64,000 bases of DNA from Chitinophagaceae bacterium (GTDB taxonomy: Bacteria > Bacteroidota > Bacteroidia > Chitinophagales > Chitinophagaceae), in the NCBI GenBank assembly GCA_004173235.1, contig SEAC01000006.1, positions 1 to 64,000 on the forward strand, read 5' to 3'. Positions 1 through 64,000 of this stretch are shown piece by piece (within the stretch, counting starts at the first letter, position 1; each line of letters begins with the position of its first letter). The notes under the pieces are model-generated. The model had not been told where the DNA came from and searched no databases. It saw only the letters and a program-made list of their open reading frames with translations. The translations under genes and the position numbers were made by a program.

Positions 1-123
1 CTACTCCTATTTGCAACATAGAAAGGGGGCTTACTTCGTAATAATACAGGCCTCCTCAACCCCACAAAGGCTCACAGCTCACAAAAACACCAAATTCTAT
101 CTTTACCGGACAGCAGTGATTAG

Positions 124-157
124 TTATTGGTTTATTCGTTTACTGGTTTATTGGTAT
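124..157. repeat. Single arm of the TTTATTGG-type intergenic repeat
   Basis: A run of GTTTATT/GTTTACTGG words. The same word family recurs as facing pairs at 10379-10505 and 13233-13325. It lies in a non-coding stretch (1-271) in which bases 1-120 show nothing I can name. Confidence 0.55.
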
Positions 158-171
158 CCAGGATGTACCAA

Positions 172-218
172 CCCTTAACCCCTTAACCCCTTAACTCCTT
201 AACCCCTTAACCCTTTAA
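172..218. repeat. Tandem octamer array (CCCCTTAA x6)
   Basis: Six nearly perfect copies of an 8-base unit, CCCCTTAA, directly upstream of the promoter of the first gene. It is non-coding, and one of about ten such short arrays found between genes in this window. Confidence 0.85.
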
Positions 219-243
219 CTCTACACCCCCTCAAATTCTTCCC

Positions 244-251
244 TACTTTTG
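244..251 (+). promoter_or_regulatory. Bacteroidota -7 box (TACTTTTG) for the glycosyltransferase gene
   Basis: Exact match to the TAnnTTTG consensus of the Bacteroidota primary sigma factor, 20 bases before the proposed TTG start. No clear TTTG -33 element is seen. Confidence 0.5.
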
Positions 252-271
252 GCGCCTAACTTTCCTGTGCA

Positions 272-1294
272 TTGAACGCATTTCCCCATGTTGCCATTGT
301 GATCCTGAACTGGAACGGGCGCCACTTCCTGGAGCAATTCCTGCCTTCCGTGCTGGCAACCGACTATCCCAATTTCACCGTGGTGCTGGCCGACAACGCA
401 TCGTCCGACGATTCGGTGGCCTTCACCCAAACCGCATTTCCATCCGTAGAAATACTGGAGCTTCCTGAAAACTATGGATTCGCGCGTGGCTACAACGAAG
501 CGCTTGCGCAGGTTAAGGCAGACTATTATGTATTGCTCAATTCCGACGTAGAAGTGACGCCGGGCTGGCTTTCGCCGATCATTGGCCTTCTCGAAACGAC
601 GCCGGGCGCAGCTGCATGTCAGCCGAAGTTGCTGGCATTCCATCAAAAGGATCACTTCGAATATGCCGGAGGAGCTGGCGGTTGGCTCGATGCGTTCGGC
701 TACCCGTTTTCGCGGGGGCGGATCTTTGATGTTACCGAAGCCGATCGGGGACAATACGATTCCGTGCAGTCGCTTTTCTGGGCCGGCGGGGCGGCGCTTT
801 TCGTGCGCGCATCGGTGTGGCACGAACTAGGCGGTCTCGACCCTTTCTTCTTCGCGCACCAAGAAGAGATCGATTTCTGCTGGCGCCTGCAGCGCGCGGG
901 CTACGGCGTGTACTGCTGCCCGCATTCGGTGGTATATCATGTTGGCGGGGGCACGCTGCCCAAAGGCAATTCGCGCAAGACCTTTCTTAACTTCCGCAAC
1001 AACCATATCATGATGGCGAAGAACCTTGCGCCGGCCGAGCGCTGGTGGAAGATCCCGTACCGCATCTTCCTCGACCAGGTAGCGGCCATCAAAGGTTTGC
1101 TGGGCGGCGACAGCGGCTACTTCATCGCGATCAACCGTGCGCACTTCGCATTTTATAAATGGCTGCTGGGAAAACGACGGCCCGACACGCTTCCAAAGCC
1201 GCGCCTCAGCAGCCTGCGGGGGGTGTATGCCGGGAGCATTATCTGGCAGCACTTTGCTCGAGGACGGAAGTTTTTTAGCGAAATCGTCAAATAG
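272..1294 (+). CDS. Glycosyltransferase family 2 (rhamnosyltransferase-like)
   Basis: A 340-residue GT-A type glycosyltransferase, expected to move a sugar from a nucleotide donor to a cell-surface glycan precursor at the inner face of the membrane. It opens with the GT2 signature ILNWNG (residues 11-16), followed by the nucleotide-binding ADNASSDDS at about 40-48 and an NSDVE metal-site motif near residue 91. Further on comes EEIDFCWRLQRAGY, typical of the WcaE/rhamnosyltransferase-like GT2 group (GT2_RfbF-like). There is no transmembrane segment. The TTG start is chosen because it directly precedes the conserved VAIVILNWNG strand and follows a TAnnTTTG box. Donor and acceptor cannot be told from sequence. 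The 5' neighbour lies outside the window. Confidence 0.88.
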   Translation: MNAFPHVAIVILNWNGRHFLEQFLPSVLATDYPNFTVVLADNASSDDSVAFTQTAFPSVEILELPENYGFARGYNEALAQVKADYYVLLNSDVEVTPGWLSPIIGLLETTPGAAACQPKLLAFHQKDHFEYAGGAGGWLDAFGYPFSRGRIFDVTEADRGQYDSVQSLFWAGGAALFVRASVWHELGGLDPFFFAHQEEIDFCWRLQRAGYGVYCCPHSVVYHVGGGTLPKGNSRKTFLNFRNNHIMMAKNLAPAERWWKIPYRIFLDQVAAIKGLLGGDSGYFIAINRAHFAFYKWLLGKRRPDTLPKPRLSSLRGVYAGSIIWQHFARGRKFFSEIVK

Positions 1295-1307
1295 TTTTCC
1301 ACCGGCT

Positions 1308-1339
1308 TTTGCAATTTGACACACAGCCCCTTATTTTTG
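1308..1339 (+). promoter_or_regulatory. Promoter TTTG-N20-TATTTTTG
   Basis: A -33 element TTTG at 1308-1311 and an exact -7 box at 1332-1339, 20 bases apart, lie 17 bases upstream of the ATG at 1357. This fits the Bacteroidota consensus and helps reject a longer ORF starting at 1309, inside the promoter. Confidence 0.65.
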
Positions 1340-1356
1340 CAACACAAATTTCAGGT

Positions 1357-1581
1357 ATGAATCAACAGCACGAATACCACGAGGAACTTCAGAAGGTGCA
1401 GGACCGCGACTTTACCCACAGCTGGGTGTCGTCGTCTGCATTCCTGTTCTACTTGTCGGTATTTTGCATGCTTGCATTTTTCTTTGGTAGCTGCTTCAAG
1501 TTGTACACGAAGCGCTATGAGAAAAACCGCATCGAGTCGACGGTGCAACCAAGCACGAAGTATATGCCGGAGTACAAATAA
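1357..1581 (+). CDS. Small single-pass membrane protein, unknown
   Basis: A 74-residue protein I do not recognise. The first 25 residues are hydrophilic (rich in His, Glu, Gln), followed by one strongly hydrophobic helix at about 27-47 that ends in GSCFK, and then a basic/polar tail. The ATG at 1357 was chosen over an upstream in-frame start because it lies just after the TTTG/TATTTTTG promoter. The protein is probably an inner-membrane protein with the tail outside or inside by an unknown rule. It stands alone between a glycosyltransferase and tRNA genes, so context gives no functional hint. Confidence 0.7.
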   Translation: MNQQHEYHEELQKVQDRDFTHSWVSSSAFLFYLSVFCMLAFFFGSCFKLYTKRYEKNRIESTVQPSTKYMPEYK

Positions 1582-1599
1582 ATTTTTTCGAAAAATTTG

Positions 1600-1628
1600 T
1601 TTGGAAAGAAAAAAGGCTCTTATATTTG
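1600..1628 (+). promoter_or_regulatory. tRNA promoter TTTG-N17-TATATTTG
   Basis: TTTG at 1600-1603 (a second TTTG at 1596-1599 would give N21) and an exact TATATTTG -7 box at 1621-1628, 47 bases upstream of tRNA-Gly. This is a textbook strong Bacteroidota promoter, likely driving tRNA-Gly and perhaps tRNA-Leu. Confidence 0.7.
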
Positions 1629-1675
1629 CAACCCGAAGTTCTTACAAAAATCAACGATAACAAGTTGATAATCAA

Positions 1676-1751
<76 letters not shown>

Positions 1752-1755
1752 AAAG

Positions 1756-1779
1756 ATCCCGACATTGTCGGGATTTTTT
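1756..1779 (+). terminator. Intrinsic terminator after tRNA-Gly
   Basis: Stem ATCCCGA/TCGGGAT with a 5-base loop, followed by TTTTT. It sits 5 bases after the tRNA, so tRNA-Leu may be partly read-through or have its own promoter. Confidence 0.8.
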
Positions 1780-1802
1780 ATTTACGGCATCTTTGCTGTA
1801 TT

Positions 1803-1888
1803 GCCCCGGTGGTGAAACTGGTAGACACGCCGGACTTAAAATCCTGTTCTCCGCAAGGGGAGTGCCGGTTCGATTCCGGCCCGGGGCA
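1803..1888 (+). tRNA. tRNA-Leu (anticodon TAA)
   Basis: Acceptor GCCCCGG pairs with CCGGGGC. The D-arm is GGTGAAACTGGTAGACA, the anticodon loop CTTAAAA, a long class II variable arm follows, and the T-loop is GGTTCGATTCC. Length is 86 bases; CCA is not encoded. Confidence 0.97.
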
Positions 1889-1952
1889 CAAATTACCGCT
1901 TCGATTCCTCCCGACCGTTCAGGGCCGAAGGTTCTTCGGGACTGAAATAAAC

Positions 1953-1975
1953 AAGCCGCTTCGCAGCGGCTTTCG
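1953..1975 (+). terminator. Hairpin terminator after tRNA-Leu
   Basis: AAGCCGCT and AGCGGCTT enclose a TCGC loop and are followed by a weak T stretch (TTTCGTATT). It is palindromic enough to work on both strands and also lies 3' of the small minus-strand ORF. Confidence 0.65.
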
Positions 1976-1978
1976 TAT

Positions 1979-2164
1979 TCAGAGCAAGCTTTGTTTTCTA
2001 AGCAGGCGCCCGATCAGCACGATTTTACGTCCATTCTCCAACCGCGCCAGCATCGATCCATTCCGGCCACGGATGCATTTCCCGTCGGATCGCCGAACGG
2101 CATTGCAACCTGCGCCTTTCAATGCAGGGTCCGTATTGCGATCACCCAGGTACCTGTACTCCAA
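1979..2164 (-). CDS. Possible 61-residue protein, unknown
   Basis: A TTG-started frame just downstream of, and on the same strand as, the gene ending at 2180. Its composition looks coding, not random: a short glycine/charged peptide with YRYLGDRNTDPALKG, a Cys pair about 12 apart (AGCNAV...GKCIRG), RGRNGSMLARLENG and a basic end RLLRKQ. I have an impression of similar tiny proteins in Bacteroidota but cannot name the family. The frame is open from just after the upstream stop, so translation by coupling is possible. No promoter or ribosome site was recognised. It may be spurious. Confidence 0.45.
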   Translation of the reverse strand: MEYRYLGDRNTDPALKGAGCNAVRRSDGKCIRGRNGSMLARLENGRKIVLIGRLLRKQSLL

Positions 2165-2179
2165 TCGAAACGCAGAATT

Positions 2180-3004
2180 CTAGTTAACGACGTATTGATA
2201 TTCTATTTTGCCTGTTAGCTGCTTGTAGCGGTTATACAACGCCTCGCGGGTCTTCAGTCCGCGTTCGTCGTATTGGTAGCGCCAGATGCTGTAGTTGGAA
2301 TTGTTGGCTGGAACGGTGATGCGCTGCACCACCCGCCCGGCATCGTCGTATTCGAACATGTATTCAGGAAGCAGCCGCTTCGCCTTTTCATTGAACCGCA
2401 CGATGTCGGTCATGCGTCCGGCGTCGTTGTAGTAGTAATACAATACTTCCTCGGGCATTGCGTTGCGCTTGAAGCGTTCTTCGCTCACCTGGCCCTTGTC
2501 GTCAACAACAATGCGCACTTCGGTTGAGTCGCTCCCGTTCTTGATCCGTACCATCCGCAGCGGCCTGTTGCCCGACCATTCCCAGCGGTGCTCTTCGCGT
2601 TGTACGAACTTGCCCGACGAATCGGACGTTTCATTCAGCGCGCGCTCCAGTTGCCCGGCTGCATTATACATGTAAGTGGTTGCCGAACGGGTGGCCTCAC
2701 TGCTGTCGGTGGTGCGTATCACGCGTCCCTGTTCATCGAGGTAGGTTCGGAGTACGGTGTAATTCGAGTCGAGTGCCGTGCTCGTGGTAAGCACGTTCCC
2801 GCTGAACTCCTGCTGCACGGCCAGCACATCGCTCTTGCTGCCATCGGCATCGAAGCTCGTTACGACCACGGAGCGCACGGCAAGCGCACGATAGCGCTTC
2901 ATCTGCTCGTTGGTTTCACGCGTGCCCACTATATCCTTGTAGTAGTATTGCGCCGAAGAGGCAAGGGAAACGGACGCAAGCAGCAAGGAAAGAAGGAATT
3001 TCAT
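2180..3004 (-). CDS. Secreted YD-repeat-like protein, unknown
   Basis: A 274-residue exported protein. The ATG at 3004 is chosen because it opens a clear Sec signal peptide (MKFLLSLLLASVSLASSAQ); a longer upstream frame would bury it. The mature part is a series of beta-strand repeats with YxYxxxGRxxxxxx spacing, seen as LDEQGRVIRT, YNAAGQLERAL, YYNDAGRMTDIVRF, FEYDDAGRVVQRIT and YQYDERGLKTREALY. These recall single YD/RHS-type repeats but without the large RHS core or a toxin end. It is probably a small periplasmic or surface beta-repeat protein. Function unknown. Confidence 0.78.
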   Translation of the reverse strand: MKFLLSLLLASVSLASSAQYYYKDIVGTRETNEQMKRYRALAVRSVVVTSFDADGSKSDVLAVQQEFSGNVLTTSTALDSNYTVLRTYLDEQGRVIRTTDSSEATRSATTYMYNAAGQLERALNETSDSSGKFVQREEHRWEWSGNRPLRMVRIKNGSDSTEVRIVVDDKGQVSEERFKRNAMPEEVLYYYYNDAGRMTDIVRFNEKAKRLLPEYMFEYDDAGRVVQRITVPANNSNYSIWRYQYDERGLKTREALYNRYKQLTGKIEYQYVVN

Positions 3005-3106
3005 CCGGGTATTGTTTGTTCCCAAAAATACGCCTTGCTTTGCCACCGGCTTGACAACAAAGTGTTGCAACCATTTTCCCTTACTTATTTTTAACAAAAA
3101 TCAGAC

Positions 3107-4171
3107 GTGTCGCACCAACCCGAACGCGCCGAGAAAAATTGCCTTAACTGCGGGACGGAAGTTGCCGGACGGTTTTGCCAGCAATGTGGCCAGGAGAACA
3201 TCGTGACCCGCCAGAGTGCTTGGTCGTTGATTACGCATTTTATCTACGACATCTTTCACTTCGACGGGAAGTTCTTCGAAACCCTCAAGTTCCTGCTCTT
3301 TCGCCCCGGCAAAGTGCCGAAGGAATATATCGCGGGGCGCCGGCAATCGTACCTGGATCCCATCCGGATGTACCTTTTTACCTCTGCGGTGTTCTTCCTG
3401 ATCTTTGCATCCGTCAACAACGTGAAGGTAGGCTCTGGTAATCTCACCGGCACCTACCTGTCGCGTGCGGAGCGCTACGATATCGCATCGCAACTTTCCG
3501 TGCGCAGGAACGACAGCAATGCAACGCGCGCCATTCCCGTGCTCCTCGACACCTCAAGAGCCGTATTCCTTCAAGTAGACTCCACCGGGCGTAAGGATTC
3601 TGTGTTCGACCTCAAGAACGTGCGCTACGTCTACTCAATCGACCCGATGGATAGCATGCGCGCATCCAACTTTGAAATCGACCTCGGCAACGGTTGGCTG
3701 GGGCGCACCGTGCGCAAGCGCGTAGATCACTTCAACGAGCGCTTTGCCGACGACCGGCGCGCCGCTAAGGCGGCGTTCATCCAGGATATTCTTCACAGGC
3801 TTCCATACCTGCTCTTCGTGTCGCTTCCATTCTTCGCGTTGCTGCTCAAGCTGCTTTACCGCCGGCGCAAGAATTTCTACTACGCCGACCACCTCGTATT
3901 CACGCTGTATCACTATATCTTCAACTTCATACTGCTGCTGGTCATGCTGATCATCGCGCGATTCAACACAGGCGGATGGCGCATCGGCACCTGGATCAAC
4001 ATGGCTTTGCTACTGTATGGACTGTGGTCACTCTTTAGAGGAATGCGCACGTTTTATGGGCAGAAGTGGGGACGCACGCTTGCTAAATTCCTGCTGCTGA
4101 ATTTCCTGGCCTTTTTCGTAACGTCATTGCTCTTCATCATCTTCCTGTTCATTTCGGCTATTCAATTCTGA
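3107..4171 (+). CDS. DUF3667 family zinc-ribbon membrane protein
   Basis: A 354-residue protein with a short N-terminal zinc ribbon (Cys12, Cys15, Cys24, Cys27, as CLNCG...CQQCGQ). It is followed by the DUF3667 signature region (FHFDGKFFETLKFLLFRPGK, then EYIAGRRQSYLDPIRMYLF) and a membrane segment at about 90-105. A polar, probably periplasmic, stretch to about residue 220 leads to four more hydrophobic helices at the C end. GTG start at 3107. The family is common in Bacteroidota, with no known reaction. The next gene, mazG, begins only 3 bases after its stop, so the two may be co-transcribed. Confidence 0.85.
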   Translation: MSHQPERAEKNCLNCGTEVAGRFCQQCGQENIVTRQSAWSLITHFIYDIFHFDGKFFETLKFLLFRPGKVPKEYIAGRRQSYLDPIRMYLFTSAVFFLIFASVNNVKVGSGNLTGTYLSRAERYDIASQLSVRRNDSNATRAIPVLLDTSRAVFLQVDSTGRKDSVFDLKNVRYVYSIDPMDSMRASNFEIDLGNGWLGRTVRKRVDHFNERFADDRRAAKAAFIQDILHRLPYLLFVSLPFFALLLKLLYRRRKNFYYADHLVFTLYHYIFNFILLLVMLIIARFNTGGWRIGTWINMALLLYGLWSLFRGMRTFYGQKWGRTLAKFLLLNFLAFFVTSLLFIIFLFISAIQF

Positions 4172-4174
4172 TCT

Positions 4175-4945
4175 ATGACTCCTGACCAAACTGCATTTGC
4201 CCGACTGGTGACCATTATGGACGAACTGCGCGAGCAGTGCCCGTGGGATCGTAAGCAGACCATCCAGAGCCTGCGCCAGATGACGCTGGAAGAAACCTAC
4301 GAGCTGGCAGATGCGATCACCGACGAAGACTGGAAAGGTATCCGGGAAGAACTTGGAGACCTGCTGCTGCACATCGTTTTTTACGCCCGCATCGGTCGCG
4401 AGCAAAGCAAGTTCACCCTCGACGAAGTGATCAACGGCATTTGCGAAAAGCTGATCACACGGCATCCGCATATCTACGGAGACGTGAAGGTGGAGAACGC
4501 CGATGACGTGAAGCGCAACTGGGAGCAGATCAAATTGAAAGAAGGCAAGACCTCCATTCTGTCGGGCGTTCCAAAGACGCTGCCCGCACTCGTGAAGGCG
4601 ATGCGCCTCCAGGAAAAGGCAAAGCAGGTAGGCTTTGAATGGGAAAACAAAGACCAGGTTTGGGTGAAGGTGGAAGAGGAACTGCGCGAATTGCAGGAAG
4701 CGCAGGACGAAGGCGATCCTAAAAAGATCGAGGAGGAGTTCGGCGATGTGCTGTTCTCCCTGGTGAACTTCGCACGGTTTTTGAATGTCGATGCCGAGAA
4801 CGCATTGGCTGTCACCAATAACAAATTCACCGCTCGTTTCACCAGCATGGAAGATCGTGCGCGCGCCAAAGGCCGCTCGCTCAACGATATGAACCTCGAG
4901 GAAATGGATGCACTCTGGAACGAGATCAAACGCGAACGATCGTGA
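4175..4945 (+). CDS. mazG: Nucleoside triphosphate pyrophosphohydrolase MazG
   Basis: A 256-residue, two-domain MazG. It hydrolyses (d)NTPs to NMP and pyrophosphate, clearing non-standard nucleotides and, in E. coli, modulating (p)ppGpp. Both all-alpha MazG domains show the ExxE-12/28-ExxD metal motif: EETYELADAI with REELGDLLLHIVFYA in the first half, and EEELREL with EEEFGDVLFSLVNFARF in the second. The N end (LVTIMDELREQCPWDRKQT) is the classic MazG opening and fixes the ATG start. Its last 4 bases overlap the start of the following kinase gene (GTGA), a translational-coupling arrangement. Confidence 0.96.
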   Translation: MTPDQTAFARLVTIMDELREQCPWDRKQTIQSLRQMTLEETYELADAITDEDWKGIREELGDLLLHIVFYARIGREQSKFTLDEVINGICEKLITRHPHIYGDVKVENADDVKRNWEQIKLKEGKTSILSGVPKTLPALVKAMRLQEKAKQVGFEWENKDQVWVKVEEELRELQEAQDEGDPKKIEEEFGDVLFSLVNFARFLNVDAENALAVTNNKFTARFTSMEDRARAKGRSLNDMNLEEMDALWNEIKRERS

Positions 4946-7900
4946 ACGCACCGAACAGCAACCGACGACTGCCCAGGCAGGCCCTCCTGTATACGGCTGC
5001 GGCATTGCTGTTCCTTTCCATCCTTACCGGCATCTACTTCCACGAGCAACCTTCGATGGAGCGCGAGCAGCGCAGGCTCGAACAATACCTGCACAACGCT
5101 GAAGCAGACTTCAGCGGTCTTCTGGCTGATAGCGCGCTCCTGCAGCGGCTGGCACTCGGGCATGAAGATGAAGCCGAATTCAACACGCTCCTCGACAAGC
5201 CTTATGGTCTTTTTCTTTACACCCCCCAGCTCGATCTTGTTTATTGGAATAACCAGCGCATGCAGCCCCCGAAGCTGCAGGCCGGATGGCGGGCCGGCAC
5301 CGCGTTTCAATCGCTATCCAATGGATATTTCGTGACCGTGAGCCGTCCTTTTCGTTTGCCCGCCACCGGCAGGCAAATGTGGGCTGTAGCAGTGATCCCG
5401 ATACAATATCATTTCGGCTACCAGCACTCGAGCTACCTGAAATCCTACTTCGCACACGATGCCGAGGCCGGCCAACGGATAGAGGTGTCGCTAGAAAAGA
5501 CGCCCTTCGTGGTGCGCGATGCGAGTACGCAACGCCTCTTTTACCTGAAGGCCCACGATACGTCGCCGGGCAGTAAAGTAGATGCCGTGACCGCACTGCT
5601 GCGCATACTCGCGTTCACTTTACTGCTCGCCTACATTCATTTTCTAGCGCAACGGGTAACGCGCCAACAAGGGAAGGTGCGGGGGATTCTCTTTCTCGCC
5701 GTTGTGTTGGTGGCTGTGCGTGCACTGCTGCTGTTCTGGCCTGCGCTGTTTGCGTTCCGGCAATTTTCTCTGTTCGATCCAACGATCTACAGCAAGAACT
5801 TCCTGCTTCGTTCCCTCGGCGACCTGCTGACCACTTCGCTCTTTTTTTGCTGGCTCACGGTTTTTGTGTGGTATCGCCTCGGGCCCGAAGGAAAGCTGCA
5901 TCCCTGGTTTGCCGGCAAACGCCTGCTGCCGGTGGGCATTGCAGCGATCTTCCTCCTTATGATCGGCAGTTTCCAGTTTGCCAACGTGGTGCGCTCACTC
6001 GTAGCCGACTCGCAGATATCTTTCAACGTAATCGATTTCTTCAGCCTCGATGCGTATACCGTTGTAGGCTTCCTCGTGCTCGCGCTGCTGACGCTTTCCT
6101 TCTATTACTTTACCCGGATACTATACCGCGTGATCTTCCCGGCATTCGAAGGGAGGATGACCTTCGTCTATTTCGCGCTCGCTTTCATGGGTCTTCTCTT
6201 TCTCACGCTACGCAGTGGCAACAAGGTGGTATTGTTTCATTTGCCGGTGCTGGTGTGGCTGATGTGCTACACGGCGCTCGTAAGCCGCGGCCACTTTTTC
6301 ATCAATCGTTTCCGCATTACCATCGCCGGCGTGCTGTTTTGGATATTCGTATTCTCCGTTTCGCTGGCCATCGTTATCCTTGGTGAAAACCGGCAGAAGG
6401 AGATCGAGTTTCGCAAAGCGATGGCGGTGAAGTACGACGAGCTCACCGATCCTTCGAGCGAACACACCCTCAGCACCGCGCTTGCTTATCTCGACAATGA
6501 TTTCCTCGTCGCCAACTTCCCGCGTTTCCAGAACGGGCAGCAAAACCGCATCCTGCGCGACAGCATCATCAGCGAAAATATCATGGGCTATCTCAGTCGC
6601 TACGAGACGCGCATCTTCGTTTTCGATGCGGGGAACAGCCCGGTCAACAACAGCGACAGTGCAAGCTTTGCAGAGCTGAACAACCTCTTCACTGTGCAAA
6701 GCCGCGCCACCAGGGTGCCCGATCTTTCTTATTTCGAAACCGCTTACAACCAATTCACTTACATCACAAAGCGGCGCATCAGCGATTCAAGCGGCACACG
6801 CGGCACTTTCTTCATCGTGAGCACACCGAGGAAATACAATTCCGAAGCGCTTTATCCCGAACTCTTCCGGCGCACGGGGCAGGCCGATGCCGAAAACTCG
6901 TCGGTGTATGCGTATGCCATTTACTCCAACGGCTTGCTCGTGCTTTCCAGCAACAAGTATTCATTCAAGATCAACCTTTCGCCGCGCGAAGTGCCTGTGG
7001 AGGAATACGAGCGGCGCAGGAATGGCAGCTTCGACGAGCTCTGGTACCGCGCAAGTGGCTCCAAGGTTGTCGTCATTGCCAAGCAGCGCGATACACTGCT
7101 GGAAAGCATCACGCTCTTCTCGTACCTCTTTTGCGCCTTCCTGTTTCTCGTTGGCCTGATGCGCCTCCTGCTCTTCCTGCTGCAGGCAAGCGAAGAATGG
7201 CGCTCGATGCATTTCTTCCAGCTCAACATCCGATCGCAGGTGCACGGCACGATCATCTTCATCAGCATCTTTTCATTTCTGGTGATCGGCATCGCAACCA
7301 TTTCTTTTTTCGTGGCGCGTTACCAGCGCAACAACGTTGACAAGCTGAGTCGCACGGCAGGCATCGTTACCAAGGAGCTGCAACAGCGCGTGCTTGCGGG
7401 CAAGCCGATCGGCGCGAGCCTGCTTGAAGAAGACTCGCTCAGCGGGCAGGGCTTGCAAAACCTGATCAACGAGATCGCTGCGATACACAACGTTGATGTA
7501 AATCTCTACGACCCCCAGGGAACGTTGCAGGTGTCTTCGGAGCCGGAGGTTTACAAGCGGGGTCTACTGAGTACACGTATCCATCCTGTGGCCTGGTATC
7601 ACCTTGCACGACTGCGCGAGATACAATTCGTGCAGGAAGAGCGCCTGAGCTCGCTGCGTTACATGAGCATCTATTCAGCCATCACCAACAAGAAAGGGGA
7701 GGTGTATGCGTATCTCAATATTCCTTACTTCCTCTCTCAGATCGATCTCAACCAGGAGATATCGAACTTCCTCGTGACGATCATCAACCTCAATGCATTC
7801 ATTTTCCTTATCGCCGGCATCATAGCCTTGTTCATCACCAACCGCATTACGCAGTCGTTTTCGTTGATAGGTGATAAGATGCGCGCCATAAACCTCGGGC

Positions 7901-8700
7901 AGCGCAACGAAGAGATCGAGTGGCCACGCAACGACGAGATTGGAGTGCTGGTGGAGCAATACAACCGGATGGTGCGACAGCTTGAGGAAAGCGCCGGTGC
8001 ATTGGCCCGAAGCGAAAGGGAAGGGGCATGGCGCGAAATGGCACGTCAGGTAGCCCATGAGATCAAGAATCCGCTTACGCCGATGAAGCTAAGCATACAG
8101 TTCCTGCAGCGGGCCGTAAGTGCCAACCAGCCGAATGTTCAGGAGCTTACCACTAGTGTTGCGAAAACCCTCATCGAGCAGATCGATCACCTTGCAAAGA
8201 TATCTTCCGACTTTGCGCGCTTTGCCAACATCGGCAACCGCCAGCTCGAATACTTCGACCTGCACGACGTGCTGCGCAGCCTCGAAGCGTTGTATGTGAC
8301 CAACCCTAAGCTGGAATGGAACTGGGAGCGGCTGCGTCAACCGCTGCGCATCTATGCCGACCGTACGCACATGGTGCGCCTTTTCACCAACCTCGTGACG
8401 AATGCAGTGGAAGCCTGCGCTGCGATTCCCGGCTGCCGGATCACGCTTATTGAAACTGTGTCGGGAGGTTCAGTACTTGTAGAAGTACGGGACAATGGCG
8501 AAGGTATCCCGGACGAGATGCAGGAAAAGATATTCACGCCCAACTTCACCACCAAGACTTCCGGAACCGGCCTGGGCCTCGCCATGTGCAAAAGCATCGT
8601 GGAACAGGCGGGCGGCCGCATCTGGTTTGAAACAGAGAAGGGGAAAGGCACTTCGTTCTTCGTAGAACTGCCCCTGGCGGACGAAAAGACCGAATCCTGA
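4942..8700 (+). CDS. Giant NtrY-like membrane sensor histidine kinase
   Basis: A 1252-residue sensor kinase, twice the usual size. The N-terminal half has one helix at about 12-30, a sensor stretch, and then a block of about seven closely spaced transmembrane helices (about 210-480). A second extracellular region follows, then two further helix pairs near 720-790 and about 930-965. Next come a HAMP linker (NRITQSFSLIGDKMRAI), a HisKA helix with phospho-acceptor His1039 (AHEIKNPLTPMK, the NtrY/PilS type) and a complete HATPase_c (NAVEA, DNGEGIP, TSGTGLGLAMCKSI). The GTG start overlaps the mazG stop. No response regulator lies beside it, so its partner must be elsewhere. The signal is unknown; NtrY kin sense nitrogen or envelope state. 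Confidence 0.9.
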   Translation: MNAPNSNRRLPRQALLYTAAALLFLSILTGIYFHEQPSMEREQRRLEQYLHNAEADFSGLLADSALLQRLALGHEDEAEFNTLLDKPYGLFLYTPQLDLVYWNNQRMQPPKLQAGWRAGTAFQSLSNGYFVTVSRPFRLPATGRQMWAVAVIPIQYHFGYQHSSYLKSYFAHDAEAGQRIEVSLEKTPFVVRDASTQRLFYLKAHDTSPGSKVDAVTALLRILAFTLLLAYIHFLAQRVTRQQGKVRGILFLAVVLVAVRALLLFWPALFAFRQFSLFDPTIYSKNFLLRSLGDLLTTSLFFCWLTVFVWYRLGPEGKLHPWFAGKRLLPVGIAAIFLLMIGSFQFANVVRSLVADSQISFNVIDFFSLDAYTVVGFLVLALLTLSFYYFTRILYRVIFPAFEGRMTFVYFALAFMGLLFLTLRSGNKVVLFHLPVLVWLMCYTALVSRGHFFINRFRITIAGVLFWIFVFSVSLAIVILGENRQKEIEFRKAMAVKYDELTDPSSEHTLSTALAYLDNDFLVANFPRFQNGQQNRILRDSIISENIMGYLSRYETRIFVFDAGNSPVNNSDSASFAELNNLFTVQSRATRVPDLSYFETAYNQFTYITKRRISDSSGTRGTFFIVSTPRKYNSEALYPELFRRTGQADAENSSVYAYAIYSNGLLVLSSNKYSFKINLSPREVPVEEYERRRNGSFDELWYRASGSKVVVIAKQRDTLLESITLFSYLFCAFLFLVGLMRLLLFLLQASEEWRSMHFFQLNIRSQVHGTIIFISIFSFLVIGIATISFFVARYQRNNVDKLSRTAGIVTKELQQRVLAGKPIGASLLEEDSLSGQGLQNLINEIAAIHNVDVNLYDPQGTLQVSSEPEVYKRGLLSTRIHPVAWYHLARLREIQFVQEERLSSLRYMSIYSAITNKKGEVYAYLNIPYFLSQIDLNQEISNFLVTIINLNAFIFLIAGIIALFITNRITQSFSLIGDKMRAINLGQRNEEIEWPRNDEIGVLVEQYNRMVRQLEESAGALARSEREGAWREMARQVAHEIKNPLTPMKLSIQFLQRAVSANQPNVQELTTSVAKTLIEQIDHLAKISSDFARFANIGNRQLEYFDLHDVLRSLEALYVTNPKLEWNWERLRQPLRIYADRTHMVRLFTNLVTNAVEACAAIPGCRITLIETVSGGSVLVEVRDNGEGIPDEMQEKIFTPNFTTKTSGTGLGLAMCKSIVEQAGGRIWFETEKGKGTSFFVELPLADEKTES

Positions 8701-8706
8701 TTCAGC

Positions 8707-10365
8707 TCACGACCTTTTCTTCGAAAGGAACGCTTCAAATTCTTCGCGTGTAAACGAGCTGATGTTGCGTTCTTTGGTAAGCCCGCCTTTCTGCGCAACC
8801 TTCACTCCGTACTTCAGGTTGTGCAGGTCTTCGAAGCTGTGCGCATCCGGGTTGATGGATAGCAGCACCCCTTTTTGCAGGGCGTAGTCCACATAGCGCC
8901 AGTCCATATCGAGGCGCACCGGGCTCGAGTTGATCTCGATGGCTACGCCTTTTTCGGCGCAAGCATCAATGATCGCTTCGTGGTCTACCGGGTAGCCTTT
9001 GCGGCGTGTAAGGAGCCGCCCCGTGAGGTGTCCCATGATCCGCACATACGGGTTATTGATAGCGCCCATGAGCCGCATCATGGCCTTCTCCAGAGGCATA
9101 TCGAGGTTGGAATGAATGGAGGCGATCACAAGGTCGAAGCTCGCAAGCACTTCGTCGGGATAGTCCATCGTGCCATCGGACAGTATATCGCACTCGATGC
9201 TTTTGTAGATCTTGAAAGGCGCAAGGCGCGCATTGAGCGCATCGATCTCCTTATGCTGAGCGCGGATGCGCGTTTCGTCGAGCCCGTTTGCGTAGTAGGC
9301 CGAGCGGGAGTGGTCGGAGATGACCAGGTATTCATATCCCTGACGAATAAGTTCATGTGCCATCTCAGCGAGCGTATGTGCGCCATCGCTCCAGTTGCTG
9401 TGGGCGTGGATCACAGCGCGGATGTCTTCAACTTGTATGGGCCGCGGCAAGGCATGGGCCTGCGCGCGGGCGAGCACCGATTCGTTTTCGCGGAGGTAGG
9501 GCGGAATGAAATCCATTGCTGCATTTTGGAAGATCGTTTCTTCATCGATTCCGCTCACAGCATGGCCTGCATTCTTCCATGCAAGCGTGAACGCTTCGCT
9601 GCCTGTTGTCGCAAAAAGCGTTGCACCGAAACGATCGCCGTCGCTGAAATGAATGCGCAACATCAGCCCTTCACCCGACTGGAATTCCACCCATTCGTTT
9701 GATTCGCTCACCAGCGTGAATGCTTCGCCTTCGAAAAACCGCTTCGCCTCTCTGACGCCGATCGTGCTCACCCATTCGAGCTCGTTGATCACTTCGCACT
9801 GCCGGCGGAAAGGTCCCGTCAGCGCGTGGCGGTGCCCGGGAAAATGTTGTTCGAGCTTTGCCTGGATGGCGGTGGCGAAGGCCTCCACTTGTGCGTATAC
9901 AAATTTGCCGCTATTGCTTTTGTGAAACTGGATGGCCTCGAGGATCTTGTCCTGCGTCTTCTCACCGAAGCCTTTCGTTGCGGCAATGCGCCCGTTGCGA
10001 CAGGCATCCTGCAGGCTGTTGAGTGTATCGATGTGCAGCTCTTTCCAGAGGGTATGGATCTTCTTCGGGCCCAGGCCTTTGATGTTGAGCATCTCGAGCA
10101 CGCCGGGAGGTGTTTGTGAAATCAGTTCATCGAGCGCAGCCAGCTTGCCGGTCCCGATCAGCTCGTTCACCTTACCGGCCACGCTTTGACCGATGCCGCG
10201 GATAGCCGCAACAGCAGCGGGTTCCAGCGTTTCCACCTCCACTTCCATCTTCTCCAGTGCGAAGGCCGCCGATGCGTAGCTCTTACTTTTGAAAGGGTTT
10301 TCACCGTGTATGTCCATCAGCCGTGCAAGAAGCGAGAACTGCGCGGCGATCGCATAATTGTCCAT
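8707..10365 (-). CDS. PolX-like protein: HhH + degenerate polymerase X + PHP
   Basis: A 552-residue protein with the architecture of bacterial DNA polymerase/3'-5' exonuclease PolX. Helix-hairpin-helix DNA-binding units sit at about 50-145 (AAIRGIGQSVAGKV, NIKGLGPKKI, TKGFGEKTQDKI), a polymerase X palm/finger region at about 155-270, and a PHP phosphoesterase from about 316. The PHP metal ligands look complete (HAHSNWSDG, ISDHS, ECD, IHSN, MGH, NPDAHS). The polymerase triad does not. The usual GDxD motif reads NELEW (Glu195, Glu197), and the third aspartate position appears to be within LMLRIHF. It is probably a DNA-repair nuclease without polymerase activity. It stands convergent to the kinase gene, 6 bases apart. 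Confidence 0.88.
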   Translation of the reverse strand: MDNYAIAAQFSLLARLMDIHGENPFKSKSYASAAFALEKMEVEVETLEPAAVAAIRGIGQSVAGKVNELIGTGKLAALDELISQTPPGVLEMLNIKGLGPKKIHTLWKELHIDTLNSLQDACRNGRIAATKGFGEKTQDKILEAIQFHKSNSGKFVYAQVEAFATAIQAKLEQHFPGHRHALTGPFRRQCEVINELEWVSTIGVREAKRFFEGEAFTLVSESNEWVEFQSGEGLMLRIHFSDGDRFGATLFATTGSEAFTLAWKNAGHAVSGIDEETIFQNAAMDFIPPYLRENESVLARAQAHALPRPIQVEDIRAVIHAHSNWSDGAHTLAEMAHELIRQGYEYLVISDHSRSAYYANGLDETRIRAQHKEIDALNARLAPFKIYKSIECDILSDGTMDYPDEVLASFDLVIASIHSNLDMPLEKAMMRLMGAINNPYVRIMGHLTGRLLTRRKGYPVDHEAIIDACAEKGVAIEINSSPVRLDMDWRYVDYALQKGVLLSINPDAHSFEDLHNLKYGVKVAQKGGLTKERNISSFTREEFEAFLSKKRS

Positions 10366-10378
10366 GGCTGCAAGGTAA

Positions 10379-10505
10379 TTGGTTTATTAGTTTATTGGTT
10401 TATTGGGCGGGTTCGCGGCAACCTGTATCGTCGCGGACCCGTGGGTAGGTGGAAGCTTACCACTAAACCAGTGAACCAATAAACCAGTAAACCAGTAAAC
10501 CATTG
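10379..10505. repeat. Facing pair of octamer arrays (TTTATTGG / AACCARTA)
   Basis: Arm A (10379-10407) repeats TTGGTTTA three times. Arm B (10460-10505) has five AACCAGTA-like units, the reverse complement of arm A's family. About 52 bases separate them, so the RNA or DNA could form one long stem-loop. The same family occurs at 124-157 and 13233-13325. Confidence 0.75.
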
Positions 10506-10528
10506 TCATACTGAGGGCAGCCGAAGGG
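10504..10528. repeat. Diverged copy of the TGTCACCCTGAGCGCAGCCGA repeat
   Basis: Matches the dispersed element that interrupts xdhA (38476-38656 and 38990-39187) at 22 of 25 positions, here in an intergenic region. Confidence 0.6.
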
Positions 10529-10538
10529 CCAATAAACA

Positions 10539-10564
10539 AAAGACCCCGCAGGAGCGGGGTCTTT
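10539..10564 (-). terminator. Intrinsic terminator of the histone-like gene
   Basis: An 11-base-pair stem (AAAGACCCCGC/GCGGGGTCTTT) with an AGGA loop. Read on the minus strand it is followed by TTTTGTTTATT, just 3' of the gene's stop. Confidence 0.88.
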
Positions 10565-10582
10565 CTAATTTCGAGAAGAAGC

Positions 10583-10801
10583 TTACTTCTTAGAAGCTGC
10601 TTTCTTGGGAGCTGCTTTTTTAGCGGCTGCTTTTTTCGGAGCAGCTTTCTTAGCAGCGGCCTTCTTGGGGGCAGCTTTCTTAGCAGCGGCTTTCTTCGGA
10701 GCTGCTTTTTTAGCGGCGGCCTTCTTAGGGGCTGCGGCTTTTTTCGGTGCGGCTTTCTTAGCAGCTGCTTTTTTCGGAGCAGCTTTTTTTGCTGTTGCCA
10801 T
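10583..10801 (-). CDS. Lys/Ala/Pro-rich histone H1-like protein
   Basis: A 72-residue protein built almost wholly of KKAAAKKAAPKK repeats. It is extremely basic and should bind DNA or RNA without a fixed fold, like the C-terminal tail of histone H1, bacterial AlgP/HctB-type proteins, or the KA-rich tails of mycobacterial HU. The gene is internally repetitive at the DNA level (units of 12-24 bases), so copy number may drift between strains. A promoter (10841-10871) and a strong terminator frame it as a single-gene transcript. The opposite-strand reading (AAFLAAAFFG) is a by-product of the repeat. Confidence 0.85.
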   Translation of the reverse strand: MATAKKAAPKKAAAKKAAPKKAAAPKKAAAKKAAPKKAAAKKAAPKKAAAKKAAPKKAAAKKAAPKKAASKK

Positions 10802-10840
10802 GTTTGTAGAATTTAGGGGTTAGTAATGAAATAACGGTAG

Positions 10841-10871
10841 TAAAATTAATGCCAATATCCAAACTACCAAA
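10841..10871 (-). promoter_or_regulatory. Promoter TTTG-N19-TAATTTTA for the histone-like gene
   Basis: On the minus strand the -33 TTTG lies at 10868-10871 and the -7 TAATTTTA (7 of 8 to consensus) at 10841-10848, leaving a leader of about 35 bases to the ATG at 10801. Confidence 0.5.
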
Positions 10872-10903
10872 TTTCTTTACCCCCACGAAATTCACAAACG
10901 CGC

Positions 10904-11164
10904 TTACGCCTGAACGTCGCTAACCGATACCTGTGTGCGGTTGTTACGTCCCTTGCGGTATTCAACAACGCCGTCGGTAAGTGCGAAGAGCGTCCAGTCT
11001 TTGCCAACGCCTACGTTCTTACCAGGATGGTAAGTGGTGCCGCGCTGACGCACGATGATGTTACCGGATACCGCAGGTTGACCGCCGAAGATCTTTACAC
11101 CCAGTCGCTTGCTATGGGAGTCGCGGCCGTTCTTTACACTACCTTCACCTTTCTTGTGTGCCAT
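10904..11164 (-). CDS. rpmA: 50S ribosomal protein L27
   Basis: An 86-residue L27 that sits at the peptidyl-transferase centre of the large subunit. It begins [24 protein letters not shown], the standard N end without a Firmicutes-type cleavable extension, followed by [24 protein letters not shown]. It lies 57 bases downstream of rplU on the same strand, the usual L21-L27 operon order. Confidence 0.98.
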
Positions 11165-11221
11165 GATAGAATGATTTCAGATTTCTGATTTGTAATTTCT
11201 GTTTGCTGTTTGAACCGTTGC

Positions 11222-11524
11222 TTACGCGATATCCGAGATGCGGATCTTCGTGTAGTGCGTGCGGTGACCGTGCTTCTTACGGAAGCCCTTGCGGCGCTTC
11301 TGCTTGTAGGCAATCACTTTGTCGCCTTTTACATGGTCGAGAATCTCGGCCTGCACTTTTACGGTTGCGGACTTGGCGAACGACAGGTTGCCGTTGTTAT
11401 CGGCCATGATTACATCGCCGAGCTCTACTTTATCGCCAGTGTTGCCACCGAGGTGGGGAACATACAAAGTCTGGTCTTTCTCGACCTTGAATTGCTTACC
11501 GGCTATTGATACAATTGCGAACAT
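11222..11524 (-). CDS. rplU: 50S ribosomal protein L21
   Basis: A 100-residue L21, an rRNA-binding protein of the large subunit. It starts MFAIVSIAGKQFKVEKDQTLYVPHL and ends in the basic KRRKGFRKKHGHRTHYTKIRI segment typical of the family. It is the first gene of the rplU-rpmA pair and has an exact TACCTTTG -7 box 22 bases upstream. Confidence 0.98.
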   Translation of the reverse strand: MFAIVSIAGKQFKVEKDQTLYVPHLGGNTGDKVELGDVIMADNNGNLSFAKSATVKVQAEILDHVKGDKVIAYKQKRRKGFRKKHGHRTHYTKIRISDIA

Positions 11525-11545
11525 ACGGTTCTAAAATTAGGAGTG

Positions 11546-11553
11546 CAAAGGTA
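11546..11553 (-). promoter_or_regulatory. -7 box TACCTTTG of rplU-rpmA
   Basis: Exact TAnnTTTG on the minus strand, 22 bases upstream of the rplU ATG. Confidence 0.6.
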
Positions 11554-11568
11554 GGGAATAAAGTGGGA

Positions 11569-11660
11569 AGTAAAAAGGCAAAAGTCAAAAATTACCTGCT
11601 CCAAGCCCAACGGAGATGCGAATTTGGAGTTTTTTTGACTTTTTACTTTTGAATTTTGCC
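11569..11660. repeat. Facing pair of A/T-rich heptamer arrays
   Basis: Arm A (11569-11596) reads AGTAAAA AGGCAAA AGTCAAA. Arm B (11631-11660) reads TTTTTGA CTTTTTA CTTTTGA ATTTTGC, its reverse-complementary family. It lies between the divergent rplU and GH3 promoters. Confidence 0.65.
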
Positions 11661-11693
11661 TTCCTCCGCTCACATCACCGCCTCCTTTGAATC

Positions 11694-11701
11694 TATATTT
11701 G
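11694..11701 (+). promoter_or_regulatory. -7 box TATATTTG of the GH3 gene
   Basis: Exact consensus, 18 bases before the ATG at 11720. It falls within a longer possible coding frame and so argues for the shorter start. Confidence 0.55.
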
Positions 11702-11719
11702 CCCCCGGAGACTCCCGAC

Positions 11720-13216
11720 ATGAAGCTGAAATCCCTGCTCGCCAAGCCGTTTGCTTCCTATATATACAACCGCACCCGCAAGGGGATGCAGACGGCCCTC
11801 GCCGACCAGGATGCCCTCCTCAAGAGCCTCGTGCGCACCGGCAGGGGCACCGACTTCGGAAAGGAGCACCGTTTTGATGCCATCACCGACTACACCTCGT
11901 TTCGCCAGGCCGTTCCCGTGCGCGACTACGAAGCATTGCGCCCCTGGATCGAAAAGATCAAGGCCGGCCGCCACAACGTGCTCTGGAAAGGGCAGCCCAT
12001 TTATTTCGCCAAAACCTCCGGCACCACGTCCGGCGTCAAATACATTCCCATCACCCGCGAGTCGATCCCGAATCATATCAACTCGGCCCGCAATGCGCTG
12101 CTGCTGTACATGGCCGAAACGGGCAACACCGCGTTCGCTGACGGCAAACTCATTTTCCTTTCCGGCTCGCCCGAACTCGAGCGCGTGGGCGGCATTCCTA
12201 CGGGGCGTCTCTCGGGCATCGTCAACCACCACGTGCCCAAATACCTGCGCACCAACCAGCTTCCGAGCTACGAAACCAACTGCATCGAAGATTGGGAAAC
12301 GAAACTCGAAGCCGTGGTGAAGGAAACGATCAACCAGAACATGACCCTCATCTCCGGCATACCGCCATGGGTGCAGATGTATTTCGACCGCCTGCAGGAG
12401 TTGAGCGGGAAGAAGATCAAAGACCTCTTTCCCAACTTTTCGGTGCTGGTGCACGGTGGCGTGAATTTCGAACCTTACAAAGCGCGCCTTTTTGAAAGCA
12501 TCGGTGCACCGATGCACAGCATCGAAACCTTCCCCGCGTCGGAAGGATTCTTTGCTTTCCAGGATACGCAAACGGAAGAAGGGCTGTTGCTGAACACCGA
12601 CAGCGGTATCTTTTTCGAGTTCGTCCCCGCCGGGGAGATCTTCGATGAAAACCCAACGCGCCTCTCGCTCCGCGACGTGCAGCTGGGTGTGAACTATGCG
12701 CTTATCATCAGCAACAACGCGGGTTTGTGGGGCTACAACATCGGCGACACGGTAAAGTTCGTCAGCCTGAATCCCTACCGCATCGTAGTTACGGGCCGAA
12801 CCAAGCATTTCATTTCCGCATTCGGCGAGCACGTTATTGGCGAAGAAGTGGAACAGTCTTTGCTAAAGGCGGCGCAGGAGTCCGGAGTGCAGATCACCGA
12901 GTTTACTGTGGCGCCTATGGTGCAGCAGGGCAGGGGCCACAGCTACCATGAGTGGTTCATTGAATTCGAGAATGCTCCGGCCAACCTGGAAAGCTTTGCA
13001 AACGAAGTGAATGAAAACCTGCGCGCAAAAAACATTTATTACGATGACCTGATGCGCGGCAACATCCTGCTTCCGCTCCGCATTACGCCCGTACGGAAAA
13101 ATGGTTTCATCGATTATATGAAGTCGATCGGAAAGCTGGGTGGGCAAAACAAAGTGCCGCGCCTCAGCAACGACCGCAGAATAGCTGATGAACTCCTGAA
13201 GTGGCGCGCAGACTAG
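11720..13216 (+). CDS. GH3 family acyl-adenylate (auxin-responsive GH3-like) protein
   Basis: A 498-residue member of the GH3 family of acyl-adenylate/thioester-forming (ANL) enzymes, named after plant enzymes that join amino acids to jasmonate or auxin. The AMP-binding P-loop-like motif is visible as FAKTSGTTSGVKYIPIT, followed by the adenine-contact region (VHGGVNFEPYK, then ETFPASEGFFAFQD) and the hinge/C-terminal domain (GDTVKFVSLNPYRIVVTGRTKHFISAFGEHVIGEEVEQ). The start at 11720 follows an exact -7 box. Bacterial GH3 proteins are common in Bacteroidota, and their substrates are unknown. It is a single gene between rplU-rpmA and dxr with no informative partner. Confidence 0.9.
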   Translation: MKLKSLLAKPFASYIYNRTRKGMQTALADQDALLKSLVRTGRGTDFGKEHRFDAITDYTSFRQAVPVRDYEALRPWIEKIKAGRHNVLWKGQPIYFAKTSGTTSGVKYIPITRESIPNHINSARNALLLYMAETGNTAFADGKLIFLSGSPELERVGGIPTGRLSGIVNHHVPKYLRTNQLPSYETNCIEDWETKLEAVVKETINQNMTLISGIPPWVQMYFDRLQELSGKKIKDLFPNFSVLVHGGVNFEPYKARLFESIGAPMHSIETFPASEGFFAFQDTQTEEGLLLNTDSGIFFEFVPAGEIFDENPTRLSLRDVQLGVNYALIISNNAGLWGYNIGDTVKFVSLNPYRIVVTGRTKHFISAFGEHVIGEEVEQSLLKAAQESGVQITEFTVAPMVQQGRGHSYHEWFIEFENAPANLESFANEVNENLRAKNIYYDDLMRGNILLPLRITPVRKNGFIDYMKSIGKLGGQNKVPRLSNDRRIADELLKWRAD

Positions 13217-13232
13217 GACGGAGAGAGGGAGT

Positions 13233-13325
13233 TGTTTATTTGTTTAGTGGTTTAGTCATGCGTATTCACTAATGTTGATAGGTCCGATTTCCAATAAACC
13301 AATGAACCAGTAAACCAATAACCAT
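13233..13325. repeat. Facing pair of octamer arrays, TTTATTGG family
   Basis: Arm A (13233-13257) reads TGTTTATT TGTTTAGT GGTTTAGT. Arm B (13290-13325) reads CCAATAAA CCAATGAA CCAGTAAA CCAATAAC. This is the same family as 10379-10505. Confidence 0.75.
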
Positions 13326-13334
13326 TTAACTCAG

Positions 13335-13342
13335 TACTTTTG
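13335..13342 (+). promoter_or_regulatory. -7 box TACTTTTG of dxr
   Basis: Exact consensus, 16 bases before the dxr ATG. Confidence 0.55.
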
Positions 13343-13358
13343 GGAACTGTCCGCCATT

Positions 13359-14525
13359 ATGAATAACCACTCCGCGAAACGCATTGCCATTTTTGGCTCC
13401 ACCGGCTCCATCGGCACGCAGGCCCTCGAGGTCATCGCCGCTCACCCGGAGCTCCTATCCGTAGAAGTACTGACCGCCAATGCAAACGACGAACTGCTCA
13501 TTGAGCAGGCACTTCGTTATAAACCCAACGTGGTGGTGATCGGGGACGACAGTAAATACCAAAAGGTGCGTACTGCACTGGAACAAACCGACATCAAAGT
13601 TTTTGCGGGCGAAGCCGCACTTGCCGAAGTGGCGGCGATGGATATATACGACCTGATGCTGGCGGCAATTGTTGGCTACGCCGGACTGAAGCCTACGCTC
13701 ACCGCCATCCGCCACGGCAAAGCGATTGCGCTGGCGAATAAGGAAACGCTGGTAGTTGCGGGCGACATCGTGATGCAGACAGCGCTCGAAATGCGCGTGC
13801 CCATTATTCCTGTCGATTCCGAACACTCCGCCATTTTCCAATGCCTCGTGGGCGAGCACCGCAACCCGATTGAAAAGGTCATTCTTACCGCGTCGGGTGG
13901 GCCGTTTCTCGGTCGCAAGACCAACTACCTGGTCAACGTAAAACGCGAGCACGCGCTGCAACACCCCAACTGGAGCATGGGCGCGAAAATCTCTGTTGAC
14001 TCGGCAACGCTGATGAACAAAGGTCTCGAGATGATCGAAGCACGTTGGTTGTTCAACCTGCGTCCCGACCAGATCCAGGTGCTGATTCATCCGCAGAGCA
14101 TCGTGCATTCGATGGTGCAGTTTGAAGATGGCTCCATAAAAGCGCAGATGGGACTTCCGGACATGAAGCTCCCCATTCAATACGCTCTCGCATTTCCCAA
14201 CCGCGTTGCCAACAGTTTCCCTCGCTGCGACTTCAAGAAATTCAACACCCTCAACTTCGACGAGCCCGACTACCGCACGTTCCGCAACCTGCCGCTGGCC
14301 ATCGAAGCGCTCAAGAAAGGAGGAAACCTTCCCTGTGTGCTCAATGCTGCCAACGAGATCGCCGTATGGGCCTTCCTCAAAAACCGAATCGGCTTCCTCG
14401 ACATGACCGACGTGATCGAACAAACGATGCAGAAGGTGTCGTGGATCGAGAAGCCAAGTATCGAAGACTATTACGAGAGTGACGGCGAGGCGCGCCTGTA
14501 TGCCGGGGAACTGATTAAGCTGTAG
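13359..14525 (+). CDS. dxr: 1-Deoxy-D-xylulose-5-phosphate reductoisomerase
   Basis: A 388-residue DXR, the NADPH- and metal-dependent second step of the MEP isoprenoid pathway, converting DXP to MEP in the cytosol. It has the NADPH-binding motif GSTGSIGTQAL near the start, ALANKETLVVAG, and the metal/substrate loop PVDSEHSAIFQCL. The flexible active-site region SVDSATLMNKGLEMIEARWLF and HPQSIVHSMVQF complete it. Length is normal. It lies upstream of rseP, a frequent bacterial neighbour, but here about 210 bases with a repeat pair separate them. Confidence 0.98.
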   Translation: MNNHSAKRIAIFGSTGSIGTQALEVIAAHPELLSVEVLTANANDELLIEQALRYKPNVVVIGDDSKYQKVRTALEQTDIKVFAGEAALAEVAAMDIYDLMLAAIVGYAGLKPTLTAIRHGKAIALANKETLVVAGDIVMQTALEMRVPIIPVDSEHSAIFQCLVGEHRNPIEKVILTASGGPFLGRKTNYLVNVKREHALQHPNWSMGAKISVDSATLMNKGLEMIEARWLFNLRPDQIQVLIHPQSIVHSMVQFEDGSIKAQMGLPDMKLPIQYALAFPNRVANSFPRCDFKKFNTLNFDEPDYRTFRNLPLAIEALKKGGNLPCVLNAANEIAVWAFLKNRIGFLDMTDVIEQTMQKVSWIEKPSIEDYYESDGEARLYAGELIKL

Positions 14526-14528
14526 ATC

Positions 14529-14645
14529 GTGAGCCGTCAGCCGTGAGCCGTGAACTGGTGAAGCGACGCAGTATAACGGATGCCTTTGTCGAACGTTCTT
14601 CCAAGCGGCGTCATCGCTCACGGCTGACGGCTGACGGCTGACGGC
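14529..14645. repeat. Facing pair of heptamer arrays (GTGAGCC / GCTGACG)
   Basis: Arm A (14529-14556) reads GTGAGCC GTCAGCC GTGAGCC GTGAACT. Arm B (14616-14645) reads GCTCACG GCTGACG GCTGACG GCTGACG. The same family flanks the hemN terminator at 51309-51408. Confidence 0.85.
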
Positions 14646-14735
14646 GAAGCAGCAATACAATTCCCTAAAATCTACCCCTCCTGCTCATTCCTGCCTTGAA
14701 TAGCGGATATTTGCTTCTATCGACAAACTGAACGA

Positions 14736-16097
14736 ATGCATTTATTGGTGATAAACTGGGGCGAAACCGGGATCAAGGTCGCTCAACTCATTCTCTCCTT
14801 TTCCATACTGGTAGTGCTCCACGAGCTCGGTCACTTTTTGCCGGCACGCTGGTTTGGCTGCCGCGTCGAAAAGTTCTACCTCTTTTTCAACCCCTGGTTT
14901 TCGCTGTATAAGCGCAAAGTGGGGGAAACCGAATATGGCCTTGGCTGGATTCCGTTCGGCGGGTATGTGAAGATCGCCGGCATGATCGACGAAAGCATGG
15001 ACACGGAGCAAATGAAGCAGCCCGCGCAGCCCTGGGAATTTCGCAGCAAGCCGGCCTGGCAACGCCTCATCATCATGTTGGGAGGCGTCACCGTCAACGT
15101 GCTGCTTGCCATCGTCATCTTCATCGGCATTGCATGGAAGTGGGGCGATACGGTCCTTCCTCCGCAGAATGCTACCTACGGTCTTGCCGCCGACAGCCTT
15201 GCGCGCAGCATGGGCATACAGGATGGCGACGTCGTAACGTTCGTAGGCAAGAAGGCCGTGGAAGACGAACGCCAGGTTGCTGCCGATATCATCGGGCAGG
15301 AAGCCACGCAGATCACCGTTCAGCGCAATGGACAGGAGGTGGTGTTGCCCGTGCCCAACGGAATGATCAAGTCGCTCAACTCCAGCCTTCGTGCTTCCTT
15401 CACGAGCATTCGTTTTCCTTTCGTTGCCGACTCGTTCACGAAAAACGCTACTGCGTATAAATACGGGATCCGCAAAGGCGATTCGCTGGTGGCAGTGAAT
15501 GGAACCGCAACTCCTTTCTTCCAGGACTTCCAGCGCATCGTGCGCGATCAACCCGGCAAGACGGTGCAGATTTCTGTGCGGCGCGCCGGCCAGCTATTAA
15601 CGCTGCCGGTAGTGGTAGATGAAAAAGACGGCCAGGGCGTTATTGGTGTGTTCCCGCGTTCGGGCGATAAGCTCGGACTGAAACTGTATACGCAGCACTA
15701 CTCTTTTGCCGAGTCGGTTCCCGCCGGTATGCGTCGCTGTAAAAAGACGCTGTCGATGTATATGACGGGTCTGAAGCAGCTTTTCACCGGCAAAGCCAAC
15801 CCCAACGAGTCGGTGGGCTCCATCGTAAGCTTCGCGAAGATCTTTCCGGGGCAGTGGGACTGGCAAAGCTTCTGGAGCCTGACTGCGGTTTTTTCCATCA
15901 TCCTCGCCTTCATGAACGTGTTGCCCATTCCCGGCCTAGATGGTGGCCATGCCCTGTTCACGATCTATGAAATGATCACCGGCCGCAAGCCCGGCGACAA
16001 GTTCATGGAGTATGCGCAGATTGTCGGCTTCGTGCTGCTCATCAGCCTGATGATCTATGCGCTGGGGCTGGATATCTGGAGGCTGATTCGGGGGTAG
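14736..16097 (+). CDS. rseP: RIP metalloprotease RseP (site-2 protease)
   Basis: A 453-residue intramembrane zinc protease that cuts anti-sigma factors or leftover signal peptides within the inner membrane. The zinc motif HELGH is at residues 29-33 in the first helix. After FGGYVKIAGM come a second helix (about 112-130) and two PDZ-like domains (about 145-230 and 235-310, the second with YGIRKGDSLVAVNG). The C-terminal helices hold the third ligand motif NVLPIPGLDGGH. The Bacteroidota-type sequence has the usual two-PDZ layout. No sigma/anti-sigma pair is adjacent. Confidence 0.95.
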   Translation: MHLLVINWGETGIKVAQLILSFSILVVLHELGHFLPARWFGCRVEKFYLFFNPWFSLYKRKVGETEYGLGWIPFGGYVKIAGMIDESMDTEQMKQPAQPWEFRSKPAWQRLIIMLGGVTVNVLLAIVIFIGIAWKWGDTVLPPQNATYGLAADSLARSMGIQDGDVVTFVGKKAVEDERQVAADIIGQEATQITVQRNGQEVVLPVPNGMIKSLNSSLRASFTSIRFPFVADSFTKNATAYKYGIRKGDSLVAVNGTATPFFQDFQRIVRDQPGKTVQISVRRAGQLLTLPVVVDEKDGQGVIGVFPRSGDKLGLKLYTQHYSFAESVPAGMRRCKKTLSMYMTGLKQLFTGKANPNESVGSIVSFAKIFPGQWDWQSFWSLTAVFSIILAFMNVLPIPGLDGGHALFTIYEMITGRKPGDKFMEYAQIVGFVLLISLMIYALGLDIWRLIRG

Positions 16098-16112
16098 AGC
16101 CCTTCGTTTTGA

Positions 16113-16216
16113 CGTCCTTGCAAACGCAGCAAAGTGAAGTGAAGCAATCGTAAACAACCGGTGGCGAGTCTGCCCGCCCGGACGATTGGACGGGCTTCGC
16201 TTTGCTCGCAATGACG
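16113..16216. repeat. Intergenic element with CGTCNTTGC / GCAATGACG ends
   Basis: About 104 bases bounded by CGTCCTTGC (16113-16121) and GCAATGACG (16208-16216), imperfect inverted repeats. The inside is itself partly palindromic (GAAGCAATCG, GGGCTTCGCTTTGCTCGC). A smaller relative with perfect ends lies at 55909-55957. Elements of this look are widespread between bacterial genes. Confidence 0.6.
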
Positions 16217-16227
16217 GGAGCAGATTC

Positions 16228-16262
16228 TTTGCATTTAGTTAGCGTTGTAATCGTTAATTTCG
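16228..16262 (+). promoter_or_regulatory. Candidate ssrA promoter TTTG-N23-TAATTTCG
   Basis: TTTG at 16228-16231 and TAATTTCG (7 of 8) at 16255-16262, about 23 bases before the mature tmRNA end. Spacing is at the long limit. Confidence 0.35.
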
Positions 16263-16285
16263 CTTCGTTGTGAAGCAACATACAC

Positions 16286-16656
16286 GGGGGTGTATTTGGT
16301 TTTGACAGCAGAGATCTTTGAAGGTGTAAGCATGCCGGGCGTTGGATAATTAGCCCGTAAATCTGAATATTCAAAACACAAATGGCAATACTTCGTATGC
16401 CATGGCTGCCTAATCAGTGATTAGTTAGTCATTTGGGCCGCCGCGGGGGTTCGTCCTTCACCAATCGCCGCCGCCGACTTAAAAAGAAGGAGGAATGCTA
16501 CTACCACAGGCTGTGCCGGTAGTTTAAGATCATCCAGCTAAGGAGTGTGTCGGTTTGTTCCGGTCCTGCACACTCCCGACAAATAATCCGGGAATAAGCA
16601 TGTAGAAAGCTTTTGAATGTCCTGTTTGGACACCAGTTCGATTCTGGTCACCTCCA
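16286..16656 (+). ncRNA. ssrA: Transfer-messenger RNA (tmRNA)
   Basis: A 371-base one-piece tmRNA that rescues stalled ribosomes and tags the nascent protein for proteolysis. The 5' GGGGGTG pairs with 3' CACCTCC as a tRNA-like acceptor stem (one G-U pair). The T-arm reads GGACACCAGTTCGATTCTGGTC, and the 5' side has the usual TTTGGTTTTGACAGC. The tag frame is 16384-16413, GGC AAT ACT TCG TAT GCC ATG GCT GCC then TAA, that is GNTSYAMAA. This resembles tags of other Bacteroidota, such as the ending YAMAA recalled for Cytophaga. CCA is not encoded. Pseudoknot-like GC hairpins lie downstream. Confidence 0.97.
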
Positions 16657-16661
16657 CAAAG

Positions 16662-16690
16662 AAGCCGCTGATTTCAGCGGCTTTGTTGTT
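16662..16690 (+). terminator. Terminator after ssrA
   Basis: Stem AAGCCGCT/AGCGGCTT, loop GATTTC, followed by TGTTGTTT, 5 bases after the tmRNA end. Confidence 0.75.
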
Positions 16691-16754
16691 TAGACTCTGC
16701 AGTATCTCGAACCTTCACATTGCAGTTATTGCTCATTTTTTACCTTTACGTCAA

Positions 16755-17015
16755 ATGTTGACGGATGATACCCAAGGCAAAATTAAAAATATCACTGCAG
16801 GAGTTGTCTTTGAGGGGCAAGGAGATACTTGCACAACAATCCGCAACCTCCTTTGCACAAGCTTTGCAACAAGTACAACGGTTAAAGACGACTTCGAAGG
16901 TAAATCCCTTGTCAAAGAAGTGCAGGTAGGTGTTCTAACACACTATGCCGACCAACACCTATTATCCCCTCTTCTCACCGCTTCACTTCGAGGTTGTCGT
17001 ATCGCGCACGGATGA
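16755..17015 (+). pseudogene. N-terminal fragment of an accessory gene beside ssrA
   Basis: An 87-codon frame whose first 65 or so residues look like a real protein start (MLTDDTQGKIKNITAG, VFEGQGDTCTTIRNLLC, TSTTVKDDFEGKSLVKEVQVGVL). It then decays into sequence that overlaps the DUF1206 gene end by 41 bases. The opening resembles, from memory only, the start of Bacteroidota mobile-element proteins of the 'polyvalent protein kinase' group. Base composition is clearly more AT-rich than its neighbours. Position right after tmRNA, a favoured integration site, fits a leftover of an excised or decayed element. It might instead be an intact small gene. Confidence 0.45.
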
Positions 17016-17802
17016 AATTGAAGATGCCGTAACACACGAGCCCCAGTCCGATAGCGGCCATCAGCCAGGGTCCATATGCTTCGTGCTGCAGCAGGCTGAA
17101 CGCCTTCGATGTATCGCCCGCCTCGGCGCCACGCGCATGCAGTGCTGCGCGTCCAAAAAGAAAACCAAGCAGCAACCACACGATGCCGCGTGCCGTGTAC
17201 CCGATCTTCCCTGAAAGCAGCAGAAGCGATCCGCCGGGCTTGCTGCCCGTTGCCCCTGTGTGCTTGCGGTACTTTGCTTTGAACGCGTAATAGAACTGGT
17301 AAACAGCCGTGGCCACAAAGATGCCCGCTACCACAAACGCAAGTATTTGCCCCAACGGTTTTTCCATTAGCTGCTGGGCAAATTGCTGCTGGCTGTCCTG
17401 CTTCGGCCGCTCCGAAAAAAGCAGGCGGCCGGCAATAAAAGCCACCGATCCATAAGTGAGCGCACTGGCCATATAGCGTGCACGCACTGCCCAGCCTTTA
17501 CCGTCCGTGCCCCTGTCTTCTGTATCTGCAAATGCCTGCAGCAAGCGCCAGATGCTGTAGGAAATGAGGCCCAGCGCAACGGCGCCGAGCAAAACAAATC
17601 CACCGGGAAGGTCGCGGATGGTGCGCAAAGCACCGCCGCGGTCCGCCTCGTCTGCAGACCGGCCGCCGAGCTGGAAGGCAGCCATTGCCGCGAGCGTGCC
17701 GAGCATGCAATACAACACACCTTTGGTGATGAGCCCTACGCGCGCCAGGCGCTTCAACACGCCGGAAGCCGCAGTCTTATTTGTTTGTACGGAAAGATCC
17801 AT
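16975..17802 (-). CDS. DUF1206 family membrane protein
   Basis: A 275-residue protein of three repeated two-helix units, six transmembrane segments in all. Each unit opens with a similar phrase: LARVGLITKGVLYCMLG, ARYMASALTYGSVAFIAG, and GKIGYTARGIVWLLLG. This is the DUF1206 layout; no activity is known. The ATG at 17802 is chosen because the first repeat starts 15 residues later, and the upstream extension is basic, Cys-rich and would run into the divergent pullulanase gene. It is divergent from the pullulanase gene, with 74 bases between starts. Confidence 0.85.
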   Translation of the reverse strand: MDLSVQTNKTAASGVLKRLARVGLITKGVLYCMLGTLAAMAAFQLGGRSADEADRGGALRTIRDLPGGFVLLGAVALGLISYSIWRLLQAFADTEDRGTDGKGWAVRARYMASALTYGSVAFIAGRLLFSERPKQDSQQQFAQQLMEKPLGQILAFVVAGIFVATAVYQFYYAFKAKYRKHTGATGSKPGGSLLLLSGKIGYTARGIVWLLLGFLFGRAALHARGAEAGDTSKAFSLLQHEAYGPWLMAAIGLGLVCYGIFNFIRARYDNLEVKR

Positions 17803-17876
17803 GCGTGCCGTCTTGCAAAAATGACACCCGGACGAAGCCGCACGATACACACCGGCTCTTGAACTACCTTTCCAGC

Positions 17877-19856
17877 ATGAAGCGGCTCCTTTTCCTCGCA
17901 CTGATCGCCCTTGTAATTACTTCGTTTATGCCACATGCGCGCAAGTCGGAAGACCCCGCACCCTATAAAGGCAACGATCTCGGCTTCCGTTACACGGAGA
18001 AGCAGACCCAATTTAAGGTGTGGGCACCTTTTGCCGATTCCGTAGTTCTACGGATCTATGCCGAAGGCGATGGAGGTTCCGCACTGCGCACCGTATCGCT
18101 CGCAAAAGGGGAGGAGGGCACCTGGTTCGCACTGCTCGACGGCGATCTGAAGAACCGGTACTATACTTTTCAAACCGTGCACGGCGGCGCGGCTTCGCTC
18201 GAAGTGCCCGATCCTTACGCAGTAGCCGTTGGAGTAAACGGCCGCCGTGGTATGATCGTCGACATGGGCGAGCTCGAGCCAGCGGGTTGGGCGAAAGACA
18301 AAAGGCCTGCACAAAAAAGCTTCACCGACATCGTACTCTACGAGCTTCATGTGCGCGACCTCTCGATGAACGCCAACAGCGGCATTCGCAACAAGGGGAA
18401 ATATATCGGCCTCACCGAGCGGGGCACCAAAGGCCCCGGCGGCGTGCGCACCGGCATCGACCATATGCGCGAACTGGGCATCACCCACGTGCACCTGCTG
18501 CCGGCGTTCGATCATAATTCGATCGACGAAACAAAAACACTTGCCCCTTTTAACTGGGGCTACGATCCGCTCAACTACAATGCGCCCGAAGGAAGCTATG
18601 CAACCGATGCGCGTGACGGACGCGTGCGGATACGCGAGTTCCGCGCCATGGTGCAGGCGCTCCACAAGGCTGGTCTGCGCGTTGTGATGGACGTGGTGTA
18701 TAACCACACTTCCGATATCAACCATTCCGTTTTTCACCAGCTGGCGCCCGGTTATTATCACCGCAAAACGGCTGATGGGAAATGGGCCACGGGCTCAGGT
18801 TGCGGCAACGAGACGGCTTCAGAGAAAGCAATGATGCGCAAATACATGATCGAATCTTTGCTGCACTGGGCGCGCGCGTATCACATTGACGGCTTCCGCT
18901 TCGACCTGATGGGGTTGCACGACATTGAAACGATGAATGCCATCAGCGACAGCCTCCACCGCCTCGATCCTTCGATCTTCCTTTATGGTGAAGGCTGGAC
19001 GGCCGGTGATTCTCCCTTGCCCGAAGACAAACGCGCAGTGAAGAAGAACGTGCTGCACTTGAAAAATATCGCAGCCTTCAGCGACGACATCCGCGATGCC
19101 CTGCGCGGCCCGTTCAGCAATGACAAGGAAAGTGGGTTCATCAGTGGAAAGGCCGGAACAAAAGAGAGCCTTAAGTTCGGCATCGCCGGGTCGGTGCAAC
19201 ACCCGCAGGTGGAGTATAGCAAGGTGTCCTATTCAAAAGCGCCGTGGGCCAACGAGCCGGCGCAAACGATCAGCTATGTTTCCTGCCACGACGATCCTAC
19301 GCTCTTCGATCGCATTCGTCTTTCCAATCCCGACATTACCGGCCAGCAGGTGATCGCTATGGACCGACTTGCGCAAACAGCGGTGCTCACGGCACAGGGC
19401 GTGTCGTTCATCCATGCCGGCGAAGAAATGCTCCGCACAAAAGGAGGAATGCACAATTCATACAACGCGCCCGATTCCATCAATGCACTCGATTGGTCGC
19501 GGAAAGGGAAGTATGGCGATGTGTTTGCATACTACAAAGGCCTTATTGCGCTGCGCCGCGCGCACCCTGCATTCCGCCTGCCCACGGCGGCCCTTATTCG
19601 CAAGCACCTTCGCTTTGGCGCGGAAACCGACCCGCTGCTGCTTACGTATCGTATTCAGAACGCCCCCGGCGATCAGTGGAAGGATATCATCGTGGTGCTG
19701 AATGGCAACACGCATGCTACATCCGTAGAAATACCTGGAGGTACCTGGATGCTGGCTGCCGACGGCCAGCGCGTGGCTGCCCAGGGACTGCGCAGCGTTC
19801 GCGGCAAACATGTTCAGGTTCCTGCAAGCAGTGCATGGATCCTCTTCCGGAAGTAG
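17877..19856 (+). CDS. pulA: Secreted type I pullulanase
   Basis: A 659-residue GH13 debranching enzyme cutting alpha-1,6 links of pullulan, amylopectin or glycogen. A Sec signal peptide (MKRLLFLALIALVITSF) shows export; the Ala/Ser-rich boundary lacks a lipobox Cys. A CBM48-like domain (RYTEKQTQFKVWAPFADSVVLRIY) is followed by the pullulanase YNWGY-type motif (here FNWGYDPLNYNAPEGSY). The GH13 regions are VMDVVYNH, GFRFDLMG (nucleophile Asp343), YGEGW (acid Glu372) and SCHDD (Asp472). The start at 17877 is chosen by the signal peptide. No SusC/D genes lie beside it, so it is not an obvious starch PUL. Confidence 0.95.
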   Translation: MKRLLFLALIALVITSFMPHARKSEDPAPYKGNDLGFRYTEKQTQFKVWAPFADSVVLRIYAEGDGGSALRTVSLAKGEEGTWFALLDGDLKNRYYTFQTVHGGAASLEVPDPYAVAVGVNGRRGMIVDMGELEPAGWAKDKRPAQKSFTDIVLYELHVRDLSMNANSGIRNKGKYIGLTERGTKGPGGVRTGIDHMRELGITHVHLLPAFDHNSIDETKTLAPFNWGYDPLNYNAPEGSYATDARDGRVRIREFRAMVQALHKAGLRVVMDVVYNHTSDINHSVFHQLAPGYYHRKTADGKWATGSGCGNETASEKAMMRKYMIESLLHWARAYHIDGFRFDLMGLHDIETMNAISDSLHRLDPSIFLYGEGWTAGDSPLPEDKRAVKKNVLHLKNIAAFSDDIRDALRGPFSNDKESGFISGKAGTKESLKFGIAGSVQHPQVEYSKVSYSKAPWANEPAQTISYVSCHDDPTLFDRIRLSNPDITGQQVIAMDRLAQTAVLTAQGVSFIHAGEEMLRTKGGMHNSYNAPDSINALDWSRKGKYGDVFAYYKGLIALRRAHPAFRLPTAALIRKHLRFGAETDPLLLTYRIQNAPGDQWKDIIVVLNGNTHATSVEIPGGTWMLAADGQRVAAQGLRSVRGKHVQVPASSAWILFRK

Positions 19857-19905
19857 AGAAGTCTACAAATTTGGTAGGATAATGGGCGGGTTCTATTTTT
19901 ATCGG

Positions 19906-21117
19906 ATGAACCTGAACTGGATCGCCCTTGCTGTGCCCTTGTTTGTTGGATTGATGTACGCGGAATACCGATACTCGCTGCGCCGGAAGTTTTCCGTACA
20001 CCAGTTTCATGAAGCCATCGCCAATCTGAACGTGGGCATGGCGGAACGCCTGACCGATCTGTTCACCAGCGGCCTTTTCTTCTTTTTTTTCGATTGGCTG
20101 TATCAACATTATGCATTGCTCGATATCCACGCGAGCTGGTATTCGTGGGTGTTGTTGTTCCTCGCCACCGACTTGCTCTGGTACTGGTATCACCGTGCAG
20201 GGCACCGGGTCAACCTGTTTTGGAGCGTGCACGTAGTGCATCACCAGAGCGAAGATTTCAATTATACCACTTCCGGCCGCATCACGGTTTTCCAGGCAGT
20301 GGCGCGCTGCCTCTTCTGGTCTGCGCTCCCTCTGATCGGTTTTCCGCCGCACATGATCACGACGCTGCTGCTGATTCACGGTGCCTACCCGTTCTTCACG
20401 CACACGCAGTTGGTTGGCAAGCTGGGCCTCCTCGAATTGCTTTTCGTTACCCCATCGCATCACCGGGTGCATCACGCCAGCAACCCGGAATATCTCGATA
20501 AAAACTACGGCGATGTTCTGATCATCTGGGACAAACTTTTTGGAACTTTTGCAGAAGAAAAAACAGAGCCCAGCTACGGATTGACGAAGCCATTGAATAG
20601 CCATAGCTTCCTTTGGCAGCATTTTCACTTCGTACTGGAAATGGCGGTTGCCTTCCGCCGCAGCCGCGGCCTGAAAGCCAGGTGGCGCGTGCTTTTCGGC
20701 ACACCGGATGAAATCGATCCGCGCATCAGGCAGCTGCTGGAAAAGAAGTTTTCAAACCACAACGAGTTCCGCCCGGTAACCCGGCACGTGCGCCGGCTGG
20801 TGCGCGTTCAAACCGCGGTAACGCTGCTGATCCTTTTTTTTCTGCTGCTTTTTGCAAATGGACTGACGATGGCGCAAGTAGGGGCGATCTCCGTGTTCAT
20901 CGTTCTCAGCCTCATCAACTCCGGCGCGATCCTGGAGCAAAGGCGTTGGGTGTTCTATCTGGACTTCATCCGGTTGGTAGTGGCCGCACTTGCAGTGCAC
21001 ACGTTTTTTCCGTACGCAACGGTGGCCTCTTTTGCACTGGGCGCGTTGCTGGTGCTGCTCGTATTCAGTAAAACCTTTCAGAAGGTGTATTACAAACAGT
21101 TGTTCGGCGTAGGTTAA
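19906..21117 (+). CDS. Sterol desaturase / fatty acid hydroxylase family protein
   Basis: A membrane-bound di-iron oxygenase-type protein of 403 residues from the ATG at 19906. The eight-histidine signature is visible as HRAGH, HVVHHQSEDFN, HTQLVGK and HRVHHASN. Several hydrophobic helices precede the first box, and four more form an added C-terminal membrane part (about 300-400). Such proteins hydroxylate or desaturate lipids such as fatty acids, sterols or carotenoids; the substrate here is unknown. Two nearby starts exist (19882, 19906). A possible -7 box TATTTTTA at 19894 favours 19906. It follows the pullulanase gene by 49 bases on the same strand, with no clear functional tie. Confidence 0.86.
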   Translation: MNLNWIALAVPLFVGLMYAEYRYSLRRKFSVHQFHEAIANLNVGMAERLTDLFTSGLFFFFFDWLYQHYALLDIHASWYSWVLLFLATDLLWYWYHRAGHRVNLFWSVHVVHHQSEDFNYTTSGRITVFQAVARCLFWSALPLIGFPPHMITTLLLIHGAYPFFTHTQLVGKLGLLELLFVTPSHHRVHHASNPEYLDKNYGDVLIIWDKLFGTFAEEKTEPSYGLTKPLNSHSFLWQHFHFVLEMAVAFRRSRGLKARWRVLFGTPDEIDPRIRQLLEKKFSNHNEFRPVTRHVRRLVRVQTAVTLLILFFLLLFANGLTMAQVGAISVFIVLSLINSGAILEQRRWVFYLDFIRLVVAALAVHTFFPYATVASFALGALLVLLVFSKTFQKVYYKQLFGVG

Positions 21118-21139
21118 GGAAGCCTAATGAAAAAAAGAA

Positions 21140-21159
21140 TCCCGCTAAGAATAGCGGGA
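21140..21159. terminator. Hairpin after the desaturase gene
   Basis: TCCCGCTA/TAGCGGGA with a 4-base loop, preceded by A6, so the T-tract is on the minus strand. It could stop transcription from either side only weakly. Between here and 21393 I see no gene. Confidence 0.4.
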
Positions 21160-21393
21160 CGTAACGATTGCTTGCTATATGAAAATTTTTGATTGGAACC
21201 GGATACAAAAATAGAATGTGTTGCCGGTACACAATAAGGATTTTGCCCGCCTTTTACGGCGCCTAAATCCATGGCACCGCGCTGGAAGCCTTATTGGGCA
21301 GGGGTTTCCTCCGAACATTCCTCCGCTCGCCAACGCTCCGGCCTTTAAGAATTCAGTTGGCGGTGTGTACGAATGCGGCTATCTTGTTGGCAG

Positions 21394-21498
21394 ATGCTGC
21401 ACTGCTACCATAAAAATGAACCGATCCTTGCCGTCCTGGCAAGCTCCGGCCTGTGCGGCACCACCACGACAACCACAACCCGAAAGGGTTGTAACTAG
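21394..21498 (+). CDS. thrL: Threonine operon leader peptide (attenuator)
   Basis: A 34-codon frame: ATG CTG CAC TGC TAC CAT ..., reading MLHCYHKNEPILAVLASSGL, then CG, then seven consecutive Thr codons (21460-21480; ACC ACC ACG ACA ACC ACA ACC), then RKGCN and TAG at 21496. It ends 68 bases before thrA. A run of codons for the end product of the following operon is the hallmark of transcription attenuation: scarce Thr-tRNA stalls the ribosome in the run and favours an antiterminator. One Ile codon also precedes the run. The peptide itself has no expected function. A weak promoter (TTG-N20-TATCTTG) may lie just 5' of the ATG. Confidence 0.82.
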   Translation: MLHCYHKNEPILAVLASSGLCGTTTTTTTRKGCN

Positions 21499-21545
21499 TC
21501 ATATCCCCCCTTGGGCCCCAGGCCGTACTTCACCAGGATTTTTTT
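21499..21545 (+). terminator. Attenuator terminator before thrA
   Basis: After the leader stop, ATCC...TTGG can pair with CCAGGAT, whose 3' end runs directly into T7 (21539-21545). Alternative pairings exist with the leader: CGGCCTG inside codons 18-20 is the exact complement of CAGGCCG downstream, and GTCCTGG pairs with CCAGGAT. Competing helices of this kind are what an attenuator needs. The stems were found by eye and energies were not computed. Confidence 0.6.
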
Positions 21546-21566
21546 GACCAAAACAGGACGGAACTT

Positions 21567-23999
21567 ATGTATGTATTGAAATTTGGCGGCACCTCTATGG
21601 GTTCCGTGGAAGCCATCCGGCGGGTGGCCGCGCTCGTGGAAGGCTATGGCAAACGCGGGCCGGCTGCCGTAGTCGTTTCGGCGATGAGCGGCGTTACCGA
21701 CGAACTGCTGCGGCTCGCACGGCAGGCGGCAAGCCAGGATGAGGACTGGGCGCAATCGCTCGACGCCCTGGAAGAAAAACACAGCGCAGTATTTGACACC
21801 CTTGTTGCCGACAAGAAGAGTTGGGCTCCGATTGCCGCGGATTTCTCCGCGCTCCGTGCTTTATACCAGGGCATTTGCCTGTTGGGAGAATGTTCCCCAC
21901 GCAGTGCCGACCGCGTTGCTGCATTTGGAGAGTTACTGTCTTCGCGCATTTTCGCAGCGCACCTTGCCAACCGTATTTCTACGGAGTGGGCAGACAGCCG
22001 CAAACTGATCAGGACCGACAGCCAGTTTGGTGCGGCACACGTGCAGTTTGCCGTCACAGAACAACTGGTGCGCGGCTATTTCGGGAACAGGGCCGCGCGC
22101 GTTTTTGTGCTTCCGGGTTTCATTGCTTCAAACGAAACCGGTGAAACGACGACCCTGGGCAGGGGTGGTTCCGATTACACGGCAGCGATCATTGGTGCTG
22201 CACTTCCGGAAGCGGAAGTGGAGATCTGGACAGATGTAGCAGGTATGATGACCGCCGACCCGAGGCTGGTGCCCGCTGCGCGAACTATCAGCGCGCTTTC
22301 GTTCCAGGAAGCGATGGAGCTTTCGCACTTCGGCGCCAAGGTGTTGTATCCACCCGCCGTGCAGCCTTTGATGAAGAAGGATCGCGCCGTGCGCATCCGC
22401 AATACGTTTGCGCCTGATGAACCGGGAACGCTTATCCATGCGCAGCCGCTCGCCGACCGTACCATCATTCGCGGCATCTCCAGCATTACCGGCATTGCCC
22501 TGGTGAGCCTGGAAGGGAGCGGTATGGTGGGCATCCCGGGCTTCAGTCATCGCCTGTTTGGCGCGCTGGCGCGGCACCAGATCAATGTCATTCTCATCAC
22601 GCAGGCCTCGTCGGAACATACGATCTGCGTTGCGATCCAATCCGGGTCGGTGGATGCGGCGATCCGTGCGGTGCAGGAAGAATTCAGAAACGAAATCCGC
22701 GAGGGAAGCATCGAGCCGCTGCAGTGCGAAACCGGACTTGCCATCGTTGCGCTGGTAGGCGACCAGATGAAGAATCATTCGGGCATCAGCGGCCGCAAAT
22801 TCAGCGAGCTGGGTCGCAACGGCATCAACATACGTGCCATTGCGCAGGGATCTTCTGAGCGGAACATATCAACGGTCATCTCCGGTAGCGACGTGCGAAA
22901 AGCGATCAACGTATTGCATGAAGCATTTTTCGAAACGGAATACAAGCAGGTCAACCTTTTTATTGCTGGCGCAGGAAATGTAGGCAGAAAGCTGCTGTCT
23001 CAGATCGCGCAGCAACAGGCCTGGCTGCAACAGCACCTGCGCATTCAACTGCGCGTGATCGCCATCGCCAACAGCCGCACGATGGCCTTTGCCGAAGGCG
23101 GCATTGCTCTGGCCCACTGGGAAAGCGAATTGCAGCAGGGCGATGCGATGGACGGCGCCGCATTCCAGGAACGTGTTGCTGCGCTCAACCTGCGCAACTC
23201 CGTTTTTGTGGACGTCACCGCGCAGGAGTCGGTTGCGGCCACCTATGAGGCATTTCTTAAACGAAGCATACCTGTCGTTGCCTGCAACAAGATCGCGGCA
23301 TCGGCGACCTATGCACGCTACAGCACACTTAAAGACCTGTCGAAGGAATTTGGCGCACCGTTCTTTTTCGAAACCAACGTGGGCGCGGGCCTGCCGGTCA
23401 TCAGCACCCTAAGCGACCTGATGAGCAGTGGCGACCAGGTGCACCAGATAGAAGCGGTGCTCAGCGGAACCCTGAACTTTGTGTTCAACAACTACGATGG
23501 AAGCAGGCCTTTTGCCGATGTTGTGCGTGATGCACAGGCACAAGGCTACACCGAGCCCGATCCACGCCTCGACCTTGGCGGCACCGACGTTGCGCGCAAG
23601 ATCCTCATACTTGCCCGCGAAGCCGGCGCGGAACTCGAGTTCGATGCCATTCAGAATACACCGTTCCTGCCACCGTCGTGCATGGAAGGATCGATCGAAG
23701 ACTTTTACGTGGAAATGGAAAGGCACGAAGAACATTTTCGCGCGCTGCTTGAGGAAGCAAAAACTGCAGGAAAAAGACTGAAGTACGTCGCTCGCTTCAG
23801 CGCGGGCGCGGCCTCGGTTGGTTTGCAGGCGATCGATGCGCAACACGATTTTTATCACCTTTACGGCAAGGATAACGTCGTGCGTTTTTTCACCAATCGC
23901 TACGTAGAGCAGCCGCTTGTGGTAAAAGGTGCGGGCGCTGGCGCCGAGGTGACGGCATCCGGTATTTTTGCGGACATCATTAAAACTGCGCGTAGCTGA
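21567..23999 (+). CDS. thrA: Bifunctional aspartokinase / homoserine dehydrogenase
   Basis: An 810-residue fused enzyme catalysing the first and third steps from aspartate to threonine. The aspartokinase domain (about 1-290) has KFGGTSMGS at the N end, GRGGSDYTA and the DPR motif (MMTADPRLV). Two ACT regulatory segments follow (about 310-460, with VGDQMKNHSGISGRKFSELGRNGINIRAIAQGSSERNIS), which in relatives bind threonine. The homoserine dehydrogenase domain (about 460-810) begins with the NAD(P) fold GAGNVGRKLL and shows KIAASATY, ETNVGAGLPVI and GTLNFVFN. It is first in thrABC, below the leader, and its stop overlaps the thrB start by one base. Confidence 0.98.
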   Translation: MYVLKFGGTSMGSVEAIRRVAALVEGYGKRGPAAVVVSAMSGVTDELLRLARQAASQDEDWAQSLDALEEKHSAVFDTLVADKKSWAPIAADFSALRALYQGICLLGECSPRSADRVAAFGELLSSRIFAAHLANRISTEWADSRKLIRTDSQFGAAHVQFAVTEQLVRGYFGNRAARVFVLPGFIASNETGETTTLGRGGSDYTAAIIGAALPEAEVEIWTDVAGMMTADPRLVPAARTISALSFQEAMELSHFGAKVLYPPAVQPLMKKDRAVRIRNTFAPDEPGTLIHAQPLADRTIIRGISSITGIALVSLEGSGMVGIPGFSHRLFGALARHQINVILITQASSEHTICVAIQSGSVDAAIRAVQEEFRNEIREGSIEPLQCETGLAIVALVGDQMKNHSGISGRKFSELGRNGINIRAIAQGSSERNISTVISGSDVRKAINVLHEAFFETEYKQVNLFIAGAGNVGRKLLSQIAQQQAWLQQHLRIQLRVIAIANSRTMAFAEGGIALAHWESELQQGDAMDGAAFQERVAALNLRNSVFVDVTAQESVAATYEAFLKRSIPVVACNKIAASATYARYSTLKDLSKEFGAPFFFETNVGAGLPVISTLSDLMSSGDQVHQIEAVLSGTLNFVFNNYDGSRPFADVVRDAQAQGYTEPDPRLDLGGTDVARKILILAREAGAELEFDAIQNTPFLPPSCMEGSIEDFYVEMERHEEHFRALLEEAKTAGKRLKYVARFSAGAASVGLQAIDAQHDFYHLYGKDNVVRFFTNRYVEQPLVVKGAGAGAEVTASGIFADIIKTARS

Positions 24000-24922
24000 T
24001 GGAATCGGTAACTGTATTTGCACCCGGCTCGGTGTCGAACCTGGGAAGCGGCTTCGATGTTTTGGGCTTTTCAGTGAATGAGCCCTTCGACGAGATGCAC
24101 CTCCGCCTCACCAACGAGCCCGGCGTGCGTTTGATCAACGAATCGCCCTTCGATCTTCCCGACAATCCTGAAAGGAATGTATCGGGTGTTACGTTGTTGG
24201 CAGTGCTTCAAAAGACCGGTATCGCGCAGGGCTTTGAGCTTACGGTGCGTAAGCGCATAAAGCCGGGCAGTGGCATCGGCTCCAGTGCTGCTTCGGCGGC
24301 AGGCGCTGCTGTGGCTGCAAACGCCTTGCTGGGCTCACCCTTTTCGAAACTCGAATTGCTCGATCTGGCAATGGAAGGCGAGATGATCGCATCCGGTGCG
24401 CGTCATGCCGACAATGTAGCTCCCTGCATCTGGGGTGGCGTAACGCTGATCCGCTCACTCGATCCGGTTGATATCATACCACTTCCCGCAGCCGATCTCT
24501 TCGTAACCATTGTGCACCCTCAGTTTGAGGTGCGCACCGCCGAAGCGCGCGCCGTGTTGCGGCAGGAAGTTCCGCTGAAGGACGCCATCCGGCAGTGGGG
24601 CAACCTCGGAGCGCTGGTTGCAGGTTTTTATCGCAACGATGTGGAACTGATAGGACGGTCAATGGAAGACCTCGTGGCCGAGCCTTATCGCAAGGCATTG
24701 ATCGCGGGCTTCGATGCTGCAACGGCAGCGGCCGCGGGTGCGGGCGCACTGGGCGGTGGTATCTCGGGCTCGGGACCATCCCTCTTTCAATTCAGCAAAA
24801 CACCAGAGACGGCCCGCGCCGTTGCGGACGCAATGAGCGCAGTGTATCAACAGCTCGGCATCGAGCATTATACTTACGTCACAACGATCAACGCGGAAGG
24901 CGTGCGTATCCAGAACCCATAA
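23999..24922 (+). CDS. thrB: Homoserine kinase
   Basis: A 307-residue GHMP kinase that phosphorylates homoserine with ATP, the fourth step of threonine synthesis. The N end VTVFAPGSVSNLGSGFDVLG and the glycine-rich ATP loop KPGSGIGSSAASAAGA are diagnostic. The third GHMP motif is present as GGGISGSGPSLFQF. The ATG overlaps the thrA stop (TGATG), so translation is probably coupled. Confidence 0.98.
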   Translation: MESVTVFAPGSVSNLGSGFDVLGFSVNEPFDEMHLRLTNEPGVRLINESPFDLPDNPERNVSGVTLLAVLQKTGIAQGFELTVRKRIKPGSGIGSSAASAAGAAVAANALLGSPFSKLELLDLAMEGEMIASGARHADNVAPCIWGGVTLIRSLDPVDIIPLPAADLFVTIVHPQFEVRTAEARAVLRQEVPLKDAIRQWGNLGALVAGFYRNDVELIGRSMEDLVAEPYRKALIAGFDAATAAAAGAGALGGGISGSGPSLFQFSKTPETARAVADAMSAVYQQLGIEHYTYVTTINAEGVRIQNP

Positions 24923-24937
24923 ATCCGAACTACAGCC

Positions 24938-26233
24938 ATGCGCTACTATAGTCTCAATGCACAAGCTCCGGCCGTTTCTTTTCGCGAAGCGGTGGTGCAC
25001 GGACAGGCACCCGACAAAGGCCTCTATTTCCCAGAGCAGATACCGCAGCTGCCGGCGCACTTCTGGGCCGCGATCAACGATCTTGACGATACCGAAATTG
25101 CGTTGCGCATTCTTCAGCCTTATGTTGCGGAAGATATTGCTGCAAGCGTACTGGAGCAGATCATAGCAGAAACGCTTTCGTTCCCGCTTCCGGTTCGGCG
25201 TGTCACTACCGATCGCTCGGTGCTGGAGTTGTTTCATGGGCCAACGCTTGCTTTCAAGGATGTGGGCGCACGGTTCATGAGCCGCTGCCTTGCCCATTTT
25301 GCCGGCGGCTTGCAGGGCCGCGTGGTAGTGCTCGTGGCCACTTCGGGCGATACAGGCGGAGCGGTTGCCAACAGTTTTTACGGCGTGCCCAACACGGATG
25401 TCGTCGTGCTGTATCCTTCGGGCAAAGTGAGTCCTGTACAGGAACGACAGATCGCGGCGCTCGGTGGCAACGTGCATGCGCTGGAAGTTGATGGCGATTT
25501 CGATCAGTGCCAGGCGCTCGTAAAGCAGGCATTTGCAGATGAGGCGTTGCGTGCAGCGGTGTACCTCACATCTGCGAATTCCATCAACGTCGCGCGGTGG
25601 CTTCCGCAGCAATTGTATTATGCGCTTGCATGGAAGCAGTGGGCTGATAAGGATCGGGCACCTGTAGTTTCGGTGCCCAGTGGAAACTTCGGCAACATAG
25701 GAGCGGGGTTGTTGCTGCAGCGCAGCGGGCTGCCCGTAAAACATTTCGTTGCGGCTTGTAATGCCAACGATGCCATTCCCACTTATCTTGAGAAGGGTGC
25801 GTTCGTGCGCAAAGCAGCGCAAGCCACGCTGTCGAACGCCATGGATGTGGCCGACCCAAGCAATTTCGTGCGCATCCTTGCGCTCTTCAATAACGACATC
25901 GCATTGCTGCGCACGGCGTTGCAGGCGACCCGCACAAGCGACATCGAAACCCGCGACACCATCCGCAGCGTGTTCAACGATTTCGGTTACGTGCTCGATC
26001 CGCACACCGCCGTAGCCTGGCACGGCCTTGCACAGGTTGCTCCTGCCGGCGCGCACGGACTCGTGCTCAGCACGGCGCACCCGGTGAAGTTCCCCGATGT
26101 AGTGTCGGAGGAAACCGGTGCTGCCGTTGCAATGCCTTCATCCGTTGAAGGGCTCATGCAAGAGCAATTGCGATCGATCAAAATGGAGGCGGATTATGCT
26201 CCGCTGCGCGCCCTGTTGCAGCAATTTGATTGA
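24938..26233 (+). CDS. thrC: Threonine synthase
   Basis: A 431-residue PLP enzyme converting O-phosphohomoserine to threonine, the last step of the operon. The PLP lysine motif is ELFHGPTLAFKDVGARFM. The phosphate-binding glycine loop is ATSGDTGGAVANSF, and further family blocks are SANSINVARWLPQ and VPSGNFGNIGAGLL. It has the short-form length (as in E. coli ThrC, about 430). It starts 15 bases after thrB and closes the thrABC operon; the next gene is convergent. Confidence 0.98.
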   Translation: MRYYSLNAQAPAVSFREAVVHGQAPDKGLYFPEQIPQLPAHFWAAINDLDDTEIALRILQPYVAEDIAASVLEQIIAETLSFPLPVRRVTTDRSVLELFHGPTLAFKDVGARFMSRCLAHFAGGLQGRVVVLVATSGDTGGAVANSFYGVPNTDVVVLYPSGKVSPVQERQIAALGGNVHALEVDGDFDQCQALVKQAFADEALRAAVYLTSANSINVARWLPQQLYYALAWKQWADKDRAPVVSVPSGNFGNIGAGLLLQRSGLPVKHFVAACNANDAIPTYLEKGAFVRKAAQATLSNAMDVADPSNFVRILALFNNDIALLRTALQATRTSDIETRDTIRSVFNDFGYVLDPHTAVAWHGLAQVAPAGAHGLVLSTAHPVKFPDVVSEETGAAVAMPSSVEGLMQEQLRSIKMEADYAPLRALLQQFD

Positions 26234-26246
26234 AGGGGCGCGGTCT

Positions 26247-27074
26247 TTAAAAAAGCTGTAGCTGCGCAGGCCGGGCACTAGCGTAGACCGGTGTAACGGT
26301 AGACGAGCCGCCATTCACCTCGAACAAAACGCTCTCGGCGAAACGCGAGGCCACGGTGATCTGCACCGTGCCCGCATGAGGTGCAAAAAGATCTTCCACC
26401 AACTTCGGATCGTTATTGTTTTGCGACAAATGGCCCAGCACCAGGTGGGTGAGTTGCGGTGAACGCTGTGCGCGGAACAACTCCAGCGCCTCGCTGTTGG
26501 ACAAGTGTCCTTTCCCGCCGCGGATCCGTTGCTTCAGGTGCCACGGGTAACCACCGTTTTGCAGCAACTCCTCATCATAATTCGATTCGAGTATCGCAGC
26601 ATGACACTGGCCGAAGTGCTGAACGAGGTTGCTGCACGGTCTTCCGAGGTCGGTGAACACGCCAACCGTGGTGCCTCCGGCCGTTACCGTGAAGCTGTAA
26701 GGGTCGGCCGCGTCGTGGATCTTCGAGAAAGGCTTGATGGTTAGTGAGCCGATCGTAACCGTTTCTTCGTTGCTGAAGTCACGCATCAGTTCTTCGTAGA
26801 GATACATGCCGGTGCCGCAAAATGTTGGCGCTGTGATATAGAGCGGGAGCCGGTATTTTTTCAGCAGCGTAGGCAGGCCACGGATGTGATCGGAATGTTC
26901 GTGCGAAATGAACACGGCTCGAACGTTTTGCAGGGAAAGCCCGATGCGCGTCATTCGCTTTTCGATCTCCCGGCAGGATATACCCGCATCGATGAGCACA
27001 GCATCCTGGCTATTGCCCACATAGTAGCAATTACCGTTGGAGCCGGAGTTGATCGAAGCGAACTGGAGCGACAT
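26247..27074 (-). CDS. MBL-fold metallohydrolase (WalJ/YycJ-like)
   Basis: A 275-residue metallo-beta-lactamase-fold hydrolase of the WalJ/YycJ type, a group with predicted single-stranded 5'-3' exonuclease or phosphodiesterase activity. The N end SLQFASINSGSNGNCYYVG and LIDAGISCREIEKRM match the family. The metal motif is SHEHSDHIRG, with later ligands in HDAADPYSF, DLGRP, ESNYDEELL and VLGHLSQNNND. The ATG at 27074 lies 6 bases after an exact -7 box, ruling out a longer start. It is same-strand but downstream of the purine operon and has its own promoter. Confidence 0.88.
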   Translation of the reverse strand: MSLQFASINSGSNGNCYYVGNSQDAVLIDAGISCREIEKRMTRIGLSLQNVRAVFISHEHSDHIRGLPTLLKKYRLPLYITAPTFCGTGMYLYEELMRDFSNEETVTIGSLTIKPFSKIHDAADPYSFTVTAGGTTVGVFTDLGRPCSNLVQHFGQCHAAILESNYDEELLQNGGYPWHLKQRIRGGKGHLSNSEALELFRAQRSPQLTHLVLGHLSQNNNDPKLVEDLFAPHAGTVQITVASRFAESVLFEVNGGSSTVTPVYASARPAQLQLF

Positions 27075-27080
27075 TGGCGG

Positions 27081-27088
27081 CAAATGTA
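27081..27088 (-). promoter_or_regulatory. -7 box TACATTTG of the WalJ-like gene
   Basis: Exact TAnnTTTG on the minus strand, ending 6 bases before the ATG. The transcript is probably leaderless or nearly so. Confidence 0.55.
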
Positions 27089-27143
27089 CAGCTGGCGGGC
27101 CTTTCGACGGCTGCACTGGTGTGAAGATTTCGGTAAACAGGCA

Positions 27144-27605
27144 TTAGATTTCGTTCAGTGTCGATACGGTATGCGCATGTTCAAGCCCGAAATGCCGGAT
27201 CGCCTCGTCCACGAGCGTCGCCCGGATCACGAGGAGCAGGTTGATGGGCCCGGGAGCCGTATCGCTCAGTAGCGAAGAAAGCAGCGGTGCGAAGCCTTCG
27301 CCGCGCAGTTCTAGCCTCCCTATCTCATCGATGACCAGCCACCCGGCAGTGCGGTTTGAAGAGAGCCAATCAACAGCTCTGCTCATAGAAGCGTGGGAGA
27401 TGCGAAAGCGCCCCACTTCCGTGCATGTGTCATCGTCGATTCCTTTCAGTGGCCACTGCACGCCACCGGGCATACTTTCAAAATAGCGCTCGTCCGAAAT
27501 ATCGGGCATCAGGATGCCCGTTACACCTTCGCGGCCCGCACACCATTGCTTTAGCTCGGTGGTCTTACCGCTACGTATCGGTCTCGAAAAGATAAAAACG
27601 TTCAC
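27144..27605 (-). CDS. THEP1/DUF2478-like NTPase, last gene of purine operon
   Basis: A 153-residue small P-loop NTPase. Walker A reads SRPIRSGKTT near residue 8 (first Gly replaced by Ser), and Walker B is GWLVIDEIGRLEL, the phrase typical of THEP1-like nucleoside triphosphatases. It is a compact single domain. The GTG at 27605 is chosen because it overlaps the TGA of the membrane-protein gene (GTGA) and directly precedes the first beta strand VNVFIFSRP. Coupling to that gene suggests the two products work together. NTPases of this look are known near molybdenum-related genes (DUF2478), and this operon encodes a molybdenum enzyme. Role not proven. Confidence 0.7.
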   Translation of the reverse strand: MNVFIFSRPIRSGKTTELKQWCAGREGVTGILMPDISDERYFESMPGGVQWPLKGIDDDTCTEVGRFRISHASMSRAVDWLSSNRTAGWLVIDEIGRLELRGEGFAPLLSSLLSDTAPGPINLLLVIRATLVDEAIRHFGLEHAHTVSTLNEI

Positions 27606-28636
27606 GCGTGTTGTGCTTGTATTTCTACGGGTTCGTACACCAGCGACCAATGTACCAACAGCCTCACGAACCACGCGAAGCGACTTCGCCCCCTATGGTG
27701 GGCACTGGCGCGCCAGGCAGCCACGGCAATGCTTTTGAGGGCAGGAAGGAGATGCAAGAGCTCCTGCACCTCGGCGCCATGCTCGAAGCGCCTCCGCAGC
27801 AGGTAACGATGCAGCAGCCTGAGCGACAAAGGAGCAATGAGGCCATACCAGATGAGGAGCGCGCAAACTGTCCAGGTGGTTGCCTGCAAAACCGCAAGTG
27901 TTGCCTGCTGCCTCGAATCGGATGCTACATACAGGGTGAGTCCAATGAGCGCCAGCAGCACTATCCCTCCAACGATACGATGCCTCTTCCTTTTCCCTGG
28001 TGCTGTTGCAACCGTTCCGAGCGACGGGAGTGGAGGAATCTCTCGCCCTTCGTTTTGGAAATCGCGCACAAGCACGCGCGCAAGGGTGCCACACAAAAAG
28101 CCGCCTGCAAGATAGATGCCGATGTAGCAGCTCACCAGCAGCACGCTTCCAAGCGGCAAAGCCATAGACAACTCCTTACCCACGTAGCCCACCAACTCGT
28201 CGACTGCGCGCCAGAACGACTTTCCAAAAAACAGGGTCAGGGTCAAGAGCTTTTGCAACGCCGACTCGATAAGCGCGATGACTGCAAACAGGTAGATGGA
28301 AAAGTTGCGCACCCGGAAGGCACTGTAAAGGGCGTAACCTGCAAGGCCCTGGAAAGCGACGGCTACGTAAGCAGTGGGCGGCGAATGCGGGCTCACCGCA
28401 GCTTTAACGATCAGCGCAAGCAGGAGGCTGTGAAGGATCCGTTTGTACGAGCCTCCCGAGAGCCAGGCAATGAGCGTGATGCAGATTACCGAGAAGGAAC
28501 CCACGAGCAAACCCGTAAACGGCAAACGCAGCGCATGCAGCACGCCCCCAAGCCCCGACTCGCAAAAAGCCCAGAGGGCCGTAATGCGTTGGATAGCGAG
28601 CCAGCGGCGTGCCGGTGTGAGGGAGGCAGGGATCAT
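27602..28636 (-). CDS. Multi-pass membrane protein of unknown function
   Basis: A 344-residue inner-membrane protein with about eight hydrophobic helices (roughly 15-35, 38-60, 67-82, 85-106, 110-130, 158-188, 220-238 and 248-276) and a hydrophilic C-terminal tail. I do not recognise a named family. The first half (AFCESGLGGVLHALRLPFTGLLVG, then KAAVSPHSPPTAYVAVAFQG) is compact, with conserved-looking Pro/His motifs inside helices that recall substrate-binding membrane components of ECF-type transporters. It begins on the last base of xdhC (TAATG) and overlaps the NTPase gene, so a membrane-component-plus-NTPase pair in the purine operon is the most economical reading. This is inference. Confidence 0.68.
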   Translation of the reverse strand: MIPASLTPARRWLAIQRITALWAFCESGLGGVLHALRLPFTGLLVGSFSVICITLIAWLSGGSYKRILHSLLLALIVKAAVSPHSPPTAYVAVAFQGLAGYALYSAFRVRNFSIYLFAVIALIESALQKLLTLTLFFGKSFWRAVDELVGYVGKELSMALPLGSVLLVSCYIGIYLAGGFLCGTLARVLVRDFQNEGREIPPLPSLGTVATAPGKRKRHRIVGGIVLLALIGLTLYVASDSRQQATLAVLQATTWTVCALLIWYGLIAPLSLRLLHRYLLRRRFEHGAEVQELLHLLPALKSIAVAAWRASAHHRGRSRFAWFVRLLVHWSLVYEPVEIQAQHA

Positions 28637-29619
28637 TATCGCAAAGATAGACCGGTGCGCCCGGAGGGCAAATCACGGTTCTTTTCGCGGATGATCTCTG
28701 CCGCGATGGAAACGGCGATCTCTTCAGCCGTTTTACTGAAGATGGGGAGGCCGATGGGAAGCGATACGTGCTGCCAGCTCTCCGGCGAATGCCCCTCCGC
28801 TTCCAGTTCGCGCAGCAGAGTAACGAGCTTGGCATCAGAGCCGAGCATTCCGATATAGTGAAAACGGCGGGAGAGGAGCTTCCGAAATACCACTTTGTCG
28901 TCGCGGTACCCGAATGTCATGATGACCACAAAATCCTGCTCGGCATTTTCGATGATGCTGTCAATGGACTCGTAATCGCAAACGATCTTTTCGTGCGCAT
29001 GCGGATTTTCGAGAAAGGTGTTAAGGCCGGGACGGTCGTCGTAAAGCTTGATGTAGAAACCGAGGAGCGACATCTGCTGGCTCAGTGCAAGGCCCACATG
29101 ACCCGCGCCAATAATGTGGATCACCGGGCGCTGATCGAGCTGCTCACTGTACGACCAATGTTCTTCATCATTATACACGAGCCCTTCGTCGCGCTGTGCG
29201 CGCTCGGGTGAGAGCCGTATGCCATCGGGATCGAGCTGGATCCGCTTGTCGCGGTTCTGGACAAAGGCGTGGAGCAACTTGCTGATGAAATCTTCCTGCT
29301 TCGAATCCAGAGGCACGAACGCAATGAGCTGGCTGCCTGAGCAGATCATTCCCGACTGATCGCGCTGGTGAACTTTATCGTGGTGCTGTCGTTGCAGGAA
29401 GAGGGTACTTTGGCCGGCGGCCAGCAGTGAGCGCGCTTTTTCCACCAGCTTATGCTCCATCATTCCACCACCGATGGTGCCCGCGAACTGTCCATCGGCA
29501 GCCACCGCCATCTTGAATCCCTTGCGGCCCGGCGATGAACCTTCACTGTCCAGCACCCACAGCAACAGCACCGGCACCGATGCCCGCAGCTTGTCGCGAA
29601 CGAAAAGCCAGGTCGTCAT
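28636..29619 (-). CDS. xdhC: XdhC/CoxI family molybdenum-cofactor insertion protein
   Basis: A 327-residue XdhC-type chaperone that binds molybdopterin, promotes its sulfuration and loads it into XdhB. The XdhC/CoxI N-terminal domain is clear (VLLLWVLDSEGSSPGRKGFKMAV, then GTIGGGMMEHKLVE), followed by a linker and the Rossmann-like XdhC_C domain (VIHIIGAGHVGLALSQQMSLLGF, DDR, FVVIMTFGYRDDKVV, YIGMLGSDAK, GLPI). It overlaps the upstream DUF6986 gene by 4 bases (ATGA) and the downstream membrane-protein gene by one base. It is separated from xdhAB by six genes but clearly belongs to the same transcript. Confidence 0.93.
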   Translation of the reverse strand: MTTWLFVRDKLRASVPVLLLWVLDSEGSSPGRKGFKMAVAADGQFAGTIGGGMMEHKLVEKARSLLAAGQSTLFLQRQHHDKVHQRDQSGMICSGSQLIAFVPLDSKQEDFISKLLHAFVQNRDKRIQLDPDGIRLSPERAQRDEGLVYNDEEHWSYSEQLDQRPVIHIIGAGHVGLALSQQMSLLGFYIKLYDDRPGLNTFLENPHAHEKIVCDYESIDSIIENAEQDFVVIMTFGYRDDKVVFRKLLSRRFHYIGMLGSDAKLVTLLRELEAEGHSPESWQHVSLPIGLPIFSKTAEEIAVSIAAEIIREKNRDLPSGRTGLSLR

Positions 29620-30962
29620 TTCTGCGCGCGGTTTTCCAGTATTTTCTTGAAGGAGCGGCCACGGATCTCGTCGAGCGTGAGGCCCGTGCGGAGCACTTCT
29701 TCTTCGGTGATCGCGCCGCTGTTGAGCGCTTTCAGGAAAAAGTTGAGGAGGCCCTGCCCGGTTGCGGCATCGTCGAACACATCGCCGATGAGCGTGGCGC
29801 GCGCGGCTTTTTCAACAAAGGTTTTAAGTCGCTCCACGGCATCGTCGTAGTTCTCGAGGAAGAATGCAAACACAGCGGTGTAACGCATGGGCAACTGCGC
29901 CGGGTTAAGGTCCCAGCCCTGGTAGAAGCCATTCCAAAGCGAGTGGCGGATATGGTCGTAGCCCTTCTTCCAGGAGCGGTGTACCACGTTGCGGTTCTCT
30001 TCTTTTTGCGCGTCGGTGAGTTCGCCGCGGTGCGGGCCGATCGGCATCGTGTTGGTGGCGCCGTCGGAGAGCCAGATGCCCGTGTGTGCAAGCGCCACTT
30101 TGGTCATATGGTGCGCGAAGTCGCATACGGGATGATCCATTTCCTGGTAGCGTGCCGTGATGCCTGCCGAAGCCGTGTAGTCGTAGGTGCCGAAGTGCAT
30201 CGCAATGCAGCGGCCCTTGCTCGCCTGCACAAAGCGCCACAGCGGGTTGGTGCCTTCCACCGACATGATCGACTGCGTCGTCTCCACCATCATTTCGAGT
30301 TTCAGGGACCCTTCCGGAAGATTCAGTTCCTTTTCAAGTATGTCGAAAAAAGCCGCCAGCGTTGCGGGCTGCTCGGGGATCGTTACCTTGGGAAGCATCA
30401 CCACGAAGTTGTCGGGAAGCTTGCCGCCAGTAGCTTTCACGAGCGTTGACACAAAAAGGTCTAGCGTGCGGAGGCCGCGCTCTTTCATCTCTTCGGTGAA
30501 TGGTTTGATGCGGATGCCGATGAAAGGAGGGAGCGTTCCGGCTTCCATTCCCTTTGCCACTTCCTGCGCTGCCTGCACGGCGGTAGCATCTTCTTCTTCG
30601 TTGGCGCGGTTGCCGTAGCCATCTTCAAAGTCGATCCGAAAATCTTCCACGGCTTCGTTCTTCAGCTTGCGCAATACTTTGTTGTATACGTCTGTCGCAA
30701 GCCTGTCGGACCCGAGGCCGAACACATTTCCAAATGTCTGCACATCGGGCGCATAGGTCTGGAAGGTATCGAGCGCGCGTTCACCCATCGCCCTTGCGAG
30801 ATCGGATTTGAACAGGTTCGCGCCGCCATATACGGTGTGCACGGGCTGCCGCTCCGGGCGGTCGCCAGGGTAGATCTGCTGAAAGGCCACGTTGGCCGTG
30901 CGCAGGTTGTTGAACAGTTGCTCGCGCTGGGAGCCGGGGATGGAAGTGGAAGGAGGGATCAT
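29616..30962 (-). CDS. DUF6986 / CitE-like aldolase-superfamily protein
   Basis: A 448-residue protein of the HpcH/HpaI-CitE TIM-barrel superfamily (DUF6986, sometimes misnamed phosphoenolpyruvate kinase). Superfamily landmarks are RIDFEDGYG (substrate/metal), GIRIKPF (substrate Arg), VVMLPKVTIPEQ, LEMMVETTQSI (metal Glu) and MHFGTYDYTASAGI. Relatives cleave or condense acyl-CoA or glyoxylate-type substrates. Placed between urate-pathway genes and after allantoicase, it may deal with ureidoglycolate or the glyoxylate it releases, for which no other enzyme is seen here. That role is inference. It overlaps xdhC by 4 bases. Confidence 0.8.
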   Translation of the reverse strand: MIPPSTSIPGSQREQLFNNLRTANVAFQQIYPGDRPERQPVHTVYGGANLFKSDLARAMGERALDTFQTYAPDVQTFGNVFGLGSDRLATDVYNKVLRKLKNEAVEDFRIDFEDGYGNRANEEEDATAVQAAQEVAKGMEAGTLPPFIGIRIKPFTEEMKERGLRTLDLFVSTLVKATGGKLPDNFVVMLPKVTIPEQPATLAAFFDILEKELNLPEGSLKLEMMVETTQSIMSVEGTNPLWRFVQASKGRCIAMHFGTYDYTASAGITARYQEMDHPVCDFAHHMTKVALAHTGIWLSDGATNTMPIGPHRGELTDAQKEENRNVVHRSWKKGYDHIRHSLWNGFYQGWDLNPAQLPMRYTAVFAFFLENYDDAVERLKTFVEKAARATLIGDVFDDAATGQGLLNFFLKALNSGAITEEEVLRTGLTLDEIRGRSFKKILENRAQK

Positions 30963-30993
30963 ATGAAATGCATTTATTTTAGTAAGTGGTATT

Positions 30994-31860
30994 TCAGCTT
31001 CCGCGATAAGTGGAGTAGCCGAATGGATTGATCAGCAGCGGCACGTGGTAGTGGCTGTCATCGAAAACCGTGAACTGTATTTCTACGGCCGGGTAGAAGC
31101 CGCTTGTTTTTTGTTGGGCGAAATAGCGGCCGGTGTCGAACACTGCCCGGTAGTTGCCTTGCGGCAGTGTGCGGTTGGGCGGCAGCAGGTCGGGGATGCG
31201 GCCATCGGCATTGGTGACGCCTTGGGCTATGGTGCGCCAGCCCCCAGTGCCATCGGGCTCCTGCAGGCGAATGGCGATGTCCTGTCCGGGGCGCCCCAGC
31301 GATGTGTCGAGCACATGGGTGGTAAGCTGGCTTACCTTCAAAAAGCTCCAGTCTCCGTCAACCAGTTTCTTCAGTCGGAGGATCGTAATCTTGTGTTGCT
31401 CTCCCATTGCCACGCGGAGTTCTTCTTCAGGCTGGTTGAACAAGCGGTCCTGCAGCAGGCGCAGCATTTCATCGGCCGACTTACCGGTAGCGCATACGAT
31501 GAAGATGAAGCCGTTGCGTTCATCGTAGGCTGCGTTGCCAGCCGCGAGCGCTTCAATGGTGCCGCTGCCCGCACTACTCACGCCGGACTGTTCGGCACCT
31601 GCGAGATGGCTGGTTGACGCGAATTTCTTTTGCAGAGATTCGATGTCGCCGATCTTGGGATGATGCGTGAAGGCTTCGCGCCAGTCACTTTCATCGCACA
31701 CGTCGTACCATGCCGATGTGGCCCGCTGCACCAACTCCGCTTCCGAAGCAAAGGGAAATCCTTTCATCGTTTCGCTCACCCAGCGCGCGGCACCACAGCA
31801 GGTCTGCAGCCGTTGTGCGGCTTCGTCGGGTGGTAGCTGGTTAAAGTCTTGTAAGGTCAT
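30994..31860 (-). CDS. Fused OHCU decarboxylase / 5-hydroxyisourate hydrolase
   Basis: A 288-residue bifunctional enzyme covering the two steps after urate oxidase. The N-terminal half (about 1-165) is OHCU decarboxylase (UraD), with the catalytic AFTHHPKIGD and the following region GNAAYDERNGFIFIVCATGKS. The C-terminal half (about 170-288) is 5-hydroxyisourate hydrolase (UraH, transthyretin-like), with LTTHVLDTSLGRPGQDIAI and the signature end YHVPLLINPFGYSTYRGS. Domain order equals eukaryotic allantoin synthase. The ATG at 31860 is chosen because the tract just upstream is a tandem heptamer repeat, not coding sequence. It lies between puuD and DUF6986 in the purine operon. Confidence 0.95.
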   Translation of the reverse strand: MTLQDFNQLPPDEAAQRLQTCCGAARWVSETMKGFPFASEAELVQRATSAWYDVCDESDWREAFTHHPKIGDIESLQKKFASTSHLAGAEQSGVSSAGSGTIEALAAGNAAYDERNGFIFIVCATGKSADEMLRLLQDRLFNQPEEELRVAMGEQHKITILRLKKLVDGDWSFLKVSQLTTHVLDTSLGRPGQDIAIRLQEPDGTGGWRTIAQGVTNADGRIPDLLPPNRTLPQGNYRAVFDTGRYFAQQKTSGFYPAVEIQFTVFDDSHYHVPLLINPFGYSTYRGS

Positions 31861-31871
31861 TGCCGGGGAAA

Positions 31872-31906
31872 GGTTTGTGGTTTGTCGTTTGTTGTTTGTC
31901 GTTCTT
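31872..31906. repeat. Tandem heptamer array (GGTTTGT x5)
   Basis: GGTTTGT GGTTTGT CGTTTGT TGTTTGT CGTTCTT fills the gap between puuD and the UraD-UraH gene inside the operon. Confidence 0.8.
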
Positions 31907-31913
31907 TCGATCC

Positions 31914-33320
31914 TCATTTTTCCGGGGCGCCGTTTTCGAACCAGCAGCGGATGGCGTTGCGTTCTTCATCCGTCATACCGGTCTTGTTGCCTTGCGGCAT
32001 ATTCTTCGTCACCACAACGCGCTGGTAGATCTTGTCTTTGAGCTTGACGATATCTGCCGGTGTTTCATACACAACGCCATTTGGTGGTGCCGTGAAAACG
32101 TCGTCGGTGGGTTTGCTGGAGTGGCACTGCTGGCAGCGCTTTTGTACGATGGCCTGCACTTCCGCCATCGTCACAGTGCCTTTGCAGGCAGTTGCGTCTT
32201 TGACCGGGGCGGTCATGAAGGCCGCGCCGAGCAGGATGAGCGCCGATACGGGCAACACCCACACATTCAGCTGTCCTTTTTCGCGCAGGTTCAACCAGTG
32301 CTTCACACCCGCGGTGCCCACGGTCATGATGGCCAGTACTAGCCAGGGCTGGCTGTGGCCGAAGGTGCTGGGGAAGTGATTGGAGATCATCACGAAAAGC
32401 ACGGGCAGCGTAAGGTAGTTGTTGTGCAACGAGCGGAGCCCGGCAAATTTGCCCAGCGAGGGATCCAGCGGCAGTCCCTTTTTCGCTGCATTTACCATTG
32501 CTTTCTGCGCAGGGATGATGATGAAAAAAACGTTCCCGACCATCAACGTTCCGAGCATCGCCCCAAAATGGATGTAGGCCGCGCGACCGCTGAACACATG
32601 ACTGTAGAAATACGCAAAGCCCGTTGCGATCAGTAGACCGATCAGCCCGAAAACCGGACCCTTCTTAACGAGCGGAGTTTTGCAAAGCAGGTGATACAGC
32701 AGCCACGCAACAAGGAAGGAGCTGACACCGATGGAAATGGCGGCCATGGGCGAAAGATCCATCACGCTTTTGTCGATCAGGAATGCTTTCGCATTGAAAT
32801 AGTAAACGATGGCCAGCAGGCAGAAGCCGGAGAGCCACGTGAAGTACGCTTCGTATTTGAACCAATGAAGCTCTTTTGGAATGGTCTTGGGCGCTACCTT
32901 GTATTTCTCCAGGTAGTAGAAGCCGCCGCCGTGCACAGCCCACAGGTTTCCGGCGAGTTCTTTGCGCAGGTCTTTGGTGCGATTGAGTGCGTTCTCGAGG
33001 AAAACGAAATAGAAGGAAGCACCGATCCAGGCAATGCCGAAGGTGATGTGCATCAGGCGCACCACGAGGTTGAGCCATTCGGTGAGATGCCCCTCCCAGG
33101 GCGTGTTCTGCACAAGAAGCCATGTGAGCGCCACCGCAGCGATGGCCACTGCGATCATTGCCGTGTATACGAGCCCCTGGAAAAGCGCGAGCTGGTCGTG
33201 GCGCTGCTCTTCGCCTTCTTCGTGCGCGGTACGCACAAGGTTGGGCAGCTTGTGCGTCAGCGTTACGAGCATAACGAAGATGACAGCCAGCACCAGGTAA
33301 GTAGCGACGTACAGCATCAT
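31914..33320 (-). CDS. puuD: Membrane urate oxidase PuuD with cytochrome c domain
   Basis: A 468-residue PuuD-type urate hydroxylase, an inner-membrane enzyme oxidising urate to 5-hydroxyisourate and passing electrons to the respiratory chain, not to oxygen as classic uricase does. About eight transmembrane helices form the first 370 residues (VRLMHITFGIAWIGASFYFVFLE, HWFKYEAYFTWLSGF, YIHFGAMLGTLMVGNVFFIIIPAQ, LRSLHNNYLTLPVLF). A C-terminal cytochrome c domain follows with CQQCH and the downstream axial Met probably in KNMPQGN. The ATG overlaps the allantoicase stop by ATGA. Confidence 0.95.
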   Translation of the reverse strand: MMLYVATYLVLAVIFVMLVTLTHKLPNLVRTAHEEGEEQRHDQLALFQGLVYTAMIAVAIAAVALTWLLVQNTPWEGHLTEWLNLVVRLMHITFGIAWIGASFYFVFLENALNRTKDLRKELAGNLWAVHGGGFYYLEKYKVAPKTIPKELHWFKYEAYFTWLSGFCLLAIVYYFNAKAFLIDKSVMDLSPMAAISIGVSSFLVAWLLYHLLCKTPLVKKGPVFGLIGLLIATGFAYFYSHVFSGRAAYIHFGAMLGTLMVGNVFFIIIPAQKAMVNAAKKGLPLDPSLGKFAGLRSLHNNYLTLPVLFVMISNHFPSTFGHSQPWLVLAIMTVGTAGVKHWLNLREKGQLNVWVLPVSALILLGAAFMTAPVKDATACKGTVTMAEVQAIVQKRCQQCHSSKPTDDVFTAPPNGVVYETPADIVKLKDKIYQRVVVTKNMPQGNKTGMTDEERNAIRCWFENGAPEK

Positions 33321-34339
33321 ACGGCTGAAGGAATTCCGATGAGCCGGAGGCGGCTTACGCCACCGTCAGGGAAAATGTTGAGACGCACGTGCGATACGGC
33401 GCTGTGCGCGGCGAGCTCCGATGCGAAGGTGTGAATGTTGTCTGCACTCAGCTTTTGCTCCGGCAACAGCGTTTTCCATTCCACTTCATCATTCATCACG
33501 GATTCGTCGTTGGTAGCGAGGCATCCTTCAATAGAGCATCGATCGGGATAATTGCCTTTGAAGTGTGCGGTATCCACAATGGCTTCGCGGATGATGCCCG
33601 GGTGGCCGAGGCGGATGATGACCCAGTCGCGGTTGTTGGGCGTGCGATTGCGCTTGGTTTCCCAGCCGTCACCCATGTTGATGCCACGGCCCGGCATGAT
33701 GAGGTTGCTCATCGAAGAGAAGAACATGTCGTTGCAGGCAATCGCCTGCCCGCCATTCAGCGCAGATGCAAGATCGGTCTCAGCGGTTACGCCGGTCCAG
33801 TCTTTTTGCACCACGCCATATACCCGCAAGCGTGCGACGCCGCCGTCGGGATAGATGTGGAGGCGCACGTGCGTCCAGGCATCCGTAGAATTACTGGCGT
33901 AGAAATTCTGGCTTCCCGCGTCCAGCGGATTCTTGCCAAGGATCTCCGTCCACTGCACGGTGTCCCAGTCGGTAACGGAAGATACATCGGTGATGTAAGC
34001 GGCTTCGATGGAAGCATGTGGCGGGTGGTTGCCGAGGAAGAAGTGCGTGTCGATGTCGAAGCCCTCGATGATGCCGGGTGCGGCCAGTTGCAACACACAC
34101 CAGTCGTGGCCGGGCGTGCGCTTTCGGCGCGATTCCCAGCCATCCATCCACTTGCCGCGATCGGTGAATTTGTCGGCAATGAAGATGCCGCGGCCGGCCG
34201 CGATGAGGTTCTCCTTTTCCGCAAAGAAGTCGTCGGTAGCGTAAAGCACTTTCCCTCCGAGCTGCGCTGCGGCCAGGTCGGTGAGCGTTGCAAACGCGGG
34301 TGCTTCCTTGATGATCTCGCTTACTTTCTGAAAAGCCAT
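33317..34339 (-). CDS. alc: Allantoicase
   Basis: A 340-residue allantoicase, splitting allantoate into ureidoglycolate and urea. It is built of two similar jelly-roll domains of about 165 residues each, and the internal repeat is visible as two matching phrases: GWESRRKRTPGHDWCVLQLAAPGIIEG near 65 and GWETKRNRTPNNRDWVIIRLGHPGIIRE near 225. Each is followed by a HF.GN.P..CSIE-like strand and by VRL(H/N)I(Y/F)PDGGV(A/S)RLR. Length is family-typical. Its first 19 bases overlap the end of allB. Confidence 0.96.
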   Translation of the reverse strand: MAFQKVSEIIKEAPAFATLTDLAAAQLGGKVLYATDDFFAEKENLIAAGRGIFIADKFTDRGKWMDGWESRRKRTPGHDWCVLQLAAPGIIEGFDIDTHFFLGNHPPHASIEAAYITDVSSVTDWDTVQWTEILGKNPLDAGSQNFYASNSTDAWTHVRLHIYPDGGVARLRVYGVVQKDWTGVTAETDLASALNGGQAIACNDMFFSSMSNLIMPGRGINMGDGWETKRNRTPNNRDWVIIRLGHPGIIREAIVDTAHFKGNYPDRCSIEGCLATNDESVMNDEVEWKTLLPEQKLSADNIHTFASELAAHSAVSHVRLNIFPDGGVSRLRLIGIPSAV

Positions 34340-35652
34340 TTTCCTTGTTTTTGTTGGGTGCCGCTGAGCGGTAGTTGTGGCGCGCCGCCCACCCAGGTCT
34401 GTGCAATACGCCCGAAAAGCGGGTGGTCAATATAGGGACTTATTTTGTGTCGGTGTGCTACTTCCGCTGCGCTGATCCGGACGGGCGCTTCGGGATGCCA
34501 GGCCACGAGGTCGGCATCGAAGCCCACGCGCAGCTGCCCCTTGCGATCGTCGAGGCCGAGGAAGCGGGCGGGTGCTGCCGTCACCAGCGGAATGAAATCC
34601 TCGAGGGTCATCGTTTCTTTCAGTGCGGTCCAACCGGCCGGAAGCAGGAACTGCAATCCTGCTATACCACCCCAGGCTTTCGCGAGGTTGCCGCTTTCCA
34701 GTTCTTTGATCGAAGGCGGGGCAGGGGAGTGGTCGGTTGCGAGGAAGTCGAGCGTGCCGGCGCAAAGCGCTTCTTTCAGCAGTTCATTGTTGGCGCGTTC
34801 GCGGATCGGTGGTGCGCATTTATACATGGTTTGTCCATCGGGCACATCCTCCGCGTTGAACAAAATGTAATGCGGCGCGGTTTCGGCGGTGATCGGCAGG
34901 CCTTCTTTCTTCGCCGCTGCAATCAGCGGAAGCGCTTCGGCTGAAGACACATGAACGATGTGCACGCGGCAGCGATGCCTGCGGCATTTGTCGATCATCA
35001 GCTGAACCGCCTTGTTTTCCCATTCTTTGGGACGGCTGGACAGGTATGCGTTGTAGGACGAAGTATTTTGTTGTAAGGCTTCCGTGGTTCCGGGCTCATC
35101 GAGCTCGCAATGCACCAGCAGGGGAAGCCCCATTTTTGCCAGTACAGGCATTGCTGCATGGAGGTCGGCTTCGGTGGCATTCGGGAAGTCGTCGATACCC
35201 GAGTGGGTGAGAAAAGCTTTGATGCCGAGCACACCCGCGGCTGCGAGGGCCTCCATTTCGGGAGCATTGCCGGGCACCAGGCCGCCATAGAAACCCACGT
35301 GTACGCGCAGTTTTCCGCTTGAAGCATCGAGTTTTTGTTGCAATGCGGGCACGCTCGTTGTTACCGGCGCAGAATTCAACGGCATGTCTACGAGCACCGT
35401 GATGCCGCCTTTTGCCGCTGCGTCGGTGGCGGTTTCGAAGCCTTCCCAATCCGTACGTCCGGGTTCATTGATGTGCACGTGCGCATCGATCACGCCCGGC
35501 ATCAAAACAGCGCTTCCGAGGTCGGTGGCGCCTTCGGGAAGCGCATCGCCCTCCACTATTTTCTCAATACGGCCTTCCCGTAGATATACGGTAGCGGGCA
35601 GGAGCGTGCCTTCGAGGAAGCAGCGTTGGGAAAAGAGGATTGTTTGCGTCAT
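34321..35652 (-). CDS. allB: Allantoinase
   Basis: A 443-residue cyclic amidohydrolase opening the allantoin ring to give allantoate. The metal-site motif DAHVHINEPGRTDWEGFETAT holds the first two histidines. The carbamylated lysine is in GIKAFLTHSG, further ligands are LVHCEL and VHIVHVSS, and the catalytic Asp is in FLATDHSPAP. The ATG at 35652 is chosen because the longer frame upstream runs into xdhB and is low in sense. Two GCGC-ATG-GCGC palindromes lie between it and xdhB, the widest gap of the operon's first half. Confidence 0.96.
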   Translation of the reverse strand: MTQTILFSQRCFLEGTLLPATVYLREGRIEKIVEGDALPEGATDLGSAVLMPGVIDAHVHINEPGRTDWEGFETATDAAAKGGITVLVDMPLNSAPVTTSVPALQQKLDASSGKLRVHVGFYGGLVPGNAPEMEALAAAGVLGIKAFLTHSGIDDFPNATEADLHAAMPVLAKMGLPLLVHCELDEPGTTEALQQNTSSYNAYLSSRPKEWENKAVQLMIDKCRRHRCRVHIVHVSSAEALPLIAAAKKEGLPITAETAPHYILFNAEDVPDGQTMYKCAPPIRERANNELLKEALCAGTLDFLATDHSPAPPSIKELESGNLAKAWGGIAGLQFLLPAGWTALKETMTLEDFIPLVTAAPARFLGLDDRKGQLRVGFDADLVAWHPEAPVRISAAEVAHRHKISPYIDHPLFGRIAQTWVGGAPQLPLSGTQQKQGKWLFRK

Positions 35653-35669
35653 ATTTTTTTCGGAGAGAC

Positions 35670-35709
35670 GCGCATGGCGCCTCGGTTTTAGGGAGAGAGC
35701 GCATGGCGC
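35670..35709. repeat. Two GCGCATGGCGC palindromes between xdhB and allB
   Basis: GCGC-ATG-GCGC occurs at 35670-35680 and 35699-35709, each preceded by GAGAGA/GAGAC. It resembles in style the REP-like palindromes at 40379-40551 and 41141-41157. Confidence 0.6.
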
Positions 35710-35720
35710 GCCTTTACCGA

Positions 35721-38012
35721 TCAGATGCCGTAGAGGCCGAGGAGCACGCGCTCCGGCGTCATGGGGGATACATAGGGCATTTGCGCTTTCGGGTTGAAGG
35801 TCTTTATTGCATTGCGTAACGCGAAGTACGCACCGATGCCATACATCAGGGGCGGCTCGCCTACGGCCTTGGATCCCTTGATGGCCAGCGGGTGGCCGGT
35901 GGTTTGGAGGAAATGGATGTCGAGCACTTTGGGCACGGAATAGATGTCGGGGATCTTGTAGGTAGACAATGCGTTCGAAAGCAGTTTGCCGTCGGTGTTG
36001 TACACCACTTCTTCCATAGTCATCCAACCGATACCCTGCACGATGCCGCCTTCACACTGCCCGAGGTCGATAAGGGTGTTGATGCTCGATCCGAAATCGT
36101 GCACTACTTCAACCGCATCAAACACATAAGTGCCGCGGAGGCAATCCACCGTTACCTCGGTTAGTGCCGTGCCGTACACGTGGTAGGCAAAGGGATGCCC
36201 CTTCTCCTTTGTTTTATCGAAATGAATGTCGGGCGTGCTGTAATGTCCTTTTGCACTCAGGTTCACACGCTGGGTGAAAGCAGTGCGTACGAGCGTTGGC
36301 CAATCAATGCCCGCGGCGAGGCCATTGGTGAACACCTGCTCGTCGCGGATGCTGATGCTTGCTTCGTCTACGTTGGCTAGACCGGCTGCAACGGCCTTAA
36401 GCCGCTGCATCAGCTGGGTGCAACCATCTTCAACGGCTTTGCCATTGAGATCGGCGGTGGCTGATGCTGCCGAGGGAGACGTGTTGGCAACACGCGTCGT
36501 GTTCGTGCTTTCCACGCGCACGCGCGACGGAGCGATGCCCAATGCATCGGCAGCTACCTGCAGCATCTTGGTGTTGATGCCCTGGCCCATCTCCACCGCG
36601 CCGGTGCTCACGCTCACGGAGCCGTCCCAATAAATATGGATCAGCGAACGCGCCTGGTTCATCATGGTGTTGGTGAAGGAAATGCCGAAACAGATCGGCA
36701 TCAGCGACAGTCCTTTCTTTTTGAAAGGATGCGTTTCGTTGAAAGCATCCACTTGTATCCTGCGGTCTTCAAGATCGAAGCGCTGCACGGCTTCGTCCCA
36801 ACACTCTTCGGCGGCAACGCCCGCGGCAATCTGTCCATACGAAAACTCGTAGCCCTCCTTCATCAGGTTGCGGCGTTGCAGTTCGATCGTATCCAATCCG
36901 AGTGCGCGGGCGGCATGGTCGATGGCGCTTTCAATCATGAACATGCCCTGCGGACCGCCAAAACCCCGAAACGCCGTGTTGGGCGGGAGGTTGGTGCGGC
37001 AGGAGTGCGTGGTAAGATGCACGTGATCGATGCCATATGTGTTCGTACCGTGGAAAAGCGTACGCTCCTGGATGGCAGGCGAGAGGTCGGCCGCGGCACC
37101 GCCGTTCTGGTAATAAGTAGCCTCGAAAGCAACGATCTTATACGCTTCGTCCAGGCCGATCCTGTAATCGCATTTATACGGGTTGCGCTTGCCACTCATG
37201 CGCATGTCTTCCATGCGGTGCGGAACGCATTTGATGGGGCGGCGCAGGTGGTGCACGGCGAGCCCGCACATCGAAGCCCACATCGCGGCCTGGTCTTCTT
37301 TGCCGCCAAATCCGCCACCAAGGCGGGTTACGTCCACTTCCACGCAATGCATGCCGAGCCCCAGGAGGTGGGCTACGGTCTCCTGCACATGGCGCAGGCC
37401 CTGCGTGGAAGAGTACACACGGATGTTCTGGTTCTCGAGCGGGTAGGCATAAGCGCCGTGCGTTTCGAGGTACAGGTGTTCCTGTCCGCCGGTTTCCGCT
37501 TCGCCCTCGAACACGTGTGCGCATCCCGCAAAAGCGTTCTGCACATCGCCTTTTTTAAACTGCCGCGATCCACAAAGCAGTGCGCCCTGGGCGAATGCCT
37601 CTTTGGGGTCGGTAATGACAGGCAGCGGGTCTATCTCCACTTCAACCAGTGCCAGCGCTGCTTCTGCAGCATCCTCGCTTTCCGCTACGATGAGCAGCAG
37701 CGGCTGGCCGCGGAACAATACCTTGTCTTCGGCGAGCAAGGGCTCGTCGGCGATGATGCCGCCGATGTTGTTGTGACCGGGAATGTCTTTATACGAGAAC
37801 ACGCGCACAACGCCAGGCGCTGCGGCAGCGCGGCTGCCATCCAGCTTGCGGATCGTGCCGTGGGCGATGGGGCTGTCGAATATTTTGGCGAAGAGGGTTC
37901 CTTCGAGCACCGGCAGGTCGTCGAGGTAGAGCGAGCGGCCGGTGACGTGCCCGTTCGCGTCGATGTTGACGAGCGTGCGGGTGCTGCTTTCTGTTTTGGT
38001 GGCGGTGATCAT
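35721..38012 (-). CDS. xdhB: Xanthine dehydrogenase, molybdopterin-binding subunit
   Basis: A 763-residue catalytic subunit that holds the molybdenum cofactor and oxidises hypoxanthine and xanthine to urate. The a/b hammerhead domain at the N end (GRSLYLDDLPVLEGTLFAKI, GHNNIGG) is followed by MoCo-binding blocks QEHLYLETHGAYA, STQGLRHVQETVA, RLGGGFGGKEDQ, TAFRGFGGPQGMFMIE, GAVEMGQGINTKMLQVAAD and the C-terminal GSKAVGEPPLMYG with the catalytic Glu. Length is family-typical. It overlaps the end of xdhA by 4 bases (ATGA). Confidence 0.97.
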   Translation of the reverse strand: MITATKTESSTRTLVNIDANGHVTGRSLYLDDLPVLEGTLFAKIFDSPIAHGTIRKLDGSRAAAAPGVVRVFSYKDIPGHNNIGGIIADEPLLAEDKVLFRGQPLLLIVAESEDAAEAALALVEVEIDPLPVITDPKEAFAQGALLCGSRQFKKGDVQNAFAGCAHVFEGEAETGGQEHLYLETHGAYAYPLENQNIRVYSSTQGLRHVQETVAHLLGLGMHCVEVDVTRLGGGFGGKEDQAAMWASMCGLAVHHLRRPIKCVPHRMEDMRMSGKRNPYKCDYRIGLDEAYKIVAFEATYYQNGGAAADLSPAIQERTLFHGTNTYGIDHVHLTTHSCRTNLPPNTAFRGFGGPQGMFMIESAIDHAARALGLDTIELQRRNLMKEGYEFSYGQIAAGVAAEECWDEAVQRFDLEDRRIQVDAFNETHPFKKKGLSLMPICFGISFTNTMMNQARSLIHIYWDGSVSVSTGAVEMGQGINTKMLQVAADALGIAPSRVRVESTNTTRVANTSPSAASATADLNGKAVEDGCTQLMQRLKAVAAGLANVDEASISIRDEQVFTNGLAAGIDWPTLVRTAFTQRVNLSAKGHYSTPDIHFDKTKEKGHPFAYHVYGTALTEVTVDCLRGTYVFDAVEVVHDFGSSINTLIDLGQCEGGIVQGIGWMTMEEVVYNTDGKLLSNALSTYKIPDIYSVPKVLDIHFLQTTGHPLAIKGSKAVGEPPLMYGIGAYFALRNAIKTFNPKAQMPYVSPMTPERVLLGLYGI

Positions 38013-39781
38013 TGCGGGATCAGGTTGGTCACGAAATCGGGTGCGATGCTGAAGCTGTGGAAGTGGGCAGCGATCAGCTGGCGGAGCAGGAGGCGTTTGT
38101 AGGCTTCCGTGCCGCGTGCGTCGGAGATGGGAGTGACCTCGCCGTTGGCAATGCTGAGCGCCTCGCTGAGCGTGGCGGCATCGGGCACTTTCCCCTGCAG
38201 GTATGCCGAGGTCGCGGCGAGGTATTTCGGTGTGGGGCCGACGCCGCCTGCGGAAAGGTGTGCGAGTGCTACTACGCCATTGTCGTTGAGGCGCAGCTGG
38301 CAGGCCGTGTTGACCGACGCGATATCGAGGTAGGTGCGCTTCGATACTTTTTCGAAGTTGAAAAACGTGCCTTCCGCTGGTGGAATGAAGGAAATGGATT
38401 CCACGATCTCGTCGGCGCTTTTATCGATGCTCTTGTAGCCTTTGTAGAAGTCGCGGAGTCGTACGGTACGTCGGCCGCTTCCCTCTGTCCCCGTTTGGCT
38501 GCGCTCAGGGTGCTCCCCCGTCACCCTTCGGCTGCGCTCAGGGTGACAGTCGGCCTCGGTATTACTTTGGCTGCGGTCAGGGTGACAGTCGGCCTCTGTC
38601 TCACATACAACGCCGAGGGGTTGGGTCCCTGTGAGCGCAGTTGAACCGTGACCGGGGGCGCACAGCGTCAGCGTTGCGTCCAGAGCCAGCAGATAGATCG
38701 TCAGGTCGCCGATGGGAGAGGCGTTGACGAGGTTGCCGCCCAGCGTGGCCATGTTGCGGATGGGTGTGGAAGAAACAAGTTTGAGGTGTTGTGCGAGCTG
38801 CGGAAAGAAGCTGTTGACAACACCTGATTCCAGTATCTGCGTTACGGTAACAGCGCCACCAAGATGAAGAAAGCCGTGACTGTATTCTATGCTTTTCAGC
38901 GAAGGATCATCATGCACCAGGTATACATCGCTCTGCGCTACGGTGAGTGGCCGCTGCACGATGAGATCGGTGCCGCCACCGACGATCACGCTTCGGCTGC
39001 GCTCAGGGTGCTCCCCCGTCACCCTTCGGCTGCGCTCAGGGTGACAGGAAGCATCGCCCTCCATCCCCGTTTCGCTGCGCTCAGGGTGACAGGAAGCATC
39101 GCCCTCCATCCCCGTTTCGCTGCGCTCAGGGTGACAGTCGGCCTCCGACTCACCTGTCATGGTGAGCGCAGCCGAACCATGACCGGGCCTTACCCCTGCC
39201 GAGCGGGTACGAAGCGCGCGCAGCTTATCCTCGATGCCACTAAAGTAGGCGGGGATGAATCCTTCCTGTACCAGCCACGGAAGCGTATCCTCCGCAGGCT
39301 TGCCCTGGATGTCGTCCGTAATTCTACGGGCGGCGCGCTCGATGGATTTGTAGCCGGTGCAGCGGCAGATATTGCCGTCGATGGCGGCGATGGCCTCGTC
39401 GTAGTGGCGCGCCTTCGGGCTCATCACGAAACCCGTGAACGAGAGCACGAAGCCGAGGGTGCAAAATCCGCACTGCGTGCCGTTGGTTTCCACCATGGCC
39501 TGCTGCACGGGCGAGAGGCCCGCCATGTTGAGGCCTTCGATGCTTACGATATGCTTTCCTGCGGCGTTGCCCAGCGGCATGAGGCAGGAGGTGACCGAGC
39601 GATAGCGCAGGCTGCCTTCTTCGAAATCGCCGACCAGCACGGTACACGCGCCGCAGTCGCCTTCGCGGCAGCCGATCTTGGTGCCGGTGAGCCTTTTATG
39701 GTATCGTACGAAGTCGAGGAGCGTACCGCCTGGTGCGCGGTCGGTAGCCACCTCGGTATCGTTGAGGAGGAATCGGATCAT
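38009..39781 (-). CDS. xdhA: Xanthine dehydrogenase [2Fe-2S]/FAD subunit with repeat inserts
   Basis: A 590-residue subunit carrying two [2Fe-2S] clusters and FAD, which pass electrons from the Mo site to NAD+. The first cluster is GCREGDCGACTVL; the second is CGFCTLGF with CRCTGYKSIE. The FAD domain begins VIVGGGTDLIVQ and continues ATLGGNLVNASPIGD and LRDFYKGYKS. Two stretches do not belong to the family: CHPERS-rich inserts just before VIVGGG (DNA 38990-39187) and before the LRDFYKGY strand (38476-38656), together about 125 residues. The frame stays open through both. Both lie in a linker or surface-loop position, so the enzyme may still fold. The ATG at 39781 overlaps the deaminase stop by one base. 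Confidence 0.93.
   Translation of the reverse strand: MIRFLLNDTEVATDRAPGGTLLDFVRYHKRLTGTKIGCREGDCGACTVLVGDFEEGSLRYRSVTSCLMPLGNAAGKHIVSIEGLNMAGLSPVQQAMVETNGTQCGFCTLGFVLSFTGFVMSPKARHYDEAIAAIDGNICRCTGYKSIERAARRITDDIQGKPAEDTLPWLVQEGFIPAYFSGIEDKLRALRTRSAGVRPGHGSAALTMTGESEADCHPERSETGMEGDASCHPERSETGMEGDASCHPERSRRVTGEHPERSRSVIVGGGTDLIVQRPLTVAQSDVYLVHDDPSLKSIEYSHGFLHLGGAVTVTQILESGVVNSFFPQLAQHLKLVSSTPIRNMATLGGNLVNASPIGDLTIYLLALDATLTLCAPGHGSTALTGTQPLGVVCETEADCHPDRSQSNTEADCHPERSRRVTGEHPERSQTGTEGSGRRTVRLRDFYKGYKSIDKSADEIVESISFIPPAEGTFFNFEKVSKRTYLDIASVNTACQLRLNDNGVVALAHLSAGGVGPTPKYLAATSAYLQGKVPDAATLSEALSIANGEVTPISDARGTEAYKRLLLRQLIAAHFHSFSIAPDFVTNLIPQ
38476..38656. repeat. Repeat insert B inside xdhA
   Basis: Three direct copies of GCTGCGCTCAGGGTG (38498-38512, 38531-38545, and 38570-38584 with one change), then an inverted end GTGAGCGCAGTTGAACC..TGACCGG (38631-38654). 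It is translated in frame as CHPERS-type peptide. Confidence 0.85.
38990..39187. repeat. Repeat insert A inside xdhA
   Basis: Four direct copies of GCTGCGCTCAGGGTG (38996, 39029, 39074, 39119), with a perfect 45-base period (15 codons) between copies 2, 3 and 4. The far end is inverted: GTGAGCGCAGCCGAACCATGACCGG. Insert B has the same order of parts. Confidence 0.88.
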
Positions 39782-40257
39782 CAGTAGTCGGTTTTGATGG
39801 TGCTCTGAGTCCATTTGCGGAAGGCTTCGAGCGCTTCTTCGCGCATCAACTGGCGGGTGAAGAGGCTGCGCTGCTCTACGGGCTTTTCGAGTTCCTCGTA
39901 AATGAACTGGTCGTCGAACTGGATGGCGGCGGCGTCGCTCTTCGTGTTGGCGTAATACAGTTTGGCGGGGCGCGCCCAGTAGATGGCGCCGAGGCACATG
40001 GGGCAGGGTTCGCAACTGGTGTAGATCTCGCAGTCGTCGAGCTGGAAGGTGCCGAGCAGGCGGCAGGCTTCGCGGATGGCCATCACTTCGGCATGGGCGG
40101 TGGGGTCGTTGGTGCTGGTAACGGAGTTGGCCCCGCGGGCGATGATCTTTCCGTCTTTCACCACTACGGCGCCGAAGGGTCCGCCCTGGCCGCTCTCTAC
40201 GTTATCGAGGGATAGGCGGATGGCCTCCCGCATAAATTCATGCTCCTTCAGGTTCAT
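39781..40257 (-). CDS. guaD: Guanine deaminase (CDA-fold nucleoside deaminase)
   Basis: A 158-residue zinc deaminase of the cytidine-deaminase fold, similar in size and motifs to Bacillus subtilis GuaD, which turns guanine into xanthine. The zinc/catalytic motifs are PTAHAEVMAIREAC (HAE) and TSCEPCPMCLGAIYWA (PCxxC). The C-terminal swapped helix region is present (SLFTRQLMREEALEAFRKW). The ATG at 40257 is chosen over a TTG two codons earlier. It is first in the purine operon, feeding xanthine to XdhAB, which supports GuaD over TadA. A weak -7 box (TATATTTA, 40296-40303 on the minus strand) may start the operon. Confidence 0.9.
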   Translation of the reverse strand: MNLKEHEFMREAIRLSLDNVESGQGGPFGAVVVKDGKIIARGANSVTSTNDPTAHAEVMAIREACRLLGTFQLDDCEIYTSCEPCPMCLGAIYWARPAKLYYANTKSDAAAIQFDDQFIYEELEKPVEQRSLFTRQLMREEALEAFRKWTQSTIKTDY

Positions 40258-40378
40258 AAGCAAGCGCTGTTCTGGGTTGATGCAGAGTAAGGCGTTAAAT
40301 ATAAGAAAACCGTTGGGAGTTTCTCGATTTGGCCGGCCGTGCGCCCATGCAGTGGCCGTTCGCAGGTGGTAGCATATA

Positions 40379-40551
40379 GCGGCGCGATGCGCCGCGAGCT
40401 TTGTTCGTGTCGCCTCCTCCGGGGGCTAACACATAGCGGCGCGATGCGCCGCGCGAGAGATGGGTGTCGTGGCCGCACCTCGTTCCGCATAGCGGAACGC
40501 TGTGTTAGGCAACGAGGAATCAATCCATCTCCCCGTAGCGCATAGCGCTAC
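40379..40551. repeat. REP-like palindromes upstream of the RAYT gene
   Basis: Four palindromes: GCGGCGC-GAT-GCGCCGC at 40379-40395 and again at 40436-40452 (both preceded by ATA), CGTTCCGC-ATA-GCGGAACG at 40481-40499, and GTAGCGC-ATA-GCGCTAC at 40535-40551. A matching GCGGCGC-TAC-GCGCCGC lies at 41141-41157, on the other side of the transposase gene. The remainder of 40258-40672 holds no gene; a further weak hairpin (CCCGC/GCGGG) is near 40584-40599. Confidence 0.8.
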
Positions 40552-40672
40552 TATGTGCCACGGGCCGCATTGTCGGGATTTTTCCCGCCGAATCGCGGGC
40601 AAGTTCCCCCGAAATCCTGGCCTTTTCCCCCTTGCGCTGTTTTGTGGTGTGCAGACCTTTGGATAAAAACCG

Positions 40673-41131
40673 ATGGCGAACACCTACACCCAATCTGCCG
40701 TGCACCTCGTCTTCTCACCAAAATACCGGCAAGCGCTGATCCTCCCCTCATTTCGCGAAGAAACGCAGCGGTATATGACGGGCACCATCAAAGGGATGGG
40801 CCACCTGCCCATCGCCATTTACGCGATGCCCGACCATGTGCACCTGCTGTTCGCCATGTCGATGACGATGGCGCCGCAACAGATCGTGCAGGTGTTGAAG
40901 GCGGAAACGACGAAGTGGATCAAGGATCGCGGGCTTTCACCCCAGTTTCAGTGGCAAAGGGGTTATGGATGGTTTCACGTCAGCGCCCGCGGCATCGACG
41001 CCGTGGCGAGCTACATCCGAACGCAGCCGGAACATCATCGCAAGAAACCGTTTCTCAAGGAATACGAGCTTTTGCTGGAGGAGAATGGTGTGGCGTTTGA
41101 TCCTCTCTACCTTTTCACCGAGCCCGAGTGA
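40673..41131 (+). mobile_element. REP-associated tyrosine transposase (RAYT, Y1/HUH)
   Basis: A 152-residue single-domain Y1 transposase of the IS200/IS605-related HUH family. The metal-binding HUH motif is MPDHVHLLFAM, the catalytic tyrosine is likely the one in VASYIRTQPEHHRKK, and the N end YTQSAVHLVFSPKYR is family-typical. Such proteins nick single-stranded DNA at hairpins. No tnpB gene or IS ends are present. Instead, near-identical GC palindromes lie on both sides (40379-40452 and 41141-41157), which is the layout of a domesticated RAYT that spreads REP elements. It probably reached this intergenic site by transfer. Confidence 0.88.
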
Positions 41132-41140
41132 AGGCACATG

Positions 41141-41157
41141 GCGGCGCTACGCGCCGC
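41141..41157. repeat. REP-like palindrome downstream of the RAYT gene
   Basis: GCGGCGC-TAC-GCGCCGC, the same arms as the two upstream copies, followed by a GGCT-TAT-AGCC hairpin at 41165-41175. Confidence 0.75.
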
Positions 41158-41194
41158 GAATTCGGGCTTATAGCCGCACCGGTTGTGTTAAGGC

Positions 41195-42016
41195 ATGGGG
41201 TGCGATGTAACGCGGGAGAAAAGACCGGTAACGCTCTCCTGCGATGCGCACGAACGGGGGCTTTCCTTACCTTCCGGCGTGCTCCTGATTGTAATACTGA
41301 TCGTCGCCCTGGCTGCAATTGCGGTGCTGCTCCGGAAGCTAACGCCGGCGGGCGGGGCTGCCGGTGCGGTCGTAGCTTGGGCGCTTTATTCAGGCCTCGA
41401 TTATCCGGGCCTCGCTTTGCTGGGCCTTTTCTTCATCCTCGGCACGCTCGCTACTTCCTATCGAAAGAAGTGGAAAGAAAAGGCGGGACTGCGGGATAAC
41501 ATCGTTGGCAGAAGGGCGGTGCAGGTATGGGCCAATGGCGGCGTGGCTGCGGTGTGCGCACTGGGAGCGGTTTTGACGCGCATGTGGCAACACGGCGAAT
41601 GCATGCCCGGCCGCCATTTGGAACAGGGACTGCAACTGGCGGCAGCCGCGGCACTCTCTTCTGCCACTGCCGATACGCTAGCCTCGGAGCTGGGTAATGC
41701 CTGGGGCAGCCGATACATCAACATACGCAGCCTGCGCCGCGATGTGCGCGGTGTGGATGGCGCCATCAGCCTTGAAGGAAGCCTGGCCGGACTTGCAGGC
41801 AGCGTGCTCATTGCAACTATTTATTTCTTCCTGCTGAAAAACTCTTTAGGTGCGGCACTCCTCCTTGTGGCCGCCGGCACGTTGGGCAATGCCGCCGACT
41901 CGTGGCTGGGCGCCACGTTGCAGCGGCGCGGCATCCTGAACAATGATGCGGTCAACTTTTGCAACACGCTGTTGGCAGCTCTTTTTGCCGGCGGTTGTTT
42001 TCTCCTATTCGGTTAG
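41195..42016 (+). CDS. DUF92 family membrane protein
   Basis: A 273-residue integral membrane protein of the DUF92/TIGR00297 family. About six helices are visible, with the family's conserved segments RKLTPAGGAAGAVVAWALY, LGTLATSYRKKWKEK, AAALSSATADTLASELG, EGSLAGLAGSVLIA and GTLGNAADSWLGATLQRRG. A plant and archaeal relative acts in lipid-linked (phytyl-phosphate) metabolism, so a CTP-dependent prenyl-phosphate kinase role is possible but unproven. The first 28 residues are not family-like; a GTG at 41279 may be the true start. Its last 12 bases overlap the convergent caspase gene. Confidence 0.85.
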   Translation: MGCDVTREKRPVTLSCDAHERGLSLPSGVLLIVILIVALAAIAVLLRKLTPAGGAAGAVVAWALYSGLDYPGLALLGLFFILGTLATSYRKKWKEKAGLRDNIVGRRAVQVWANGGVAAVCALGAVLTRMWQHGECMPGRHLEQGLQLAAAAALSSATADTLASELGNAWGSRYINIRSLRRDVRGVDGAISLEGSLAGLAGSVLIATIYFFLLKNSLGAALLLVAAGTLGNAADSWLGATLQRRGILNNDAVNFCNTLLAALFAGGCFLLFG

Positions 42017-45000
42017 CAGCGGCAGCAAAGCCGTGCGGCCACCAAGGCGTGCATAGTCGGCAGCCGTGCGCCCGCTGCCGTCGCGCGCGGTCTTTCGTGC
42101 TCCCTTTTCAATCAGCATCCGAACCATCGCCTCATTGCCCCGGTAGGCCGCGATCATCAGCGCCGTCCAGCGATCGGGGAAGCTCCGGCTGTCCGGCGAT
42201 GCGCCCCGCTCGATGGCCCAGCGTGCTGCATCCACTTTGTCGTCGTATACGGGCGAAAAGAGAACGGGGATGCCTTCGATGATGAGGGGTTTGTCCCAGT
42301 CCAGCCGCCCTTGTTGCAACACGGAATCGGCTCCTTGCAGGTTGCCTGCCGACAGGGCCCGGGCAAGTGCGTAGTAGCGTGCCTGCTCGTCGCGGATAGC
42401 ACCGAAGCGTTGCAGCAGCCCGGCCATCGCTGTGTCTATACGCTTGGGTAATTCGTTCTTCTGCCACTCATAAAAATCGGCGGTGCCCGAACCATTCGCC
42501 ATCAGGAAGTAGGCCAGCCGGTAGTGATTATTGTATACGGCCAGATACAAGGGCGTGGCGCCGATGGGCGTGCGTGCGGTGAGGCTGGAGCCGTTGCGGA
42601 CGAGGTATTGTGCGGCCTGCAGGCTTCCTTCGCGGGCGGCGTAATGCAGCGCTGTGAAACCGTTTGCGTCCACGGCCTTCACATCCACGGAGCCGGTGGC
42701 AAGCATCGCCTGCAACGCATCGGGGTCGTTGGCGCGGGCTGCCGCCATCAGCTTTTCGAGGTAGGTGTCGCCCGCGGCAAACAGCGCCATGTCCTGGTAC
42801 AGGTTGGCCTGCCGGAACGTGGGCTGCTGGGCGCCCCGCGTAAGCCGCGCGGTGTTGGCTGCCACATAACGTTGCAGTTCGCCGAGCGAGATCTTTTTAT
42901 CGCCGTTGTTGTCGGCAGCGCCGGTCTTCAGCGCCTGCAACATCGAATAGGTGAATACGCCGTTCTTCAGCGCGCCCAACTCCAACGCATATTCATTGCC
43001 CGCGGAAGCCGCGAGGATGTCGAGGCCGCTGCCCTGCCCGAAATGCTGGAAGGAGAAATACAGGTCGGATGCTTTCGTGCCACGACCCGGTGCTTCGATG
43101 CCACGACGCACTACTGCCGATTGCCCGCTGCTGTCGGCTGCTGCGGCACTCGCGCCGCTCACCAGGTCTTCCACAAGACCGCTGTGGCAGGCATCGATCA
43201 CGAGGAGCTTCTTGCGCGCATCGCCGGAGGCAAGTGCGGCCGAAACAGCGTCGATGGGAAGGCCACCTTTCGCGGGGTCGCTGAAATCCTGGTCGTGCGT
43301 GGCGAGAAAATAGCTGTTTGCTTTATCGAGCAGGCCGTGGCCGGCAAAGTAGCAGAGCACTACGTCCTGCGGGCGTGCATCCTTCAGTGCTGCACGGATG
43401 CTGTCGGGCAACGAAGTCGTTACGCGTGCATCCTGCCAGGTGCGGAGGCGCACGTTGCGGTAGCTCGAAGTGGTGCGCAGGAATTCGGCGAGGTCGTTCA
43501 TGTCTTTCGCTGCATACTTCAGGTTGTAGCGTGCATCGCGGTAGTCTGATACACCGATGCCGAGCACGTATAGGTCGCGGTCTTCCACGGCTTTGCCCTG
43601 CAGGTAGAAGTAGTCGCCGGGCGTTTCTTTGCCTTCCGCATCAACGAGGCACACCCGCAGGTGCGTGGCTGCGTCCACGAGCGCAACGTCGAGCGGGATG
43701 CTCGTTTTGCCGCCAACAGGTAATGGCTTTGCAAAAAGCGCGGTGCCGTTGGCATAAGCCATCAGGCCGTTGTTGCTGCGCGATGCAGGAACGGCCACCT
43801 GCAACGCGATGCGGTTTGCCGGATGATAGAACGGCAGTGCGGCGAGTTGGTCGATGCGGGCATCGTCGGTGGGAAAGCGGCCGCTGAAGCGGCTGCTGCG
43901 GCGCTCCGCGATCTTCTCGAGCAAACCTACCGCCGATGCATTGGCATAGCCCAATGCGCGCAGCACTTTGTCGGGGCGATGAAAGATGCCATCCATTTCC
44001 GAAAGCCCGATGGCCTTTCCACCTTGCTGTAATTGCAGCAGCTGGTAGTATTTATTCTGACCCATGTACGATCCATCGGGCAGGAGCACGAGGTAGCTGG
44101 CATCGAGCTGGTCGAGGCGATCGTTGTTGCGGTTGCCGGCCACCACGATGCGTGCAAGAAGGTTGTTCGTCTTTGTATCCCACACGGCCACGCCCGCTTC
44201 TTTTGAAATTGCAAATACGCGGTCGGCGTTAGGGTCGGCGTGCAATTCATCGGCTTCAAAGGGGCTCAGTTCGGTCCATGTTTTTTGTGCGATGTCGTAC
44301 ACGAAAGGCTGTGGATGGCCTTTCCATCCAAGTGCATACACCTTGGTGGCATCTCGGTTGAGGATGTAGTCCGACGCGCTGCGCGGTGCCTTGCCTCCGA
44401 AATACGTTTGCGTGCGCAGGCTGCGCAGTTCGAAGATGCCGTCTTCGGTAAGAAACGATTGGCCGCCGGGAAGCAGCAGGAGGTCTACGCCGGTGTTCTG
44501 GAACACCACTGTTTTCTTCTCCAGATCAACCACCGTAAGGGTTCCTTCCGAAACGCTGTAGCGATCCATGATCTTGACGTAGAGCAAGCCCGAAGCGCTG
44601 TCGAACTGAACACGCTTGATGTAGTGGCGATCGGTGAAGGGGATCTTCTTTGCCTTATTCAGCTGCAACTCTTTGTCATTCACTACGCCATAGAGGTCGT
44701 GGTCGAGCGGTGAAAGCTGCATGCTGCGCAACACTTTACCGGATGGGTCGCGGTACTCGAGCAGGCCGGCTGCCGATATCATTACCGTCTTGCCACCGGG
44801 CAGGTACAGCCTATCGTTTTCATCTGAATCGTATTGCAGCGGCACCTCGCCATTGTAGCGGAGAAAGGGCTGCTCCACCCACTGTCCTGTATTTCCACGG
44901 TACAGGCGTTCGCCGACGCCGGCCGGTTTTGCATCTGTAAACGAAGGATTGCCGGGGATCAGGTAGCGATCGTCGAAGGTGGCGATAGTTTCCAGGCGGC

Positions 45001-46153
45001 CGTTGCCCAGGTCGAGCAGGAGCGCAGGCGCAGCGCGCATGGCCGACACGCGGAGCAGGATGCGCCCGGGCCGCGCGGTAAAGCGGAGGCCCTCCACCTG
45101 CAGGCTTGTACGAGCGATGGTGAACAGCGGGCCCTGTTGGCGGTGAAGGAGTTCGATCTCGTCGAGCCCGCCCGCTACGGCGAGCATTTCGTGGCCTGCA
45201 TGGTAAGCCAGTGCCCGGTCCATATACTTCAAAGCGTTGGAGCCGCGCTCGACCGATCGAAACGGGTATTCAATGGCGTCGCCGATGAGGGCGATAGCGT
45301 AGGGAGGATAATGGAGCGCTTGCGCTTCGTAGATGGGGCGCGTATCGGTAAGCCACACTTTGCCGCTGCGATCGATGGCAAAGGGATGATGAAAGCTGAG
45401 GATGGAAGCTTTCGTGTCGGTCGCATCGCTTGCAAAAAATCCGGGGATGGCCGTTTGCCGGATCAGTCGTGCCGCACGGGTATCGTACCAGCTAATGGCG
45501 GTGCGTCCGAGAATGACGAGCGTGTCGGCGTGGAAGCGCGCGTTGGCATAATCGGCCTCGCCGGCAAGCGCCACTTTTTCAAACAGGGAATCGCGCTGGC
45601 GCCACAGTCCATGCGAGGTAAGCGCCCAGGTGCTGCCGTTGCGGCGGCAGATCGCATTGATCTTTTCGCCCGAAGGCAAGCCCCTGATCGTGTGCAGCAA
45701 TCCTTTGCCGTTGAACCCGATCACGGCTTTGCGGCCTTCGTAGCCGGTTGCCGTAAAAAGAGTGCCGTTATCGGCATCTACTTCCACCACCAGGTCCGTC
45801 AGCGCTTCCGAGCCTGCAGGCAGGGACGTAGCTTCTACGAGCGTACCGAGTGGCAGCGAACGCTTCTGCACGCTGCCTGCCGCCCAGGTGTAGAAATACG
45901 GTTCAGTTGCGGATACTTCCAGCACGTCTTCCGAAACGCCGGGCACCGAAGCCAGCATCGCGCGTTTCTTGAGATCGTAGATCAGCACCTGCTTGCCTGC
46001 GGTGAAGAGCAGGTGCTGCCCATCGGCGGAGAACGCCATGCGGCCGGAGCTGCCGATGGAGGACCAGGGCACGAGGTTGGGTTGTATGGGCGCGGGTTGC
46101 GCCAGGGCGGTACGGGCAAGCAGCAGCAGGGGCAGAAAAAGCAGCGATCTCAT
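42005..46153 (-). CDS. Secreted caspase-family protease with beta-propeller and ankyrin repeats
   Basis: A 1382-residue protein with a Sec signal peptide (MRSLLFLPLLLLARTALA). Residues 30-800 form repeated beta strands with WD40/propeller-like phrases (MAFSADGQHLLFTAGKQVLIYDL, NRDATKVYALGWKG, VWDTKTNNLLARI). A peptidase C14 (metacaspase-like) domain follows at about 890-1120, with the dyad His near 937 (CYFAGHGLLD) and Cys near 987 (LLVIDACHSGL). An EF-hand-like loop DNNGDKKISLGEL sits near 1078, hinting at calcium control. The last 250 residues are ankyrin-like repeats (NGFTALHYAAREGSL, IGATPLYLAVYNNHY, DRWTALMIAAYRGNE). The substrate is unknown. It is divergent from ric across a shared 131-base control region. 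Confidence 0.9.
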   Translation of the reverse strand: MRSLLFLPLLLLARTALAQPAPIQPNLVPWSSIGSSGRMAFSADGQHLLFTAGKQVLIYDLKKRAMLASVPGVSEDVLEVSATEPYFYTWAAGSVQKRSLPLGTLVEATSLPAGSEALTDLVVEVDADNGTLFTATGYEGRKAVIGFNGKGLLHTIRGLPSGEKINAICRRNGSTWALTSHGLWRQRDSLFEKVALAGEADYANARFHADTLVILGRTAISWYDTRAARLIRQTAIPGFFASDATDTKASILSFHHPFAIDRSGKVWLTDTRPIYEAQALHYPPYAIALIGDAIEYPFRSVERGSNALKYMDRALAYHAGHEMLAVAGGLDEIELLHRQQGPLFTIARTSLQVEGLRFTARPGRILLRVSAMRAAPALLLDLGNGRLETIATFDDRYLIPGNPSFTDAKPAGVGERLYRGNTGQWVEQPFLRYNGEVPLQYDSDENDRLYLPGGKTVMISAAGLLEYRDPSGKVLRSMQLSPLDHDLYGVVNDKELQLNKAKKIPFTDRHYIKRVQFDSASGLLYVKIMDRYSVSEGTLTVVDLEKKTVVFQNTGVDLLLLPGGQSFLTEDGIFELRSLRTQTYFGGKAPRSASDYILNRDATKVYALGWKGHPQPFVYDIAQKTWTELSPFEADELHADPNADRVFAISKEAGVAVWDTKTNNLLARIVVAGNRNNDRLDQLDASYLVLLPDGSYMGQNKYYQLLQLQQGGKAIGLSEMDGIFHRPDKVLRALGYANASAVGLLEKIAERRSSRFSGRFPTDDARIDQLAALPFYHPANRIALQVAVPASRSNNGLMAYANGTALFAKPLPVGGKTSIPLDVALVDAATHLRVCLVDAEGKETPGDYFYLQGKAVEDRDLYVLGIGVSDYRDARYNLKYAAKDMNDLAEFLRTTSSYRNVRLRTWQDARVTTSLPDSIRAALKDARPQDVVLCYFAGHGLLDKANSYFLATHDQDFSDPAKGGLPIDAVSAALASGDARKKLLVIDACHSGLVEDLVSGASAAAADSSGQSAVVRRGIEAPGRGTKASDLYFSFQHFGQGSGLDILAASAGNEYALELGALKNGVFTYSMLQALKTGAADNNGDKKISLGELQRYVAANTARLTRGAQQPTFRQANLYQDMALFAAGDTYLEKLMAAARANDPDALQAMLATGSVDVKAVDANGFTALHYAAREGSLQAAQYLVRNGSSLTARTPIGATPLYLAVYNNHYRLAYFLMANGSGTADFYEWQKNELPKRIDTAMAGLLQRFGAIRDEQARYYALARALSAGNLQGADSVLQQGRLDWDKPLIIEGIPVLFSPVYDDKVDAARWAIERGASPDSRSFPDRWTALMIAAYRGNEAMVRMLIEKGARKTARDGSGRTAADYARLGGRTALLPLLTE

Positions 46154-46202
46154 AAGCGTGTTGTGAAGCGTTGGCTAAAATATTGAAAAAGAGCGCGCGG
46201 AC

Positions 46203-46214
46203 TGACGAAGGTCG
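46203..46214. promoter_or_regulatory. Second, weaker TGACNNNNGTCA-like site
   Basis: TGAC-GAAG-GTCG, one change from a full palindrome. It is centred 22 bases (about two helical turns) upstream of the ric site, within the divergent ric/caspase promoter region. Confidence 0.35.
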
Positions 46215-46224
46215 CACGCGGCGG

Positions 46225-46267
46225 TGACCAAAGTCATGTTTGTGCTCTTCCGCCCCGGATAGATTTG
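46225..46267 (+). promoter_or_regulatory. ric promoter: Crp/Fnr-type palindrome plus -7 box
   Basis: TGAC-CAAA-GTCA (46225-46236) is centred 29.5 bases before the first base of an exact -7 box TAGATTTG (46260-46267). With a start about 6 bases after the box, the palindrome centre falls near -42, the class II activator position. No -33 TTTG is present. hemN has the same arrangement. Confidence 0.65.
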
Positions 46268-46284
46268 CCGTTTCGCAATTTTAT

Positions 46285-47013
46285 ATGACGAGCACTGCAC
46301 CGACCGTTTCCGAGATCGTTCGCCAGGATTACCGCGCAGCGGATGTCTTCAAAAAGTGGGGCATCAATTATTGCTGTGGCGGCAACCTGCCGTTGACCGA
46401 CGTATGCCACCTCCAGGGGCTCGACCAGGCCGCCATCGAGAGCGACCTCGATGCAGCGCGCCGGCAGCGTGCGCTTTCGCCGGGCATTGCTTTCAACGAG
46501 TGGCCGGTGCCCTTCCTCATCGACTATATCCAACTGGTGCACCATGCCTACGTGCGCAGCACAGGCGCTGCTTTGGGCCGCCAGCTGCACGACTTCGTGA
46601 AAGGGCATCTCAAGAAGTATCCCTACCTCGGCGAAGTAGAGGAGGCGTTCGATGCGCTGCTACTGAAGCTCGGCGAGCATATGCAGGAAGAGGAGGAGAA
46701 GGCTTTTCCGTATTTCCGCCAGGTGCATAGCGCGCATGCCAACCGCGAGGCCTACGGCAAATTGTTCATCCGCACCATGGGCAAGCCGTTGAAGGCCTTC
46801 GGCGACGATCACAGGCACGTTGGCCCGCTGCTGCGGCGTCTTCGCACGCTTACCGCACACTATACTTTTGGCGAGGGTGCCTGCACCAATCACCAGGTGT
46901 TGTATCACAAGCTGCGCGAGTTTGATGAAGATCTCGTGCAACATATGCACCTGGAACACAATGTGCTTTTCCCTCGCATACAGGCTCTGGAAAAAGAACT
47001 GCGCGCGCATTAA
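46285..47013 (+). CDS. ric: Di-iron iron-sulfur cluster repair protein RIC (ScdA/YtfE)
   Basis: A 242-residue RIC protein that helps restore Fe-S clusters damaged by nitric oxide or oxidants. The N-terminal ScdA_N domain has VSEIVRQDYRAADVFKKWGINYCCGG. The hemerythrin-like four-helix bundle follows, with di-iron ligands in LVHHAYV, LGEHMQEEEEKAFPY, FGDDHRHVGP and MHLEHNVLFPRI. The ATG at 46285 fits the family N end and follows the TAGATTTG box. It leads a set with a sensor kinase, a receiver-Crp hybrid and hemN, genes commonly controlled by oxygen or NO. Confidence 0.95.
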   Translation: MTSTAPTVSEIVRQDYRAADVFKKWGINYCCGGNLPLTDVCHLQGLDQAAIESDLDAARRQRALSPGIAFNEWPVPFLIDYIQLVHHAYVRSTGAALGRQLHDFVKGHLKKYPYLGEVEEAFDALLLKLGEHMQEEEEKAFPYFRQVHSAHANREAYGKLFIRTMGKPLKAFGDDHRHVGPLLRRLRTLTAHYTFGEGACTNHQVLYHKLREFDEDLVQHMHLEHNVLFPRIQALEKELRAH

Positions 47014-47023
47014 TTCTGCTCGT

Positions 47024-47031
47024 TAAGTTTG
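47024..47031 (+). promoter_or_regulatory. -7 box TAAGTTTG of the PAS kinase gene
   Basis: Exact consensus, 25 bases before the ATG at 47057. No TGACNNNNGTCA palindrome at the ric/hemN position. Confidence 0.5.
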
Positions 47032-47056
47032 CACTCAAAGTTTTTCCTCGTTGAAG

Positions 47057-48619
47057 ATGCCGCAACTATCCCCGCGCCAGGCGAGTTTGTATGCCATGCT
47101 CGCCTTTCTGCTCACCATTGCAGTGAATGCATGGCTCCCCGGCTATTCGATCGTACTGAGCGGTCTGCTCATCGTCATCTTCCTTTCCGTTTTTGTTTCG
47201 AGTCGTAGCTCCACGTTCATTGCGGGCGGCATCAGCCTGCTGGTGGTGCTCGGGTTTCTTGTGTGGGACCAGTGGCGGGCCGGCGGCGAACCCTGGACGC
47301 AGTACCTGTTCATAGGGATGCTGATCCTGTTTACGACGCTTATTGTACTTTACATCAAAAGCCTGATACGCGCTATGCAGTTCGATAAGTCGCACATGAC
47401 CTCCCTGTTCGAGAATGCCACTGAAGGAATCATCCTCACCAACCACCTCGCTGAGATCATCCTCGTGAACCCAGAGGCCGCGCGGATGTTTGGATATGAG
47501 GAAGAAGAACTGATTGGCAAACCCGTAGAAACACTGTTGCCGAAAAAATACCGCGCCGGCCACGTGCAGCTGCGCAACGAATTTTATCACAACCCAAGCA
47601 ACCGCCGCATGGGCTCGGGCCGCGACCTCAACGGGCAGCGCCGCGACGGGAGCAACTTTCCGGTGGAAGTGAGCCTCAGCTCGTACCGCCAGGGCAACGA
47701 GCAATACGTGATCGCGTTCATCGTAGACATCACGCATCGCAAGGAGATCGAAACGAGCATGCTGCTGCAGCAACAACAGCTGGAGCAGGTCACGAGCGAT
47801 ATGCGTCGCCTGAATGCCGAACTGGAAGTTAAGGTGGAAGAACGCACGCTTATATTGAAGGAGGCCTTGCAGCGCCTCGAGCAATCGCAGGCCGAGTTGA
47901 GCGAAGCGCTCGACAAAGAGCGGCAGCTCAACGAGATCAAAAGCCGCTTCGTTTCGATGGCGTCGCACGAATTCCGCACGCCGCTCAGCGCAGTGCTTTC
48001 GTCGGCATCGTTGATTGCAAAATATACCACCACCGAGCAGCAGTCCAACCGCGACAAGCACATCAACCGCATTCGCGATTCGGTGAAGCACTTGAATGAC
48101 CTGCTGGAAGATTTCCTGTCGTTGGGCAAGCTCGATGAGGGAAAGGTGGGAGCGCAGCCGGTACCATTCAACCTCAAAGAAACCGTGACCGATACGCTCG
48201 ACGATGTGCGCGGGCTGGTGCGCAGCGGGCAGGAGCTGCAGTTTGACCACGAGGGACCTGAAGAAGTGTTCAACGACAAGAAGCTGCTGCGCAACATCCT
48301 GATCAACCTGATCAGCAACGCGCTGAAATTTTCAGAAGAAAAGGGCAACATCGTCATACGCAGCCGGGTGGCCAATGCCGAAGCGGCGATCAGCGTGGAA
48401 GACAGCGGCATCGGCATTTCGGAAGAGGATCAGCAGCACCTGTTTACTTCGTTTTTTCGTGGTAAGAATGCCATCAACATACAAGGCACGGGGCTGGGCC
48501 TGCACATCGTGAAGCGCTATGCCGACCTGATGGGTGGAAGCATATCGCTGAAAAGTGAACTGGGCAAGGGCACGACGATCACGCTGCGGGTGCCGGTGCG
48601 GCTGGAACAGGAGGCGTGA
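47057..48619 (+). CDS. PAS-domain sensor histidine kinase
   Basis: A 520-residue sensor kinase. An N-terminal membrane block (about 1-100, three or four short helices) precedes a PAS domain at about 112-230 (SLFENATEGIILTNHLAEIILVNPEAARMFGYEEEELIG, then FPVEVSLSSYRQ and VDITHRKEIE). A coiled coil (about 235-300) links to HisKA (MASHEFRTPLSAVLSSA) and HATPase_c (NLISNALKFSEEKG, EDSGIGISEEDQ, GTGLGLHIVKRYADLMGG). The PAS lacks an obvious heme-type histidine signature that I can assign. It lies 81 bases upstream of the receiver-Crp gene, its probable phosphorylation partner. A TTG two codons upstream is an alternative start. Confidence 0.92.
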   Translation: MPQLSPRQASLYAMLAFLLTIAVNAWLPGYSIVLSGLLIVIFLSVFVSSRSSTFIAGGISLLVVLGFLVWDQWRAGGEPWTQYLFIGMLILFTTLIVLYIKSLIRAMQFDKSHMTSLFENATEGIILTNHLAEIILVNPEAARMFGYEEEELIGKPVETLLPKKYRAGHVQLRNEFYHNPSNRRMGSGRDLNGQRRDGSNFPVEVSLSSYRQGNEQYVIAFIVDITHRKEIETSMLLQQQQLEQVTSDMRRLNAELEVKVEERTLILKEALQRLEQSQAELSEALDKERQLNEIKSRFVSMASHEFRTPLSAVLSSASLIAKYTTTEQQSNRDKHINRIRDSVKHLNDLLEDFLSLGKLDEGKVGAQPVPFNLKETVTDTLDDVRGLVRSGQELQFDHEGPEEVFNDKKLLRNILINLISNALKFSEEKGNIVIRSRVANAEAAISVEDSGIGISEEDQQHLFTSFFRGKNAINIQGTGLGLHIVKRYADLMGGSISLKSELGKGTTITLRVPVRLEQEA

Positions 48620-48700
48620 AAGAAGATCGTGTAAGAACAAGTAATAGACAATATCGAAGTAAAGACGCACCAGTTGCGTCGCATCACAAACGGACTAATT

Positions 48701-49759
48701 ATGCAGAAAACCATCCTTGTAATCGACGACAACAACGACCTGCGGGAAAATACCGCAGAAATACTGGACCTGGCAGGCTATAAGACGCTGACCGCGGAAA
48801 ACGGCAAACGCGGCGTGGAAGTGGCGGTGCGCGAAAAGCCGGACCTCATTGTATGCGACATCATGATGCCCGAGCTGGATGGGTACGGAGTGCTGCACCT
48901 GCTGAAGAAGAATCCCGATACCGAGCGCATTCCGTTCATTTTCCTCACCGCCAAGACCGAGCGGAGCGACTTCCGCAAGGGAATGGAAATGGGCGCCGAC
49001 GACTATGTTACGAAGCCGTTTGAGGATATCGAACTGCTCAATGCCATCGAAGTGCGCCTGAAGAAAGTGGATGTGCTCGAGCACAACTATGCCAACACGC
49101 CGCAGGGACTTTCGCAGTTTGTGAAAGATGTGAAAGATGCCGGCATGATCCAGCAGCTCAGTGGCCAGTACGATGTGGAGCATTTTTCGAAAAAGCAAAC
49201 CGTGTACAGCGAAGGCAAGCGCCCGCGATATCTGTACTACCTCGTTAGCGGCAAGGTGAAGGCCTACAAAACCCACGAAGACGGGAAGGAATACATTACC
49301 GACCTGTTCAGCGCAGGCGACTTCATTGGCTACACGGCACTTATTGAAGACAAGAACTACGACGACACGGCCACCGTTCTGGAAGATGCCGAACTGATGC
49401 AGATCCCGCGCGACGAGTTTTTGCAGATGATCCACAGCGACATCAACATCGCCGCGAAATTCATTCGCATCGTCACGCACAATATGAAGGAGAAGGAGGA
49501 GCGGCTGCTCAACCTAGCCTACAGCTCGCTGCGGAAGCGCGTTGCCAAGGCATTGGTGGACATCCACGAAAAGTTTTACAGCCAGCGCCCCGACTCGGTG
49601 ATCGAATTCTCGCGCGACGACATTGCGCAATACATCGGCACCGCCACCGAATCGCTGATCCGCACGCTGAGCGACTTTAAAGGGGAGAAGCTGATCGACA
49701 TCAAGAGCGGAAAAATCTCGATCATCAACCTGGATAAGCTGAAGAACCTCCTTTACTAA
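48701..49759 (+). CDS. Receiver-Crp/Fnr hybrid response regulator
   Basis: A 352-residue transcription factor joining two signalling modules. The receiver domain (1-120) has acidic DD at 9-10, phospho-acceptor Asp53 (VCDIMMPELDG) and Lys in YVTKPFEDIE. A cyclic-nucleotide-binding-like sensor barrel follows at about 145-255 (YSEGKRPRYLYYLVSGKVKAYK, FSAGDFIGYTALI), then a Crp-type winged helix (about 265-350) with recognition helix region RDDIAQYIGTATESLIRTLSDFKGEKLI. No FNR-type four-Cys cluster is present. With the preceding kinase it forms a two-component pair, and it is the natural candidate to bind the palindromes at ric and hemN. Confidence 0.93.
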   Translation: MQKTILVIDDNNDLRENTAEILDLAGYKTLTAENGKRGVEVAVREKPDLIVCDIMMPELDGYGVLHLLKKNPDTERIPFIFLTAKTERSDFRKGMEMGADDYVTKPFEDIELLNAIEVRLKKVDVLEHNYANTPQGLSQFVKDVKDAGMIQQLSGQYDVEHFSKKQTVYSEGKRPRYLYYLVSGKVKAYKTHEDGKEYITDLFSAGDFIGYTALIEDKNYDDTATVLEDAELMQIPRDEFLQMIHSDINIAAKFIRIVTHNMKEKEERLLNLAYSSLRKRVAKALVDIHEKFYSQRPDSVIEFSRDDIAQYIGTATESLIRTLSDFKGEKLIDIKSGKISIINLDKLKNLLY

Positions 49760-49791
49760 GTACGCAGATAGTGCAGATAGCGCAGACCTAC

Positions 49792-49820
49792 AAAAAGCCA
49801 TTGCATTGCGATGGCTTTTT
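49792..49820 (+). terminator. Terminator after the receiver-Crp gene
   Basis: AAAAAGCCAT/ATGGCTTTTT with a 9-base loop. The 3' arm ends in T5. Confidence 0.85.
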
Positions 49821-49873
49821 GCATTGTCAGCTGCGCGATGTGCGTGCCGCCTGACAAACCTCGCCTTTTGCCC

Positions 49874-49916
49874 TAACGCGCGTCAGCCCGCAGGAGCAAA
49901 CGGCCCGGTAGGTTTG
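49874..49916 (+). promoter_or_regulatory. hemN promoter: TAACGCGCGTCA site plus -7 box
   Basis: TAAC-GCGC-GTCA (49874-49885, one mismatch to TGACNNNNGTCA) is centred 29.5 bases before an exact -7 box TAGGTTTG (49909-49916), the same distance as at ric. The ATG lies only 4 bases after the box, implying a leaderless or nearly leaderless message. No -33 TTTG. Confidence 0.55.
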
Positions 49917-49920
49917 TAGA

Positions 49921-51300
49921 ATGAAAGCCGAACCTGTGAGCCCGCTCCTCATCCGCAAATATAACCAGCCCGTGCCGCGCTATACGAGCTATCCTACCGT
50001 ACCCTACTGGCACGATGGCGCGGATGCGGAGGCCTGGAAGGAGCGGTTTGCACGCCAGTTTCACGAGGAGAACCATACCCACGGCATTTCACTATACCTC
50101 CACCTGCCGTTTTGCGAATCGCTTTGCACATATTGCGGCTGCAATAAGAAGATCACCACCAACCACAGCGTGGAGGATCCGTACATGCAGGCCCTTCTAA
50201 AGGAATGGAAGCTTTACCGCAAAGTGATGCAACAAACGCCCGTCATCCGCGAGCTGCACCTCGGCGGCGGGACGCCTACCTTCTTTTCGCCGCAAAACCT
50301 GAAGCGGATGCTTACCGAGCTGCTCCGCGGCGTGGTGGTGCACCCACAGCGGCAATTCAGCGTGGAAGGCCATCCCAACAACACCACGCCTGGTCACCTC
50401 AAAGTGCTGTTCGACCTCGGCTTCCGCCGTATTTCCTACGGTGTGCAGGACCTTGACCCCGAAGTGCAGCGCGTCATCAACCGCATCCAGCCGTTTGAAA
50501 ATGTGCAGCGCGCCACCGAAGCCGCACGCAAGGCCGGGTTCACTTCGGTCAACTTCGACCTCATCTATGGGCTGCCGCTCCAGACCGTTGCCGGGATGAC
50601 CGAAACGATCCGCTCCGTGATCACCCTCAAGCCCGACCGCATCGCCTTTTACAGCTATGCACATGTGCCCTGGACTAGCCGCGCACAACGACTTTTTGAT
50701 GAAAGCCATCTGCCCTCGGCGGAGCAAAAGCTCGAATTATACCGTTTGGGGAAAGAATTGCTTACCGAGGCCGGCTACGAAGACGTCGGCATGGATCACT
50801 TTGCGCTGCCTACCGATGAACTGAGCAAGGCGCGTGCGGAAGGACGCCTGCACCGCAACTTTATGGGCTACACCACCCAGGATACCGGCCTGCTGCTTGG
50901 ACTTGGCGTTTCGAGCATTTCCGATGCCGGAAGCGCGTTTGCACAGAATGCGAAAACGCTGCAGGACTACTATGCTCATATCAATGAAGGGAAGCTGGCC
51001 GTTGTAAAGGGCTATTTTCTAACCGATGAAGACCTTGCCTTCCGATCCTACATCCTCGACGCCAGCTGTCGCGGACGCGTGAGCTTCCGCCCGGAACACC
51101 TGCCGTTGCTGCGGCTCTACACTTTCCCGGTGCTAAAGCAACTGGCGGGAGACGGCCTGGTGGATTGGAACGAAGCGGGCATGACGATCACAGCGCTGGG
51201 CCGGCATTTCATCCGCAACATCTGCGCTGCCTTCGACCTGCTGAAATTAAGGAGCGAGGAAAACGGGGAGGCCGCGAGGAGGTTTAGTCAGGCGATATGA
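49921..51300 (+). CDS. hemN: Oxygen-independent coproporphyrinogen III oxidase
   Basis: A 459-residue radical-SAM enzyme that decarboxylates coproporphyrinogen III to protoporphyrinogen IX without oxygen. The Fe-S motif is CESLCTYCGC (Cys65, Cys69, Cys72, with Cys74). Other landmarks are YNQPVPRYTSYPTVPYWHD at the N end, HLGGGTPTFFSPQNL, FSVEGHPNNTT, RISYGVQDLDPEVQRVINRIQP and NFDLIYGLPLQT. The C-terminal HemN domain (GLGVSSISDAGSAFAQN) shows it is true HemN, not HemW. Oxygen limitation is the usual signal, which agrees with the promoter site. Confidence 0.96.
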   Translation: MKAEPVSPLLIRKYNQPVPRYTSYPTVPYWHDGADAEAWKERFARQFHEENHTHGISLYLHLPFCESLCTYCGCNKKITTNHSVEDPYMQALLKEWKLYRKVMQQTPVIRELHLGGGTPTFFSPQNLKRMLTELLRGVVVHPQRQFSVEGHPNNTTPGHLKVLFDLGFRRISYGVQDLDPEVQRVINRIQPFENVQRATEAARKAGFTSVNFDLIYGLPLQTVAGMTETIRSVITLKPDRIAFYSYAHVPWTSRAQRLFDESHLPSAEQKLELYRLGKELLTEAGYEDVGMDHFALPTDELSKARAEGRLHRNFMGYTTQDTGLLLGLGVSSISDAGSAFAQNAKTLQDYYAHINEGKLAVVKGYFLTDEDLAFRSYILDASCRGRVSFRPEHLPLLRLYTFPVLKQLAGDGLVDWNEAGMTITALGRHFIRNICAAFDLLKLRSEENGEAARRFSQAI

Positions 51301-51308
51301 GGGAGAGC

Positions 51309-51408
51309 GTGAGCCGTGAGCCGTGAGCAAAGGCTAATACGAAGAAGGGATGCCGAGGCATCCCTTTGTTATATATCATGCAGAAGCGCTCACGGCTGAC
51401 GGCTCACG
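51309..51408. repeat. Facing pair of heptamer arrays (GTGAGCC / GCTCACG)
   Basis: GTGAGCC x3 (51309-51328) faces GCTCACG GCTGACG GCTCACG (51388-51408), with the hemN terminator in the middle. Same family as 14529-14645. Confidence 0.85.
51347..51368 (+). terminator. Terminator after hemN
   Basis: GGGATGCC/GGCATCCC with a tight loop, followed by TTTGTT. Confidence 0.8.
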
Positions 51409-51411
51409 TAC

Positions 51412-51747
51412 CTACGCCATCTGCACCTGGTCCGCAATGTCCTGCATCGAAATGCCGAGGTGGCTTTCGTCGAACACGCATTCGCCGTTCTTAACAACGA
51501 GCACTTGTGGCGACTCGTGCGGAACGCCGAAGCGCTGGGCCACCTGCTGGGAGAGGGGGCGTTGGGTGATGACGTCGAGGAGCCAGAAGTCGGTGGCTGC
51601 CGGCTTTTGAGCCTTGTCTACGCGCTGAAAAGCGACGCTGCTTATGGAGCAACGGTTGCTGTGCTTGAAAATGACCTGGGGTGTTTCCTTCGAACGTTCG
51701 ATCAGCTCCTGGAGCTGGTCGTCGGAGGTTAGCGTCTTCCACTGCAT
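51412..51747 (-). CDS. ytxJ: Bacillithiol-system redox protein YtxJ
   Basis: A 111-residue thioredoxin-fold protein of the YtxJ (BrxC) family, a monothiol bacilliredoxin that removes bacillithiol from protein cysteines. The active Cys is in FKHSNRCSISSVAF, followed by the thioredoxin-like strand FWLLDVI and the cis-Pro segment VPHESPQVLVVKNGE. ATG at 51747. A 44-residue lipoprotein gene lies 5 bases upstream on the same strand, so they are probably one transcript. Confidence 0.93.
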   Translation of the reverse strand: MQWKTLTSDDQLQELIERSKETPQVIFKHSNRCSISSVAFQRVDKAQKPAATDFWLLDVITQRPLSQQVAQRFGVPHESPQVLVVKNGECVFDESHLGISMQDIADQVQMA

Positions 51748-51752
51748 GGGCA

Positions 51753-51887
51753 CTAGATTTTTGCGGACTTCACCGTGCCTTTATAGGCGGTGGAGGGGCA
51801 GCCGTATTTGCTGCGCGAAGTAAAGCAGGAGGCCATCGACATGGTGAGGGCGCTCAGCAGTACCAGGGTCGTTAATTTGTTTTTCAT
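51753..51887 (-). CDS. Tiny lipoprotein upstream of ytxJ
   Basis: A 44-residue protein too short for usual gene finders. It has a positively charged start (MKNKLTT), a hydrophobic core (LVLLSALT) and a lipobox ending MAS-Cys21. A short polar mature part follows, with KYGCPSTAYKG. A lipid anchor on Cys21 and export are predicted. Small lipoproteins with a KYGCPS motif are, to my memory, frequent in Bacteroidota. AACCTCCCGGTC precedes the ATG, with no clear Shine-Dalgarno. It ends 5 bases before ytxJ. Confidence 0.7.
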   Translation of the reverse strand: MKNKLTTLVLLSALTMSMASCFTSRSKYGCPSTAYKGTVKSAKI

Positions 51888-51946
51888 GACCGGGAGGTTT
51901 GTTGATAAACGGTTTAATATTGCCGGATATTACCCCAAAAGTAGGA

Positions 51947-53308
51947 ATGAATATCCATTTTATCTCCATTGGCGGGTCGGTGATGCACCAGCTCGCAATA
52001 GCATTAAAGCGAAAAGGATACCAGATTTCCGGTTCCGACGATGAGATCTTCGAACCGGCCCTTTCCAACCTGTCGGCCGAGGGCCTGCTTCCTTCCGAAA
52101 TGGGCTGGCAGCCGGCGCGCGTTCATGCCGGGCTCGATGCCGTCATTCTCGGGATGCATGCTCGCCTCGACAACCCGGAGCTGCAGCGCGCTCGCGAGCT
52201 CGATCTCCCCATCTATTCTTTCCCCGAATACATTTACCAGGAGAGCCGCAACAAGCAGCGCGTGGTAGTGGGCGGCAGCCACGGCAAAACCACCACCACT
52301 TCGATGATCATGCACGCACTTCGTGCCGCCGGCCGTCCGTTCGACTACCTGGTGGGCGCACGCCTCCCGGGTTTCGATCAATCGGTGAACATCACCGAGG
52401 CGCCCGTGATCATTTGCGAGGGCGACGAATACCCCGCATCCGCCATCGAGAAGCGTCCGAAGTTTCACTTCCTTTTCCCGCAGGTGGCCATCCTCACCGG
52501 CATCGCCTGGGATCACATTAACGTGTTTCCCACCTTCGACAACTACCTCGAGCAGTTCCGCATTTTCATCGGCATGATCGAAAAGAACGGGTTACTGATA
52601 TACAACGAAACCGACGCGGAACTCGCGAAGCTCATTGAAGAAACACGCCGCTCCGACATTCGCTATGCGCCCTATGGCGTGTTGCCGCACGAGATCGACA
52701 ATGGCCGCACCAGCGTGACGATCGATGGCGTCGCTACTTACCTAAGGGTTTTTGGCGCTCACAACCTGCTCAACATGCATGCAGCCTGGCTGGTGTGCAG
52801 GGAGCTGGGTATGGAAGCCCCGGAGTTTGCGAAAGGAATCTCCTCCTTTACAGGCGCTGCGCGCAGACTGGAGCTGCTGGGCGAGAACGCTTCGACGATT
52901 GTCTACCGCGACTTTGCACACGCGCCATCCAAAGTGAAAGCAACCATCGATGCGGTGCGGCAGCAATTTCCTTCCAAACGAATGCTGGCCATTCTGGAGC
53001 TGCATACGTACAGTTCGCTCAATGCCAAATTCATGGAGGAATATGCCGGCGCGCTCGATGCAGCCGACGAAGCGGTGGTGTTCTATGCCAGGCACGCGCT
53101 GGAGATCAAGCGGCTGCCCGAGCTGCCAAAGGAAGCTGTGCACCGTGGCTTCGCAAACGAGCAGCTGCAGGTATTCAACGATAGGAAGGAGCTGGAAGAG
53201 TGGTTTGCGGAGAGCAGCTACGACAATGCAGTGGTGCTCCTAATGAGCTCCGGCAACTACGATGGACTGGAGCTCCCGCCGCTCGTGGAGCGGATCCTCG
53301 CGTCCTGA
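51947..53308 (+). CDS. Mur ligase family protein (Mpl-like)
   Basis: A 453-residue ATP-dependent Mur ligase. It has the three-domain layout: N-terminal UDP-MurNAc binding (HFISIGGSVMHQLAIALKRKG, SGSDDEIFEP), the central ATPase with P-loop VVGGSHGKTTTTSMIMHAL, and a C-terminal domain (LGENASTIVYRDFAHAPSKVKATIDAV). It resembles Mpl, which joins recycled murein tripeptide to UDP-MurNAc, and is often annotated peptidoglycan synthetase in Bacteroidota. MurC is the alternative; the DFAHAP motif favours Mpl. ATG at 51947, following a near-consensus TAATATTG. Confidence 0.9.
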   Translation: MNIHFISIGGSVMHQLAIALKRKGYQISGSDDEIFEPALSNLSAEGLLPSEMGWQPARVHAGLDAVILGMHARLDNPELQRARELDLPIYSFPEYIYQESRNKQRVVVGGSHGKTTTTSMIMHALRAAGRPFDYLVGARLPGFDQSVNITEAPVIICEGDEYPASAIEKRPKFHFLFPQVAILTGIAWDHINVFPTFDNYLEQFRIFIGMIEKNGLLIYNETDAELAKLIEETRRSDIRYAPYGVLPHEIDNGRTSVTIDGVATYLRVFGAHNLLNMHAAWLVCRELGMEAPEFAKGISSFTGAARRLELLGENASTIVYRDFAHAPSKVKATIDAVRQQFPSKRMLAILELHTYSSLNAKFMEEYAGALDAADEAVVFYARHALEIKRLPELPKEAVHRGFANEQLQVFNDRKELEEWFAESSYDNAVVLLMSSGNYDGLELPPLVERILAS

Positions 53309-53376
53309 CAATTTAACACTTCGGCTTTCGTAAAGAGCTATCTTTAGGCCCTCATAAGCAACTGGAATTCGTACGC

Positions 53377-54147
53377 ATGTTACAACTCAAAAAGCCGCTG
53401 GCAGTCATTGATATCGAAGCGACCGGAAATAATGTGGCCACGGACAGGATCGTGGAGGTCGCGATCATCAAGCTGATGCCGGACGGTGCCCGCACCGTTA
53501 AGCGCAAGCTCCTCAACCCCGGCATCGAGATACCGGCCAACATCACCGACATTCACGGCATCACCAACGAGATGGTAAAAGACGCGCCTGCCTTCAAACA
53601 GGTGGCGCAGGAACTGAAGCAATACCTCGATGGTTGCGACCTAGCCTGCTACAACGCCTACCGCCTCGATGTTCCGCTGCTGGTGGAAGAATTCATCCGC
53701 GCCGATGTGGACTTCGACATGAAGAGCCGCAAGGTGGTGGACGTGCAGAAGATCTACCACCAGATGGAGCCACGCAACCTCGCTGCCGCGTATAAGTTCT
53801 ACTGCGAGAAAACGCTCGAAGGTGCGCACGGTGCCGAAGTGGACGCATCGGCCACTGCCGAAATCCTTTTCGCACAGGTGGAGCGTTACCCGCAACTGGG
53901 TACTTCGCTCGATACCGTCATTAAGGGTGTTGGTGAAGACCAGATCGTTGACTTTGCCCGCCGCTTCGTATTTAACGAAAAGGGCGTGGAAACCTTCAAC
54001 TTCGGAAAGCACAAGGGCCGCACGGTGGCCGACGTTCTGAAGGCCGAGCCGCAGTACTACGACTGGATGATGAAGGGTGAGTTCCCGATGAACACCAAGC
54101 AAAAACTAACTGAACTGTATACCCGGATCATGCTGAAAAAAGCCTGA
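53377..54147 (+). CDS. DnaQ-family 3'-5' exonuclease with DUF3820-like C-terminus
   Basis: A 256-residue DEDDh exonuclease. The exonuclease fold (about 5-175) shows VIDIEATGNNVATDRIVEVAII (Exo I), ITDIHGITNEMVKDAP, YNAYRLDVPLLVEEF (Exo II) and HGAEVDASATAEIL (Exo III). A C-terminal segment (about 195-256) reads FNFGKHKGRTVADVLKAEPQYYDWMMKG, the small DUF3820/quorum-sensing-virulence-factor-like domain found fused to such nucleases. It is likely a DNA proofreading or repair accessory rather than the polymerase epsilon subunit itself. A possible TATCTTTA box is near 53340. Confidence 0.92.
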   Translation: MLQLKKPLAVIDIEATGNNVATDRIVEVAIIKLMPDGARTVKRKLLNPGIEIPANITDIHGITNEMVKDAPAFKQVAQELKQYLDGCDLACYNAYRLDVPLLVEEFIRADVDFDMKSRKVVDVQKIYHQMEPRNLAAAYKFYCEKTLEGAHGAEVDASATAEILFAQVERYPQLGTSLDTVIKGVGEDQIVDFARRFVFNEKGVETFNFGKHKGRTVADVLKAEPQYYDWMMKGEFPMNTKQKLTELYTRIMLKKA

Positions 54148-54161
54148 TCGCACTGTCGCTC

Positions 54162-54929
54162 GTGGAGAAGATTGTCATCATACCAACCTACAACGAGAAA
54201 GAAAACGTCGAGGCGATCATCCGCGCCGTGCAGGGCCTGAAGCAGGACTTCCACGTGCTGATCATCGACGACGGTTCACCCGACGGCACGGCCGATATCG
54301 TGCGCACCCTCATGCCCGAGTTCGAGGGAACGCTCTTCCTCGAAGAACGCCGCGGCAAGCTTGGACTGGGAACCGCTTATATACATGGTTTCAAGTGGGC
54401 GCAAACGCATGGCTACAGTTTCATCTTCGAGATGGATGCCGACTTCTCGCACCCGGTGGCAAAGCTTCCGGAGCTGTATGCCGCCTGCAAAACCGGCGGT
54501 GCCGATGTGGCCGTAGGCTCGCGTTATGTGCGCGGCGGAGGCGTGCACAACTGGCCCACCGATCGTATTGCCCTTTCAAAAGGGGCGTCCGTTTATACAC
54601 GCATGATTCTCTGGATGCCGGTAGCCGACCCCACGGCAGGCTTTGTTTGCTATAAGCGCGAAGTGCTGGAAGCGATCAACTTCGACGAGATACACTTCGT
54701 GGGTTATGCGTTTCAGATCGAAATGAAATTTGCCGCCTGGAAGCTGGGATTCAAGATCAAGGAAGTGCCGATCCTCTTTACCGACCGCACGTTTGGCGAG
54801 TCGAAGATGAGCAAAGGCATCGTCAAGGAAGGCATACTGGGCGTGCTCAAGCTGCGTTGGTACAGCATCTTCACTTCCTATCGCCGGAAAGTGCGTATCA
54901 AAGGCGAAACGGCGCGCTCCATCCATTAA
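54162..54929 (+). CDS. Polyprenol-phosphate mannosyltransferase (DPM1-like GT2)
   Basis: A 255-residue GT2 enzyme resembling dolichyl-phosphate mannose synthase. It is expected to transfer mannose or another hexose from GDP/UDP-sugar to polyprenyl phosphate at the inner membrane. Signatures are VIIPTYNEKENVEAII, IIDDGSPDGTADIV, IFEMDADFSHP (metal DAD) and GSRYVRGGG. The catalytic/acceptor RTFGESKMSKGIVKEG closes it. There is no C-terminal membrane domain. GTG start at 54162, 14 bases after the exonuclease gene, probably the same transcript. Confidence 0.93.
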   Translation: MEKIVIIPTYNEKENVEAIIRAVQGLKQDFHVLIIDDGSPDGTADIVRTLMPEFEGTLFLEERRGKLGLGTAYIHGFKWAQTHGYSFIFEMDADFSHPVAKLPELYAACKTGGADVAVGSRYVRGGGVHNWPTDRIALSKGASVYTRMILWMPVADPTAGFVCYKREVLEAINFDEIHFVGYAFQIEMKFAAWKLGFKIKEVPILFTDRTFGESKMSKGIVKEGILGVLKLRWYSIFTSYRRKVRIKGETARSIH

Positions 54930-54943
54930 CTTCGGCTCCTGAC

Positions 54944-55004
54944 GGGCTACGCCCGTTCTTGCGAGCGAAGCACGCGCTGGAGTTTGCCTCGCTTCGCTCG
55001 CGAA
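54944..55004. repeat. Palindromic intergenic element
   Basis: ACGGGC-TAC-GCCCGT near 54945, then GCGAGCGAAGC and GCTTCGCTCGC as an inverted pair, between the GT2 and EamA genes. The TAC-centred hairpin resembles in style the REP-like units by the RAYT gene. Confidence 0.6.
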
Positions 55005-55015
55005 GACATCCACCT

Positions 55016-55888
55016 ATGCGCAAAGCGTTACTTCAACTTCACGGGGCTGTATTTCTCTGGGGCTTCACTGGCGTGCTTGGCCGGGTGATCACGCTGAGCC
55101 AGACCTGGCTGGTGTGGTACCGGCTGCTGATCACCGTGGTGAGCCTGTGGGTGTTGTATGCCTTTCTCGGTAAGATCCGCCACATTCCGCTGCGCTCGGC
55201 GCTTTTCATCGCCTTTATCGGTTTCATACTTGCCTTGCACTGGGTTTGTTTTTACGGAAGCATCAAGTACAGCAACGTGACCATTGCGCTTACTTGTTTG
55301 TCTACGACGGCGTTGCTTGCATCGTTCCTCGAACCCATCATCGTAGGACGAAAATTCGACTGGGTGGAGATCGGGCTGGGCCTCTTTGCCATTGCGGGCA
55401 TCATACTTATTTACAACACGCACCTCCAGTTCTCAACGGGCATTGTCATCGGGCTTATTTCTGCGCTGCTCACCGTGCTTGTGTCGGTCACCACGAAGCG
55501 CATCATCAACCAATACGAACCCGAAGCGCTGACCCTGTACCAGCTCACGGGAGGTTTTGCCGGCCTGAGCATCCTGCTTCCATTTTACCAGAAGTTCTAC
55601 CCCGAGCCCAACTCGGTTCCGGTTGCCATCGACTGGCTGTGGCTCACGGTGCTGGCATGGGGATGCACCATCCTCACGTTCTTCCTTTACATCCGTGCGT
55701 TGAAAAAGGTGAGCGCTTTTACCATGAACCTGGTGCTCACTTTGGAGCCGGTGTACGGCATTCTGCTCGCCTTTGTTTTTTACAAAGAAAATAAGGAGAT
55801 CAGCAACTGGTTCTACCTCGGCTTCGCACTGATCTCCATTGCGGTGGTGGTGCATACGTGGCGGTTGTTGCGAAGAAGGGAAAGTTAG
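55016..55888 (+). CDS. EamA family (DMT) transporter
   Basis: A 290-residue ten-helix inner-membrane protein of the drug/metabolite transporter superfamily, built of two EamA repeats (about 5-135 and 145-285). The first repeat shows HGAVFLWGFTGVLGRVITLS and WVCFYGSIKYSNVTIALTCLSTTALLAS. The second ends with YIRALKKVSAFTMNLVLTLEPVYGILLAFVFYKENKE, the usual last motif. The ATG at 55016 is chosen since the first helix begins there; the upstream frame crosses a repeat. Substrate unknown (amino acid or metabolite export is common). Confidence 0.92.
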   Translation: MRKALLQLHGAVFLWGFTGVLGRVITLSQTWLVWYRLLITVVSLWVLYAFLGKIRHIPLRSALFIAFIGFILALHWVCFYGSIKYSNVTIALTCLSTTALLASFLEPIIVGRKFDWVEIGLGLFAIAGIILIYNTHLQFSTGIVIGLISALLTVLVSVTTKRIINQYEPEALTLYQLTGGFAGLSILLPFYQKFYPEPNSVPVAIDWLWLTVLAWGCTILTFFLYIRALKKVSAFTMNLVLTLEPVYGILLAFVFYKENKEISNWFYLGFALISIAVVVHTWRLLRRRES

Positions 55889-55908
55889 GGGAGTTTGGCA
55901 CCTTACGA

Positions 55909-55957
55909 CGTCATTGCTTCGAAAACTCGGCTCAAGCCTCGATTCCTCGCAATGACG
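55909..55957. repeat. Small element with perfect CGTCATTGC / GCAATGACG ends
   Basis: A 49-base sequence between converging genes with 9-base perfect terminal inverted repeats. A longer relative lies at 16113-16216. Confidence 0.65.
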
Positions 55958-55969
55958 ATCCTATCGAAC

Positions 55970-56686
55970 TTACGCTGCCGTACTGATATACTTCACCAAA
56001 CTTCTTTTTGCAATAGGCAGCACCGTCTCTTCAATAGGGAATTGCAATTCCGTTTCGATGCAATACACAGCCGGGTTGGGAAGGTCGCGGCGCTGCTGAA
56101 TGAGTTCCGACTTAAGATGCTCATACGTTTGGAAAGGCGAGCGGCGCCATTCGTCCACGTACGACGTTTTCATGGCGCGGTACTTCTCATCGTGTTTTTC
56201 AAAAATGGAAAGGCGGTATTGGTAAACCCGCGTCTGGCGGACAGTTCCGGCGCTGAGAAAAAAGTAGCCTTCCTGCATGTCGAGCGGAACAAGGCCTACC
56301 GGCGAAATGCTGAGGGCGCCTTCAACGAACTCATAGATCTCCGCCCCATTGCTGATGGTCGTCTTGAGCTCGGTTTCGGAATAATGAATGATGTCTTCGA
56401 GTTCCTGCATCAGCCCATCGTCGGCTATCATGGCTTCGTAAAGCACCTGCAGTTTTTCGATCTGCAAACCGGTGAGCTTTTTCGGAAAATGCTCCTGAAG
56501 GTATTTTTTGTTTTCGCGGAAGGCGACGATGTTGTTATAATGAAACACCGCATCGGCCAGTTGCGGGTACAACCGGTTCTCGTAGAAATGGCGGTTGATC
56601 TCCTGGAGATAGGCGAGGAGCGTGTATTTTTTCAGTTCGAAGTCGATAAAGCCTTCGGCGAACCAGGTTTCAGAAAGCTGCTTCAT
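55970..56686 (-). CDS. Conserved-looking protein, unknown
   Basis: A 238-residue soluble protein with no signal peptide or membrane helix and no motif I recognise. It is mostly helical and charged in the first 130 residues (FIDFELKKYTLLAYLQEINRHFYENRLYPQL). A more strand-like part follows (SISPVGLVPLDMQEGYFFLS, TRVYQYRLSIFEKHDEKYRAM, VYCIETELQFPIEETVLPIAKRSL). Codon use is even and the start is clear (ATG at 56686), so it is almost surely a real gene. Neighbours (EamA, SixA-like phosphatase) give no hint. Confidence 0.8.
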   Translation of the reverse strand: MKQLSETWFAEGFIDFELKKYTLLAYLQEINRHFYENRLYPQLADAVFHYNNIVAFRENKKYLQEHFPKKLTGLQIEKLQVLYEAMIADDGLMQELEDIIHYSETELKTTISNGAEIYEFVEGALSISPVGLVPLDMQEGYFFLSAGTVRQTRVYQYRLSIFEKHDEKYRAMKTSYVDEWRRSPFQTYEHLKSELIQQRRDLPNPAVYCIETELQFPIEETVLPIAKRSLVKYISTAA

Positions 56687-56769
56687 AAGCGGGCTGTTTA
56701 CACTTCAATATACAAAGAGGGAAAAACAAATAGGATACCGGATTATATTTAAACCGTTAAAACACAACC

Positions 56770-57255
56770 ATGCGCACCCTTTGCCTTTTTGCTGCCTTGC
56801 TCTTGGCTTCGTGCCAAACCACCCGCTATTACATCGTGCGACACGGTGAAAAATCCAACCCCGGCGCCGGCATGACCAGCGATGTGCCGCTGTCGCCCGC
56901 CGGTGAAGAGCGTGCGCAGGCCTTGCTCGTTCGCCTGCAGGACGCGCGGTTGCGCTATGTATACAGCACCGACTACCTACGCACCAAAGCCACGGCTGCG
57001 CCTTCGGCCTCGGCGGCCGGACTGGGACTCATTTTCTATGATCCTAAAGACACGGCATTCGTTGGCCGCGTGCTTGCGCAGGGCAAGGGCAACACGCTCA
57101 TTGTAGGACATTCCAATACGGTTGACGACCTCGTAAACCGCTTCCTCGGAAGGAAGGAGCTGACGGACCTTCCCGATTCTTCGTTCGGCGACCTGTTCAT
57201 TGTAACGAAGAGGGGTAAGCGCTTTTCGTATAAGCACGAGCATTTTGGGCTTTAG
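56770..57255 (+). CDS. SixA-like histidine phosphatase lipoprotein
   Basis: A 161-residue phosphohistidine-type phosphatase of the phosphoglycerate-mutase-like superfamily. The catalytic RHGE motif is at 24-27 (YYIVRHGEKS), the second arginine region is YSTDYLRTKATA, and the second catalytic His is in TLIVGHSNTVDD. Unusually for SixA it begins with a lipoprotein signal (FAALLLASC, lipid Cys15), so it should be membrane-anchored outside the cytoplasm. A bidirectional terminator follows. Confidence 0.9.
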   Translation: MRTLCLFAALLLASCQTTRYYIVRHGEKSNPGAGMTSDVPLSPAGEERAQALLVRLQDARLRYVYSTDYLRTKATAAPSASAAGLGLIFYDPKDTAFVGRVLAQGKGNTLIVGHSNTVDDLVNRFLGRKELTDLPDSSFGDLFIVTKRGKRFSYKHEHFGL

Positions 57256-57314
57256 GACAGCAAGAGAGCGTAACCGCTAAGGAAATAAGAGAAGAAGATA
57301 ATCGCGAAGAATAG

Positions 57315-57340
57315 AAAAGTCCCGCCGAGGCGGGACTTTT
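57315..57340. terminator. Bidirectional terminator between sixA-like and E2 genes
   Basis: A stem of about 11 base pairs, AAAAGTCCCGCC facing GGCGGGACTTTT, T-rich on both strands, between convergent genes. Outside it a looser inverted pair (GGAAATAAG near 57280, TTATTTCC near 57361) adds to the symmetry. Confidence 0.88.
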
Positions 57341-57406
57341 CGTTGAGATCTTTCGTAGACCTTATTTCCTTTTTTTCTTCGCGGTTTATCGCCGCGTTGG
57401 ATTGTA

Positions 57407-58786
57407 CTAGATCGCGCGGTTGAGATCGAAGTTTTCGAGTTCGTTGGCAACTGCAGTGAGGAAGGTGGCGCCCAGCGAGCCATCCACGATGCGGTGGTCG
57501 TAGGAGAGCGACAGGTACATCATATGTCGGATGGCAATCGAGTCGCCATGCGGTGTTTCGATCACCACGGGGCGCTTCTTGATGGCGCCCACGGCGAGGA
57601 TCGCTACCTGCGGCTGGTTGATGATCGGGGTTCCCATCAAGGAGCCGAACGTACCCACATTGGTAAGCGTAAAGGTGCCGTCGGAGATGTCTTCGGGTTT
57701 CAGCTTGTTATTGCGTGCAGCGTCCGCCATGCCGTTCACCTGCTTTGCAAGGCCAACGAGGTTGAAACCATCGGCATTCTTGATCACCGGAACGATCAGG
57801 TTGCCGCTTGGAAGCGCGGTGGCCATGCCGATGTTGATGTCTTTCTTGACGATGATGCGCGTTCCGTCGAGCGAAGAGTTGATCAGCGGGAACTTCTTGA
57901 TGCAGCGGACGATGGCTTCGATGAACAACGGCGTGAAGGTGATCTTCGTGCCCTCGCGCTTTTCAAATTCCTTCTTCGCCTTGTCGCGCCACATAACGAG
58001 GTTCGTTACATCGGCCTCGGTAAAGGAAGTAACGTGCGGACTCGTGTGCTTGCTGCGCACCATATGGTCGGCGATCAGTTTGCGCATGCGGTCCATCTCG
58101 ATGATCTCCACGTTGCCGGGATACTGGGCGGGCGCATCGTTCTGCTCCACCTTGTTCATCGGGATGACCATATCCTGGCGTTGCGGAGCCGGTGCACCTG
58201 CACCAGCCGGTGCTGCAGAGCCAGTTGAGCCCTGTGCTGCCGGCACCTTACCTGCTTTCTTATCGGAAACGTACTGGAGAATATCTTTTTTGGTGACGCG
58301 GCCTTCATTGCCGGTGCCTGGGATGCCTTCCAGTTCCTGCATGCCCACGCCTTCCTGTGCTGCGATGTTGAGCACGAGGGGAGAGTAGAAGCGGCCATTA
58401 CCTGCCTGCGCCGACGAGCTGCCGGTGCTGCCGGAAGGCGCTGCTTCCTGCGTGGAGCCGTTGGTGTTGGGCGCTTGGGCGGGTGCCGGGTCGGCAGCTT
58501 TGGGCGCTTCGGCTGCAGGAGCTGCCTGCGGGGCGGAGGCTGCACCACCGGTGCGCACACGCGCGATCACCGTGCCGATGGGCACCACGTCGTTGACGTT
58601 GAACAGCACTTCTTCGATGGTGCCTTCGGCGGTGGAGGGAACTTCGCTGTCTACCTTGTCGGTGGCGATCTCGAGCACCGTTTCGTCCATCCTGACGGCG
58701 TCTCCGGGCTTTTTATGCCATTTCAGGATCGTAGCCTCCATGATGCTTTCGCCCATCTTCGGCATTACCAGGTCAACTGTGGCCAT
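57407..58786 (-). CDS. 2-Oxoacid dehydrogenase E2 (dihydrolipoamide acyltransferase)
   Basis: A 459-residue E2 core of a 2-oxo-acid dehydrogenase complex, which moves the acyl group from lipoyl to CoA. The N-terminal lipoyl domain has Lys44 in IATDKVDSEVPS. An Ala/Pro-rich linker (about 80-130) and the E1/E3-binding domain (YSPLVLNIAAQEGVGMQELEGIPGTG) follow, then another Ala/Pro linker. The catalytic domain has TSPHVTSFTEADVTNLV and the active-site SYDHRIVDGSLGATFL. It might serve branched-chain 2-oxoacids or 2-oxoglutarate; E1 and E3 are not adjacent, so I leave the substrate open. Confidence 0.94.
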   Translation of the reverse strand: MATVDLVMPKMGESIMEATILKWHKKPGDAVRMDETVLEIATDKVDSEVPSTAEGTIEEVLFNVNDVVPIGTVIARVRTGGAASAPQAAPAAEAPKAADPAPAQAPNTNGSTQEAAPSGSTGSSSAQAGNGRFYSPLVLNIAAQEGVGMQELEGIPGTGNEGRVTKKDILQYVSDKKAGKVPAAQGSTGSAAPAGAGAPAPQRQDMVIPMNKVEQNDAPAQYPGNVEIIEMDRMRKLIADHMVRSKHTSPHVTSFTEADVTNLVMWRDKAKKEFEKREGTKITFTPLFIEAIVRCIKKFPLINSSLDGTRIIVKKDINIGMATALPSGNLIVPVIKNADGFNLVGLAKQVNGMADAARNNKLKPEDISDGTFTLTNVGTFGSLMGTPIINQPQVAILAVGAIKKRPVVIETPHGDSIAIRHMMYLSLSYDHRIVDGSLGATFLTAVANELENFDLNRAI

Positions 58787-58832
58787 ATTGCGTAACTAAG
58801 GTTTTAAAGGGGTTTGTTGCAAACAATCGCGG

Positions 58833-58840
58833 CAAAAATA
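58833..58840 (-). promoter_or_regulatory. -7 box TATTTTTG of the E2 gene
   Basis: Exact TAnnTTTG on the minus strand, 46 bases upstream of the ATG at 58786. Confidence 0.5.
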
Positions 58841-58848
58841 ACACAAAC

Positions 58849-58883
58849 GATGTTTGATGTGGGATGTTTGATGTGAGATGTTT
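58849..58883. repeat. Tandem heptamer array (GATGTTT/GATGTGG x5)
   Basis: GATGTTT GATGTGG GATGTTT GATGTGA GATGTTT, between cinA and the E2 gene. Confidence 0.85.
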
Positions 58884-58942
58884 GGCTGTCGCCGTTGCCG
58901 GTTTTGTATTGGACCGTCAGATCCAAGCTTCTGCATCCACCA

Positions 58943-60196
58943 TTATAAATCCGCTTTGATGAATTTTCTCAGGAAATTCAGCGCTGTATTCGCGGTGAGT
59001 TCCATGTTGCGGGCACGGTCGAAGCGGTAGTTCAGAAGAAGCGTTTCGGTGCGCGCGCTGTTGCCCACGCCGATCCAGATGGTGCCAACGGGCTTGGCAT
59101 CCGTGCCGCCTGATGGTCCCATGATGCCCGAAGTGGCCACCACGTAGTCGGCCCCAAGCACTTTGAGTCCGCCCGCAACCATTGCACGCACGGCTTGCTC
59201 GCTCACCGCGCCGTGCGCGCGCAGCACGTCTGCAGGCACGGCCAGCACGGATTCTTTTATTTCGTTTGCATACGCCACAACAGATCCTTTAAAGATGGTG
59301 GAAGCACCGGCCGGCTCCGTAAGCAGCCGCGCGAGGTAGCCACCGGTGCAGCTTTCCGCCGTGCCAACCGTTTTTCCGCGGCTCTTCAGCAGGCGGTGTA
59401 GCGTTTCGGTGAGACTGATATCCTCGTCGGCCACCAGCCATTCGGAAGTGGCTTCTTTCAGTTGTGCAAAACGGCGGTCCAGTTCGGCGTGCACTGTTGC
59501 CTCGTCGTCGCCGCGGGCAGTGAGACGCAGCCGCACAAGGCCAAAGGAGGGAAGGTAGGCCAGCTTGATCCATTCGGGGAGTGCGGCTTCGAAGGCGGCG
59601 ATGTGCGCGGCCAGGTCCGACTCGCCTTTGCCGGCGGTGACGGCGGTGCGGTGTGCGATCACTGGGAGCGTAAATCGTTCGAGCAATTTGGGCAGTACGC
59701 TGTCGGTGATCAGCCCTTTCATTTCGTGCGGCACGCCCGGGAGGGAAACGTAGATCACGCCTGCCTTTTCGAACCACATTCCCGGCGCCGTTCCCCGACG
59801 ATTCGGAAGGACAGTGCAGCAGTCGGGCACTTCGGCCTGCTTCAGGTTTACTTCGGAAGGGGTGCGTCCGAAGCGGGCAAAGATGTCGTGCACATTTTGC
59901 AGGGCTGCTGCGTCGGTGCGAATGCCCGCTCCGAAATATTCACGGAGTGCCGGCTTGGTGATATCATCTGCCGTGGGGCCGAGGCCGCCGGTGAGGATGA
60001 GGATGTCGTTGTCGCGGCTTTGGGCTTCCAGGGTTTCGAGGATCTCTTCGCGCACATCGCCCACTGCGATGCGCCGTTTGAGCCAGATGCCTGCGCGGTT
60101 CAATTCCTGTCCGATAAAGGCGCTGTTGGTGTCGATGGTCTGGCCTATGAGCAGCTCGTCGCCGATGGTGATGATGGAAGCGGTGATGGGCTTCAT
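58943..60196 (-). CDS. cinA: CinA family nicotinamide-nucleotide amidase/ADP-ribose phosphatase
   Basis: A 417-residue CinA, combining an N-terminal MoCF/COG1058-type ADP-ribose pyrophosphatase (about 1-170) with a C-terminal NMN amidohydrolase (about 255-417). It acts in NAD-derived metabolite recycling. Motifs: ITIGDELLIGQTIDTNSAFIG, TGGLGPTADDITK, PLPGVPHEMKG-like LPGVPHEMKGLI and, in the second domain, TVGTAESCTGGYLARLLTEPAGAS and ATSGIMGPSGGTDAKPVGTIWIG. The ATG at 60196 fits the family N end; the longer upstream frame crosses a heptamer array. Confidence 0.95.
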   Translation of the reverse strand: MKPITASIITIGDELLIGQTIDTNSAFIGQELNRAGIWLKRRIAVGDVREEILETLEAQSRDNDILILTGGLGPTADDITKPALREYFGAGIRTDAAALQNVHDIFARFGRTPSEVNLKQAEVPDCCTVLPNRRGTAPGMWFEKAGVIYVSLPGVPHEMKGLITDSVLPKLLERFTLPVIAHRTAVTAGKGESDLAAHIAAFEAALPEWIKLAYLPSFGLVRLRLTARGDDEATVHAELDRRFAQLKEATSEWLVADEDISLTETLHRLLKSRGKTVGTAESCTGGYLARLLTEPAGASTIFKGSVVAYANEIKESVLAVPADVLRAHGAVSEQAVRAMVAGGLKVLGADYVVATSGIMGPSGGTDAKPVGTIWIGVGNSARTETLLLNYRFDRARNMELTANTALNFLRKFIKADL

Positions 60197-60239
60197 GCGG
60201 GGAAGTGGTTGAAGATGCAAGATAAGAGGCGGCAGGACT

Positions 60240-60267
60240 CGTGAATCGTGAAGCGTGAATCGTAAAA
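60240..60267. repeat. Tandem heptamer array (CGTGAAT x4)
   Basis: CGTGAAT CGTGAAG CGTGAAT CGTAAAA between the divergent cinA and dacB genes. Confidence 0.8.
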
Positions 60268-60303
60268 GGGCAGCACGTGCAAAGCCGTACATTTAGGCTC
60301 CGT

Positions 60304-61710
60304 ATGAGGTTGTTGTATTTTATCATTGCATTCCTGCTTTCCGGCAGTCTTCGCGCGCAGCCGCTTGCAGAGAGACTGAAGAATGCCTGGGAGCGCTTCG
60401 AAAGCGATTCGCAGCTGCGCGCCGGCATTGCTTCGCTATATATCGTCGAAAGTGCCAGCGGCTCGGAGGTCTTTGCCCGAAACGGTCGGGTTGGTCTAGC
60501 ACCTGCATCATCTCAGAAAGTGGTCACGGCAGCAACCGCCTACGATCTGCTCGGCCCCGATTTCCGTTACAGCACACGGTTTGCGGCGATTCCATCGGCG
60601 CGGAAAGACAGCGCCTCCACCTTGCTGATTCTTGGCAGCGGCGATCCCTCGCTCGGCAGCTGGCGTTACGAATCGCAGAAGATGGACTCTGTGTATGGGC
60701 GGGTGGCACGGGCCGCGCGGGATGCTGGTTGGCGCTATTTCGGCAACACCACATCGGTGCAGGGGCGCTGGGATGTTTCGATTATCCCACGTGGTTGGAT
60801 CTGGGAAGATATCGGTCAATATTATGGCGCAGGTGCTGATGTGTTCAACTGGCACGAAAACCAGTTCGACCTGCAGGTGACGGCGGGCTCTGCACCGGGC
60901 GCACCCGTTCAGCCCGATATCGCAGGCGCCGATCCCTTCCCCATGGTTCGGCTCGACGTGCAGGCAACAACGTCGGCGGCTGGTACAGGCGACAACAGCT
61001 ATTTCTTTTATGATCTATTTGGTCGCAACAGGAACCAGTTTTTACCGATCATCTTGCGCGGTTCGCTAGGAGCCGGAAAGAAATACACGGTTTCCGGTTC
61101 CATTCCCGATCCGTTAACCACTTTCCTGGTTGGCCTCCAACATTCGATGAGTCGTAAGAATGTGAGCATTGACATTCCTTTCGCGGCAATTCGGGCTTAC
61201 AGTGATACGTCGAAGATGCGAACCTTTCATACCGAACAGTCGCCCACGCTCGACCAGTTATCGTACTGGTTTCTGCGCAAAAGCATCAATTTGTACGGGG
61301 AGGCTTTCTTGAAAACAATCGCTCTCCGGCAGAAGGGAAAGGGCGACTACGAGATTGGTATTGGAGTAATGAAGGATTTCTGGAAAGCCAGGGGCATCGA
61401 TCCCGCCGAACTTGCAATCCGCGACGGCTCCGGTCTTTCTCCCGAAAACCGTGTTACTACAAGAGCGCTCGTACAGGTTCTTCAATACGCCCGTAAGCAA
61501 TCCTGGTTTTTTGGCTTCTACAACGCCCTTCCCGAATACAACGGCATGAAGTTGAAAAGTGGTACCATTGGTGGAGTGAAGGCTTACTGCGGCTATCATA
61601 CTTCGAAGGCTGGTGTAACCTACACGGTGTCGTTCATCGTGAACAACTACAATGGCAGCGAGCGTGAGATCGTGCAGAAGATGTATGCCGTGTTGAACGA
61701 ATTGAAATAA
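60304..61710 (+). CDS. dacB: D-alanyl-D-alanine carboxypeptidase/endopeptidase (PBP4, DacB)
   Basis: A 468-residue class C low-molecular-weight penicillin-binding protein that trims or cleaves peptidoglycan cross-links in the periplasm. A signal peptide (MRLLYFIIAFLLSGSLRA) is followed by the catalytic SxxK (Ser69-Ser-Gln-Lys72, in LAPASSQKVVTAA). The SxN motif is in LRKSINLYGEAFLK and the KTG-like KSG is in MKLKSGTIGGVKAYCGY. The long insertion typical of PBP4 lies between SxxK and SxN. ATG at 60304, shortly after a TACATTTA box (60288-60295). Confidence 0.95.
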   Translation: MRLLYFIIAFLLSGSLRAQPLAERLKNAWERFESDSQLRAGIASLYIVESASGSEVFARNGRVGLAPASSQKVVTAATAYDLLGPDFRYSTRFAAIPSARKDSASTLLILGSGDPSLGSWRYESQKMDSVYGRVARAARDAGWRYFGNTTSVQGRWDVSIIPRGWIWEDIGQYYGAGADVFNWHENQFDLQVTAGSAPGAPVQPDIAGADPFPMVRLDVQATTSAAGTGDNSYFFYDLFGRNRNQFLPIILRGSLGAGKKYTVSGSIPDPLTTFLVGLQHSMSRKNVSIDIPFAAIRAYSDTSKMRTFHTEQSPTLDQLSYWFLRKSINLYGEAFLKTIALRQKGKGDYEIGIGVMKDFWKARGIDPAELAIRDGSGLSPENRVTTRALVQVLQYARKQSWFFGFYNALPEYNGMKLKSGTIGGVKAYCGYHTSKAGVTYTVSFIVNNYNGSEREIVQKMYAVLNELK

Positions 61711-61738
61711 TCCCCTCGGCAAAGCTCTCTCCAATAAA

Positions 61739-61847
61739 GGTTTTGAGGGGTTTTGAAGGGTTTTGAAAGGTTTCCCCAAACGCTACTAATCGGCCGCGCA
61801 TCGCGAAACTACAAACTACAAACTGCAAACTACCAACTACAAACTTC
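61739..61847. repeat. Two unlike tandem arrays in one intergenic gap
   Basis: GGTTTTGARR repeated with period 10 (61739-61768) is followed by AAACTAC-type heptamers, six copies (61806-61847). Together they fill most of the dacB-DUF6526 gap. Confidence 0.85.
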
Positions 61848-61855
61848 CTAGTTAC

Positions 61856-62281
61856 ATGCAACAAAACTTCAAAAACCACACGCGCCTCGTACCCGGATTC
61901 CATTACATCGGCTACCTGACCTGGCTTACATTTCTTATTGGCAGCATCCGTTACCTGGTGCGCGATGAAACGACCGACAAGTATCCGGCTGTTTTGTTCG
62001 TGTTGGCTGCCGTGGTGTTGCTTGTGCTGTTATGGTTCTCACGCTCCTTTGCCTTGAAGGCGCAGGACCGCGCCATCCGCGCCGAAGAAAGCCTCCGGTA
62101 TTTCATGCTAACGGGAAAGCGCTTCGATCCCGCATTGCGGCTGGGGCAGATCATTGCGTTACGATTTGCTTCGGATGAGGAGTTGCCGGCCCTTACCGAC
62201 CGCGCCATTCGCGAAGGGCTCACGAACAAGCAGATCAAGCAGGAGATCAGGAGCTGGCGTGGCGATTACCATCGGGTCTAG
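61856..62281 (+). CDS. DUF6526 family membrane protein
   Basis: A 141-residue protein with two transmembrane helices (about 17-36 and 44-64) and a soluble helical tail. The phrases QNFKNHTRLVPGFHYIGYL, DRAIRAEESLRYFMLTGKRFDPALRLGQIIALRFASDEELPAL and the end NKQIKQEIRSWRGDYHRV match my memory of DUF6526, widespread in Bacteroidota with no known function. The start lies right after the tandem arrays. Confidence 0.85.
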   Translation: MQQNFKNHTRLVPGFHYIGYLTWLTFLIGSIRYLVRDETTDKYPAVLFVLAAVVLLVLLWFSRSFALKAQDRAIRAEESLRYFMLTGKRFDPALRLGQIIALRFASDEELPALTDRAIREGLTNKQIKQEIRSWRGDYHRV

Positions 62282-62487
62282 AGAAAGAACGCAGATTCGC
62301 CTTCGGCGAGCACGCAGATCTTTAAGATTAGTTATGATTTTGACGCAAAATGATCCGCGTAATCTTAGTTATCATAAAAAATCTGCGTTCTTTCTCTCCA
62401 CGCGCTTGCGCGCAGATTCGCCTTCGGCGAGCACGCAGATCTTTAAGATTGGTTATGATCTTGACGCCGAATAGATCCGCGTAAATC
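62281..62487. repeat. Composite intergenic repeat: 56-base direct repeat plus inverted ends
   Basis: A 56-base unit (GCAGATTCGCCTTCGGCGAG..., 62291-62346 and 62412-62467) occurs twice with two or three differences, each with a CGCCTTCGGCG hairpin. A perfect 16-base inverted pair GAGAAAGAACGCAGAT/ATCTGCGTTCTTTCTC is at 62281-62296 and 62381-62396. It fills the space between converging genes. Confidence 0.88.
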
Positions 62488-62895
62488 TTAATAATCAAGA
62501 AAGCGATCCAGGCTGGCCTTGCCGGGCCCGATGACGAGGATGGCGAGGTAGACGCCCAGGAAGAGCGCCGCCAGCTCGCCCTTTCCCGTGAAATCGCCGT
62601 TGTGTGCCTTGAACAACGCCACACTCATGGCGATGATGAGCGGAATAGCGGCGAGGCGCGTGAATAGACCGAGGATCAGGAAGGCGGAGCAGAAGAATTC
62701 GGCAAACACGGTAAGTGCCAGCGACGTTGTTGTGCCCACTCCAAAAGGATCGGGGAACGTGCCCGCGTATTGCGAGAAGTGCGTAAGCTTGTCGAAGCCG
62801 TGGTGCAGCATCAGCCCGCCACCAAACAGCCGAAGAAGAAGAGCGCCGAACGTAAGCGCATTGTCCGAGGTGCGGACACTGAAAAGTTTTCTCAT
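62488..62895 (-). CDS. DoxX family membrane protein
   Basis: A 135-residue four-helix DoxX protein (ALTFGALLLRLFGGGLMLHHGFDKLTHF, VGTTTSLALTVFAEFFCSAFLILGLFTRLAAIPL, ALFKAHNGDFTGKGELAALFLGVYLAILVIGPG). Such proteins belong to quinone-linked redox or detoxification modules at the inner membrane. The ATG at 62895 is chosen from family length; the open frame runs 316 codons further upstream, antisense to the TPR gene, and that part is not real. A promoter TTTG-N23-TATCATTG may lie upstream. Confidence 0.92.
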   Translation of the reverse strand: MRKLFSVRTSDNALTFGALLLRLFGGGLMLHHGFDKLTHFSQYAGTFPDPFGVGTTTSLALTVFAEFFCSAFLILGLFTRLAAIPLIIAMSVALFKAHNGDFTGKGELAALFLGVYLAILVIGPGKASLDRFLDY

Positions 62896-63066
62896 GGGAA
62901 CTGGTCTTTCAGCGACAATGATACGAAGCGGATGCATCAATTCTAACAAAGTTTTATTACGCGTCCTTGCCCTATTTTGCGTCCTTTGACGGGACCGCGG
63001 CAGAATCATCCGCCAAAATAAAAAGCGGTGCCCTGCGTTAAACAACCTAACGGCAAACAGCAGACT

Positions 63067-64000
63067 ATGAAGCAACTCCTTGCCCTCCCGCTCTTGCTCC
63101 TGTTCACCCACCACCTTGCTGCGCAGCAAACCTTCGCGATGCGCAACCCTGACCAGGATTTCCTGCTCGCCAAGGAATATTTCCAGAAAGGACAATACAA
63201 TCTTGCCTGGCCGCTCCTTAGGCAGCTGCGTGGCGGCCTCCGGGAAACCGACCGGATCAACCGCGCCGTAGATGCGCAGGAGATCGACTACTATGCCATC
63301 AGTTGCGCGCTGATGCAAGGCGAGCCCGGTGCCGCGGTGGAAGCGGAACAATACATCAATGTTACGCGCAACAATGCCCGCGTGCAGCAAATGCACTACC
63401 AGCTGGCCGAATACGATTATCGTCATGGCCAGTTTGCCGAAGCACTGGCACACTACGAAGCAGCCGGAGAAGCAAACCTGTCGCCCGAAGAACTGTCGGG
63501 GATGCAGTTTCACAAGGCCTACACCTACTTCAGTCAAAAGCAGTTTGCGCAGGCCAAGCCGCTCTTTGCTGCCGTGCGGCAACGCAAGGGCGATGCCAAC
63601 CAGCTCGACGCCGAATATTATTACGGCTTCATCGCATTCGCCGACCGTAATTATACGGAAGCGCTGCAGGCCTTCCGCGCGGTGGAAAATCACAAGACGT
63701 ATGGTACCATCGTTCCCTACTACATTGCGCAGATATATTATGTGCAGGGAAAGAAGGACGAAGCGATCCGCTATGCCGAAGACAAGCTGAAGAACGGCAA
63801 TACGCAACACTACGACCTCGAGTTGAAGCAGCTGCTCGGCCACGCTTACTTCGAGCGGCAGGAATATGCAAAGGCATTGCCTTACCTCGAAGACTACGTG
63901 CGCCGCTCCACCAAAGTGCGCCGCGAAGACCTGTACGAGCTTTCGTATTCCTATTACCAGGCAAAGGACTATACAAAGTCGATCGAGGGTTTTCGCCAGC
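63067..64000 (+). CDS. Secreted tetratricopeptide-repeat protein (3' end outside window)
   Basis: At least 311 residues, still open at the window end. It opens with a Sec signal peptide (MKQLLALPLLLLFTHHLAAQQ). Consecutive TPR-like helix pairs follow: LLAKEYFQKGQYNLAWPLL, QMHYQLAEYDYRHGQFAEALAHY, FHKAYTYFSQKQFAQAKPLF, YYYGFIAFADRNYTEALQAFRAV, PYYIAQIYYVQGKKDEAIRYAE and LLGHAYFERQEYAKALPYLEDYV. Expected to be a periplasmic scaffold. Bacteroidota homologues of this opening are often very long (about 1000 residues), but the remainder cannot be seen. Confidence 0.9.
   Translation, partial: MKQLLALPLLLLFTHHLAAQQTFAMRNPDQDFLLAKEYFQKGQYNLAWPLLRQLRGGLRETDRINRAVDAQEIDYYAISCALMQGEPGAAVEAEQYINVTRNNARVQQMHYQLAEYDYRHGQFAEALAHYEAAGEANLSPEELSGMQFHKAYTYFSQKQFAQAKPLFAAVRQRKGDANQLDAEYYYGFIAFADRNYTEALQAFRAVENHKTYGTIVPYYIAQIYYVQGKKDEAIRYAEDKLKNGNTQHYDLELKQLLGHAYFERQEYAKALPYLEDYVRRSTKVRREDLYELSYSYYQAKDYTKSIEGFRQ

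Follow-up and report, generated by a model that had tools for sequence, protein, structure and literature searches.

In-frame copies of a REP-like palindrome at two sites of xdhA in a Chitinophagaceae bacterium

The gene for the small subunit of xanthine dehydrogenase in the 64,000-nucleotide stretch of DNA analysed here (the window) carries two blocks of a palindromic repeat, and its reading frame runs through both of them. This raises the questions of how one gene came to hold two such blocks of similar layout, and what they mean for the enzyme. A first-pass annotation had left the choice between insertion tolerance and a use of the repeat at the protein level. We addressed these questions by comparison with related genomes, by analysis of the repeat family as a whole, and by modelling of the protein.

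Two inserts in xdhA and in-frame copies in other genes

The gene, its partner and the two inserts were delimited as follows:

38009-39781, minus strand: xdhA, xanthine dehydrogenase small (FeS/FAD) subunit, 590 amino acids with both inserts (Pfam and TIGR02963)
35721-38012, minus strand: xdhB, molybdopterin subunit, open and without inserts, adjoining xdhA (Pfam/NCBIfam profiles)
38990-39208, minus strand: site 1 insert, residues 192-264 approximately, in the FeS-FAD interdomain linker (tblastn segments, alignments and pLDDT)
38483-38659, minus strand: site 2 insert, residues 375-433 approximately, in a loop between two strands of the FAD-domain region (tblastn segments, alignments and pLDDT)

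The Pfam domains of XdhA follow one another in the order Fer2, Fer2_2, FAD_binding_5 and CO_deh_flav_C, and the TIGR02963 model xanthine_xdhA matches the protein with 332 bits, below its cut-off of 467. Both blocks reported in the first pass were found, and the open reading frame continues over all 590 codons. The two nearest useful relatives, Flaviaesturariibacter aridisoli (G012) and F. flavus (G010), which belong to the same genus, served for comparison. Their XdhA has 471 residues, which gives a net gain of 119; the earlier figure of about 125 added residues was thus close in size but not exact. Both sites are empty in the two relatives, and in F. aridisoli site 1 measures 12 residues (tblastn segments and alignments) and site 2 a single residue (tblastn segments).

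An AlphaFold model of XdhA, built from 40 sequences, has segments of at least three residues with pLDDT below 50 only at positions 198-259, between a helix and a strand, and 382-427, between the strands 370-374 and 437-441. The best PDB matches of the model are the R. capsulatus XDH structures 1jro and 2w3r. The placement of the inserts at loop positions, proposed from the sequence, agrees with this model, in which they are predicted to be disordered on an XDH-like fold.

As a coding host xdhA is not alone: other genes of this genome and of the two nearest relatives have in-frame copies as well. Besides xdhA, further genes of this genome contain the repeat in frame: dnaE2 (error-prone polymerase; NF004225 above its cut-off), one for an RNA methyltransferase of the SpoU family, and a metalloprotease gene, whose product matches DUF4953 Met-zincin and DUF5117 in Pfam but no family in NCBIfam. 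In F. aridisoli the dnaE2 linker occupied here has a single copy, the methyltransferase is without insert, and metG contains one copy ahead of the C-terminal tRNA-binding domain. In F. flavus, repeats occupy the corresponding loop of the metalloprotease. The copies in the methyltransferase, the metalloprotease and metG are located between Pfam domains, and the DnaE2 insert stands immediately before the matched part of HHH_6 (Pfam). We did not retain the metG linker as a clean insertion, because its length is variable among 11 aligned genomes.

Two observations were made beside these genes. The dnaE2 linker of F. flavus (L192) holds a different repeat-like peptide (SPSPQRRGE, SPSPTGRGG); as unlike repeat peptides occupy this linker across species, the joint seems to be a point open to insertion in general. 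In the metG of the genome studied (L317, G000:C14:249572-251656, minus strand), 39 residues including GSDEHG are missing in an in-frame gap of 117 nt. This stretch is present in the other 10 genomes aligned, and the gap is either an assembly fault or a striking deletion.

The palindrome family and its place among known repeats

The 15-mer GCTGCGCTCAGGGTG, taken from the first-pass annotation, occurs at 57 places in the genome with at most one mismatch (reversed control 0), and the longer pattern TCGGCTGCGCTCANNNTGACA at 148 places with at most three mismatches (control 2). The dispersal claimed for the repeat is therefore far above chance. At no more than two mismatches TCGGCTGCGCTCANNNTGACA has 129 copies here, 70 in F. 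aridisoli and 35 in F. flavus, and the other 35 of the 38 genomes have 0 to 6 each. A diverged copy announced at 10504 is real and differs by one mismatch:

10504-10524, minus strand: diverged palindrome copy, outside open reading frames of at least 100 codons (pattern search)

The stem is maintained by covariation. Among 259 copies drawn from three genomes, the triplets that flank the loop are fully complementary in 164, whereas 1000 shuffles never gave more than 41. After removal of duplicates they are so in 143 of 226 distinct copies (maximum 40 in 2000 shuffles), which means that the sequence of the stem changes and yet remains paired. Stem pairs 1-4 are mostly Watson-Crick (203, 200, 202 and 189 of 259), with pairs 2-4 clearly above the values expected under independence (163, 106 and 75). 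Pairs 5-9 are Watson-Crick in 108, 99, 82, 99 and 40 of the 259 copies, where 98, 96, 82, 101 and 41 were expected. The covarying stem therefore amounts to about 4 bp, and the conserved stretch between the arms to 12 nt. Outside the stem, the conserved TGACA end lacks a pairing partner; its degree of conservation is inflated by the selection of the 259 copies, which favoured that end. Among 203 copies picked by the loop alone, the end reads T in 160, G in 174, A in 173, C in 180 and A in 167.

One position of the loop varies freely (G 117, A 34, T 13 and C 12; n = 176). A GCG-N-AGC mini-hairpin is described, in the part of the publication used here, as a very stable DNA structure (PMC4686876). 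That the loop contains such a turn, with the free position as its middle, is a suggestion only and is based on this single variable position. On folding, both strands of the palindrome have similar energy. An Rfam search of positions 38000-41500 gave no family at threshold, and its three matches (E 3.7 to 4.5) were far below.

Among 49 repeat clusters, 12 contain both orientations, 14 have at least two units facing the same way, and the other 23 are single. Of 57 clusters examined (a set of 49 and one of 8, among the matches listed, which were the first 100 out of 148 and out of 125 places), 5 are in genes confirmed by homology, and the rest are only partly homology-tested. Several open reading frames that overlap repeats (L093, L097, L061, L086 and similar ones) were set aside as antisense or upstream gene extensions on the basis of weak codon scores and inspection by eye.

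Repetitive extragenic palindromic sequences (REPs) are divided by their terminal tags into GTAG and CGTC types, the latter often with TGTC (Di Nocera et al. 2013, PMC3733652). According to the sections of that survey drawn on here, CGTC REPs occur in Bacteroidetes among others, are often paired and apparently lack a dedicated transposase; their stems measure 8-9 bp and their loops 4-5 nt, and they stand mainly as opposite-facing dimers, clusters being rare. The same sections describe in-frame genic copies, including DnaE2, genes that were hit twice, and genic clusters that encode 43 to 82 residues. The occurrence of REPs in frame within genes, with DnaE2 among them, has thus been published before, and the xdhA case is the same phenomenon. 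As far as these sections allow a comparison, our family resembles the CGTC/TGTC REPs as a small palindrome with a TGTC-type end outside the stem and with in-frame genic copies including DnaE2, but it differs in its covarying stem of about 4 bp instead of 8-9 bp, in a conserved stretch of 12 nt in place of a loop of 4-5 nt, and perhaps in its tandem arrays, which are common here. Because stem and loop differ, we do not place it in a named CGTC family.

The likeness to the GTAG REPs, which are mobilised by RAYT transposases (PMC3733652, same sections), comprises short hairpins, often in opposite-facing pairs, a high copy number and IS200-like Y1 genes in the genome; the conserved end, in contrast, is TGTCA/TGACA and not GTAG. 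As described in the part of the source consulted, Rickettsia palindromic elements (RPE), an older example, are inserted in frame in unrelated genes, whose products remain functional, and encode a conserved peptide (PMC10969869). Four genes carry in-frame copies here, and the likeness ends at the peptide, as three genes use three frames of the repeat. In the literature searched, we found no paper containing the exact repeat strings or CHPERSEG, none on palindromic repeats in Flaviaesturariibacter, and none on intragenic repetitive extragenic palindromic sequences in Chitinophag- taxa.

Architecture and origin of the two blocks

Each block consists of one hairpin in one direction followed by an array that faces the opposite way:

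39153-39187, minus strand: leading hairpin of site 1 with a GTCATGGT / ACCATGAC stem, facing the other way from the later units
38996-39133, minus strand: array of four palindrome units at site 1, spacings 33, 45 and 45
38625-38657, minus strand: leading hairpin of site 2, degenerate
38498-38584, minus strand: array of three palindrome units at site 2, spacings 33 and 39

Exact matches to GCTGCGCTCAGGGTG are located at 38996, 39029, 39074 and 39119 in site 1 and at 38498 and 38531 in site 2, where a third, at 38570, has one mismatch. The closing ends, 38631-38656 and 39162-39187, are 88% alike. The layout originally described, four and three direct copies followed by an inverted end, is confirmed by these positions. 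A period of 45 bases, also described, applies within 39029-39119; the remaining spacings are 33, 33 and 39, and all are multiples of three. The same arrangement of a hairpin and an opposite array recurs at dnaE2 and also in positions that lie outside recognised genes.

Frame keeping is seen in the arrays of xdhA and dnaE2. There, neighbouring units of the same direction are spaced by multiples of three in 8 of 8 cases, compared with 13 of 64 elsewhere; of the places outside genes, a part is proven to be intergenic. As the units of one array are not independent, the test is a small one; with each spacing counted once per array under rough binning, the ratio is 6 of 6 versus 11 of 36 (p 0.002). 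The metalloprotease has two hairpins, 27 bases apart.

The two xdhA blocks have an identical run of 53 nt in common. A 24-mer inside this run was found with up to three mismatches at two places in the whole assembly, which is 92% complete, both of them in xdhA (control 0):

39001-39024, minus strand: 24-nt junction copy of site 1 (whole-assembly search)
38503-38526, minus strand: 24-nt junction copy of site 2 (whole-assembly search)

Because this 24-mer is private to xdhA and lies within 53 shared bases, one block probably arose as a copy of the other. The sequence thus points to one insertion followed by a local copy, and the double entry, formerly read as two separate events, probably does not represent independent ones. 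Two independent landings of dispersed copies would more easily explain that the blocks are unlike in the number of units and in their leading hairpins, but given the 53-nt identity and the confinement of the 24-mer to these two places, we regard them as rather unlikely.

The window also contains a transposase gene:

40673-41131, plus strand: IS200-like Y1 transposase (Pfam Y1_Tnp; NCBIfam transpos_IS200, 61.2 bits, cut-off 55)

It was not accepted as the driver of the family, since the closest palindrome copies are those of xdhA, at a distance of about 1.5 kb. We detected three Y1 transposases in this genome, and the palindrome family is tied to none of them. Among 30 Y1 genes read from a longer list, a clear copy lies downstream of two, which are orthologous (L100 here and L293 in F. 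aridisoli) and RAYT-like. GTAG REP/RAYT elements are also named REPIN. This pair is a candidate only: Y1 genes are also present in repeat-poor genomes, and palindromes of another kind, GTAGCCGGG, stand beside both. The GTAGCCGGG palindromes beside or after L100 (after 1950) and L293 apparently form a second REP-like family. A repetitive open reading frame with ASPLERISIGRPIGQQALPLHW-type repeats is located just upstream of another Y1 transposase (L099, 778-1329).

Constraint on XdhA and meaning of the inserts

Outside the inserts, dN/dS of xdhA towards F. aridisoli is about 0.2 (0.164 over 0.795). The ratio of nonsynonymous to synonymous changes is 27.5 to 45.5 on this branch versus 8.5 to 43.5 on that of F. 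aridisoli (Fisher p about 0.01), and by whole codons 22 to 37 versus 6 to 41 (p 0.007). Neither xdhB (28.5 to 121.5 on this branch, 20 to 82 in F. aridisoli; p 0.87) nor dnaE2 (72 to 132 and 36.3 to 84.7; p 0.33) differs significantly between the branches. Most of the changed columns of XdhA are variable, and the protein keeps the eight invariant cysteines, which presumably hold the FeS clusters. The excess of amino-acid change tells against a purely neutral interpretation and weighs against the account favoured below: constraint on xdhA has weakened, and activity may be reduced.

This excess, seen in xdhA and not in xdhB, is also what would be expected if the inserts had damaged XdhA and the gene were becoming a pseudogene. 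We hold such decay to be unlikely, because 590 codons are open, the cysteines are retained, the changes affect mostly variable columns, and dN/dS is still near 0.2; in our reading of these substitutions, XdhA probably works under looser constraint. An artefact, in which repeat copies were wrongly joined into xdhA during assembly, would deserve attention as the inserts are known from assembled sequence alone and as metG of the same assembly is without 39 conserved residues. However, the frame is preserved through both blocks, which have in common a junction absent from the rest of the assembly, and in-gene copies are also present in F. aridisoli and F. flavus, whose genomes were assembled separately, so that we judge this explanation very unlikely.

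The remaining alternatives ascribe a role to the repeat. Recruitment of the CHPERS peptide in XdhA for binding, localisation or regulation would fit with two open inserts in the same CHPERS frame, and with the use of the same places in two species at the dnaE2 linker (shared with F. aridisoli) and the metalloprotease loop (shared with F. flavus). A common frame is, however, expected anyway if one block is a copy of the other, and elsewhere the repeat is translated in different frames (VTLSAAEG in dnaE2, HPSATLRVTG in the methyltransferase), so that no peptide is conserved and a tolerated linker insertion is favoured over a shared peptide function. In addition, the xdhA inserts are predicted to be disordered, and the strings HPERS and SAAEG occurred in none of the 52 xdhA loci read, out of 80 returned and with both relatives among the 52. 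A peptide function therefore seems to us highly unlikely. We give hardly any credence to a role in the RNA, with hairpins in the xdhA mRNA serving as a translational pause or a processing site. The block at site 1 does fold better than shuffled sequences (z -4.6, single-stranded DNA parameters), but site 2 is less marked (z -1.8, with 7 of 200 shuffles equally good), Rfam contributed no family at threshold over the region, and the relatives do without the blocks. Between the two options first proposed, insertion tolerance fits best: the empty sites, the predicted disorder and the kept cysteines speak for it, while protein-level use is not borne out by a shared peptide.

We therefore return to tolerated insertion with local copying, and consider the following account, taken as a whole, likely. 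A REP-like palindrome with a conserved TGTCA end would have multiplied in this lineage, mostly outside recognised genes and occasionally landing inside one, and the genic copies that survived would be those in frame, at interdomain linkers or surface loops. A composite element, a hairpin facing an array of opposite hairpins, would have entered one site of xdhA, and part of it would then have been copied to the second site about 500 bases away, with units gained or lost in steps that keep the frame; this order of events is the one we infer. An HUH-type transposase acting in trans may have spread the palindrome by way of single-stranded DNA. XdhA with its two disordered loops most likely still works, under looser constraint.

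With its clear stem covariation, the Flaviaesturariibacter family joins the few known cases of in-frame palindrome insertion, and it provides a case of apparent copying of a repeat block from one site to another inside a single gene. As relatives without the xdhA inserts exist, what a repeat insertion does to an assayable enzyme is accessible to experiment. A farther-reaching view, which we consider improbable, is that the palindrome acts in this genus as a renewable source of flexible linkers, which would be accepted again at the same joints (dnaE2, metalloprotease) and would grow and shrink in frame-keeping steps while selection tunes their length. If this were true, linker length in housekeeping enzymes would be tunable by selection by means of a palindrome.
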